Origin: Sipunculus nudus
Lineage: Eukaryota > Annelida > Sipuncula > Golfingiida > Sipunculidae
Reading direction: 5' to 3'
Length of the DNA: 64,000 nucleotides
Assembly (NCBI GenBank): GCA_026874595.1
Contig: CM049310.1
Coordinates: 82,051,056 to 82,115,055, forward strand
In this document: one piece after another, positions 1 to 64,000 of the stretch
Numbering within the stretch: the stretch's first letter is position 1
Layout of the letters: the number at the start of each line of letters is the position of its first letter
Notes under the pieces: model-generated
What the model was told of the DNA's origin: nothing
Database searches by the model: none
Seen by the model: the letters and a program-made list of their open reading frames with translations, nothing else
Position numbers and translations under genes: made by a program

Positions 1-479
1 TTCCTACCAGTAATTACCTACCTGCCTACCATTAATATGCACACAGAGTAAGCCAGTAATCACAAAAAAAAATATGCAGAAAGGTTAGGTGAATAGCTGG
101 CTTTAACATTTTGTGATATTTACTAGCTTTTATATATAAATCTATCCCTTTTACATCTTTTATCTTTCATATTTGTTTTTTTTTACAATTAACATATCAT
201 TAATTAAAATATAAGAATTAATTATTTAGATCAATCGGCAAGTAGTGTAATCTGCAGTGTGTGGGTAAACAGAAATCAGGTTAAGGCTACCCCAGGGGTA
301 ATTGTATCCGCCAAGACAGGTTTTGTGGATACGTGGACTATAAGTTTTCACTCCCGATTACCACCGCTGCCGCGTTCGTTTTCCGAATATTTCCTCCGAG
401 AACCCTTTGCCGATCATTCTGAAAACCGGCATAATTATCTGGTCACACGAGAAATGGTGCTTAAGTACGATATATGGCA

Positions 480-645
480 CCACCTGCATTCCTCTTGCGT
501 TGTGTCCATCCATGCATTTGTTTTAAGTGAAAAGACTAATATCCCAGGAGTGGTTAAATGCATCGGCCTGAAATTGGCATGTCCATCTTGGATAGCTTAC
601 TCGTCTACATGACAGGTCGCGCCACCTATAATCAGGTACAGTAAA
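480..645 (+). repeat. Isolated copy of the 130-bp tandem unit
   Basis: It carries the CCAGGAGTGG, GGCCTGAAATT, CATCTTGGATAGC and GACAGGTCGCGCCACC segments of the array at 1400-2620. The stretches 1-480 and 645-1400 are AT-rich, with no gene or clear repeat. Confidence 0.6.
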
Positions 646-1399
646 GCCCGCTTTAGTCATGTCGTAGGTACATGCTTTATTATGATAATAACCGGGATGT
701 GATATTATGCGGGCTTCAACATCGATGTCCTTTTGAGTCGTAGATTAAGCGCTATGTCTCACATCATTATAAATAAATCGTCAGTAAAAAGGAAACAGAA
801 ACGTTAATTAATATTTTTATTTTACAATGGCATATCAAATTACTTTTATGCGCACCTGATAATTTATTTCCTGTAATTTTTCTGTCGCATGTAACAATAA
901 CTGACTCAAATATGATTTGCCAACAGAAAGTGACGCAGTGTCTGGTTCACGAGGTCAATGTCTGGAAATATGCGGCACAGTTACAACGTTATGCGAAGGT
1001 AAACTATTTTACTTGATAATCCTTGCACTTTCCCGACTCTTGCATCTTATTTTCCGGATGTTTTATTAATGACCAAAACTTCCATGAGGACTGCATGTTC
1101 AGGTTGCGGGCATTGTCAAACGATTGTCAAGTTTCACGGCGATTTATGTTTTGGATCAGGTATCGCTTTCAGTGCTCTCAAAACCTCCAGCTTTTCGTGG
1201 AACCTTAAAGGAGATTTCCAGCCGTAAACACCGTTAACAGCTCGTGCTGCATATCATCTCGGCAAAACATCACTGAGGTGTAAACTGCGGCCTTGCAAAG
1301 GTCAGAAGTTCATTATGTATGGCATGTGGTCGCAAAAATGGCCCTTTACTTGTTAACGTACGAAGAAACGCAATGATCTATATTTTCGTGGGTTCTTAA

Positions 1400-2620
1400 G
1401 GCATTAATTAGCTAAGTGCCGATGAGTGTCCCGCATGCATCACTGTACTTGCCTGTCGCGCACAGGAGGGAGATGAAATTGTTTGATACGCCTGACCGAT
1501 TACAGGCTCTTGGCCTCATTGATCTTTGATCTGATATTAATTGCGAACTGGTATCACTGCCATGGGTTCCAAGCATGACAATAAACGGCATTATATCAAT
1601 ATTCCATGATATTAAACGGTCATATTTACAATTACGTATATAGGAAATGGTTTGGAATTTCCAATTTAAATGACAATAAACGGGATTTTCTATTAAGCGA
1701 TATGTCACAAAGTGGGCTTGAATGTATTCGTAAAATACATCCATGCATTATCACAGGAGTATCTTGATGAGTGTTTTGACATGTCCATAGATCTTTGATA
1801 CATTTATCCCGTACACAAGCATTTTGGCACCACCTAAATCGTTTTCCGTAGCATCCATCCAAAAGTCTTTTTTTTAAGGGGGGGGGGGGGTGCACATATC
1901 TCAGGAGTGGCGGATATATTAGCCTGAAATTTTGCACCTTTATCCATCTTGGAAAGCATTGTCGCAGCAAAGACAGGTGGCGCCACCTATCATCCCGTTT
2001 TCATAAAATACATTAACCCCTTTTCTCAGGAATGATTTGGCGTATCGGCCTGATATTTTGCCTTTTCGTCCATTTTGGGTATATTTCTCGTACACGAGAC
2101 TAGAGGAGCTATATACAATCACGTATTTGTAGAACAGATCCATGCATTTATCTCAGTAGTGGTTTCTTGTGTCAGTCTGACATTTGTATATCTGTAGGTC
2201 TGTGATCTGTATACATGACTGATGGTGCCACCTACAATCATTTTCATCTGTCGTCCATCTGAAGGTCTTTTTGTGGTTAAAATCACACATATCTCGGAAG
2301 TTGTTCAATGTAACAGCCTGGAATTGTACACGTCTATCCATCCTGGATCCTTTTCTCACACACAAGTCAGGTAGCGGTACCTACAATAATATATCCGTAA
2401 ATTAAATTTGTGCATTAATTTCAGGAGTAGTTTAAGTATTGGCAAGCTCATAGGTCTAGGAAGGCATTATCTTGTACACATGACCGGTGGTGCCACCTAC
2501 AATAATTTTTTCTTTAGTTTCGTCCATCCGTGGATGAATTTGCGATACTTGCGCATCTGTGATGCAACAAATTTGAAGGGTTGTGTCATGTCAGGAGAGA
2601 TTCCATGTATCACTTAGTGC
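1400..2620 (+). repeat. Degenerate tandem repeat, unit about 125-135 bp
   Basis: Diverged copies of one unit follow head to tail. Each has CAGGAGTGG-like, GGCCTGAAATTT-like, CCATCTTGGA-like and ACATGACAGGTGGCGCCACC-like segments. CAGGAGT-type starts fall near 1463, 1754, 1902, 2026, 2152, 2285, 2421 and 2590. The best-ordered part is 1902-2510, with spacings of 124, 126, 133 and 136. No long ORF is shared by the copies. Confidence 0.75.
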
Positions 2621-2639
2621 ACGTCTCTCTGATTCGGCG

Positions 2640-4030
2640 GACCCACGCGGTCGCTTGTCGACTGACCATATCCCAGTTTAAATCGATATCAGATAACCTG
2701 GCGTAAACTGAAATACTTACTGTTTGAAGTATTTACAGGAAGTGATCTGCATGGACATTAATCTTTCTCCAAGACAGTGTAAATACTGAATACAACTATT
2801 TTTCCTTAAATTAATTGCTTTAAAGTATTTTGTGTATTTATTTATAAGTAATAAAACCAAACAAAGGCCATTCGGCTTAATTCTAGTTCATATAAATTTG
2901 CAAGCATGTGAGATGCTAAACACTATGCTGTCCCAGGGACGCTATTTCTTTTTGCACTGTGGAACTTCTAGTCCCCCCCCCCCCCCCCACACACACACAC
3001 ACACACTCTTTCACACATACATTTTCTCAACATAAATTATTCTCACCGGTGGAAACAGAACTCGAAAGTGTCTCCCTCTAGCAGTGCAGAAAATTAGTAA
3101 CAATTTTCAACAAATTTTCAGCAATGGTGATAAAGATAACAGGGTATATATACTGACTTCAGACACCAACCACAAAAAAACGTTTGGATACTAGGATCCG
3201 CCGCTGGTTATATCGCAATACACTTCCTGCGTCAAAATAGAGGTCGTGGTCTGAATTCTCTACACCTGTATGAATTAATCATCTTGTGTTGCACTACCTG
3301 GGTTCCAAAAAGTTGTGGAAACGTTTTGATCATGCCATATATAACAGTCAATTATGTACTCTGGTCATTTCTGAAAGATTACAATTCGTTAAAATTTGAG
3401 GATTTCTGTAAAAAAAACTCATATTTCACGAATTGATCTGAGAGCCTAACTATATGGCAAGTAAAATGCATTCTGGGGGGGGGGGGGGGGGGGGGGTATA
3501 ATATGGTATGTCTACCCTGGTTGGAAAAGTCGGAGGGTAGTTTGCCTGATTTGTCCTGCCATTGTTCCACTAAACGAAGCTGCTTTATCGTAACATTACC
3601 ATTTAAGAATTATGAAATCATTTTTTGAGAATTTAATGTAAATTAATCAGCAAATACTATATATTTTTTTAATACATCACAATAGCGCCCGCAGAAATAG
3701 TTTATGAATTAAAAAAAATGCAAAATGAAAGGAGTGTCCATTCAATCTAATTCTAGCAAATGTGTGAAAACCCTGTGAAAATGCATAGTTAGTAATAGTA
3801 AAATATATGAAACAAATGACTATTTATATTTATCGATTCAGTCAATCTGTCAAATAAGCTAATTTGTCGACATGTAGAGTTCCTGAAAAATTTTGCTCCT
3901 TTTATTAATTGCCAGTGTGAATTAGTAAATTGAACATTTCTGGCCATTTACAAATTAAATGATTTTACACCTTAACTGTATTGTGCATGTCTAACATGGA
4001 TATGGTTAAGATAACAAATAAAGCCCCATC
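2640..4030. other. Intergenic, no gene seen
   Basis: AT-rich sequence with a C run followed by (AC)n (about 2972-3005) and a G run of about 21 (3476-3496). I see no coding or RNA gene. Confidence 0.6.
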
Positions 4031-4242
4031 CAGGGGCGGATCCAGGATTGAGAAAAAAGGGGGGTCCAACCAAGGAGGTCTAATGAAATTCCTAATGAAA
4101 AGGTCATCAGATCCGGAAAAGGGGGGTCCAGGCCGCAAAATTCGTCTTAAACCATTTACAAAGGGGGGTTCGGTTAAAAAAGGGGGGGGGGGGGGGGTCC
4201 GAACTTCCCTGGTCCCCCCCCCCCCCCTTGGATCCGCTTCTG
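4031..4242. mobile_element. Small hAT-like non-autonomous element (MITE)
   Basis: The ends are inverted: CAGGGGCGGATCCAGG on the left, and the complement of CCTTGGATCCGCTTCTG on the right. The 212-bp interior has repeated GGGGGGTCC motifs and long G and C runs, with no transposase. CCATC is repeated on both sides (4026-4030 and 4243-4247). The CAGnGGCGGATCC terminus is typical of hAT-derived MITEs, but hATs normally make 8-bp duplications, so the class is inferred. Confidence 0.65.
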
Positions 4243-4936
4243 CCATCAAATGATCTGTATTTTGTATATATTTTGTCGGGTATCGAATATTTTAACTTAT
4301 TTATAAAATAAAAGGCGTTTATATTGGAGATTATAGCACCAAGACAGTCATGTATTTTGATTTATTTATTTAATAGTGCACGTTACATGGTTTTTAAGTC
4401 CTAACCTTTAAGAATCAATAGAGTGAAACAGAGTAAAAGGACTTCTTTTGTGGGCTTTAAAATATCAGCATTTTCTTTTTTATACAAAATGTACAAGTAT
4501 ACATATGTTAATAAATAGGGGTGCGCGCTATTATCGATATATCGGTATATCGCAATACGGTGATTCGAATATAGCGTATCCCTGTTCCTTTTTCAAATAG
4601 CGATCTGTCTCCTTATTTTTTAAAACGTGCCTAGAGCTACCTTTTTAGGAGTAAAAATAATGTTTCTGTTACAACTTTAGACATCTAAATGGGATGGGAT
4701 TAATGACAGGCTTAAACGAAAAGCCGCTACCGTGTGTTTAGACGTTTAGTATAGAAAATGTTCAAGTAGGCCTAATATACCATAGATCAAAGGTCCGTCT
4801 CATGGAATTTGCCCGATGACTTATTGATATACGAGTAATATTTCCATACAATACAACCAGTTTGAATTCATTAATAGAGTGCTAATCTCGGTCATAATAA
4901 TTAACCAGTCATTAATATTCTCTCCTCACATATCAG

Positions 4937-5113
4937 GATCACTGCATAAAGATCAAGTGTCAGGTCAACGGTACTATTGTCTAAAAATGGCAGAATTCCA
5001 GAATTCTCTACATGCCAAGTTATATGTAAGGCCTAAAGAAAACTTTGATTTTAAAGATTTCTTTGAGTACTTGCAAAAACAAGTACCGGGAAAATACTTT
5101 ACGAAGTACATTT
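4937..5113 (+). CDS. Exon-like open segment, 59 codons, unknown
   Basis: It is bounded by a good acceptor (CTCTCCTCACATATCAG) and a consensus donor (GTAAGT), and is open in phase 1 at both ends. It encodes a codon-like peptide including LHAKLYVRPKENFDFKDFF and LQKQVPGKYFTKYIC. I do not recognise it. It lies inside a hAT-like element, so it may be a transposon exon or a captured one. It cannot be an upstream osr exon in this form, because joining it to 7130 makes TAG. Confidence 0.35.
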
Positions 5114-5175
5114 GTAAGTGATATTACCGTATTTCCTGCTTGAAATAAACGAAAGAATGGTTAATAATAATAACA

Positions 5176-5177
<2 letters not shown>

Positions 5178-5260
<83 letters not shown>
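5178..5260. repeat. (TA)n microsatellite
   Basis: About 80 bp of alternating TA with one small interruption near 5216. Confidence 0.95.
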
Positions 5261-5262
<2 letters not shown>

Positions 5263-5639
5263 AAAACACTTCCTATAAACTTAATACAATGAAAATATCG
5301 TTATATGTATCACAACACGCTCACCACATATCGCAATATATTGCTAAACGAAATTTGTAGGCGATACCCAGCCCTATAAATAAATGACTGAATCAGTATA
5401 TCTCTTTGCACCTTGTTTAATAAATTAACAGATACTTGGGAGAAAAGGGGATTTTTGAAGGATGATACAATTTATTGTAAAATTTCTGGAAAATTAAACC
5501 CAACTTATGCATGCAGTAACAGCTAAATTATTAAAATGGTCAGATTTTTTTTTCTGTGTGAAGTTCTCAAATGAAAAGCCAAATGCATTTGACTTTCATG
5601 AAGTCTTTATCTCAGTTTTACTCGATGTAGATTCTAATC

Positions 5640-6248
5640 ACCACAGCACGTGCACCTGTATTTGAAAAATCTGTTAGGTGTAAGAAACGGTAACATCGTT
5701 ACCCCATTTCACACATTAACACATTTGGCACTTGAAATTAGTCCACCCATTGCGCAGTCTCGGGTGTACTATATGCGAGGGGTGACGACTGCTTGGAACT
5801 GTTGTGATTGCCATGAATGATTGTTTCTGCGGTGGTTGAGCAACTTGTCCACTGTTTGTCTACTTTGAGCCGGTGGTTAATCCGCCCACAGCAACTTTGC
5901 CATCAATATTTGTACGGCTTTTGGCTATATTGTCGGTGCCAGCGTGCGCGAGTTCTGGGGACACCCACGATCAATCAATATTCGAAGCCCCACCCATAAT
6001 CTATTTCGACAATATGATTGGTTGATGGGTACAGTCATTTACCAATCAGTTTGCGGCGTCGTTTTATCTTCCGGTTGCTTTGACTAATCAAACTGACATG
6101 GCAATAAATAAATCACTAAACTGATATAACACCATTACGATCTACACATTCGTACGCTCTTACTGACACGCGTCATAGGTTACTCTGATAGCAGTTATAG
6201 AGCACTGTTCTAATTGTACCAACCTGGTTAACATTGGATATCCAGAAA
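5640..6248 (+). promoter_or_regulatory. Putative osr promoter and 5' leader
   Basis: This GC-richer stretch lies directly upstream of the osr start. It has a CACGTG E-box near 5646, an inverted CCAAT box (ATTGG, 6017-6021) and a forward CCAAT box (6042-6046). An AT-rich AATAAATA stretch near 6105 is only weakly TATA-like. The transcription start cannot be fixed and probably lies between about 6100 and 6200. Confidence 0.4.
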
Positions 6249-17698
<11,450 letters not shown>

Positions 17699-18011
17699 TC
17701 ATATTTAATGTGTCACTCTAATTTCGTGTTCATATATTGTGTTCATGATCACGATTATCCCTGACTCATGTACATACAAAAATATATCGTTATTTATTTG
17801 AAATGTTTATATATTAGTGTATATATCTTAATACAGAACGCACATGCAATACACGTCACAACGTAAATATCTTAAATATGCGTAGTCTGTTAGTGAACAC
17901 GGGCAGTCTGAATTGAAAGGGGTGTAGTGAAAATCACATTTATTAAGAATCATCCCATAAGCTCTCATTTAGTTATATTATTGGTCACCATTCCATATTT
18001 TAGAACCAAGT

Positions 18012-18016
<5 letters not shown>

Positions 18017-18066
<50 letters not shown>
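18017..18066. repeat. (TA)n microsatellite downstream of osr
   Basis: About 50 bp of uninterrupted TA. Confidence 0.95.
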
Positions 18067-18068
<2 letters not shown>

Positions 18069-18094
18069 TATTTATATATATAATAACCTGTGAA

Positions 18095-18170
18095 ATTATT
18101 GGGCCATCTTGACCTCTGGCCAAAAGTGGTCTTAATTCAAAGGTGGTCATAGTATATAGGTTTTACTGTA
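18095..18170. repeat. GACCACC-type dispersed repeat, fragment
   Basis: It has the TGGCCAAAAGTGGTCTTAA and AGGTGGTCATA motifs of the copies at 28590 and 31905, and ends AGGTTTTACTGTA. Confidence 0.5.
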
Positions 18171-18218
18171 TATATATTTTAGAATATAAAAATTAGTTCC
18201 GTGGCACTGGTATTCAGA

Positions 18219-18358
18219 AATAAATTGCGGAAATGAGTATCTGCACTGCCTGATCATGTCGTTTCTGTGTCACAATGGAGACGTCTCACAGGTAATTTTT
18301 GTTATTGATATGTACATTCATTTTGTTATCGAACCTGTCTTCTGTCTCGGTTAATAAA
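18219..18358 (+). terminator. Candidate osr poly(A) signals
   Basis: AATAAA occurs at 18219-18224 and again at 18353-18358, about 520 and 655 bp after the osr stop. I saw no earlier canonical hexamer in the 3' flank. The (TA)n tract at 18017-18066 would lie inside the 3' UTR. Confidence 0.4.
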
Positions 18359-18686
18359 AAATGATGAAACGAAATGAAGGTTTTGTTGCATGAATGGCCA
18401 GTTGTGAGTGGTTGTGCAAAAACCAGTGTGTTTATGATCTAATATGACTGGATAAAGGTGCTGAGGTGCACGTATGTGCAAAAATATATGAAATTCGCTC
18501 ATGTATGATTTTGATACTGTGTATGTATATCATTCTCTGTTTAAATGCGTTTTTTTTTTCACATATAGATAGGATCTTCGTGAACTAGGGGGATTCCCTA
18601 TTAAAGGACGTCAATCAAAATTTTTTTCTGAAGACTTGTTGGACCCACTGTACATCTATATATACATCTGTCAGTTTACATATATA

Positions 18687-18688
<2 letters not shown>

Positions 18689-18745
<57 letters not shown>
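18689..18745. repeat. (TA)n microsatellite
   Basis: About 56 bp of TA. The stretch 18360-19150 otherwise holds nothing recognisable. Confidence 0.95.
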
Positions 18746-18749
<4 letters not shown>

Positions 18750-19149
18750 GCACATAAAAACACAGCTTTACGATATACCTCATGATAAGGCGTACTGGCA
18801 CAGTTTACTCCGGAAAGTGTATTTTCATGATGTGGCCTACATGAAAGTAGGACACATAGGCACATTTTGATACATACGCAAGACCATGCAATGAACTTTA
18901 AATTCAATCAGTACACAGTCGTTTGTCTTATTGAAGGATGATCATTTAATTGGTACGTAACATTAGAAATTAATAGAAGTCAATAACAGGAGTAAGCAGA
19001 CATACACTCGCTTGTGTGTGTGCGGAGGGGTGGAGGGTCAAGAGGGGGGAAGGACCTACTAAAACCATTAGTTTACGTTAGAGGTCATTATACCGGTTTA
19101 AGTGCATAAACATTTGCAATAAAAAAAATCTGTATTCTAAAGAATGCAA

Positions 19150-19650
19150 GCCTCCGCCATGTGATGGGTCGATATTTTGGGATGCTCCCATGCAACCCGC
19201 ATATGCATTCACTTATTCGGCCCGTATATTATAAGATTCAATCAAGCATAAGTGGCTATAAAATGATGAATATTCCTTGATGACGTTCCTGATTCCGGAT
19301 CATTTTTGTTGGATCCACTTCAAAATCTAACCAATTCTTTATTGGCCCATTCCCGAAATGCCCTGGGATTTCCATGAGATTCCACTGTTGATTGTCTGTA
19401 AAAAAAGACACATAAACACACACGAAAGTGGATGTATTCATACCCTCCTGGCGGAGGGAATTACTTATGTATTATCTCACACATTACTATTAATTCAATT
19501 TGGCTTAATACAAAAGTTTGCCAGTTCACGCACTTACGATCGCATTTACACCTGTTTTATATGTTGTTACGTTCTGTGTGTGAGTTAACATACATGTACT
19601 TGTGATCAGAGGAAAGATCTTGCGCATGCGCAACGACTCCCAAACAGGGA
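19150..19650 (+). repeat. Dispersed repeat family E, copy 1
   Basis: Shared landmarks are CACTTATTCGGCCC, GAATATTCCTTGATGACG, TTGGCCCATTCC and CATACCCTCCTGGCGGAGG, followed about 150 bp later by the palindrome TTGCGCATGCGCAA. Other copies are at 33440, 42050, 44825 and (reversed) 59940. No transposase or long ORF was seen. Confidence 0.65.
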
Positions 19651-20149
19651 GAGGAAAGAAGAAAGAAAAATGAAAAAGAAGCACCACAGAAACACTTGTT
19701 TTCACCATGAAAAATCTGGATTTCTGAAGTTGATTGGTTCAGTTACCAGTTGGCATGAGCGCTAGGTTTATATGTGGCGCCACTGGTCGAGCGTGGGTTA
19801 ATTAATTTTTTTTTAACATTTGTATACAGAAGTAAGCAAATGGTTTTAGAACGCCATAATGGCAGAAACCGTAATTCATTAATGAGAAAACACTATATTT
19901 GGTATATACTTAAAACAGATGGTATGTGTATATAGCCACTTTTAAGTTTAGAGAGAGAGAGAGAGGGGGGGGGGGCATGATGAAAGGAACATATACCCGA
20001 AGTTACATAATAAAACCATAATTACGTCCATAAATCTAATATATAATTATGATGTTAGGCTTGCACGGAAAAAACACGACTGAATCCCACGAATTATAGA
20101 CACTTCAAATATTAGGTCAAGAGACACATGCATAATCCAGAAAACAAAA

Positions 20150-20600
20150 GCCTTGGAGTGCACCAGTACCCTGGGGTGCAGTTTCAGTGGCTATCTGCTG
20201 TTATTTCGCCAGCTACCCGAATCTGTACGGTAACAATTTGCAATTTCAATGCATGTTAAAAGTCTCTTTGCGGTAGGTAGGCGGCTGCTCTGCCAAGGGC
20301 CCCCGGCCTCCGAGCAGACGACAGCCCACTGATGGGCGCTTAATGAGGTGTCGCGGGAGTTGTAAACCTCCAGTAGGATTCCCCTATCTTTCCACTGACG
20401 ATTTAATGAGATGCAACTTCACGATCAAGCCTCGCTTTGAATTGCTAAGTTCCGTAATGGATGTCGTTTGGAGTGTCACAGACTAAATGGTCAATTTATG
20501 ATTGTTTTATTGCAACTACTTGCTCTGAGCTAATTAACTGGTTCTCCAACTGACTTCATTTGTTGGATTTCGATTGCAATTAGGCCCAGCGCTGTAGAAA
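20150..20600. promoter_or_regulatory. Unassigned GC-richer block, possible conserved non-coding element
   Basis: It is non-repetitive, without a coding frame, and stands out from its AT-rich flanks. It contains homeodomain-type sites (GCTAATTAACTGG, TTTTATTGCAAC, GCAATTAGGCC). About 2.5 kb downstream of osr, it is a candidate enhancer by position only. A similar block without coding sense continues at 20810-21370. Confidence 0.25.
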
Positions 20601-21437
20601 TGAGAGCGAAAGGTAATTGCAGTGATTGTCTGCATAATATGACGAATGTAAAGAAAGATATGAGTAAAACTCTTATATTCGTTATTCGTTATAATCGTGA
20701 AACAGAAACCACTTTTATTTTACAACTATACGACGGAAGTAAGACACATTTTATGTATTTATCGTATGTATTCCAAAATTGATACACACACAGTTTAATG
20801 TGGTATGGGGTATGATGCCGGATTAACCCCCTGCAAGGCTCTTCACGCAAACAACAACACGAAAACACGTTAACAAAACAAGTCTTGATATGTTAAATCG
20901 TGCGACACATGATAACTTGAGTTTGTGCAGAATACGATAAGTATCCCGGATTAGGCGCGTGAGAAACCGCGGTGCCTTCTGGGACGGGCGTGGTGAGAAT
21001 TCGCTCCGACCATCTTCTTGGGGCCCTCTCTAAGTCAGGCAAACACTCGTATTAAACAGAGAAAGTCCGGGGTTTCCTAGACTCCTAGAGTAAACCAACT
21101 TCCGCACACAGAATCTATCTAATCCCCTCTTATCAACCGCGTAAAGAGGCTCTCGACATAAACTTGGTAGTGAGAACACTTCATAAAAATGTCACATGTG
21201 GCAGACGATATCGTGTGGGAGCAGTAACAGTAGGTGGTAGATGTAACAAGCCCTCAGAATCCCGTGTGATAACAGGAGGTCCATAAAACACCCTAGGGTT
21301 CTCTATTACATAGTGCTGTACCATCTCTCGTGCGACTCCAAGTGGGCCGTATCGTGACAAAGAACAAGCGTAGGATTATTATAAATTTAGCCATATGTAT
21401 ATGACGAAAATCATTGTCAGTCTAATGTAGAAAATTG

Positions 21438-21468
<31 letters not shown>

Positions 21469-21980
21469 AACTTGACAGCCGTTTTCAATAAACATGTACA
21501 TATATACTTATGGTATGAATCGGTTGTAAAATCATATTCCATGACTGAAAGATAAAAAACGACAAATGATCGATTATTAATCGATATTTCTTCTATATTA
21601 TCCATATTACCTTGCAATACATAATACCTAAAATACTGACATTCAGTCCAATATATACATCACGCTGGCCATTACCTGACGCTGTCAAGGTTATGGCCGG
21701 GTTGTTGACACTTATTCATTGTACAGGTTACCTTTATTCATAATATCTCAATTTAACACACTGAAACCTTAGAAGGATATTTTATGTATTTTATGTAGGC
21801 AAAAAGTAAACGATAGTATATATTTTTTTTGCAGTGCAAAATAGGAACAAATAGGCTTATAAATTCTAATTATAACCTATAATTAGCAAACCTACAATAT
21901 AAACGAGATGTTAGAAATTAATTGATATACATATTCATAAAACCTGACCTGAAGTATCTAATAATTTTATTTGTGCAAAC

Positions 21981-21988
21981 TATATAAA
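21981..21988 (+). promoter_or_regulatory. TATA box of a candidate small gene
   Basis: TATATAAA lies 68 bp before the ATG at 22056, which would put a start of transcription near 22012. Confidence 0.4.
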
Positions 21989-22055
21989 CCTTTTTCTTTA
22001 CATTTGCCAAAGTATAGAAAGAAAGGGAAGTTGGCGCCCCAGCTGAACTTTCGAA

Positions 22056-22340
22056 ATGGCCGAAGCCAAGCACAGCCAGCTAGGTAAAAAAAATTAAAAA
22101 GGATTGTTGTTTTTTTTTTTAAGTTTACTGTGACCCATTTTGAAAAAAAAAATCGAAATTACAGAATCGAGCTATAGCCTTAGCTTTAATTTTGTAGAAG
22201 CCACATCAAGCCCAGCGCTAAAGTATCCAAGAGACACGATCCAGCGATGCTCCCGACCTCCCGAAAGCAAAGGCAAGACGAGAACTCAGCTGAGCAAGCA
22301 GCGCAGCAGCACCATGGCCCACTCAGTCACTGACACCTGA
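22056..22340 (+). CDS. Candidate two-exon small protein, 56 residues, unknown
   Basis: Exon 1 (22056-22083) encodes MAEAKHSQL plus one base and ends at CTAG|GTAAAA. Exon 2 (22198-22340) follows the acceptor TTTAATTTTGTAG in the matching phase and runs to TGA at 22338. The 114-bp intron contains a T-rich tract. A TATA box lies 68 bp upstream of the ATG, and AATAAA is at 22391-22396. The predicted product is basic and Ser/Thr/Lys/Arg-rich (for example SKGKTRTQLSKQRSSTMAHS), with no signal peptide, membrane segment or known domain. Each signal is ordinary alone; their order is what suggests a gene. It could be chance. Confidence 0.35.
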
Positions 22341-22390
22341 TTACCCCTAACAGTAGAAGCATACGGTCAGTTTGGCGTTTTTCTGGAATC

Positions 22391-22396
22391 AATAAA
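22391..22396 (+). terminator. Poly(A) signal of the candidate small gene
   Basis: AATAAA, 51 bp after the candidate stop codon. Confidence 0.35.
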
Positions 22397-22502
22397 ATGA
22401 ATGACTTTGTTTTCTTCATTAGGATCTTAACATTTGATTTTCAGATCATTATGGAGTCCTGGACAAAGAAAATTTTCGGGAAATGATAATGTAAAAACTA
22501 TA

Positions 22503-22557
<55 letters not shown>
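22503..22557. repeat. (ATT)n microsatellite
   Basis: About 18 units, followed by (AGT)n. Confidence 0.95.
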
Positions 22558-22829
22558 TGTTTTAGTAGTAGTAGTAGTAACTATGGTAGTAGTATATAAT
22601 CATCTAAATAAGTAAAAGTACATGTAGTAGTGGTGGTTACTAATGCTATTATTATTAATATTACTGAATTTATTCTATTTCACAATTATAGTGTTTACCA
22701 CCGTTTACATAAACCAGACATTTAAATTATTAAATGTTTAAAGGACATACCGATTTTATGTTTAGCGGGAAAGGTGCTTGCCAAATACAGTTAACTGACT
22801 TATGATTAGACGCATGTCTATAGTAATGC

Positions 22830-23320
22830 AGCGTTATATGAAAGTAACGCATTAATGTAAAGTAAACCTATTCTACGTGCGTATGTTGTGTGAATGGAGA
22901 ATTTCATCCAGGTCCAAGACTTTGCCCTGATTTGATTGGCTGGTACACGTGATATCATGGACTGAATTTTATAAACATTTTTAGATCTAGTAATGGGTGT
23001 TGTTTTTATTCTCTGCTGCAAATTTGGGACTGACAGTGGCAAAAATACTGTGCTCTTACTGAGATCTAGAATTTTTAGTAACAGGGGATTTCCCAGTGTG
23101 TGACGTCACGGCCGAGTTGACAGTGCTCATAGATGTGCCAATAGTTTTGGAACAAATCACAAAACCTCATGTTTTTAGTGGAAAAATAAATAGAAAAAAA
23201 TAAATTGTTTTTCCTCCATGAATTGGGCTCAATTTATGTAAAATCTATATGAATATTTTTTTCAAAACCAATTATGTTATATATGGTAATATAATGAGAT
23301 GTGGGATACGTTTGCTTGAC
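22830..23320 (+). repeat. Dispersed repeat family A, copy 1
   Basis: Landmarks are GATTTGATTGGCTGGTACACG, TTTGGGACTGACAGTGGC, AACAGGGGATTTCCCAGTGTG, AAACCTCATGTTTTTAGTGG and CCATGAATTGGGCTCAATTT. The same order is seen at 39285-39650, and reversed at 35450-35880 and 43840-44295. It is about 490 bp and has no coding content. Confidence 0.7.
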
Positions 23321-24017
23321 CATAATGTATATATAAATCAAGCAAGCGAGCAATCATAACAGAAAGTAGTATAAATGCATAATGGAAGTTCGCTTAAAGT
23401 TATCGGTAAAGCAATGTTTATAAAATTAATTATGAAACAGTTTACGCGCCTGTGAACATAAATCTTCTTTATTTCTGTCTTTCATCTTTTTTATATCATT
23501 TCATTTTAAAACTTTAATGTATACATAAATATGTACTTTGTCATCATAACCCCCACAAATGTATATAAAATGTATAAAAAATCACGCTGTTGTTGAAAAA
23601 CTGGTTTTACTCTAAAAGGGTGTTATTTTATTTGGTAAGATTTATAATCTATTCATCAAAACCATGCACAAAGGAGTTACCTTATCATTTTTTATAATGA
23701 AAATCTTCTAGACTAGCAAAAAATTTGTATATCAATGGTCAAATAACATACAGACGGGTATACTCCAAATACTGACTTAACAAAATTACAATATTTTCTC
23801 TGTGCTTATTTACATACGTGTCAAGTGGAAGTCAAATTCAACCAAATAATTCAAACGCCCTTGGTAAAGTGTATAATGACTGTGTCATTAATGTCGTATA
23901 AATATTTAATTTAACTGCATGAATACATATAATGTTAGTTATTCTGATGTATTTATATTATATAACCCATTCGATGCATCCATGTTTAATACAGGTTTAA
24001 TTTTTACAGGGAGCGTT

Positions 24018-24019
24018 AG

Positions 24020-24101
<82 letters not shown>

Positions 24102-24102
24102 G
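24018..24102. repeat. (TA)n microsatellite
   Basis: Over 80 bp of TA with a phase slip near 24074. Confidence 0.95.
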
Positions 24103-24469
24103 GATAGGTCCCAGGCCTGTTTGCGGCACTGTCAATTAAATAATGGTGCAGATTACCTCATGGTAAGAATGATGTGTTATAAATGAGCCCTCGTGTTTTA
24201 TGCAAGGACCAGGAAAAAAAACAAATTAAAAAGAAACAAGATCGAATCTGTATGGTTCTATATCTATATACTCAGGGCCTTGAAAATATCAGGCTATTTC
24301 CTAGTATAATAATAACTTATGGTTCATTGTGCGCGACAACTCCACCTAGAATTAATTTTATTAAAGGCGTATCCATTATCTTTCTGAATTGGCAATTAAA
24401 CTAACTGGTATTAATGTATTATTTACCTAACTGATTTGTATAAGAACACTATATTTGTATCGTTATAAC

Positions 24470-25260
24470 TGGCAGCCGATGTAGAAGATTTCGTCACCGT
24501 AATGTACCAGTGAGACATGAGGGCCAGCTATTGACCATTTTTGAACGTGTCATCGTTTCCCGTGTTCCTGCGACAGTCCGCAAGTTCCCATCGCTTTGAT
24601 AGCTCTCATCCAGCGACCCGAGAGGAGGCTGGCAACTCCAGTTCCGCGCCGAGTGGGACCAAAAGGGTGTTTGTCACCCAGTAATGTTTGTGCATGCCGG
24701 GTCTATGGCATGACAACTTGTGTACAAAACCAATCCCCTCTCCTGGACTAAAACCCCTTCAACTGAACAGCCGGCTAAATACAGATGAAAGACTCATTTT
24801 CTAATAGGTAAGAACATCAAAGATGTGGGTTTGAGAGAAGAACAACCCACTCCAAGCGCTACACGGTTTCCCGGACTCTGCGCGGCCTGCGGAAATATTT
24901 TGTCGGGTGGCAGTGGGCAGGAACACGAACTTGCGGCGGACACACTATGGATTCAAGCGAGCGTGCAAGGCACAGTAGCCCAAATTCCTCACCGCCTCGG
25001 CGCCCGCCAACACAACTTCTTATATATCCACGCTTTCATCTCCACCGACTTTGTTACATATATACAGAGTATCTATAATCTAAATGTTGTTCCCGTATCC
25101 CGCGCGCGCGGTGTTTACTTTGCACATGGCGTTATTGTGCAGTCTGTATGTTTTCCGTGTATACTGCAGTTAAGACGCTCGCTTCATTGCGTTTCATTGT
25201 CCGCTGTTAAGCTGATGAAGATAGCATTGCTTTCCCGTTAAACATTGTTGGACGTTCCAT
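24470..25260. other. GC-richer unassigned block
   Basis: Composition differs sharply from its surroundings. A 138-codon + strand ORF (24825-25241) covers part of it but shows no recognisable family and ends in low-GC sequence. It could be a regulatory block, an old exon or the 5' region of a minus-strand gene. I cannot decide. Confidence 0.3.
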
Positions 25261-27444
25261 AATAAAAGCATTTGTTGATCCTGACGGGACTAACAGAAGG
25301 TGTTTGACAGAGTAAGATAGGCGAAAAAGAAGACTGAAGCACCTCCTTATATGGTCTTTGATGATGTATTGTAAGCACCATAGACTTCAAAGAAAGATAC
25401 ATGTAGACTTAAGTGTTTCTTTTTGTTACATTGGTTTGTCAATGCTGACTCTTATCTGTGGTAACTTGCATGTTGACTTTCATTGTTATTAAAGGTAAGG
25501 GCGTTAACCTGATCAATGACCCTGACGTTGAGTTTTCCTGTAACAAGTGGTTAACATGTTTCCTGTGGTCTTTTCTATGATGTGGTGATGTAGTTTATAG
25601 CCTTGTACTACAAATAAATAAGTAGATAACATATTTTCTTGATGTTTTTCTATGACGAAGGTTTTAAGCTGAACCTTCGACGACAAATATATTAATTTTC
25701 CTGGAGAATTATAGCTTTATATTATATGTATTAAAATGTGATTATTTTATAATTTATTTATATATTTAAATGTACATACAATCTTTTTACTCGTGTTCTA
25801 TACCTATCAAATTTGCCTTTATACTGGTCTCTTTAAAAACTTAAAAGTCCCCTCCCCCATGTTGCAAGTTAAAGGACATTGCGCTACTTAAAAGAGTCGC
25901 CATTAATTATGGAAAATGTCAATATGTTACATATATTCAAACAAGTGTGCTTATTTAAAAAAAATAGTGCATGGCTACCATTCTTTTCAAAAATAAAGCA
26001 TGGTCTTTATGCGGGTCAAAAATGTCATAAAACTCTCAAAAATGAAATTATAAACTTAAAAACTAGCAAACTGGTGCATGTAGGGATAAAGATTTTTAAT
26101 GGCTCTTTTAGACGAAAACATATGTACTTGCATTTAATATGAGATATCAGTCACTGCTTGTGGTAACTATAGATTTCAAAATATAAGAACAGGCCGGTGG
26201 AGATATAGTAAGTTAGTTTTAATATCACGTAACTATATATATATAGGCTTTGGGGGGAGGGCAGGACTATGTATACCTTTCCCTTGTTCGTCAATTATAT
26301 ATTTCAGTTATATATCTCATATTAAGAAAATGTAGGTTATTAATTGCATGTGCAAATAGTCTCACTGAATTGTCATGCATAGAATGTTGGCCCTTTTCAA
26401 TTGTTTAAATCAAATGTTGATCATGCAAACTAAATAGTATGCAAATTATTTTTGTATGGTGAAAATATATATTTCATAATATGTGTTGGGAATGGAGGAA
26501 TGTTTGATTTTCTGTGAAACCTTTCTCTAAAAACTTTTCTGTGAAACTAATCTCAAAAAACCTTTATTCTTCAAAAAACTTTTCATTCCTTTTATTCCTT
26601 GTATTGTTAAATGGATAAGGTTAAAGAGCTAAGTACTAAGGTGATCCATGGTTGCCTTTATTTTTACTCTCTTCTCTAGACATTTGAAAGCATTATAATA
26701 CCACTGAGGAAAACCTTTTTATTCTTCAAAAACCTTTTATTCATAAAAAAACCTTTTTCTTCTTTCATAAATCGTTCTTTCCTCATGCAGTTAACTGTAT
26801 GATAACTGTTTGTTTAACTGTAAAAGCTTAGGATTAACCTTATATATTTTATCAACCATAACAGACCGTATCATATATAAGCGTGGTTTTTTTTATCGTA
26901 TACATTTCTACTAATATAAAGTTAATCTACATATTCTGGTTTATGAATTATGACCCTATGATATAAAATACTCAAATTTTCTCGAATAGATTCACTTAGA
27001 TAAAGCTTAATTGGGTTTGACATGTCTGAAACAAATTTAAGAATTAATCGCTTTTATACTATTATAAGCTGATAAAAATATTTTTGTATAATTCTTAATT
27101 TTGTATATAATTATCAAATAAACCTAAAAACGTGCCCTTTTTCATTATAATGCTGAATAATGCACCATAATGCAACACTGATAACATTGTTCAGATGTGA
27201 GTGTATATACCTGCATGTATTAAATTACTCTACACATAATGTTTTATTTTCAAACTGGATTTTATAAATCGGAGTTTAGAGATGGTATAGAAAACTTAGA
27301 GACAACAAAATTAATACAGGAAAGATAAGTAAAAGTCACGTGATTTGGGTAATCATGTGATCAGAGTGTAGCAATTAAAAAAAAAAAACCCTCTTCATAT
27401 TACCCCCTAGCTTAAATTAGCACGAAGATTATCGCTTTCAGACA

Positions 27445-27506
<62 letters not shown>

Positions 27507-28310
27507 GAGGGCGAATCTGATAAAACCTTGTCCCTATACGAGTTCAGGTCATCCTTTAGCAATTATTTTTATTATGTTAATTATGCTAAATTATTTATAG
27601 ATAATTATTTCATGTATACATATTGCAAGCACATTTCATATATATTCACTTACAAACACAATTTAAATTACCAATTATAATAAATATAAAAATAATTATA
27701 ATAATAATAATAATAACAATAATAATAATAATAATGCTAATTATTATAATTATTATTATTGTTGTTGTTGTTTTTATTATTATTATTATTTTCTATCATT
27801 GTTATTATTATTATTATTATAATTGTTGATATTATTATTATTATTATTATTATCATTTACAACCATTTATAACCAACTTATAGCACTGAGAAGCCAATTT
27901 TTTATTATGGAAACGCATTTTAAGTTTGATTTGCATATAACTGTGGAATTAATAATAAACTTATAAGGAAGCTCATGAATTAACGATGATCAGTTATTTG
28001 ACATACCACTTAAGGGTTTTCTTACTGACATTTCAATAAGTAAAATTTATTGATTGTTTAAATCATAAATGTATTCGTAATTTTTTTTTAATATAGATAT
28101 TAAAATTTATCTGTTACTATCTTTCTATTTAACCTACCTTGCTGCTATATAGCTCGGTCTATAGTGTACAGCTCGGAATATAGTATCAATATAACATTTT
28201 TCCCTTACTATTCTGATACTGAGACGAGCTTTCATTCTTTATAAGGGGATATATTTGGGGCATATATGAAATCACTCTTATATCACTGGAGTTATAGCCA
28301 GAGAGGGGTT
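25260..28310. other. AT-rich intergenic DNA, no gene seen
   Basis: It holds (TA)n at 27445-27503, (AAT)n/(ATT)n with GTT at 27690-27852, and a low-complexity stretch at 26510-26780 that repeats CCTTTTTATTCTTCAAAAA-like words. No coding signal was found on either strand. Confidence 0.6.
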
Positions 28311-28313
28311 GAA

Positions 28314-28317
<4 letters not shown>

Positions 28318-28360
<43 letters not shown>
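28318..28360. repeat. (TA)n microsatellite
   Basis: About 42 bp of TA repeats. Confidence 0.95.
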
Positions 28361-28365
<5 letters not shown>

Positions 28366-28589
28366 GATAAGCTTTACTTGGGACCAAATGGACCATGATT
28401 GGTTAAATTCATAAATATTAGGGAAAAATAAACGTCGGTGGAACCTATGTAAAATAGGTTGTACAGTGCATTGGAAATGTCCAAGGTTAGTTGCATATAA
28501 CATGAATACATCGTATCTGACTAAGGCTAATTCTGCAATAATCCTTTCGTATACATTGGAGTAAAGAATACTAGAATAATAGCATTAAG

Positions 28590-28772
28590 CACAATGGAAC
28601 CTGTCTGAAAGACCACCTGTCTAATAAGAACACCTCTCTGTTAAGACCACCCTCGAGTTAACCAAAAGCATTCATGTTATTTATAACTGATATATTTAAT
28701 AAGACCACCTGCCAATCAAGACCACTTTTGGTCAGTCCCAAGGGTGGTCTTACTAAACAGGTTTCCCTGTAT
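28590..28772. repeat. GACCACC-type dispersed repeat
   Basis: It opens GGAACCTGTCTGAAAGACCACC. It repeats TAAGACCACC-like words and closes with GGTGGTCTTACTAAACAGG, so it is partly palindromic. Related copies are at 31905-32085 and 41950-42010. Confidence 0.6.
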
Positions 28773-29399
28773 ATGATTTCAATTATATATGATATAGTAT
28801 ATAATATATATATATATATATATATTATAAATTATATATAATAGTATATAATAACTTTACACCGTACACAGGCATGATCACACACATAATATATATATAC
28901 TGTATAACCTTGTCTCGCATACACCGGGGCCACTTAAATTTGGGAGAGGTGAGGGTAGCGGTATAGTGAGTGTACTGATAGATCAGGTATGTCTAATGAA
29001 CCACAACTTACTCATCAATAAACTTTTGAAAAATGACGGGAAAGTTAGACAAACTGACTTATTGAGAAATCTTAATACGTTGGCTTAATACATCTCCGTG
29101 TGTGTGGGCAGGTTGGAGCATGCAAACTGTCTACAGCTATGCTCCTGCAATCTATACTGGTTTGTTTCATATATACATGTACCTTCTTCAGTACAATTCA
29201 CAACATGAATCTGCACAAGATCTACATTTAGCGGACCCGAGGTCGGCAATACGAAGCCATATAATTAGTTCATCATCATCATGTCATATCTTAAGTGTAT
29301 TCATTTTCGCAACATTTATATCACAGCCTTTAAGATAAATATTGTTTAACCTTTGAAGCGTCCTTTAATGCGTCAACTATAAGGAAAAAACACAACGTA

Positions 29400-30540
29400 T
29401 TAAATAGTTAGGGCCGCCAGCAATCTGATAGCCATGCCGCTTCTGCATACTATACCATCTGCTGTTAGCGCGAGCCAATGTATTTAAGGGCATATTTGCA
29501 GACTGCACAAATCGTATATATACTCAAGTAAAAATTAGTCAAGCATTGACTGGAGACGTACTTATTGTATAGGTAAGTTACCCACACTAAGACGTCAATC
29601 ATAAAAGCTCGGTTTGCTGGTGTAGATTTGAAGCTGTAATGTTTGGATTTCTACACTGAACTGTGATTAAAATGTACTTAGGCTTCAAGGGATAAGAGAT
29701 TAGAATAAGACTTAATACCCGAGCGACCTATACGTGTGGAACGTCTCCGGCAGTCTTTTTCTCACGAGAGATCGTTTCCGTATCAAGTCGAATGTTGTTC
29801 TCAAGGAAATTTCTCAAGTCGCTTAACTTATGTTTTGACCCTGTGTGCACACAAGGCGAACGAAATGAGGCTTTGATGAACCGGTAACCACACATAACGA
29901 AAGATCAGCCACCGGCGAACACAAGCGGTAGCACTTTCTGGTGACAACCCCTTCAAACTCTCCTGGCGTCCAGCAATCTCAAAAAGCGAGCTGAGAGCGC
30001 GCACAACGGTTGCCTGCCAGCGGGTTAGAACACTTTTGGCGTCTTGTTGGGTTACATGATGGCATGTTGTAGGACACCACGTTCATGAGAAGCCGACTGC
30101 TTTTCAAAGCTAACTCCTACTCAGGGTTCAGTTGGAAAAAAATCCATGACCAGTGACTTAGTCGCTGCTGTTATAGTAAAACACAAGGGTGCCGTGACCG
30201 ACCAAAAACGGCGTGGGACAAACGCGAGATAACCAGAAGTGGACTGGGATTTGAATCGGACTACTCAACTCACTATCAGGCCCGTTCGTGTTTCTAATAC
30301 GCGGTATCCCCACACTTTTCAGTCAGTGCAGGGAGGAAATAATAAATAGAACTTTGTGGTATCTAAGATATGACTGACCGCTGGATTGCAAACTATTCAC
30401 ATGAAAGGCGAGATGTGCAAAGGCGGAACGATTTGACCAACACCTGTGCGCTCGGGACTGAACAGGTTTCACTTAATTACCGCCTCGTGTAATAGATCCC
30501 TAGATACAAGGTACCGTGAAGTATTTGGTGAATTAAGTAT
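29400..30540. other. Unassigned mixed-composition block
   Basis: About 1.1 kb with few simple repeats and higher GC than its flanks, and no long ORF. Possible regulatory DNA by composition only. Confidence 0.2.
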
Positions 30541-31900
30541 GTTACATACTGACATGCATTACCGATGAGATTAGAAATGAGCATATTATTGTGTTGTGTA
30601 ATCACCTATAGATAAAGAAGAAAATAAAAAAAAATTGACCCAAAAAAATCTTTATGACCGAGATTAAACCTAAATTTTTAACCTTAATTTCGTAAAAATC
30701 CGCAAGGGAGCCACAAAGCTGACGACATGCAATAACGTTGACATGACAGGAAAACCATCACTCAGGCACAGATATTTAGTAGACATTTTGAAATGGGGGG
30801 GGGGGGGGGGGGGGATGTTAAAATATACGAATGCTAGGGATGCAGGGAAATGTAAGCAACCAGCGGGGCTGGATTGTAAGGAGAGCTAGCCCCCTCTGTT
30901 TTAATAAATGGACATATTTTTGCTTGAACGTGTACATTCACGGGGCCTATTACGATATATTGACGTCTATTAACTAAAGATAATCCCTTTAACCTTTCAT
31001 GAAAATAGACCAGAAAATGGTTACCCAAGTACGGTACTAAGGCTATTTGTTTTGTTTATATCGTGTTTATAACACGTGGGGGGCCGCCAAAATTATCCAG
31101 GCACATTCAACAAGAACATCTAGCTTCAATTCAGACTAACCAGAGTTTTGCAAATCGCATTTTGCAACTTATGACACTTCAGCGTCCTCACATTTAAAGC
31201 CAATCATTTGAAGTTTCCCCAAGTTTTCTTAGTCTTATGTCAAATCAAATAATATTTTTTTTATAATAACTGGGCCACTGAATTACGGTGCACATAAGGA
31301 GCACGTTGTCATTTGTATAAGTACAACCATGTATACTGTTAACCTATTATTGTGCACCCCCCCCCCCCCCCCCCCACACACACACACAAACCCGGGCCCT
31401 TTCGATCCATATCGCTCTCCTTGGGAAGTTAGTGCCATCTGTTGGCGATTCCAAGCATAATTAAACATGTGTGACTATGAAATATTGTCTCTCAATATTG
31501 AAACAAAATATGAGTTTTGGTGAAGTGATATAAACACCAAATCCCAGTCATAAATAGAACCGCGTGTGGGTTTGGGTGTCCGGTCAAATGGATACATGTG
31601 TGTTGACATTTTTTACAGGCATGTAGCCTGAGTTCTGCGAACTCTTTTCAAAGGGCGTATCATATAAATATAAGCCAACATGTAATGTAAACACCGCGTG
31701 AAAGTTTCAGAAGAGTGTTAAGTGTAGGGTAAATACTTGGTAAAGCTTACCCCTACTGAAAGCCGAGGTGAACTAAGTGCTCTCTACTGGCAACATGTCT
31801 TGGTAGTGTCTCTGTTTTACCAACGCCACTGTCGGTTTAAGGAAAGTTAATGCAAAGTGCAGGGGTAGAGAGAAACATCCATCTAGTTACCCACTACTGT
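30540..31900. other. Intergenic, no gene seen
   Basis: It contains a G run (30796-30814) and a C run followed by (CA)n (31357-31388). Nothing else is recognisable. Confidence 0.5.
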
Positions 31901-31904
31901 AGAA

Positions 31905-32085
31905 AGTGTAACCTATGAAATAAGACCACCCGTGGGACTAGCCAAACGTGGTCATAATTCGCAGGTGGTCTTATTAGACAGGTCAGCTATAACCAATCTG
32001 AATGTTTTCGGTTAACTCACGTCTTAATAAACAGATGGTCCTATTAGATAGGTGGTCTTTCAGATGGGTTCCACTGTAATAGGTC
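31905..32085. repeat. GACCACC-type dispersed repeat
   Basis: It has AAATAAGACCACCCGTGGG, GCAGGTGGTCTTATTAGACA and ATAGGTGGTCTTTCAGATGG. The ends are in opposite orientation, as in the copy at 28590. Confidence 0.6.
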
Positions 32086-32612
32086 GGCGTCATGTTCGTA
32101 AGGTTATAGTTTCGCGATTTTCTGTCTATCGCCAGGGTTCTATTTCGCGACATCACCATACAATAATGTGCATAGAGCATAACCATTATTTTATAAATCA
32201 TTTTATATGCGCATTAAATCATAAAAACAATTGACGAGGATCAAACAGAGCATTGAACTAGTGACAATTTAATTACTGAAAAATAATGTATAATGAAAAT
32301 ATACTAATTACTTACAAGAGCAATCTTTGATTTACTCGAAAATAGAACATCAATTAATTATTTATAATATCGATAATTTTTTTCTGTTGATTTTCGACAC
32401 TAAATAAGCGGAAGTTGTAAAAATGGTGCCTTTGTCACGACGGTTTTATTTCGCGATAATTTTCGTTTGCGAATATCGCGAATATGAAACCCCTGTTAAC
32501 AAAACGCGAATCACGGTACCTCTTTACTTTTAACGTGCAATCCCTGATAGCTCGAGTTATTAAAAACAAATATCCTTTGAGGAATCCTGTCTCATGAAAA
32601 GATGGTTTATGT

Positions 32613-32774
32613 CACAGGCACTCGTTTCCAGCACTACAATGGCCTAGAAACCGAAAACACATTGAGTATGGGCGATATACCCATTATAAAAGTTCTTTTA
32701 TAATGGGTATATCGCCCATACTCAATGTGTTTTCGGTTTCTAGGCCATTTTAGTGCTAGAAACGAGTGCCTGTG
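32613..32774. mobile_element. Foldback (hairpin) element with 8-bp target duplication
   Basis: Two 80-bp arms (32613-32692 and 32695-32774) are inverted copies that differ at two positions and are separated by 2 bp. The outer ends read CACAGGCACTCGTTTC. GTTTATGT directly flanks both sides (32605-32612 and 32775-32782), an 8-bp duplication of the hAT or P type. There is no coding content. The exact flanking duplication shows it moved as a unit. Confidence 0.88.
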
Positions 32775-33439
32775 GTTTATGTTTACTTTGTTTCACTCCT
32801 AACACGTATATCATGGAATATATATTCATTATTTATGAAAATATGTTTGCTCCTTTTTTCAACGCTTAATTTATCATAATTTATAGTATCTGCCAATATT
32901 TCGTCCTTTAACCGTTTGCTTACTTCTGTAAATAAATGGAATTAAACTAGCACCGGGCGCGAACAGTGGTGTAAAATATAAACAATTCGCGCACGCCACC
33001 TGTTGGCGACTTCACAAATCACTGTTTTTCAAGCTACTAACCGGTGTCTCTCCTCTATTTCTTCTCTTATTCGACTTAAGGAGTTTTTCGCGCATGCGCA
33101 AGATCGGACCTCTGGTCATGAGTTCTTGCTATGGTAAACATACACACGTGGACCGTGTTTACTCACACGTGCACATCATCATAATAACATATAAAACAGT
33201 TGAATTTGACATTATAACTCCGTGTGGCTGAATGGTTTTGCTGGGATTTTTTTTGTATTCGGCTGAAAGGCGTGAGAACATACACACATTATTAATAAAC
33301 GTTTATGTTCCTTTAAGGTCATGGGTCAAATGAAAAAAAAAGTAAGTTTACAGTTGCTTATTGGATAATATCATGTAAATCAAGACTAATTAGAAATATG
33401 TTTCCTCAGGAAGACAGGCCTACGCCCCCCCCCCCCCCC

Positions 33440-33770
33440 CAAAGTGGAAGGTCCTCAATGTGGGATGCTCCCCAAAACGCGTTTGCATTTTCTTATTTGG
33501 TCAATACTCCAAGGGTCATTCGTGCAGAAGTTCCCCCAACAAGTGTGACTCTACATTTGTGAATATTCAGGAAAGTCCATCCTGGATCCAGATCATGAGG
33601 TGGATCCACACAAAAATCTAGTCGATTCCTGCTTGGCGAATTCCCTGAAAATTTCAAGAGATTGCATTCATAATGCATGATTTATGTTGTGAACAAACGC
33701 ACAAACCTCCATACACAGTAACGGGATTAAACGCACACCCTTTCGGCGGAGGCAAAATTTAACTTTTGAT
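33440..33770 (+). repeat. Dispersed repeat family E, copy 2
   Basis: It has GTGGATCCACACAAAAATCTA, TTTGTGAATATTCAGGAA and CCTTTCGGCGGAGGC. A reversed fragment of the same family, with GCGCATGCGCAAGATC, lies at about 33050-33140. A C run precedes it (33425-33440). Confidence 0.6.
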
Positions 33771-34384
33771 TTATTGTAATATTCTCGAAGGCAAAACTAG
33801 GTCGTAATTTCCTATGTAGATTATAAACCTTTATGAAAATTATGGAAATAAAAGACGGGTTGTGGATAGAGTTGTGGAACGTACCACCCCCCCCCCCCCC
33901 GTTCTAACCAAGCTTTAGAGGGTAAAAATATTGGCTGGTTCTCACCTCCAAACGTGAGTGGGTGGATATGGAACTAGTCTGTTGGAGGAGTTCATGGTTA
34001 TATTGATAATGTAAACATAAACAAATTCTGAATAAACTCACATCATTGTTTCAAGAAGTAAGTCAGCGAATAAATCTAGGCATGTGATTACAAATACATG
34101 ACGTCATTAATCGAACACACGCGTGTCTCAGCTTCAAAGGGAAGCCGCCGGAACTGTCGCTGTCGTCTGCTGGCGACGTCCCCCGCGTTTCAAGTGATTA
34201 CCCTACAACACACACGGTTCAAACAACTTCGGTCATTCTCGTTTCGCTTCGTACCTGCCTACTCTTAAAGGGTAAAGACCGCCGCTATTTGTTATTAATA
34301 AAAGGGAAACATAGCCACGTTTTTCTCCACCCACGATATATGCCAAGGGAACATTTTCCAAATCTCGTTATATTACCATAAAAC

Positions 34385-35441
34385 CATTGGTGTAGTCGGG
34401 TCTACACCTTCCGAATCCAACTGCAAGTACGAGCCCAGGCCATTCGAGTCCAAGTCGGAGACCTTGAAGTTCTAGTCCTTCCAAGACCTCCTTCGAGTCC
34501 GTTTGTTAAATCTGTTTGTAAAAAGAAACTTAAAATAAAATTTGTGTATTACGTGCAGGGGTCGAAATAACGCCATTCCGCCTGTCTCAGACCGGCAAAC
34601 ACGTGCACGGAAAGGCATTTTTCATTATGTACCAATCCGTTGGAAGGTCAACACCAAGATATGTTTTCCACATTAGTAGCTGAGTATAGTAACAAGTATA
34701 GTACTATACATGACACCCAAAAAAATATTTGACAGGTGGTGTTCCACCGACTCCCTATAAGTTTCCAATGTTTTCCTAGAATTATTGTTTATAATTTCTT
34801 ATTCTTTTCGGCATTTCGGCCCTCATCTCTTATATTTTCCTGCTTTTGTTCACTGCACAATAATGTTTCTGATATAACAGATTTAAAATTCAAAACATTG
34901 AGTAACTTTTGCATTCAAGTGTGCATGTAGGATTGCATGTCAAATGGCAGAATCATGTATACACTGAGCGAAGTGTGACTGAAAGCTTGATATGATAGTA
35001 TTTATAGTATGTTTCTTTAGCGGAAAGTCTATTTTTCCAGCGGAATGGCAAAAATGAATTAATACCTTTCCGTTGGAAAGGTGAAAATTTCAAAGTACTA
35101 CATGTATTACGATCCCTGACGTGTATTTTATTGTTAGTTTGGAGATGCCTTTTACTTGAATGTTAGATCAGATTTAGCTCCCGATGCAGACCTATAGCTT
35201 AGTATAGTCTTATATTTTTTTTAATATTTTGTTAGTAGTTCGCACATATATATAAGTCTTTACTGTTTATGACAGAGCTTTTTTGAGAGATTGACTCGAC
35301 CTGATTTCTCGAGTCCATAACTCACTGTCCGATTGCATGTCCGAGTCCAGAACCCTCGAGTCCAAGTCCGAGTCGAGTCTCTAAAAAGTGAACTCGAGTC
35401 CGGACTTGGATTCGACTCCGAACTCGAGTGCTACACCACTG
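34385..35441. mobile_element. hAT-like non-autonomous element with GAGTCC-rich interior
   Basis: The termini are CATTGGTGTAG and CTACACCACTG, an 11-bp inverted pair with one mismatch. CATAAAAC flanks both ends (34377-34384 and 35442-35449), a perfect 8-bp hAT-type duplication. The 1057-bp interior has GAGTCC/GGACTC motifs near both ends and no transposase. It sits inside a family A copy whose pieces flank it, so it is younger than that copy. Confidence 0.82.
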
Positions 35442-35449
35442 CATAAAAC

Positions 35450-35880
35450 ACTATTGCCCCTGTAAAATGTATTGATAAAGATTTTGCATAAACTGAACCC
35501 GATTTCTGATAGAAAAACATTTTTTATTTATCTTTTTTTTTTCCACAAAAAATGAGGTTATATGGTATGTTCATAATCTTTTAGCACATATATATATGAG
35601 CACTGTCAACTTGGCAGTGACATCAGCCACAGGAAAACCCTGTGACTTAAAATTCTTGGTCTCAACAAAAGGTTAGTATTGCTGACAGTGGAAGTCCCAA
35701 ATTTTCTTAGAAGAACAAAAACAATACATGTATTGCCAGATTTAAGTTATTTCTTAATTTTGCCTGTTGCGTCAATCTCTGCACAATCCAGTCACACTGT
35801 GTGTAGAATCTCGATACAATGCTCCCATTACACAACAAACCAACGTGCTAAATTACGTTTGTCTGACCTCTTTTCTCAAA
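35450..35880 (-). repeat. Dispersed repeat family A, copy 2 (interrupted)
   Basis: It is in reverse orientation relative to 22830. Landmarks are AAATGAGGTTATATGG, GAGCACTGTCAACTTGGCAG and CAGTGGAAGTCCCAAATTTTC. Its other end (TTCCAAATCTCGTTATATTA, ending at 34376) lies left of the hAT-like insertion. Confidence 0.65.
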
Positions 35881-35921
35881 TGGACTGTGTTAAGATGACA
35901 TGAAAGCCATATGACATGAAT

Positions 35922-35960
<39 letters not shown>

Positions 35961-36479
35961 GCCTTTTTTAGCATTTTATTTTCTTTTACATCACTTCTTT
36001 TGTTTAATATAGAACTTTTCCACATGATGTACTTTCTGTGAACATACACACACACAAACACACCCTCACACCCACACACACATATATATATTACCTAGAT
36101 AAAGGCCCGGCTCAGAGGACCGAAGGTCCTATGTATAGAAGAAAGTGTCCCTAAGTGGCCAGGTTTGTTAAACGTATATAAAGGAAAAGAAATAATTTAT
36201 TGGTTTAGATCAAAGAGAAGATGTCCCTGAATTCATGAACATTCGATCTAATATGTTCGTCTTTGTATTACACGTTGTCTAAACACTCAGTGCTCGAGAG
36301 TTATGAGAGTTTAAAAGGCCTTCGATAAGGTAATATACAGATAATATTGACTGAGTGAGGAGTTCAATTTATTTGAGTCATGTGGCTTTAAATGGAGCAG
36401 ATATATCAGTGTCATATTTTGCAGATATATACACATACATAGATAATGAAAATAAACTAATATTATTCTCGAATCTACA

Positions 36480-36960
36480 TTGGGGGCGATGGCGACTATG
36501 AGATTTTTTCCTATGTTTTGTTTCTCTCGGTTGCCGTATACAGTGGCGGTAGTAGATCTGTACGTTCGTCTTCAGCTATATCGTCACCTAGACTACATAA
36601 ACCATCACAGCCCCTTGAGTCTACCGGCCAAGATTTAAACGGCTCCGAGGAGCCTTAACGTACATTGTAGGCAATGAATAACATTAATTTCTAATTTTGA
36701 AAAGCCGCAAACAAATGTGATACGTAGAAGAAACAGAGGCCCAGTATCAGCCTTTGTTGGTGGTCAGTGAGTGCATTACCGCAAACATTCTAAACAAACA
36801 TTCAGGAAAAGGGCGAGGTGTATCTAACTGGTACGGCAGGCTCATTAGCATATTTAAATTGACCTGGTAAACAAAATTGCCCGGATGCCGGGGTAACCGA
36901 GCTTTCCAAGCGCACCGCCCGTGTTTCCCCTGACATTAAAGAGTTGTTGTTTTAGAATCT
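36480..36960. promoter_or_regulatory. Candidate enhancer: Oct, Sox and Fox-type sites
   Basis: A non-coding, non-repetitive block. CCTTTGTTGG (Sox-type), CATTAGCATATTTAAAT (reverse octamer) and GGTAAACAAAA plus AAACAAACATTC (Fox-type) fall within about 130 bp (36748-36875). Motif identity is from general knowledge. Function is inferred. Confidence 0.3.
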
Positions 36961-37624
36961 ACTTTCATCATGAATTCAGTAGCTGAAGAGAACATATAGG
37001 GAGTTATAGGAGATTGTATGCTTTTTCCAACAAGCAAGAACACGTATCTACCGGGACCTGTATTCTCGGCTGGTTATAATTGGTCGTGCCACTTACTTAA
37101 ACTAACCATTTATTCTGGTAATGTAAAATAAACCTGTAGGGTTATTGATAATTGACTCGAGCAGAGAACTTAATTTGATGAGTGACATTTCGTGTACACT
37201 ACACGTTTATATACAGTCGATAATCAGCTTGGATAACAAAATAACAGAAAATCGGAAACGATTTTTAGTAACTCATGAAGCGTTCACAAACATCGCACCC
37301 ACCTGATTATGAAATAAATGTGGCCATGAACAGAACAATCCCTCCATTCAGAGTTTAGATGTACCTTCAAGCAATTGCCTCTATACCATATTGTGCAGAA
37401 CATATGTACCAGGGCTCCCACCAACTCCTTGATTTCCTGTATTGTCATATATTTTCCTACGAAAACATTGTCTCTTATGTTGCTGTTAAATATTGAATAA
37501 TTAATGTTATTATTAAAAACTTTCATATCTTTTGTAGAACTGTACCTTTAAGTGTTGCAGTCATACAAGTTCAGTCAACTAAACCAGTAAACCAAACTTT
37601 TTAGTTGCTGCTTCGAAAGTAACC

Positions 37625-37824
37625 AGGAAAACCAGGGGTAGAGTACAGATCAAGGTCGGGAGATCTTGAGTTCGAATCTCAGCCCTCGGTTTCTCGGTGT
37701 TATGACCATGCAATGGGAACAATTACGCACCCAGGACCCGCAGGTGCAGTAGTCACCAGGACTGGCTAACGCTAGGATATAAAATGAGAGGAAGCGTGTG
37801 TCCGAAACCGGAATGGAATTCTGT

Positions 37825-37872
<48 letters not shown>

Positions 37873-37913
37873 GTAGTTTAGTTAACATTTAAAATATTGA
37901 GGCGGTTACCTCT
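37625..37913 (+). repeat. tRNA-derived SINE, copy 1
   Basis: The head has a box B-like GAGTTCGAATCTC. The body has GGATATAAAATGAGAGG and AAGCGTGTGTC, and the tail is GAGGCGGTTACCTC. An (AT)n tract (37829-37872) is inserted before the tail. It shares body and tail with 62908-63289, and the tail with 45381-45726. Confidence 0.7.
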
Positions 37914-39284
37914 ACCAAAGAAAATATTTTAAAAAGTAAACAAGAAAATCTTAATTGTGCAGCGAAAATTTATACATTTTTTCCTATATTGTTTTGCTGA
38001 AAATTCCTATATTTCTTCTTGAGCCTGGTGAAAGCCCTGATATAGATAATTAATGTTTGAATGTTGTGTTTATCTGCAGCATAACTTTTGAAGAATGCAG
38101 GTCATTCGAGTTAAAAATATGTACTGTGTTCATTTTATTTGATATTATTCCATCCATTTGTGATGTTATTATTTAATTTATGGCAAATGTGCTATTTTGA
38201 TATTATTTCACAATTACTGTCACATGTAAAAAATTGAGAGTCAACTGGGCCAAATGAAATTATTTTATTTATTTTATATTAGACGCTTACATATAAACTA
38301 TGACATAGTTTAAGCTATGATTAACATGAACGTCTGATCATACAACATATTATTGAACAACGATTATATAATAATAAACAAATTATCATAACGACTAAAC
38401 TATTGTTAGATTTTATTTTTGTATATTATTTGACATTTCCTTTATTTTCCTCTTTTTTCTGTCTGTTTATATACAAAATATAAAAAAAAAAACACCCTGA
38501 ACCAGAGGAGGCAGAGAAGTGACTCCTGTTCCAACATTAAAGCCAGCTATTCGATCATCTGCCTCATCTGTAGATTTATGTAATTTCTGACTTTCTTTAT
38601 GCGAACATAACAATGTTGTTTTTGTATAATTCTTTCTGGGAAAGGTTCTTATATATGCCTCTGTGATATATGACCTTGTTTATCAACAAGCTGCTTGTAA
38701 ATATGGTACACGTGCCCGTGTTGACAAACAGAGAAAAATGTAACTTTAAGTAGTTTGTTGCAATATGTGCAGAAGGTGAAAGGTCACTAGTAGAAAAACG
38801 CCATTTGCAAAATCGATTTCGTCTGAATTGTTGTCAGATTGTAAAATACATTTTGTTTATTATGGCGCCCCCCCCCCCCCCAACATGTCATGAACACACA
38901 CGTGCATATAAACAATACGAGCGGCCTGTGTACCGTGGGATAGGCGTGTTTTACCTATTTGTAAGATAGGTCCCAGGTATTATATTTTCTTAAACGTTCG
39001 ATAACGGAATAGGCCCCTTTAACCTTATACTTTATACATACACACATTACCCTTTTTTATATAACGAGCTACAAGGACTCGCTAAGGCGTTTTTTTAATT
39101 GGTTTGGGCATAAATCATAGAAAAAAAATTGCCTAACTGTTTGTAACTACAGTCGCATAGATTAGAAGTCCCAAAGTCATGCATAAAATCATTAAGGCAT
39201 TAGGAAATGGCGCCCTCTAGCGGGTTGTTTATTTACTAAATGCGTGTTTCCCCCGTAAGCTCAGGAAAATGTATAAGCATGTGG
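37914..39284. other. Intergenic, no gene seen
   Basis: AT-rich sequence with a C run at 38869-38881. No coding or RNA gene was recognised. Confidence 0.5.
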
Positions 39285-39650
39285 CTTTGTTGTGTGATGG
39301 GACCATCGAATCCAAGAACAGAGACTGGCCACTAAAGTGATTGGCTGGTGCAAAGTGTGATGTCATAGGAAACATTTAAAAAATCTAGCAATATATTTTT
39401 TTTATTCTTCCGTGAAAATTTCGGACTGCCAGCGTCAGAAATACTATGCTTCTGACAGTGGTCATGAGCCAATAAATTTTATATACAAATCACACAATTT
39501 CAAGTTTTTTTCGGGTGAACTAAGGAAAAAGAAATAAGTTTTTCTCCCAGGAATTGGGTCCAGTTCATGCAAAATCTTTATTAATGATTTTTTATCTGGA
39601 AATCCGTTATATGATAGTATTACGTTTATGATAGAATACATTTGCTTGAA
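39285..39650 (+). repeat. Dispersed repeat family A, copy 3
   Basis: It has GTGATTGGCTGGTGCAAAG, TTTCGGACTGCCAGCGTC, CTGACAGTGGTCATGAG and AGGAATTGGGTCCAGTTC, in the same order as 22830-23320. Confidence 0.65.
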
Positions 39651-40784
39651 CGTAAATACAGGTCTGAGGTGTGTATGTCAAATCATGTCAATCTCTACAT
39701 ATAAAAAAAACTATCTTTATTCCTCACATATTTATTGAATAAGCAATATACTAGTGGATTTAATTTAAGTAAACCCCAATTCATATATAAACAGGAGATC
39801 ATTTCGACAATATTCTCAATAGTAAACACGCACCTTTTTTTGTCTCCGCCTTGACAATATGTGTTCATTCCCATTCGTGTGTTTATGTGTTTGTGTGTGT
39901 GTGTTCGTCTTCGAATACCGAACGTGACGTACTTTTTGCCTGTAGCGGCCTACCTCGTGTCGTTGGGGAGGGGGGTAAAAGCAAAAGGGGGTAATATGAT
40001 CATATTACTCTCTTTGGTTAAAAGTACGGGCGTCCCAAAAATCGTATGTTCGATTTTTGTACAGTATTCCTCCATTCGTGTAGTCCACATGAGGAGAGGG
40101 TGTTGCATACAAAGGCCATGCAATTTCCAAACGCGTGTGCGAACATTTACACCACATAGCTGAAAGGTGGTGTCATGTAGAGTTGCACTAACAGTCTATA
40201 GAGAGAGAGAAAAAAAAAACAGAAATGCAATTTTACTGATGCATGTATGTATGCTCAAGAGTTATTCCGAGAACCGGAATTTTGACCGTTTATCCGAAAT
40301 AAAAAAATTAAAGAAATACAAAAAAGATAGTATAAACGATCGTCAAATTGGAAGCAAAGGTAAATAGATTAGTAGAGATAAGTAAGGAAGGGTTAATTAG
40401 TGCACTCGAGCAACAGTATTATAGGTTTAAAAAACCGGTTCTGCCTTTAAATAGGCTTCCCAGGCCGGAGTGTTTTATCAGGTCAAAGCCCTGTTGAAAT
40501 AACATAAACAATAATTTGTGAAATAATAGTTTGGTCCATAATCATGGTTCCGTGAGAGGGCCAAGTATAGAGTTCGACCATGAGCAGATTATGTGTTTAT
40601 GTGCGACTGTTACTGATTAATAATTGTAATTGACCTGATGTATTATTTTTTGTTGATTACCACAAAAAAGTACTATGAGATATGCATATTATTCCTCACA
40701 TATATTTAATGTTGGCGTTCAGAATTCATGATGGTAGCTTGGTTGCGTACAGTCAATTCCAATATGAAGTTGTGTGTACGTATG

Positions 40785-40985
40785 TGTGGGGCCTGGACGG
40801 TCGAGTGGAAAACGCTCATCTTTCTCGGCTGCGACCGGGGCACGTACTCCGGCGTGGCTATAAGAGTGGGTGGATGTTACTGAACCAATGTTGTTTTCTC
40901 CGGTTTCATTCACCTCCAAAAACCATAATCACCATCCGAACCATACAAAGTGCCTCGTATAAATTATTACAATTAGTTATACAAC
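40785..40985 (+). repeat. Possible tRNA-derived SINE, degenerate
   Basis: GGACGGTCGAGTGGAAAACG resembles a tRNA box A region, followed by a C/G-rich segment with a weak box B. It does not fold as an intact tRNA, and no second copy was found in the window. Confidence 0.3.
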
Positions 40986-41609
40986 CATGTAAAATAAATA
41001 AAATTCCGAGTTTATAAGTTTGATTTATTTCTTGATTTAAACATCTACTTCCTGATAATGATGGATGGATTATTTTAATTTTTATAAACTCATGTTTATT
41101 TATTGACTACCGCGGAAGATTAAAGATAATGCGATGGGATGCCATGGAAAATATGCAAGCAAATTATGCTTAGCGATGCTCGCGCCATCTGGTGTAAAAG
41201 ACTCTTACTAGGGCTGTGACGTTTTACTTATTCGTCAAAGTTTAATTGAATAAAATTGGCTTAAATATATATTTGTGGGATTATTCTGCACAGACGATCT
41301 CGATTTAATACAGAAAAGGCAAAAGTCGTGCATCTTACGACCTTGAAGATTAGGTCAAATTCAAAATGATATTTATCGGGTGCATTCCATGAACCTTTAT
41401 GTTACTCTGACCAGTTTCGAAAAAAAAAAAGAAATAAAAGGTAAAATAAAAAATGTCATCGAGGGTTTTGCAGACTAAATAAGAAAATAAAATGACCAAA
41501 ATATCAATATAGTCATATTAAATAACAGGTCGAATTATGCTACAACTTTGTTCCCGCTCCATCGAACTATTATGACATTAAGACAATTTTATCTTAGCCA
41601 TGTATCCGT

Positions 41610-41950
41610 TGCCAGAAAAAAAACGGATACCAGCCCAGCGATGATTGTCCAGAGCCAATGTTGTTACATTTCGTTTTGAATGACAGCTGCCCGGCCAAGC
41701 AACCCGCGTGCATAGACCAAAGGCTCAGACAGACAGGCCCAACCTCTCGCCGACACAGAGCTTTAATTGTGTCCTATATTAAAATATTGTGTGCAAAGAA
41801 ATCCGTGAAAACAACAACGCCGTCACAGGTCCTCCACGTTAGTACACAAGTTGTACACCAGGTGTCAGGAAAGTCAACAGACTTTTTGTTTTCACAAATA
41901 ATCTTGGCACCCCATGCTCGTGATAATTTTAGGACTGATAATTGAAAGAG
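41610..41950. other. Unassigned mixed-composition block
   Basis: GC-richer, non-repetitive DNA with TGACAGCTG (TALE-type) and CAGGTGTCAG motifs. A 95-codon ORF (41658-41945) has no recognisable family. It is possibly regulatory. Confidence 0.2.
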
Positions 41951-42049
41951 TGGATCCTGACTGAAAGACAACCGATCCAATAAGACCACCCTTGCGTGAA
42001 CCGAACGCATTCACATTGGTTATAACTGGCCAGGCCACGTGTGAACTAG

Positions 42050-42335
42050 ACATTGTGGGATGTTATCAAAAGGTGTGTTTGCATTCACCTGTTCGGCCCA
42101 TAAACCCAGGTTTATTTCGTGCATGAGTGGCTGTTAATTTGTGAATATTCCTTGATGACGGTACTGAATCTGGAGCGTGTGCAGGAACCACACAAAATAA
42201 TCGAATCGATTCTTCACTGGCCCATTCCTGAAATGCCCTCCAAATTTCATGAGATTCCGTTAATGATTGCATAAGTTATGCTGCAAATAAATACACACAA
42301 ACGGGGATGAACTCATACCCTCCTGGCAGATATGG
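42050..42335 (+). repeat. Dispersed repeat family E, copy 3
   Basis: It has CACCTGTTCGGCCCATAA, GAATATTCCTTGATGACG, CTGGCCCATTCC and CATACCCTCCTGGCAG. A short GACCACC-type fragment precedes it (41950-42010). Confidence 0.65.
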
Positions 42336-42515
42336 TATGTTCGGGCCGTGTCGAATGTTGCTGACGGGGGTCATAAAACTCGCTGAGATGCCGCTGATAA
42401 GCCCGGCGCTAATTGATACAGCGCGAAAGTCCCCCTTTCGGCGTGACGTCGGAATAGCTCATAAGTTCCCGGAGACCCCAAGCGTGAACGTTTTGTTACT
42501 CGCGGTAACGCGTAT

Positions 42516-42943
42516 ACTGTGGTTGCCTTTTTGTTCGCGAGGGTTTTAATTTCGCGATATTCGCGAATGGGAAATAATCACGAAAATGAAACCCTCGGGA
42601 ATAATTGGCCAATGGATTACGTCCTTCTTATTTAATGTAGCCAATATTTGTATGGGAAATGATTAGAACAATGAGAATTGTTATAATAAGTTACATCCAT
42701 GCAGGTATAGGGAAAACGTTCCCCTTAATTTGAACTTAACTACCTGTGCTTTGTGTTCGGGCCCATCGTTATATGAGAAAAATATCACAAACTCATGACT
42801 TAATCTCATTTTATAACACACATAGGTATGGCTTTACCAAATATTTGGGTTCTGGTGAAATCGCGAAAATGAAACCCTCGCGAAACATTAAAAATTGAAA
42901 AATCGCGAAATTTCAGCCTCGCGAATATGAAGCCAACCACAGT
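42516..42943. mobile_element. TIR element with TTCGCGA-rich ends
   Basis: The left end ACTGTGGTTG leads to TTCGCGAGGG. The right end is the inverse (CCTCGCGAATATGAAGCCAA, then CCACAGT). The inner flanks repeat ATTTCGCGA and GAAACCCTCG words. It has no ORF and no clear target duplication. Related fragments are at 45780-45880 and 32095-32520. Confidence 0.55.
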
Positions 42944-43839
42944 GTCCCATTTTTTGTTGCCCGTGACAGGAAGTGCAGGTGAATCCCCGTCGCATTGCAT
43001 TATGGTTATCCAGTGTCAAAACGATTTTAGACGTCTTTTTTATCTTAAGACTTAAGGAAAAATTCTCGAATTTGAGTAACTAACGTATATTTAACATTAT
43101 TTCATATTTATTTTGTTCAAAACATATTCTGAAAGTTGTCAAATTACGATGTCTATCGAGCGACAAGTCCGACGGCCGCCATATTGAAAATTGATGATAT
43201 CGATCGTCCTTCATTATAGGCAACATAAACTTAGAAAATGTCTTAAGGAATGAGAAATATTCACATTTTAAGTACAAAATGATAATAATTTAGATAGATA
43301 CCAATCTTTTTTGGAAATTTGGTATGGTTTATTGTCACAAGGAGTTTACAATATAAATAATTATTTAATCTAAATAATGGAACAATCGTAAGTTTGCACA
43401 ACCAATTTTTATTTTAAAAAAAACACACATCGTGTGGCATGCGAACGAGTGTGAAGCTGTCGTTGCTTATGACCCTTACCTATAGCTGGGCTGCGGTAAA
43501 CATGGGCGATAATACGAGAACAACGCCGTTATTGAAAAAGCGGGCGATGGCTCACTGTTATTCATTAAAATGAACGTCATCCGTACACGGGCGTCATACT
43601 ATTTAGTTATCGACGGAATACTATGATACAAGGCTAATTATTAATATTTGTCAGAAGTGTGAAAACGGATGCAAACTTTAAGAATTCCGAAGTTATTCAA
43701 GGAAAGTAAGGTTTACACTTTCTAGTCGTCCGTAATGTTTCAGGACAGAAGTTGATGTAGAGATCAAGAGATCAATCGATTCCTCAACACGAGACCTCCT
43801 AACGACCTCCATACTAACGGTATTCTGTCAGGTCAATCA

Positions 43840-44295
43840 AACGTATTCCAAATCTCATTATATTATCATATAACATAAAATATGAAAAAAATATGAAAAA
43901 AATATTGATATAAATTTTACATAAAATGAGCCCAATTCCTGGAGGAAAAACATTTTTCTATCTATTTTTCCACTAAAAACATGAGGTTGTGTGATTTGTT
44001 CAAAAACTATGGGCACATCTATGAGCACTGTCAAATCGGAAGTGACGTTCCACACTGGGAAATCCCCTGTGACTAAAAATTCTAGATCTCAGTAAAAGCA
44101 CAGTATTTCCGCCTATATCAGTCCCAAATTTTCAGCAGAGAATAACAACAACATGCATTACTAGATCTGAGTTGTTGATAAAATTCAGTCCATGATGTCA
44201 GACGTGTACCAGCCAATCAAATCAGGACAAAGTCTGGTGAAATCTTGGTGAAATCCTCCCATCACACAACAAACGCACGTGGAATATGTTAACTT
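43840..44295 (-). repeat. Dispersed repeat family A, copy 4
   Basis: Reverse orientation. Landmarks are CATGAGGTTGTGTGATTTG, GAGCACTGTCAAATCGG, ACTGGGAAATCCCCTGTG and CAGCCAATCAAATCAGG. Confidence 0.7.
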
Positions 44296-44391
44296 AACCT
44301 GTCAGCTTTGGAAAAGCCGGCCTTACTCCCTCCAAGTCAAGTTATGAGGAGACAGTGACGTTACACGACGAATCTTACCACAGACAATATG

Positions 44392-44394
<3 letters not shown>

Positions 44395-44463
<69 letters not shown>
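44395..44463. repeat. (TA)n microsatellite
   Basis: About 68 bp of uninterrupted TA. Confidence 0.95.
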
Positions 44464-44468
<5 letters not shown>

Positions 44469-44824
44469 TATCAAATTTATATGGGACATCATGTGTAGAA
44501 GTAAATATTCATGTGCATAAAAGCAATTGCCCTAGATGCACCATGCGTAACTGAGACGGCCATGGGCCTTACACAATTAAGGGAAGTCATATGCAGAGTG
44601 ACCCTCACCAGAATAGCATTTTTAAAGAAAAAAAATCAGGATTATGACCTGTTTAGGTTAGATAACTTACTGCGATGAAGATATTGTCTCAAAGTTACTT
44701 AATAAATTCTGTATTTGACGCAGTTTTCACAACGTATTTTCTTATCCCATCACGCTGGAACACAGCCGGCCTCTGATTGGTTCACTGCAGTAAACACTAC
44801 CGTAAGGAACTCATTACGGTAGTG

Positions 44825-45290
44825 TAAGTTTGCATTCACTTATTCGGCCCATATTCCCATGTTTGTTCTTGCCTAGGTGACTGTACATTTGTGAGTTTTC
44901 CTTGGTGACATTCCTGAACCCACCTCATATGCCGGATCCACACAGAAATCTAATCGAATAGTCATTGGCCCATTCCAGAAATGCCATGAAAATTTCATGA
45001 GATTTCGCTCATGATTGCGTGAATTATGATGTGAACAAACACACAGAAGCACATACATACACGATTTTGAATGAACGCAAACCATTCTGGCGGAGGCAAT
45101 AATTTGTAGTTTTATCTCAAAACACGGGTTTATTTTGGCCAAATATAAAAGTTTCATTTTCACTTGTTTGTTAAGTTTTTATTCTGTGTGAATGAGTCAG
45201 TGCAGTTCTTATCAGTGCAGTATTTATCTTAACTAGTATATTTGACCAAAGTTTATATCTTGCGCATGGGCAACGAAAAAGACGTGGTAA
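44825..45290 (+). repeat. Dispersed repeat family E, copy 4
   Basis: It has GCATTCACTTATTCGGCCC, GTGAGTTTTCCTTGGTGAC and CATTCTGGCGGAGGC, with a downstream TTGCGCATGGGCAAC that is one base off the palindrome of copy 1. Confidence 0.65.
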
Positions 45291-45380
45291 AATAAGGAAT
45301 GTTCTTAGTGAGGAAAATGGTTTTAGGTAAAGATAGAAATGTTTTTTTTATAAATACAATTGTACATTTTTTTTTGTTTC

Positions 45381-45726
45381 GAGGTAACCGCCTCCATTTA
45401 AATGCTAGCTTAACTACTGCTTGACAGGGCAGTATCACACTCTTACTCTCATCTTGTGTTATTCAGGCCCGGTGACTACTGCACTCGCGGGCTTTAGGTG
45501 TGTAATCGTCCCAATTGCTCATTCAAACCACTGAGGAACCCCCTAAAGGCACACTCATTTGTGAATGAAACACGGCCGTTTGACAAGGCCTTCCCATTAA
45601 GCCTGCTGATCGCTCACCCTGGTTTGGGACTCGACCGTAAAAATTTGGACCGTCGCGGCTTAGATTCAAACTCACGATCTTCCGGCTTTGAGTCGTGTGT
45701 TCTACCCCTGAACTACAGAAGTCGGT
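45381..45726 (-). repeat. tRNA-derived SINE, copy 2
   Basis: On the minus strand the head carries CAGGGGTAGAACACACGAC and a box B-like GAGTTTGAATCTA. It ends in GGAGGCGGTTACCTC (45381-45395 on the + strand). This is the longest copy. Confidence 0.7.
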
Positions 45727-46224
45727 TAATTAGATTGTAACATTGCAAACGAGGCTACAGTATAAATGACTGTTTAAGGGGATCTTATTTTAGTAAGTTT
45801 AATTTTCGCGATTATTTCTCCTGTCGCAAGTATGGCATATAATTGGAACCCTCGCGCACATAAAGCCAACTGCAGTATATTTTATCATACGCAGCGACAC
45901 AAGCTAAGAACACCCGTGACTCTGACATAGCTACACTTGAAAATATAATATTTATTGGCCATTTATGATCAGAGCCAAGGATCACGAGAGACGAAGGCAA
46001 TCAAGAATACGGGTCATGCTGGTGACTGCTTATCGCAGGTGACGTCACAGTCTAAGGGTCTGTTACAGTATTTCGTGAAGGAACTGATCCGAGTTCGATT
46101 ATGCTTTCGTGTCTTATATTTCAGGACTTTGCTAAATTAGCAGGTACATCTTAGCTCAGACAGGTATGTTAACTCTGACACCGTACTGCAGTAAATACAC
46201 ATACACATAATTATACAAACATGT

Positions 46225-46706
46225 TGTAACATTCTTGCCCTTTGACCTTGCCAGGGAGGGGCATCAACACTGATTGACAGTCGATATAGAGATGCCCCAG
46301 AGCCAATCACAGGCAGCTAAGGACTTTGCCCTCTGTCTCTCTGGGATAAAACCCCCTTGCCCTGGCGATTTTCTCCCTCTTGGATCATCGAGCAGTGGAG
46401 CCCTATGCCTGCCCTCTGTGGCAGGCAGAGGGTATATGGCTTCTTTTTCACCTTGGGGTTGGTTTTACGACAATGTCGGCTACCCAGGTGAAGAGCCACC
46501 CACAACCAAAGAGCAGTCCTTTTATCTAGTCTGGTAAGTACCTTTCTGTTCCATTTATAAGTTTAGATAATAATATGCAGTCCTGATTATTTGAAGGTTT
46601 AGGTTTTAAATTTTATTCCAGCAAAAGGTGTTATTTTATCTCTTTAAATTGTGTGAGTGCATGTTGCCCAAGCTCAATTTCCACCCAGAATAAATAAGCA
46701 GCTACA
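46225..46706 (+). repeat. 5' LTR
   Basis: 482 bp, TGTAACATTC...AAGCAGCTACA. It has a TATA-like GATAAAA at 46345-46351, a splice-donor consensus CTG|GTAAGT at 46533/46534 and AATAAA at 46689-46694. An 87-codon ORF (46274-46537) is repeated exactly in the other LTR. That identity is explained by LTR copying, so it is not evidence of a conserved protein. Confidence 0.93.
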
Positions 46707-46708
46707 TC

Positions 46709-46726
46709 TGGCGAGCGATGCTATTC
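46709..46726 (+). other. Candidate primer-binding site
   Basis: TGGCGAGCGATGCTATTC begins with the TGG expected to pair with a tRNA CCA end, two bases after the LTR. I could not assign the tRNA. Confidence 0.5.
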
Positions 46727-49259
46727 GGTTGTTACTAACAGCTAGGAGACGAATTCTGGTAAATAAATTGCTTATTTTGAGTTAATTCTGGGTTTTTTAG
46801 AATCAGATTATATATACTGAAGGGGCTTAGGTTGTAAAAATCTGCTAAATAAGTGATCTATTCAAATGAAAACATAGTAACAGCTTTAAAATGCCTGATT
46901 TTCATTTCTTAAGGAAATTCCTTTTATTTAGTGCACTCGTTTTGTGAACTAGAATAGAGGCTTTTTATAAATGTAGGCCCGTCTCTGTTTAAAGAACAAT
47001 GCGCATTATTTTATTTGGAAAGGTTAGTACTACTTTAGATTCCTATTGATAAACCATTATAGTAATTTGCCCTTCTTTGGCTATGAAGCGGTGTATACAT
47101 TATAAATCAGTGTATGCTTAAAAAAAATCAGATGCAAAATTCAAAACCATTGGTAGGTGTACAGTCATCCCACAATATTGAACCTTTATTTGTACAATTT
47201 ACAGTAAATACTACGGATATTGGGAATTTTCATTGTGGATAAACCAGTCATATTAGTTTTACATTCTTATAAAATAAGAGCCTTAATATCAATGTATTTC
47301 TAATTACTTCAGTCGTTAATTGAAATTAAATCCCACAGTGTTAAACTTGAATTGTGTGTTCCCACTAGGAGGTTATATATGAAAGAAAAAGAAAATAAAA
47401 AAAAAGTGTCCGATAATTATGTATATAAAATATGTGTAACTAAGATGTAAAAGCAAGAGAAATAAAACGTGCTATATGTACCATTAGGGGATGTGTAAAA
47501 ACTGTAACACGCATCTTCTTATTACATTGGGCATAAGTGTAATCCGCAAATATTTCATGCCCCCCATGCAAACAGCCAGGCAACTTGTGCCTGCAATCGT
47601 ATATATGTCATATTTTACTTATAATGAATGACCTTTTCCTTGCAAAATTAATCAGTTGATCAGATTTATGTATATAACAATTTTCAGGACTTGATCTAAA
47701 TTAGCTGGATTATACTGAAATAAGAGTAACAGCTCAACCTTTGATTATGCATAGCTGTCTCTTGAATAGAAGTAACATAGCTTCTCTTTTGTACATATGT
47801 ATAGATGCTGTAGAATGGAAAATATTTAAACTGTTATGTTATGCATGTACATATTGAATGAATACCACTGAACTGGTTATTGAGAATGTATTTTGATAGA
47901 AACATCAATTAAAGATCTTATTATTCCATCTGTATTGTCAGTTCAAAATATTTTATAAGCCTGATCTACATTCAAATGTTATTGTAAAACCCGATATTCA
48001 GTGATCTTTATGTTTAAACAAAATGGGTTTCTTGTGTAAAGAAATTTAGCCTACATGTTGGTTTTAAAACAAGGCTTTAAATCCTTAAATTACCGTACCT
48101 AGTGTTCTATTGTTTGGCGAATTTTAAATTACAGAAAGGGCACCACCTGGTAGATACATTTTAGTGTGTCATTCAAACAAACGGACCCGTTGGTCAAGTT
48201 TCATCTCCTGGTCACAAGTTATTGCATAATCCCATGCCCTGTAAACATCACCCTTGGGTTTCAAAGTTAGCTGTGTCTCACAGGGCCTGCTGGTAATCCC
48301 CTTATCTGACAGGTCAGATTAATAATCCAGGTGCATTCAGTGCCCCATATGGGGTTATATCATACTGAGTAGGATAAGTTGAGATTTGCTATCAACACTA
48401 AAACTCTGTCAAAGGAGCCCAGACAAGTTACCTAACACACCACAGTTATTTTGATACACCTGTTACCTGGTGTAATGTCATGTGAACCTTTGTCATGTGT
48501 CATGTACCTTATACCCATCCTGAAAATTTGTACCTTTAACATGCTTTCATGTGCTGGTAACCCACTTTAAATTATAATAATAATAAATAAATAAAACTAG
48601 AAAACTAATTTCACCAATAAAAATAACATTTAAATCAAATATTATTTAATAATTGGGCCTATCTTTCTGTTGGTCTCTCTTATATGTCCAACTGATATAA
48701 GCAGATACTTTTAAGGTGTTTAGCCCTTGCCTTTAGATAATCCTAATAACTTGTTACAATTAATAATGAATTATGATGTTAAAAATATAACAATAAAAAA
48801 AGATCAGTACTTAATAATCTAGATCAATCTTTTATATGAAAATTTAGTAATTCTCAGCGGATTACCTCTGAGGCATGCTCATATTTTATTTACACTTTGA
48901 CTAAATTCATTTGTTGATTTTGGATTTTGTATTTGCATTTAACTCTAACACAAATGTAGACTATTATCTCAAAGCAATTTAAACTGTTCATAAACATTTA
49001 ATTATTAATTACATTTGATTTATAAATTTCTTATTTTAAATTGAAACTGTTACAAACTTAGTTATTTCCAATGATAGTGAGTAACATTTATAACTCTACT
49101 TGATTAGACAAATTCAAAAGTAAATAGTATGATACTTATCCATTTAATTAAGGCAGTTTATTCTGCCTCATATACTGCTGGACTAGATATGCATGAGTAT
49201 TACTTTGAATTTCTCTGGTGAAATTAACTACCTATAGGCTAGATGTAACATGCCTGACA

Positions 49260-49710
49260 CACCTGGAAGGTTATTTATTGGTATCCTATTTGCCTAGATC
49301 TCAGTATCTGGCATAGTACCATTTATTCTGCCTCAACCTTGAGAGTTTTACTAGTCGCTTTTTAGGGTTCATATCCCGGCATAGTATGTGCTTTTCCTGG
49401 TTGAGTTTTTATTTAGTTTAGCATATAAGGGCATAAAATATATACCAGTTGCCTTGGGTGATACCCGGCATGGTTGTCCCTTCTTATGCAGTGTTTTGTT
49501 GCTGGCAAAGTTCCCAGTCGCTTTTTAAGGAGATGTTCTCCGGCATGGAAACAATTTTTGCCTAGTGATTTTGTGTCTGACATGGCTGCATGTCTGCCTT
49601 GTGGGTTTTGCGTATCGCCTAGAGAGTTCTCGATTGTGGCAGGGTACCACCTTTCACCTAGAGTATTTTGTATCTGGTATGGTGGCGCCACTTGCATACG
49701 ATTGTACCTG
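49260..49710 (+). repeat. Degenerate short tandem repeat inside the LTR element
   Basis: Loosely repeated words such as TGCCTAGnG, TTTTGTATCTGGCATGGT and AGTCGCTTTTTA recur roughly every 50-60 bp. No coding frame is preserved across them. Confidence 0.45.
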
Positions 49711-50652
49711 TCATCATATCTAAACCTAGCTATAACATCAACCAGCACAAATTTGTTTCTCTTAAGTATTGGGAGTAATTAAAATAAATTAGACCAGTGT
49801 GCATACTTAACACACCAGTTAAAATGACATCGCTCATTTAGAAGCTTAACATGTTTAATTAGGTTAATTTCAGTGAAATCCTATCAATAATATTAATCGG
49901 TGAACAACACACCAAAATACTAAATAAGTTGAATAAATACACAAATAAAATGAATAAACAAGCTGACTTCAAGTTAATGTCCACTCTATATTGCATTTGA
50001 GAGTAATGATATTTAAAATAAACAACAAACCATATATTCATTGCTGGATGGGTAGAACATTTTTTTGTCACTAAAATACATATTTCACTGAGGATTCGAG
50101 TGAAGAAATGTTAACGTTGTGGTATAAATCTGAGAACTTCAAACTAAGTTAGCTATTACACATATTATGAATCTACAGAGCTTAATAAAAGGAAATAAAT
50201 AATGATAATAATCAGAATGATGATATTGTTGATGATAAAATAATGATGTATTAAAATATAAACAGTAAACGGTTAATGCTAGAAGCAAATTAAAGAAGGA
50301 AATTCTCATTATTCAAATAAACTAATGAATAGGTAACTAACCCTGATATCTAATTTGAATGTTATATTCTTAGATAACTGTAGGGTAATAAATAACTTTG
50401 ATTTAACAAATTCTTGGGAAGCACTGCTTACCATTTTCCCTCAATTAAAGTCATGGATAAGGGTTGTATATTACAGGTAGACTTTCTTTAACTGATTAAA
50501 ACTACCGTGCAATCGTTGAATTATCTAGTAATATTATTTGATGTATTACTATGCTTAAGTTCTCATGTGATAATTTAAGGAGATCTTACATTTAGCGAGA
50601 AATCCCGCTGTTACTTGATTATTATTACTTTGTCAGTTGTAGTTCGTATTTT

Positions 50653-51160
50653 AGCCCAGTGAGAGGGCATATTTCGGCCGAGCGGGGCTTAAAAACCGTC
50701 TATAATTTGAGGCCAAACAGGGCACATAATAAATACTGTTTATGAAAAGCTTACCTGAGGGTAACGCATATACGTCTAAACACTGATCAGATGATGATAC
50801 AGTGTGCGAGTGAATCTCGCTAGATAAGTCGACCAATGGTCTTATTATTTCACCCAAGTGAGAGGGCATGTTTCGGCCGTGCGGGGCCTAAAATACCGTC
50901 TGTATTTTGAGGCCAAACAGGGCACAGAATAAATACTGTTTATAAAAAGCTAACCCGAAGTTAAAGCATATACGTCTAAACACTGATCAGATGATGATAC
51001 AGTGTGTGAGCGAATCTCGCTGTATTAGTAGACCAGTGGTCGAAATATTAATTAGCCCAATGAGGGGGCATGTTTCAGCCAGACGGGGCTCTAAATAAAT
51101 TCCGTTACAGTCGTGAGGCCTGACAGGGCACAAAGAAAATACTGTCCATTAAATCTGATA
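50653..51160 (+). repeat. Tandem repeat of about 200 bp, 2.5 copies, inside the LTR element
   Basis: Copies start near 50653, 50852 and 51054 with AGCCCAGTGAGAGGGCAT-like words. They continue with GAGGCCAAACAGGGCACA, TATACGTCTAAACACTGATC and CGAATCTCGCT. The third copy is shorter and more diverged. Confidence 0.85.
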
Positions 51161-51523
51161 CGTTGGTTACTTTTGCCAATCTTGTATCTTCGGGCTATAC
51201 AACTTTTGGGGACTATATAGTTACCCCTAGTTTTATATACTCCATATAAAACGGAGAAATGAGCCCAGATTATGCCTATTGGAGGGTCCCTTTATGTAAA
51301 CGCTGTCAATTTTATTTAATAATGTATAGTTGAAAACTTAGATCAAGTGTTTAACTGTTTTAATGTTTTACCAAGGGGCCGCTTATCATCATTCTTTATG
51401 TTTGATTATGTATAATTTTTTTGTGAGAGCTATTTTTTTAAATAGTCATGTCTAGGTTATTGCCGCAAAAATTATACTTGTGTCATAAGGACAGATACTG
51501 CCGCTCTTGAATTTTATTTTCAG

Positions 51524-51848
51524 AGGCTCTATTTTCGCATGAACCAGTTGTCAGCCATCAGTGCAGCCTTCCCAGTGTGGTCCGGCTCAGCTCTTCTGCT
51601 ACAGCAAGCTTCAACCTGAGCCAACATTCCACTACAGCCAGATAATGGACGCTTTTACAAATGCAGCACTCCTTGAGAAAATAATGAGGCCTGTGGCGCC
51701 ACCATCTGGACTGATATTTTATTAAATCCTTATGGCCACCAGGCTCACTAATGGACTGTAACATCTAATAACTTATTGTACCTGGTGCATGTTGAATGTC
51801 AGTGATATATCTTTGAATATTTTATATTGTTTTTGAATGTTCAATAAA
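51524..51848 (+). ncRNA. Possible 3' exon of a spliced LTR-driven transcript
   Basis: A strong acceptor (TTGAATTTTATTTTCAG, ending at 51523) is followed by a GC-richer segment and then AATAAA at 51843-51848. Together with the GTAAGT donor in the 5' LTR it could give a spliced non-coding RNA with an intron of about 5 kb. The frame carried over from the LTR ORF hits a stop at once. This is inferred from signals only. Confidence 0.3.
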
Positions 51849-52144
51849 AATTACACAATCCCTGAACCTTCAAAACAACTATCAGACTGCAAAATCCCTA
51901 ATCACTGGAGGTACTGTGTGGGGAGAGAACACTCCCTACCCGCTGTTGTAGCATTGGATAAACCTACCTCCCCCCTCCCAACATGGGAGTTAGGGGTTGG
52001 GTAGCCGGCTAACAGCCTATACACAGCCTGCCAGCCATGTTTTAGTCATATAAGAAACAAACAAAAACAAATTCTCCTCTCCAAAGGCTAGATATCATGA
52101 CTGCTATCGCAAAATTTTCCACTGTAGTGAAAAATTTTTCCTAT

Positions 52145-52156
52145 AGGGGGGAAGGA
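52145..52156 (+). other. Polypurine tract
   Basis: AGGGGGGAAGGA directly precedes the 3' LTR, the usual site for priming plus-strand DNA. Confidence 0.85.
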
Positions 52157-52638
52157 TGTAACATTCTTGCCCTTTGACCTTGCCAGGGAGGGGCATCAAC
52201 ACTGATTGACAGTCGATATAGAGATGCCCCAGAGCCAATCACAGGCAGCTAAGGACTTTGCCCTCTGTCTCTCTGGGATAAAACCCCCTTGCCCTGGCGA
52301 TTTTCTCCCTCTTGGATCATCGAGCAGTGGAGCCCTATGCCTGCCCTCTGTGGCAGGCAGAGGGTATATGGCTTCTTTTTCACCTTGGGGTTGGTTTTAC
52401 GACAATGTCGGCTACCCAGGTGAAGAGCCACCCACAACCAAAGAGCAGTCCTTTTATCTAGTCTGGTAAGTATCTTTCTGTTTCATTTATAAGTTTAGAT
52501 AATAATATGCAGTCCTGATTATTTGAAGGTTTAGGTTTTAAATTTTATTCCAGCAAAAGGTGTTATTTTATCTCTTTAAATTGTGTGAGTGCATGTTGCC
52601 CAAGCTCAATTTCCACCCAGAATAAATAAGCAGCTACA
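52157..52638 (+). repeat. 3' LTR
   Basis: 482 bp, matching the 5' LTR except for two transitions just after the GTAAGT motif (near 52472 and 52482). Confidence 0.93.
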
Positions 52639-53066
52639 ATGTGGCGCCTCATACACAGTGAAAGGTAATCAACTTAAGGCATGTACACGTGAATTCCTTG
52701 GCAAGTGTTAGAGGGTGTGGGTTAGAGGTCATGTGCACAAAATACATATAATTGTTTCATATTATACGTGATTACGTGCTACTGAACATGGTTAATTCAA
52801 AACAATAAACTGATCTAGGAATACTAGAACCATGGATATTCAATTAGATACAATAAATCGTATTTCCATGTTAGAATGAAGCCGTTTATCAAATCATTGA
52901 TAATTCCTCTCTAATGATGAGTTGTACAGGAAAGTTAGTTTAAAATTCATGTGTACTTATATGGTGCCAAAATGATCTGTCATTTTAACAAAGAATGCAC
53001 GTTTCTTTTTAATGAGATTAATTTAAAACGTAGTTTTAATATTAATAATCTGCGATGATGATAATA

Positions 53067-53370
53067 TTTATTATTATTATTATTTTTATTATTATTATTA
53101 GTATTATATTATTATTATTATTATTGCTTTTATTATCAGTTTTATTACTATAACTTTTATTATAATTATTATTTTAAATATATTTTCTAGGAAAAGTCAT
53201 ACAGTACACATTTCACACATTTTTTACAGGATCATATCAAAGACAATGTTTACAATTTATACAAACAACATTTCCTGGATATTATTTCAACCATACTTCA
53301 AAATGTAAAAAATCATTATTATTATTATTATTATTTTATTATTATTATTATTATAATTATTATTATTATG
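53067..53370. repeat. (ATT)n tracts
   Basis: Interrupted ATT/TTA repeats flank a short unique segment (53150-53310). Confidence 0.85.
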
Positions 53371-53377
53371 TGACAGA

Positions 53378-53455
53378 ATGGCCGAAGCGATGGCCAAGTC
53401 TGATGATGTAGAGGAGGAGGTGATACCGGAGGTGCCAATGATGGCAGATGAATGA
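53378..53455 (+). CDS. Small acidic ORF, 25 codons, unknown
   Basis: ATG in a good context (ACAGAATGGCC) directly follows an AG, so it could also be the start of an exon. It encodes an acidic peptide (KSDDVEEEVIPEVPMMADE) ending at TGA. Its start resembles that of the candidate gene at 22056 (both MAEA), which may be chance. In the same frame, after two stops, lies the ORF at 53474. Confidence 0.25.
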   Translation: MAEAMAKSDDVEEEVIPEVPMMADE

Positions 53456-53473
53456 AAGCAAAGACAATAGAAG

Positions 53474-53572
53474 ATGGGTCTAGGTCACATCACCGGGTTT
53501 CTGCCGTGCTTCATTATTGGAACAGTACTTGCTGCCGTGGGAGTCCAAGGGGACATGGAGAAGTCTGTGTGA
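53474..53572 (+). CDS. Small ORF with a membrane-segment-like stretch, 32 codons
   Basis: It encodes GHITGFLPCFIIGTVLAAVG, a hydrophobic run long enough to cross a membrane, then QGDMEKSV and TGA. It is in frame with 53378-53455 but separated by TGA and TAG. The pair could be a broken gene, two tiny ORFs or chance. No family was recognised. Confidence 0.25.
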   Translation: MGLGHITGFLPCFIIGTVLAAVGVQGDMEKSV

Positions 53573-54339
53573 CTGTCAATCAGTCAAAATATATTAAAGT
53601 CCAAGGAAAGTACATATTTTACAGGGAGGCTCAAATTGGTAGTTATTCCGCACATTATTGTTCTATTCTCTCTAGGCAAAAATATGGTGTGAACGAGGGT
53701 TTTTTTTTTTTTAAATTTTTAACCATTCAAGACACAATCCGCGGAATTTTGTTAGTTTGCCTAGAAAATTCCTAAAAAAATTGTCCTGTTCTTAGAATGG
53801 CGAATATGATCAACATAAAATTGAGTCCCTTTTCCACACCTTTATTCATAAAAAAAAGAATATCCACGAAAAATGGGAGCGGCTGATCCGTAGAGCAATA
53901 TTTTTTTGGTATGGCCTTCCGCCCTTCTGGAAAGTTTAATGGTTCTTTCCCCAACCCTCTAATTTTAGTGTCTGACTCAACCTCGAGATGGCAGCATTTG
54001 GCAACCTGCACAGGTAATTCGGTTTATATATATTCTCATAAAAATTTAATTAAGACTTCCTGGGCCTATCAATAAGTTAATTAAAAGTAAACAAGCAAAC
54101 CAACAACCTAAACCATGGTTAAAGCCAAAACTCCTTTAACGGTTGCAAAAATGGAAAATAAACGACCCAACATTATAAGTGTTAATGCTGTTATGTATCC
54201 TTCAGGGTGTCTCCTACAGCTGGCGGGGTTCTGGTATTGGTATCGTTGCCTGAGTTATTGTATTGAGGGCTAGTCCTGTACAGGTCAGGAAACTGCGGCG
54301 GACAACAGACTCGGAGCAGACAACGGGTATGAACATACT

Positions 54340-54815
54340 TCTGAAATTTGTAACTGTAACGCTTACCGTTGTAACGACCGGACTCGAGTCTTTCAAATGT
54401 CAGGTACTGCAAATTCTTTAACGGTAAATGTAACGCACGCTGTCTCAGGGCTTACAAATGTCAGTTACTGTAACTTCTGTAAATGTTACTTTAACTCGAC
54501 CTTATTCAGGCCTTACAAATGACAAGTCTGTTACTTTTTTTATTGTACCTGTAGCACGTTCTGACTCACGGTTTACCAATGTCAGCCACTGTAACGTTTG
54601 TAACTGTAAGTGTAACCCGACCTGACTCAGGGCTAACCAATTACTGGTACAGTAACTTGTGATTATTACTGTAACGCACGCTGTCTCAGGGCCTGCCAAT
54701 GACAGGGACTGTAACTTCCGTAATTGTAACTTGAACGCGACCTGATTCAGGGCTTACCAATGTCAGATACTGTAATTTCCATAATTGTAACTGTAACTCC
54801 AAGAATCAGGACTCA
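54340..54815. repeat. Minisatellite, unit about 62 bp
   Basis: About eight diverged units share CTGACTCAGGGCTTACCAAT, GTCAGnTACTGTAACTTC and GTAACTGTAACGC. A C run follows (54826-54841). Confidence 0.8.
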
Positions 54816-54984
54816 CAAACTCACCCCCCCCCCCCCCCCCCGTTGAGCTGTAACTTCTCTTATTTCATCTTTTCAAAATTATTCGTAATTAATTTTGTTT
54901 TTAAAATTAATATCCTTTTCCTAACAGTTAAATTATTAATTTATCCACAGAGTATTACATGTTTCTGTACTTGGGGAGGGAGAC

Positions 54985-55085
54985 TTTCCGGATCTCACGA
55001 CTCCTCGGCTTACACTCGAACTCACGACCTGTGCTCTGTTGAGTCCTTTGTGCTTCCTTTAGAAAACAGAAGCCGGTAAAAGGCA
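54985..55085 (-). repeat. tRNA-derived SINE head, partial copy
   Basis: On the minus strand it reads GGTCGTGAGTTCGAGTGTAA, a box B-like motif, with flanks similar to the head of the copy at 45381-45726. The rest of the SINE is missing. Confidence 0.5.
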
Positions 55086-55166
55086 AAGTTAATCATGCGA
55101 CTTGAACATATTCAATTATATTACCATGATGAATACATATATAGATGTTATAGACGCGCATTTTCA

Positions 55167-55211
<45 letters not shown>

Positions 55212-55329
55212 TCAACATGTTAGAAATCATTAAATAAATTGCTTGTTTGGACTTTCCAGTTAATATCCAAATTTTGAAGAAATATAATAAATATATGGCC
55301 GGCCACACGTGAACTCTCATCCTCTGAAG

Positions 55330-56390
55330 TTTGACTACGTCATGCTAATATATTTAAGAGAACAGTAGTTGAGAAACAGAAAATCCTAATTTTTTTTGTA
55401 AAAGGTGCCTCAAAATGTCCTCTTTACATTGTGTTTTTTTTTTTAATTTTCTCAATATGGGAGGGGGACACCCCCCCCCCCGTACCTGTAATTAACTTTT
55501 CAAATGAATATGGCTTTTGATTTTATTCATGCAGATGAATATAAAGAAAAACAATTATTTATATTTTTCATAGGCTGAAAATATATTAAGTATATAGAAA
55601 TATTTAATAAATATATTTATACAAAATAATATTGCATGTATATATATTGCTAAAAACCCATCAACCGCTAATTAAAACCAGAATTAGCGTCCCACTGTTC
55701 TTGAAATTCTGGATTCGCCACTGCAAATCGATGAAAAAACAGAGCATAAATACCACCATATGATTGTAAGTGACATAGATCGTGTAATTCTAAAGAGATA
55801 ATTAGTAAATACCCATATTCTTTTAGTGCTGATATATTATTTATTTTTTTATATGGGAATTTTAAAGCTGATTGTACATTTTTGACGCCAGAAGCCATTT
55901 ATGTGTGGACTTAATTAAGATTGATATTTAATTCTGCCTGTTTATGTAGAATATTATAAAAAAAAATTGGTCAGTTTTCTATATTATGTAACTTTTGTTT
56001 CCTTCCTTAGTTATAATATCATATAAAAACCCACCGCAACTGTCCATATTCAACTTCATATACTACAAAAATAAGCACGTTGACCCCCAAATTTTATTTC
56101 ATAATTTAACAAATAAACATAATTTAACTTACACTCAAAGTATGCCTTGCATATATCATGTGCAAAATATCTAAGAAATTCTATTGGTAGAATAAGTGTC
56201 AATATCCCCTTTAAAAAAGGTGTTATTCCTTCGCTACCAACTCGACACACACACACACACACACACACCATCACACACACACACACCCTCACATATATAT
56301 ATAACATAGCAAACATGACATTACCGTAATGGTAAACCAAAATAAACACGCTTTAGGTCGCACATACACATATGCATACTCGTATTATTA

Positions 56391-56436
<46 letters not shown>

Positions 56437-56500
56437 CACACATATATATATATATATGTATTCTCAAGGTTTATAGATTTTATGGTCCGTTCGTATACAT
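55330..56500. other. Intergenic, no gene seen
   Basis: AT-rich sequence. A fragment ending GGATTCGCCACTGC (about 55676-55718) looks like a hAT terminus. (AC)n lies at 56246-56286 and (TA)n at 56394-56432. Confidence 0.5.
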
Positions 56501-56506
56501 TTACAG

Positions 56507-56757
56507 AGATCCGTTGGGCCTAACACTGTGACGTCACGCGCCGAGGAACGCGATCGATGGGCAATGTACAACAATGCGTATATTCAATCGTACGGTCTAC
56601 AGAACCAGGGTAGTAGCACCGGGATTTCGAACATGGATAGAACAGTCGGCCCATCGGCACCACCGTATGAACCACCAGGGATTTACCCTTCGCAACAAGC
56701 AGGATTTCCCCATTCTGACAGCACAAGTATTCCACCTCCTCCAAGTTATGAGCTCCG
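56507..56757 (+). CDS. Exon-like segment with PPxY motifs, partial
   Basis: It follows a possible acceptor (CATTTACAG) and stays open for about 83 codons before merging into the 27-bp minisatellite. The peptide is Tyr/Pro/Gln/Ser-rich, with QSYGLQNQGSSTG, SAPPYEPPGIYPSQQ and IPPPPSYE. Two PPxY motifs (PPYE, PSYE preceded by prolines) are the type bound by WW domains, and are common in cytoplasmic tails of small membrane proteins. I cannot name the family. No upstream exon was found, and the original 3' end seems replaced by repeat sequence. It may be a disrupted gene or a captured fragment. Confidence 0.45.
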
Positions 56758-57655
56758 GTTTCAAGTCCAAGTCCGAGTCCTTGAAGTAAGAGTCCAAGTC
56801 CGAGTCCTTGCAGTTAGAGGCCAAGTCCGAGTCCTTGAAGTTAGAGTCCAAGTCCGAGTTCTTGAAGATAGAGTCCAAGTCCGAGTCCTTGAAGTTAGGG
56901 TCCAAGTCCAAGTTCTTGAAGTTAAAGTCCAAGTCCGAGTCCTTGAAGTTACAGTTCAAGTCTTAATCCTTGAAGTTAGAGTCCAAGTCCGAGTCCTTGA
57001 AGTAAGTGTCCAAGTCCGAGTCCTTGAAGTTAGAGTCCAAGTCCGAGACATTGAAGTTAGAGTCCAAGTCCTAGTCATTGAAGTTAGAGTCCAAGTCCGA
57101 GTCTTTGAAGTTAGAGTCCAAGTCCGAGACCTTGAAGTAAGAGTCCAAGTCCGAGTCCTTGAAGTAAGAGTCCAAGTCCGAGTCCTTGAAGTTAGAGTCC
57201 AAGTCCGAGTCCTTGAAGTTAGAGTCCAAGTCCGAGTCCTGGAAGTAAGAGTCCAAGTCCGAGTCCTTGAAGTAAGAGTCCAAGTCCGAGTCTTTGAAGT
57301 TAGAGTCCAAGTCCTAGTCCTTGAAGTTAGAGTCCATGTCCGAGCCCTTGAAGTTAGTGTCCAAGTCCGAGTCCTTGAAGTAAGAGTCCAAGTCCGAGTC
57401 ATTGAAGTTAGAGTCCAAGTCCTAGTCCTTGAAGTTAGAGTCCAAGTCCGAGTCTTTGAAGTAAGAGTCCGAGTCCTTGAAGTTAGAGTCCAAGTCCGAG
57501 TCCTTGAAGTAAGAGTCAAAGTCCGAGTCCTTGAAGTTAGAGTCCGAGTCCGAGCCCTTGAAGTTAGTGTCCGAGTCCTTGAAGTTAGAGTCCAAGTCCG
57601 AGTCCTTGAAGTTAGAGTCCAAGTCCAACTTCTTCGAGTCCGAGTCCGAGTCCAA
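56757..57655. repeat. 27-bp minisatellite, about 33 units
   Basis: The unit is AGAGTCCAAGTCCGAGTC plus CTTGAAGTT, with some 18-bp units. Because it is a multiple of three and lacks stops in several frames, it keeps ORFs open on both strands (RVQVRVLEV on +, DSDLDSNFK and TRTWTLTSR on -). These ORFs are by-products. The same GAGTCC words occur near the ends of the hAT-like element at 34385-35441. Confidence 0.92.
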
Positions 57656-57810
57656 TGCATATCTCTTTGTTTAAAGAAACTTTAGATTGAAATTGTATTT
57701 TTAGATGTTCGCACGTGTATATTCGTCTTTACAGTATGTGATAGAGTTTTGTGTCCATGTCTGTGTCCGAAACCCTGAAAAATGGACTCGAGTCCTACAA
57801 CATTGCTTAC
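57656..57810. repeat. Right part of a GAGTCC-family hAT-like element
   Basis: It has TGTTTAAAGAAACTTTAGAT, TTCGCACGTGTATATTCGTC and GGACTCGAGTCCTACAACAT. These match the interior and right end of 34385-35441, without that copy's left end. Confidence 0.6.
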
Positions 57811-58312
57811 AGGCCTAAACAAAACAAGGGTTTCTAAAAGGAATTTTAATTTATCTATTTCAAAATCATATCTATGCTAGTTCATATTTATATATAAATT
57901 AATATACATATTAAATATTAGATGGAGTTTTGGGTGATTAAACAGCCGTTCTAGAGCATGTCTAATTCACAAAATATTTAACCTGATTGTTTTTATTGCA
58001 CAGTAAAATAGTTGGTATACAGCCATTCATGCAGATAATACGTTAAATGTCTCACATTAAAGAGTTCAGTAGAACTTATAAGGTAAGATTTACTTCAAAT
58101 TTAAAAAAAAAGCAAATCACAATTTAAAAGTTACATTTTCTTCATTAATTGATTTAAAAAAAATTCTTCTTCATGCTCAAATTCATGTTCAATATACGTT
58201 AGTTTGAGATATTTCAGTCTTTTTTTAACGTATTGTGCTTATTACTCCAGCTTATGTTTTTTTACAGTGTTGGGAAATGAGTCTTTTTTAGATTATGATA
58301 ATTTTACCACTA

Positions 58313-58434
58313 TTGTTACGAAGACAAATTGCTCAGGGGAAAATACTGGGCCGATCCGGGAGTCGAACCTATGTCGGTGGCGCACAAGTCACTAGCGAGA
58401 CAGTTCGGTCCGCTTTTTATGTCACCCTGTAACA
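58313..58434 (-). repeat. tRNA-like repeat, copy 1 (shortened)
   Basis: It starts TTGTTACGAAGACAAATTGC and ends GTCACCCTGTAACA. On the minus strand it has GGTTCGACTCCCGGATCGG, a box B-like motif. It lacks a segment of about 36 bp present in copy 2. Confidence 0.6.
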
Positions 58435-58554
58435 TACCCCTTCTAAAAAGCGTTCTGCTACCAGAACAAGACTAATTATCCCAGAAAGTCACACTTTGGT
58501 GAGCTTATTCCCTGGGCCACAAAGTTTATCGTCACGTTGGACGAGCCCCTATTT

Positions 58555-58710
58555 TGTTACGAAGACAAATTACTTAGGGGAAAACACTGGGCCGATCCCG
58601 GATTCGAACCCATGTCGGTGGCGTACAAGTCCGGCGTACCAACCGCTTCGCTAGCAAAGCAAGCATCACCAGCGAGACAGTTCGGTCCACTTTTATGTCA
58701 CCCCGTAACA
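58555..58710 (-). repeat. tRNA-like repeat, copy 2
   Basis: Same ends as copy 1 (TGTTACG...CGTAACA, mutually inverted). On the minus strand TAGCGAAGCGGTTGGTACGC is followed by GGGTTCGAATCCGGGATCGG, which looks like boxes A and B of a tRNA-derived SINE. It does not close as a standard tRNA. Confidence 0.6.
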
Positions 58711-59830
58711 CTATGTTAGCGAGGCACTTGGACGTTTCTGACAAAATCTAATACTTATAGAAGGATTTCGGTCAACCTCTGTTCGCAATGTTCTCTGAAA
58801 CCGCGTAGCGTATGATGCTGTGTCATACCTCATTTTAAAAGTATTGTTCCCCCAGTGACAAGGCCGATATTAGAATAAATATTTTTTAAAATACACATCA
58901 TTTTGAGTGTTTTTTGCGTGTTTTCTGATATGAGCGGAGGCTATCACCGAAAACAGCCGAACTGCCTTCGGCAAAGACCGGATTTTCTTTGTGGTCACCG
59001 CAAACCCAGAAATAAGCCGATTTCAGGACTACCGTGCATTTGAATAACTTTGCTTTCAGTGAGGGACTGATGCATTTTTGGGCTGACATTTACAAAGGCT
59101 CTGACCCATGTGTGTGGTCAGTCAGTGTGAAAAACATATGACTCGGCTCGCTTTACGAAAAAGAGGGGTTCAGCCCAGAAGGGTTAATGACAAAACCCAA
59201 AACAAGGTCCCCATTTCCGGCAAAAAGGTTTGGATTGGGGTGGGGGCGAACGTTCCAGGCCTCAAAATTGGTCTGATACGATTAAAAAAGGTTGCAGCTG
59301 AAAAGGGGGACCGACCCCCTGGACTCCCCTTGGGACCGCTTCTGCTACTAACGAGGTATGCATATTTTCGTTTCTCTCTTCAGGAACAGTTTTCTTGCCT
59401 TAAAACTTACATTTAATTCATCTTTCATGTCTTCCTACTCCGATTAGATTATAGGTTAATTGAAGCTATCTGGAATGAATGTCTTCCTCACATTGACCTG
59501 TACTTTAAACGTCCAAAAATAGTGACCAGTTTAACGTCATCGAAAACCGGAGGGCCCCCGCGTCTCATTCCGATCCGCAAATTAAAGTAAAAAATTACCA
59601 CTGACCAGGTCTTCAAGGTCAACATACCGGTGTGTGAATTCCTTGCCACGAGCACAGCGCCACAAAAAAAAAGTTAACAAAATATTTGTACATATCTTAT
59701 TGAGACTGTAAACCACTGAAAATCTATTTTTTTTTCTTTTAATTTTTGAATAAGAAAAGGATCCAACAGTCCTGTCAATAAACACATTTCCGGAACCCGG
59801 TGAAAAGCCCGGTATACCGGGTTTATCAGC
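58711..59830. other. Intergenic, no gene seen
   Basis: It includes a fragment of the G-run hAT-like family (about 59160-59350, ending GACCGCTTCTGC). The ORFs here are repeat-derived. Confidence 0.45.
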
Positions 59831-59831
59831 T

Positions 59832-59833
<2 letters not shown>

Positions 59834-59908
<75 letters not shown>
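59834..59908. repeat. (TA)n microsatellite
   Basis: About 74 bp of uninterrupted TA. Confidence 0.95.
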
Positions 59909-59910
<2 letters not shown>

Positions 59911-59939
59911 GTTCTCAGTGTGAGTGGCCCTGCACTGGA

Positions 59940-60290
59940 AATAATTGTTGCCTCCACTGAGGGGGGGGGGGGGTATGCGTTCATTTTCGTTCGTGTGTGT
60001 GTGTTTTTGCTCACAACATAACTAACTCACGCAGTCATGAACGGAATCACATGACATTTTGGTGTAGGTCTGCCTTATGATCCGGGACATCCAGAATATA
60101 TTCACAAACGTACAGTCACATATGTACGATTGAACATGAAAATATGGGCCGAAAAAGTGAATGCACACATGTTGGGGAACTTATACACCAATGGACCCGG
60201 GAATATGGGTTCAATAAGTAAATTAAATCACGGGTTGCGCGGAGTACCCAACGTTACGGACCACCCACATGGCGGAGGCCTGTTTTCCCG
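59940..60290 (-). repeat. Dispersed repeat family E, copy 5
   Basis: Reverse orientation. It has TTGCCTCCACTGAGGG, CGTTCATTTTCG, ATGGGCCGAAAAAGTGAATGC and ACCCACATGGCGGAGGC. A G run is inserted near its end. Confidence 0.6.
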
Positions 60291-60575
60291 AAAATGCATA
60301 TTTTAGTTTCCGATATACTTTTCCGATACCTTTGATGTCCTTTCGTGAACTGGTTATGCATTAATTGCAATACATTACCACTCGCAATCACTTTGGCAGA
60401 GAAAACAATTGGGAGTTTAAACTGAGAATGCTGCTGTCGAAAAAAAGAGACAAAAAAAGAATTCTCTGCTAGAGAAAAGAACCGAAAGAAAAACTAATAA
60501 TGCGCTGGCCGAGAATACTTAAATTAACAGACACGAAATAAAATTAAATATGCTTTGATAATTATAAACGGCGTA

Positions 60576-60651
<76 letters not shown>

Positions 60652-62905
60652 AATAATTTATTCAACTCAGAAGGCCCTTTCGAGTTTTAAAGAATCATAC
60701 AGAACAATATAAGAACACATTACATGACAAGATCGCAATTATATATAACAAATTTGGAGCAAGTGTCGTTTAGTGATAGTATTGTGAAGTTAGCAAATAC
60801 AATATCACATGTAACTGCTATAAATAAGCACAGGAAAGAGTAATGGCTAGAATTAAAATCTGAAGAAATATGACATAAGTGATAGCATGGGTTTCTGAAG
60901 AATGCAGACAGAACGTGACGTGACGTCATTTTTCTCTATGACGTCACATATTGCGCTCTATAGAATGATATACAGAACTGGCCAGGTATCATTATGGATA
61001 GGTAAATACAAACAAACGTATGTTTAAGTGCAGAGAATGGAGGAGTAAAATAATATACGCTTGTTCTGTGGGACTTAATGACCAATTGTGGTATCACAGT
61101 GACTTTAGTCAAATATTTAACTGAGTGTAGGAGGTAGCCGTGTATGACTAGGAGATAATGACAGACCAGCCGGGAGGAAGGTAAGAAATAATTTTCATAA
61201 CTGAACGAAATTAAGGAACGAGGTAACGTAACGACATAATACATATATACTCTGATTATCAGAAATAGTAAAAGTACAGTACATGTGACCTGCCCAAAAG
61301 TGGCTTCATTACTGATGGTCTGTCCTTATTTTTCTTGCTCGCACATGAAGCTTACTTGATGTTTCCGTTAACATGCACACATTTTTGTAAGATTCACAAA
61401 AAAATAAGACTACATCAAACTTGATTCAAAGGAAAATTTAGCATTATTTAGGCCAGTTTTGGACCTTTAACGCATTATTTCAAAATTTTGTTTATTCTAT
61501 AATAAGGAGAAATGTTTACTTATATAAGAATAAGGCTTAAAGTGTTTGATAATCGATATATTTTAGTTATAATGAGCAAAAATGCTCAAATATAGCTTTT
61601 TTTCTTGGCAACGTCATCAACGTCATGCATAACGTTATGGCGGGCGATGAAAATTTGAGCCAATAAATTCGACTTATGATACATTTAGTCTCTCAAACAA
61701 CACTATCTTTTATTATATAACCCTTCTTTTTCTAAAATTATACATCTCTTGTATATTACAGTATATTACTTTTGTTTATAATTTGCGTTAAAGATTGTAA
61801 AATAAGCCTCTAAAAAACCGCAAAAATGCACAATTACCCATTTTTATAAGATTCCCATAAAAAATACGACTACATAAAACTTGATTCATAGGAAAATTTT
61901 AGCCTGAGTTAGGCCAGCTTTTGGACAGGTCACCTATATTACACTTGTACTTAAGAAACTATTAGGGCTAATCTAAATTCCCCTCTTTTTTACTAAAAAT
62001 AGATTTGAACTATTCGGACAAACATACAAAAGACACTCGTGTTCTCACCGATGGATAGACGGTACCAGTTTAACTTTATAATTATGGTTTTTGCGGACTC
62101 CTGAACCCTGGACCTGCGTGATCACTTCGGCTAATTCTCATTGTTTGTGTTATTATATTATACTCCGTTCCACCAACCTGTGTCCACCTATTTTTTTTTT
62201 TTTTTTGATAATTTTCTTAAAAGTTTATATTTTTCAATAATTTAATAGAAAACTACATATTGAACTGACAACTTAATATGACAATTAAGAATTTTACAAA
62301 AAATCTCCAGTTTATGTTTCACAGCTTTTTAAACTCTTCATAATGATTAGGAAGATCAGATGTGTCCTTGCATGAGTAGCCATCTTTGTTTTTGATGGTT
62401 AAAGTTTCAGCGTGTTTAAAATTCATTATCCAATTATTAGCTGTCAATTTAGGCTGTTTTTTTTTCATTTTTTTTTTGCATGTAACCAGTAACCTTGACC
62501 GCCATAAGAGGGTCTGATATGATGTAAAATGTAGACTGATTTCTCATATTTTTAAATGATTCGGTTTCTTAAATAAGGTAAAAGGTAGTTATTTATTTAC
62601 CTTGTTGAAAATTAGGGCCTTTAATACTCTACTTACACTAGATCCCCCCCCCCCCCCCTTGAAATATAACGGATACAAATTTTTATAGTAAAAATCAGCT
62701 AGACATGAGGGGACGAAACAGACTATAGCAGTTCTAAGATTGCTTGTTCGTGACGTATAAATCTCGATTCCCGATTAACCCTTGGACACTTACCTTAAAG
62801 GTATACCCAATACACCAGCCAGGATATGAACATTTAAACTCTTTTAACCCGTTTAAACCATTTTTAAGTGAGGGCGTGAAAGGTATCATTTGAGAACACC
62901 TCTCT
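60291..62905. other. AT-rich intergenic DNA, no gene seen
   Basis: It holds (AAT)n at 60575-60655. It also has a loosely duplicated block: 61370-61500 and 61840-61930 share AAAAATAAGACTACATCAAA- and GGCCAGTTTTGGAC-like words. A T run and a C run (62643-62658) follow. Confidence 0.5.
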
Positions 62906-62907
62906 AA

Positions 62908-63289
62908 CGATGGCTTCCGTGGTCTTGGGGCAGAGCACAGGTCTCAAAACCGGGAGCTCGAATATCGGTCGAGGCGGTGAGGCTTTTTCACGGTCGGACT
63001 CCACCAAGGATGAGCTCTCTGCAGGCTTAATTGGTAAGCCGTGCCCTTAGGTCCCGTTTCGTTCACAAACGAGTGCGCCTTTCGGGGGTTTCACGGTGGT
63101 ATGACCAGGCAACGGGGACAATTAACCACCCAGGGTCCGACTATGCGGCAGTCACCGAGCCTGGTTAACACCAGGATGTAAAATGAGAGGAAGCGTGTGT
63201 CAGTGCTCTGTCATACAGTCCACACCCAAATGGAATTCTGCAGATTTACAAACCGAAGCTTGTATTAAAAAACGGAGGCGGTTACCTCC
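62908..63289 (+). repeat. tRNA-derived SINE, copy 3
   Basis: It has GGTCTTGGGGCAGAGCACAG and a degenerate box B (GAGCTCGAATATC) in the head. The body has AGGATGTAAAATGAGAGG, AAGCGTGTGTC and ATGGAATTCTGCAGA, and the tail is GGAGGCGGTTACCTCC. Confidence 0.7.
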
Positions 63290-64000
63290 CAGAAATATAT
63301 CATATTTTCCTACATCAACTGTATCTGCTGTATGTATATCATTCCACCAAACAAAACCTATGCCGGGACACAAAGTTCAAGCAGGTATACTTGGACTTTT
63401 TTTTAATTTACCAGAATCGATGGACATGAATATTCCTCGCCTCCTTCACTAGAGAATGTATAAATCGAAACTGGCGTATTCGGCCAATTAATCAAACTTT
63501 TATAAAGAAATGCGCATCAATGTGAAAATATGTAGATTGTTGCCTTATATTCAGAGACTTCATACGAAAATATATCTTAATAGTTATACAGTGGCTGTAT
63601 GTGGCAGTACTTCGTTCTAGTTTTAGCAGATTGATCACCCGTGCGACGGAATTGTGTGTGTGGCTTAATATTCGCGAGGTTAAAATTTTGGGATTTTTAC
63701 TTTTTAGCATTGTTTCGGAAGTTACAAAATCTACACAAAATATACTCATTATGATATGAATTAATTATACCCAGTAATATGTGTGCGAAGTCGTAACGTT
63801 TGACGAGGACCCAAGTTGAGAGCGAATGAGCAGAGATTACTTTTTATTATAGGCAGATAAATGGAAAGATGTGCCAGTATTTATAAAAGTAATCGTTTTT
63901 CTTTCGACTCATCTTCATATGTTTGAGCCTCTTATTCACGAATTTTTATTTACGCGATAATTTCAGTATCTGATTTCGTTTTCGAGGACGTTTAGGATCC
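63290..64000. other. Window end, no gene seen
   Basis: No coding signal beyond short chance ORFs. The last 60 bp contain TTTACGCGATAATTTCAG, a fragment like the TTCGCGA family. Confidence 0.45.

Follow-up and report, generated by a model that had tools for sequence, protein, structure and literature searches.

Anatomy and coding capacity of the copy

The window analysed here, a stretch of 64,000 nucleotides from Sipunculus nudus, contains an element bounded by two direct LTRs with the termini TGTAAC...GCTACA (Table 1). Over their 482 bp the LTRs show no gaps and exactly two mismatches, at 46541/52473 and 46551/52483, where the 5' LTR has C and the 3' LTR has T. All the general features of an LTR retrotransposon are present (TG...CA direct LTRs, target duplication, primer site and polypurine tract), and recomputation reproduced every hallmark given in an earlier note on this DNA, namely 482-bp LTRs with two differing sites, a polypurine tract, a 4-bp duplication and an interior of 5.45 kb. 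The structure is far beyond chance: 15 copies at other places of the genome are built in the same way. As to the superfamily (Ty3/gypsy, BEL, copia or ERV), the 4-bp duplication alone does not decide.

Table 1. Features of the element and its target site in the window
Feature	Positions	Strand	Remarks
Whole element, LTR to LTR	46225..52638		6,414 bp
Target-site duplication ATGT, left copy	46221..46224	.	
Target-site duplication ATGT, right copy	52639..52642	.	
5' LTR	46225..46706	+	482 bp, TG...CA
TATA-like GATAAAA in LTR, putative promoter	46345..46351	+	in 16/16 copies
Putative intron-like stretch in LTR, GTAAGT...TTCCAG	46534..46621	+	
Putative polyadenylation signal AATAAA near LTR end	46689..46694	+	in 16/16 copies
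Primer-binding site TCTGGCGAGC, core TGGCGAGC	46707..46716	+	directly after 5' LTR
Interior without detected retroelement coding sequence	46707..52156	+	5,450 bp
Most variable interior part	48025..48474	+	mean column identity 85-90%
200-bp tandem unit	50650..51095	+	2.2 copies in the window element
Polypurine tract ATAGGGGGGAAGGA	52143..52156	+	adjoins 3' LTR; identical in 14/16 copies
3' LTR	52157..52638	+	482 bp; 2 mismatches vs 5' LTR

The primer-binding site, which we take to match the 3' end of tRNA-Arg, is identical in all 16 copies, while the bases downstream of it vary. The purine run directly upstream of the 3' LTR reads AGGGGGGAAGGA in the window copy, and two of the 16 copies have the variant GGAAGAA in the polypurine tract. 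The donor GTAAGT of the intron-like stretch is retained in 15 copies and its acceptor CAG in all 16. Within the interior, the BLAST match is interrupted inside the most variable part in copies L009 and L011, and the number of 200-bp tandem units with the core ranges from 0 to 4 per family copy.

In the interior, no stop-to-stop frame is longer than an antisense one of 121 aa; among 200 first-order Markov sequences of equal length, 18 attain this value. A Pfam search with the 109 stop-to-stop pieces of at least 28 aa from the window copy, which has low power for very old decay, returned nothing retroviral (best E 0.025), and PHROGs gave a single match (E 0.1). Likewise, no retroelement domain was found by Pfam in 88 of the 184 pieces of at least 62 aa from 19 other copies. 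Across the 16 copies, none of 13 tested frames is open in all, and no clear codon periodicity was found. The earlier statement that the element encloses no retroelement protein is borne out by these searches, and the degraded gag-pol that the same note had named as the finding that would overturn its reading was not detected in the pieces. Three short frames stay free of stops in 14 of the 16 copies, and so does the antisense frame 49416-49778 over its first 83-84 aa (codon-position counts 11, 12 and 20); none of these matched a known family, but a small gene may still be among them. Several longer frames elsewhere were rejected. Those of L083 and L084 (172 and 187 aa), at first sight coding, are antisense and lie at one local duplication, and the 142-aa frame of L014 fell below the family cut-off in Pfam (E 0.015) and matched no solved structure. 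In the remaining 54 places sampled, no frame exceeds 108 aa. Rfam recognised no RNA family in the whole window at the gathering score and none near the element up to E 5, and no tRNA genes were found within the window. The start of the LTR was found in no viral contig of a set from which records near the window's genome are possibly absent.

A family of about 100 copies, non-coding where examined

The family to which the window element belongs has about 100 copies, and every member examined is non-coding. The junction between the LTR end and the primer site has 118 matches in the element's own 1.43-Gb genome. A genome search for LTR homologues, as the earlier note had proposed, gave 510 first-look candidates, of which 40 were scored; all of these best 40 matched the query, over 480-482 of its 482 bases and at 95-100% (rounded). 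Searching with the first 2 kb of the interior gave 212 candidates, 40 of them scored. Fifteen further copies, whose two LTRs both rank among the top 40 by similarity to the window LTR, were compared in full, a choice that favours young pairs. The two LTRs are common to all of them, and so is the interior, at about 91-97% identity over almost its full length with local gaps; the window LTR is 94.6-96.1% identical to the LTRs of the other fetched copies. Among these 15 copies and the window copy, the two LTRs of a copy differ at no site in eight cases, at one in three, at two in four and at seven in one (18 mismatches in total), and two additional complete copies have one mismatch each. The earlier description of the window element as young is supported; its LTRs are 99.6% identical, and half of the 16 copies carry no LTR substitution. 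A perfect 4-bp duplication surrounds 15 of the 16, the flanks differ among the copies with duplications, and two solo LTRs also have 4-bp duplications.

No autonomous element with the LTR, primer site and polypurine tract of the family turned up in the stretches read, though such a partner may exist. Out of 100 listed junction places (118 in total), 98 could be assigned, 92 to junctions followed by the family interior and 6 to deleted or rearranged copies; none led into coding sequence as far as it was read. For most copies the reading stops short of the far end, and at most places a coding relative sharing the first 1.3-2 kb of the interior would escape notice. Two variant-junction patterns each occur at one place, both at family copies. 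L029 and L032, where the interior match breaks off early, were considered as longer autonomous copies. L032 turned out to be a deletion derivative, since its interior stops after 1.3 kb at an LTR remnant of 32 bp that has a 4-bp duplication; in L029 the similarity to the family is lost at a comparable position.

The target-site profile of the family correlates with its own reverse complement at 0.85, a value reached by none of 5000 shuffles, and the site itself is 4 bp and weakly palindromic, ATY[AYRT]RAT, which points to an integrase. The copies are also mosaic. The window copy and L009 differ at only 11 of 1,996 sites over 50225-52224 vs 96 of 1,740 over 46225-47974. In 71 of 120 copy pairs the longest identical run of polymorphic sites was reached by none of 500 permutations, although such runs can also become longer where variability differs along the element. 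Distances in the LTR and in the interior correlate at -0.06 to 0.34, whereas those in the two LTRs correlate at 0.95. Such mosaics point to template switching between co-packaged RNAs as the probable cause; gene conversion among the copies in the genome is another possible source.

Origin and mobilization of the family

We consider it highly probable that the window element inserted recently and belongs to a multi-copy family of non-autonomous LTR retrotransposons of the LARD/ETn type, a family propagated through the cycle outlined here. The LTR promoter would produce a non-coding RNA of roughly 6 kb, which would be packaged into virus-like particles made by some autonomous LTR element and primed there by a tRNA at TGGCGAGC. 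Reverse transcription, presumably with many switches of template among family RNAs packaged together, would be followed by completion of DNA synthesis from the polypurine tract and by integration with a 4-bp stagger at the weakly palindromic site. From the youth of the element and its lack of detected coding capacity we infer, in agreement with the earlier note, that it was mobilised in trans, with gag and pol supplied by another element.

An alternative is that the interior is a former gag-pol mutated beyond recognition, so that we would be dealing with a decayed autonomous element. Profile searches on short stop-to-stop pieces do have limited power for old decay. However, decay cannot postdate the insertion, because the LTRs of the window copy are 99.6% identical; for this copy itself the reading is already contradicted. 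In addition, the same interior is carried by 15 other copies, none of the tested frames being open in every copy, and the 109 + 88 pieces contain zero retroviral domains. If coding sequence ever existed there, it was lost before the examined copies arose, and on the whole we regard decay as very improbable. A non-coding interior common to many young copies, without retroelement domains in the scanned pieces, makes this a non-autonomous family rather than a single decayed copy. The notion that the copies arose by segmental or satellite-like duplication instead of retrotransposition has a negligible probability. There is a pair at C11:57.08 Mb with an identical left flank, which is a local duplication, and an array of the LTR-end/primer-site motif with 440-bp spacing at C2:48.848 Mb. 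Nevertheless, different flanks with perfect 4-bp duplications in 15 of 16 copies, the symmetric integration site and the duplications around the two solo LTRs speak against it, and for the 15 copies with target duplications it is already refuted.

How the family originated is a separate matter, and a replacement of the interior is compatible with the non-autonomous reading. Interiors may be replaced in a BARE-2-like, Dasheng-like or ETn-like manner; here the LTRs, leader and polypurine region of an autonomous element would have been kept and host sequence would have taken the place of gag-pol. The absence of a coding trace from the interior and splice-like sites in both LTR and interior agree with such a swap. 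On the other hand, the best 40 of 212 candidates for the first 2 kb revealed no source of the interior that lacks LTRs, and 38 LTR-end/primer places coincide with starts of interior matches, LTR adjacency being checked for part of these matches. We therefore see the swap as possible, if rather unlikely. More speculative, and in our opinion doubtful, is the idea of a self-sustaining 'sexual' population without genes, in which the partner with the same LTR has been lost and several diverged lineages hijack the particles of an unrelated element, their ~5.4-kb non-coding RNA being under packaging selection and segments being swapped at almost every cycle.

With some 100 copies in a single genome, many near-identical LTR pairs and recombination visible between lineages, the family lends itself to two questions: what a retroelement RNA must contain in order to be copied in trans, and why a parasite of this kind retains several kilobases of non-coding sequence.

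Relation to known non-coding LTR elements

Large retrotransposon derivatives (LARDs) were first defined in plants. They share with this family a large non-coding interior, LTRs, a primer site and a polypurine tract; the members examined have an interior of several kb without gag-pol, and multiple young copies have the same non-coding interior. The differences are that a partner of this family was not found and that its host is an animal, which a zinc-finger gene in the window also suggests. Mouse ETn elements are similar in size to the window element. According to PMC6466679, they have LTRs and zero coding capacity and are moved by MusD, and VL30 of mouse is co-packaged with MLV, its insertion at agouti being 5.5 kb. 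Both resemble our family in being LTR-bearing, non-coding or non-autonomous elements with young copies (also polymorphic in the mouse, by the same account) and, presumably in the case of our family, in needing the proteins of a partner. However, the partner of ETn is known and that of this family was not found, and the likeness is one of description, not of compared sequences.

In the mosquito Culex quinquefasciatus, 38 non-coding LTR families (cqUNK) have been described that contain internal tandem repeats and lack a recognisable master copy (PMC3286476). They resemble our family, again by description, in these respects and in having LTRs, a primer site and a target duplication, although at least some of them have 5-bp duplications vs 4 bp here. 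The biv-TRIM of bivalves is likewise a non-coding animal LTR element whose partner was not found (PMC6934838); yet TRIMs are shorter than about 1 kb and biv-TRIM is without a clear primer site, whereas the present element measures 6,414 bp and has a clear primer-site core. Recombination within the family, yielding recombinant copies during bursts, is a trait shared with Onsen of Arabidopsis (PMC5668417), but Onsen is a plant family, and every examined copy of ours is non-coding. In two bumblebee genomes, 13.8 and 18.8 Mb were classed as LARD or TRIM (PMC4414376). The earlier note considered an animal case worth describing on the grounds that such elements are best known from plants. As a good new example the family deserves this; the argument from novelty is weak, because non-coding LTR families have already been described in animals, with precedents in mouse (ETn and VL30), mosquito and bumblebee. 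The family is a new example in animals and not a new kind of element.

Structure, age and genomic family of the element

Judged from its sequence, the element at window 46225-52638 (plus strand) is a real, young, non-autonomous LTR element. The architecture that the earlier note had described (LTR length and mismatches, target-site duplication, polypurine tract and interior length) proved correct throughout, and BLAST (E 1e-3) gave no further match of the element within the window beyond its LTRs and the 200-bp tandem unit.

Coordinates of the window copy and of other window features
Feature	Position	Strand	Remarks
5' LTR	46225-46706	+	482 bp; two mismatches and no gap against 3' LTR
3' LTR	52157-52638	+	482 bp
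Target-site duplication ATGT	either side of element		
Polypurine tract AGGGGGGAAGGA	adjoining 3' LTR		
Primer site TCTGGCGAGC	directly after 5' LTR		
Interior	between LTRs		5,450 bp
200-bp tandem unit	50650-51095		within interior
Inverted repeat pair	22857-23321 and 43831-44298		~470 bp, 84% identical; a separate repeat family, with weaker relatives at 35.4-35.8 kb
402-aa open frame	56477-57685	+	mostly a repeated VQVRVLEV-like unit, long tandem array; 241-aa frame open on opposite strand

LTR homologues were sought throughout the genome (1.43 Gb, 153 contigs), in which the window occupies C5:82051056-82115055, as the earlier note had proposed, and they reveal a multi-copy family. The LTR yielded 510 first-look candidates, the best 40 scored matching 480-482 of 482 bases at 95-100% (rounded) identity. 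A search with the initial 2 kb of interior yielded 212 candidates, and from the best 40, which were scored, came 46 matches at 89-100%. A 19-mer spanning the LTR end and primer site occurs 118 times with at most one mismatch, its reversed pattern never. On these matches, the window element belongs to a family with about 100 members in its genome.

Among the best 40 scored LTRs, two are the window's, 30 form 15 same-strand pairs within 7 kb and eight are unpaired there. All 15 pairs were retrieved for comparison with the window copy; this choice favours young pairs, since a pair qualified only if each of its LTRs came within the top 40. Across these 16 copies the two LTRs show no mismatch in eight (one of these pairs having two gap columns), one in three, two in four, including the window copy, and seven in one. 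The total of 18 in 16 pairs of ~482 corresponds to a mean divergence of 0.23%. The window copy itself stands at 0.41% (2/482), which bears out the earlier description of it as young. At a substitution rate of 2-5e-9 per site and year, which may not be that of the host, it would have inserted roughly 0.4-1 million years ago; the copy at locus L022 is older, and the eight whose LTRs show no substitution are probably younger. L022 is also the most diverged copy and the only one of the 16 lacking a perfect 4-bp duplication.

The eight single LTRs represent four further full-length copies (L030, L031, L033 and L038), two short derivatives and two solo LTRs. L031 and L033 match the 5' LTR incompletely. 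In L030 and L038 the two LTRs differ by a single mismatch, and the duplications measure 5 and 4 bp, respectively. Duplications of 4 bp also occur at both solo LTRs and at L032. L029 and L032 are short deletion derivatives that retain a single LTR and the initial 1.3 kb of interior and lie beside satellite-like repeats; at the end of L032 stands a 32-bp LTR remnant with the 4-bp duplication. Three LTR-end/primer junctions on one strand, 440 bp apart (G000, the window's own genome, C2:48848388, 48848828 and 48849268), form a small tandem array including LTR end and leader. A local duplication is seen at L095 (G000 C11:57080501-57090500), where two tandem copies share an identical left flank; their compared interior stretches are 98.5-98.7% alike, with a long antisense frame.

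The interiors of the 15 copies (5,024-5,857 bp) are homologous nearly end to end, with local gaps at interior coordinates ~1374-1781 (L009, L011), 405-863 (L022) and around the tandem unit, present 0 to 4 times per copy. Pairwise identity among the 16 averages 95.5% (91.1-99.1%). All 16 retain GATAAAA, AATAAA and an identical TCTGGCGAGC, the bases behind it differing; its core, TGGCGAGC, presumably fits the tRNA-Arg 3' end over ~8 bases, a putative primer match. Fourteen copies have the same 14-base polypurine tract and two differ from it by one base, and an intron-like GTAAGT...CAG stretch within the LTR keeps its donor in 15/16 and its acceptor in 16/16. A palindromic preference, ATY[AYRT]RAT, is common to the 15 insertion sites that have a 4-bp duplication; the profile correlates with its own reverse complement at 0.85, a value reached by 0/5000 shuffles, and each site agrees with this consensus, derived from the very sites scored, at 5 to 9 of its 10 positions. 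Retroviral-type integrases leave symmetry of this kind around a short staggered cut.

Coding capacity

The interior holds no stop-to-stop frame longer than 121 aa; the one of that length is antisense, and 18 of 200 equal-length Markov sequences reach it. The six frames of the element contain 109 stop-to-stop pieces of 28 aa or more, each of which was scanned singly; the best Pfam match was to an unrelated family (E 0.025) and PHROGs gave a single match (E 0.1). The same procedure, applied to 78 of 300 pieces of at least 55 aa from the rest of the window, recovered C2H2 zinc-finger pieces (1.7e-10), so it can detect real exons here, which is not a control for retroviral domains. These pieces, three motifs in separate exon-like segments at window 15313-17434 (plus strand), resemble odd-skipped/OSR factors and suggest that the host is an animal. 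Rfam gave nothing at gathering score within the window and nothing around the element at E up to 5.

The claim that the interior lacks gag-pol withstood the Pfam profile search: no retroelement domain appeared in the 109 pieces of the window copy, nor in the 88 pieces scanned out of 184 that measure 62 aa or more and come from outside the LTRs of 19 other full-length copies (best E among the latter 0.01, unrelated). Because, in addition, none of 13 tested frames is open in all 16 aligned copies, the common ancestor of the copies compared was very probably already without gag-pol. Three short frames are open in 14/16 copies. An antisense frame at window 49416-49778 (minus strand) has its first 83-84 aa open in 14/16. 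Its segregating sites number 11, 12 and 20 by codon position, and it lies in a better conserved part of the interior (97-98%); it matches no protein family, and across the element the segregating sites of the 16 copies lack a clear three-base period. A small unrelated gene in the interior thus seems unlikely.

Mosaic copies and the missing partner

We consider the mosaic copies and the missing partner the most interesting features of this family, which was most likely moved in trans by a partner element. Of the 118 LTR-end/primer places, 100 are listed, and 98 of these were assigned. By position, 42 are copies with a known family interior. At 56 others, 600-1300 bp behind the primer site were read; 50 match the family (four over at most 154 bp) and six do not. 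Over 600 bp from the primer site and the next 2 kb, these six carry family sequence for 20 to ~560 bp, which then stops or is rearranged, with longest frames of 147 aa in the first stretch and 116 aa beyond. The remaining two listed places are the upstream members of the C2 array. None of the 98 runs into recognisable coding sequence within the stretch read. Twenty copies (the 16 plus L030, L031, L033 and L038) were read to the far end; elsewhere, a coding relative whose interior matched the family's over its first 1.3-2 kb would have been missed. Allowing another base before the TACA end of the LTR gave one place, the L010 copy (reversed control also one); another base behind TGTAACA gave one (reversed control none), whose position corresponds to the 3' end of a family copy, that at C3:56942089. 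The autonomous partner that the earlier note expected to share LTR and primer site was therefore not found among these junctions and two variant patterns, which suggests that, within 98 of 118 places and 20 fully read copies, a same-LTR partner is rare or absent. A partner whose LTRs differ from these, standing to the family as MLV does to VL30, seems likely.

The nearest neighbours of copies shift along the element. The window copy differs from L009 at 11/1,996 sites over 50225-52224 and at 96/1,740 over 46225-47974, with far more differences in the variable block (250-bp steps). Pair distances of the two LTRs correlate at 0.95, those of LTR and interior segments at -0.06 to 0.34. For 71 of the 120 pairs, none of 500 permutations equalled the longest run of polymorphic sites at which the two copies are identical, a result to which uneven variability along the element can add. 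Four-gamete conflicts affect 12% of site pairs less than 500 bp apart and 29-68% of those further apart, the rise not being smooth. Template switching between two co-packaged RNAs would produce such mosaics and appears to be their simplest cause; gene conversion is another possible source. Comparable recombination between members of one family is described for Onsen of Arabidopsis (PMC5668417).

Likeness to known non-autonomous elements

As the earlier note fairly remarked, the best-known large non-coding LTR elements are those of plants, although animal cases are documented in the sources considered here. Our element is built like a large retrotransposon derivative (LARD) and would work like the mouse families ETn and VL30. 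According to the account in PMC6466679, ETns, which "have no coding capacity", rely on the proteins of MusD, and VL30 is packaged together with MLV. Bumblebees are described as having large amounts of LARD/TRIM sequence (PMC4414376); TRIMs, the bivalve one included, are much smaller than the window element as presented in PMC6934838. The closest invertebrate likeness is to the 38 families of Culex without coding sequence, which have internal tandem repeats and no recognisable master (PMC3286476).
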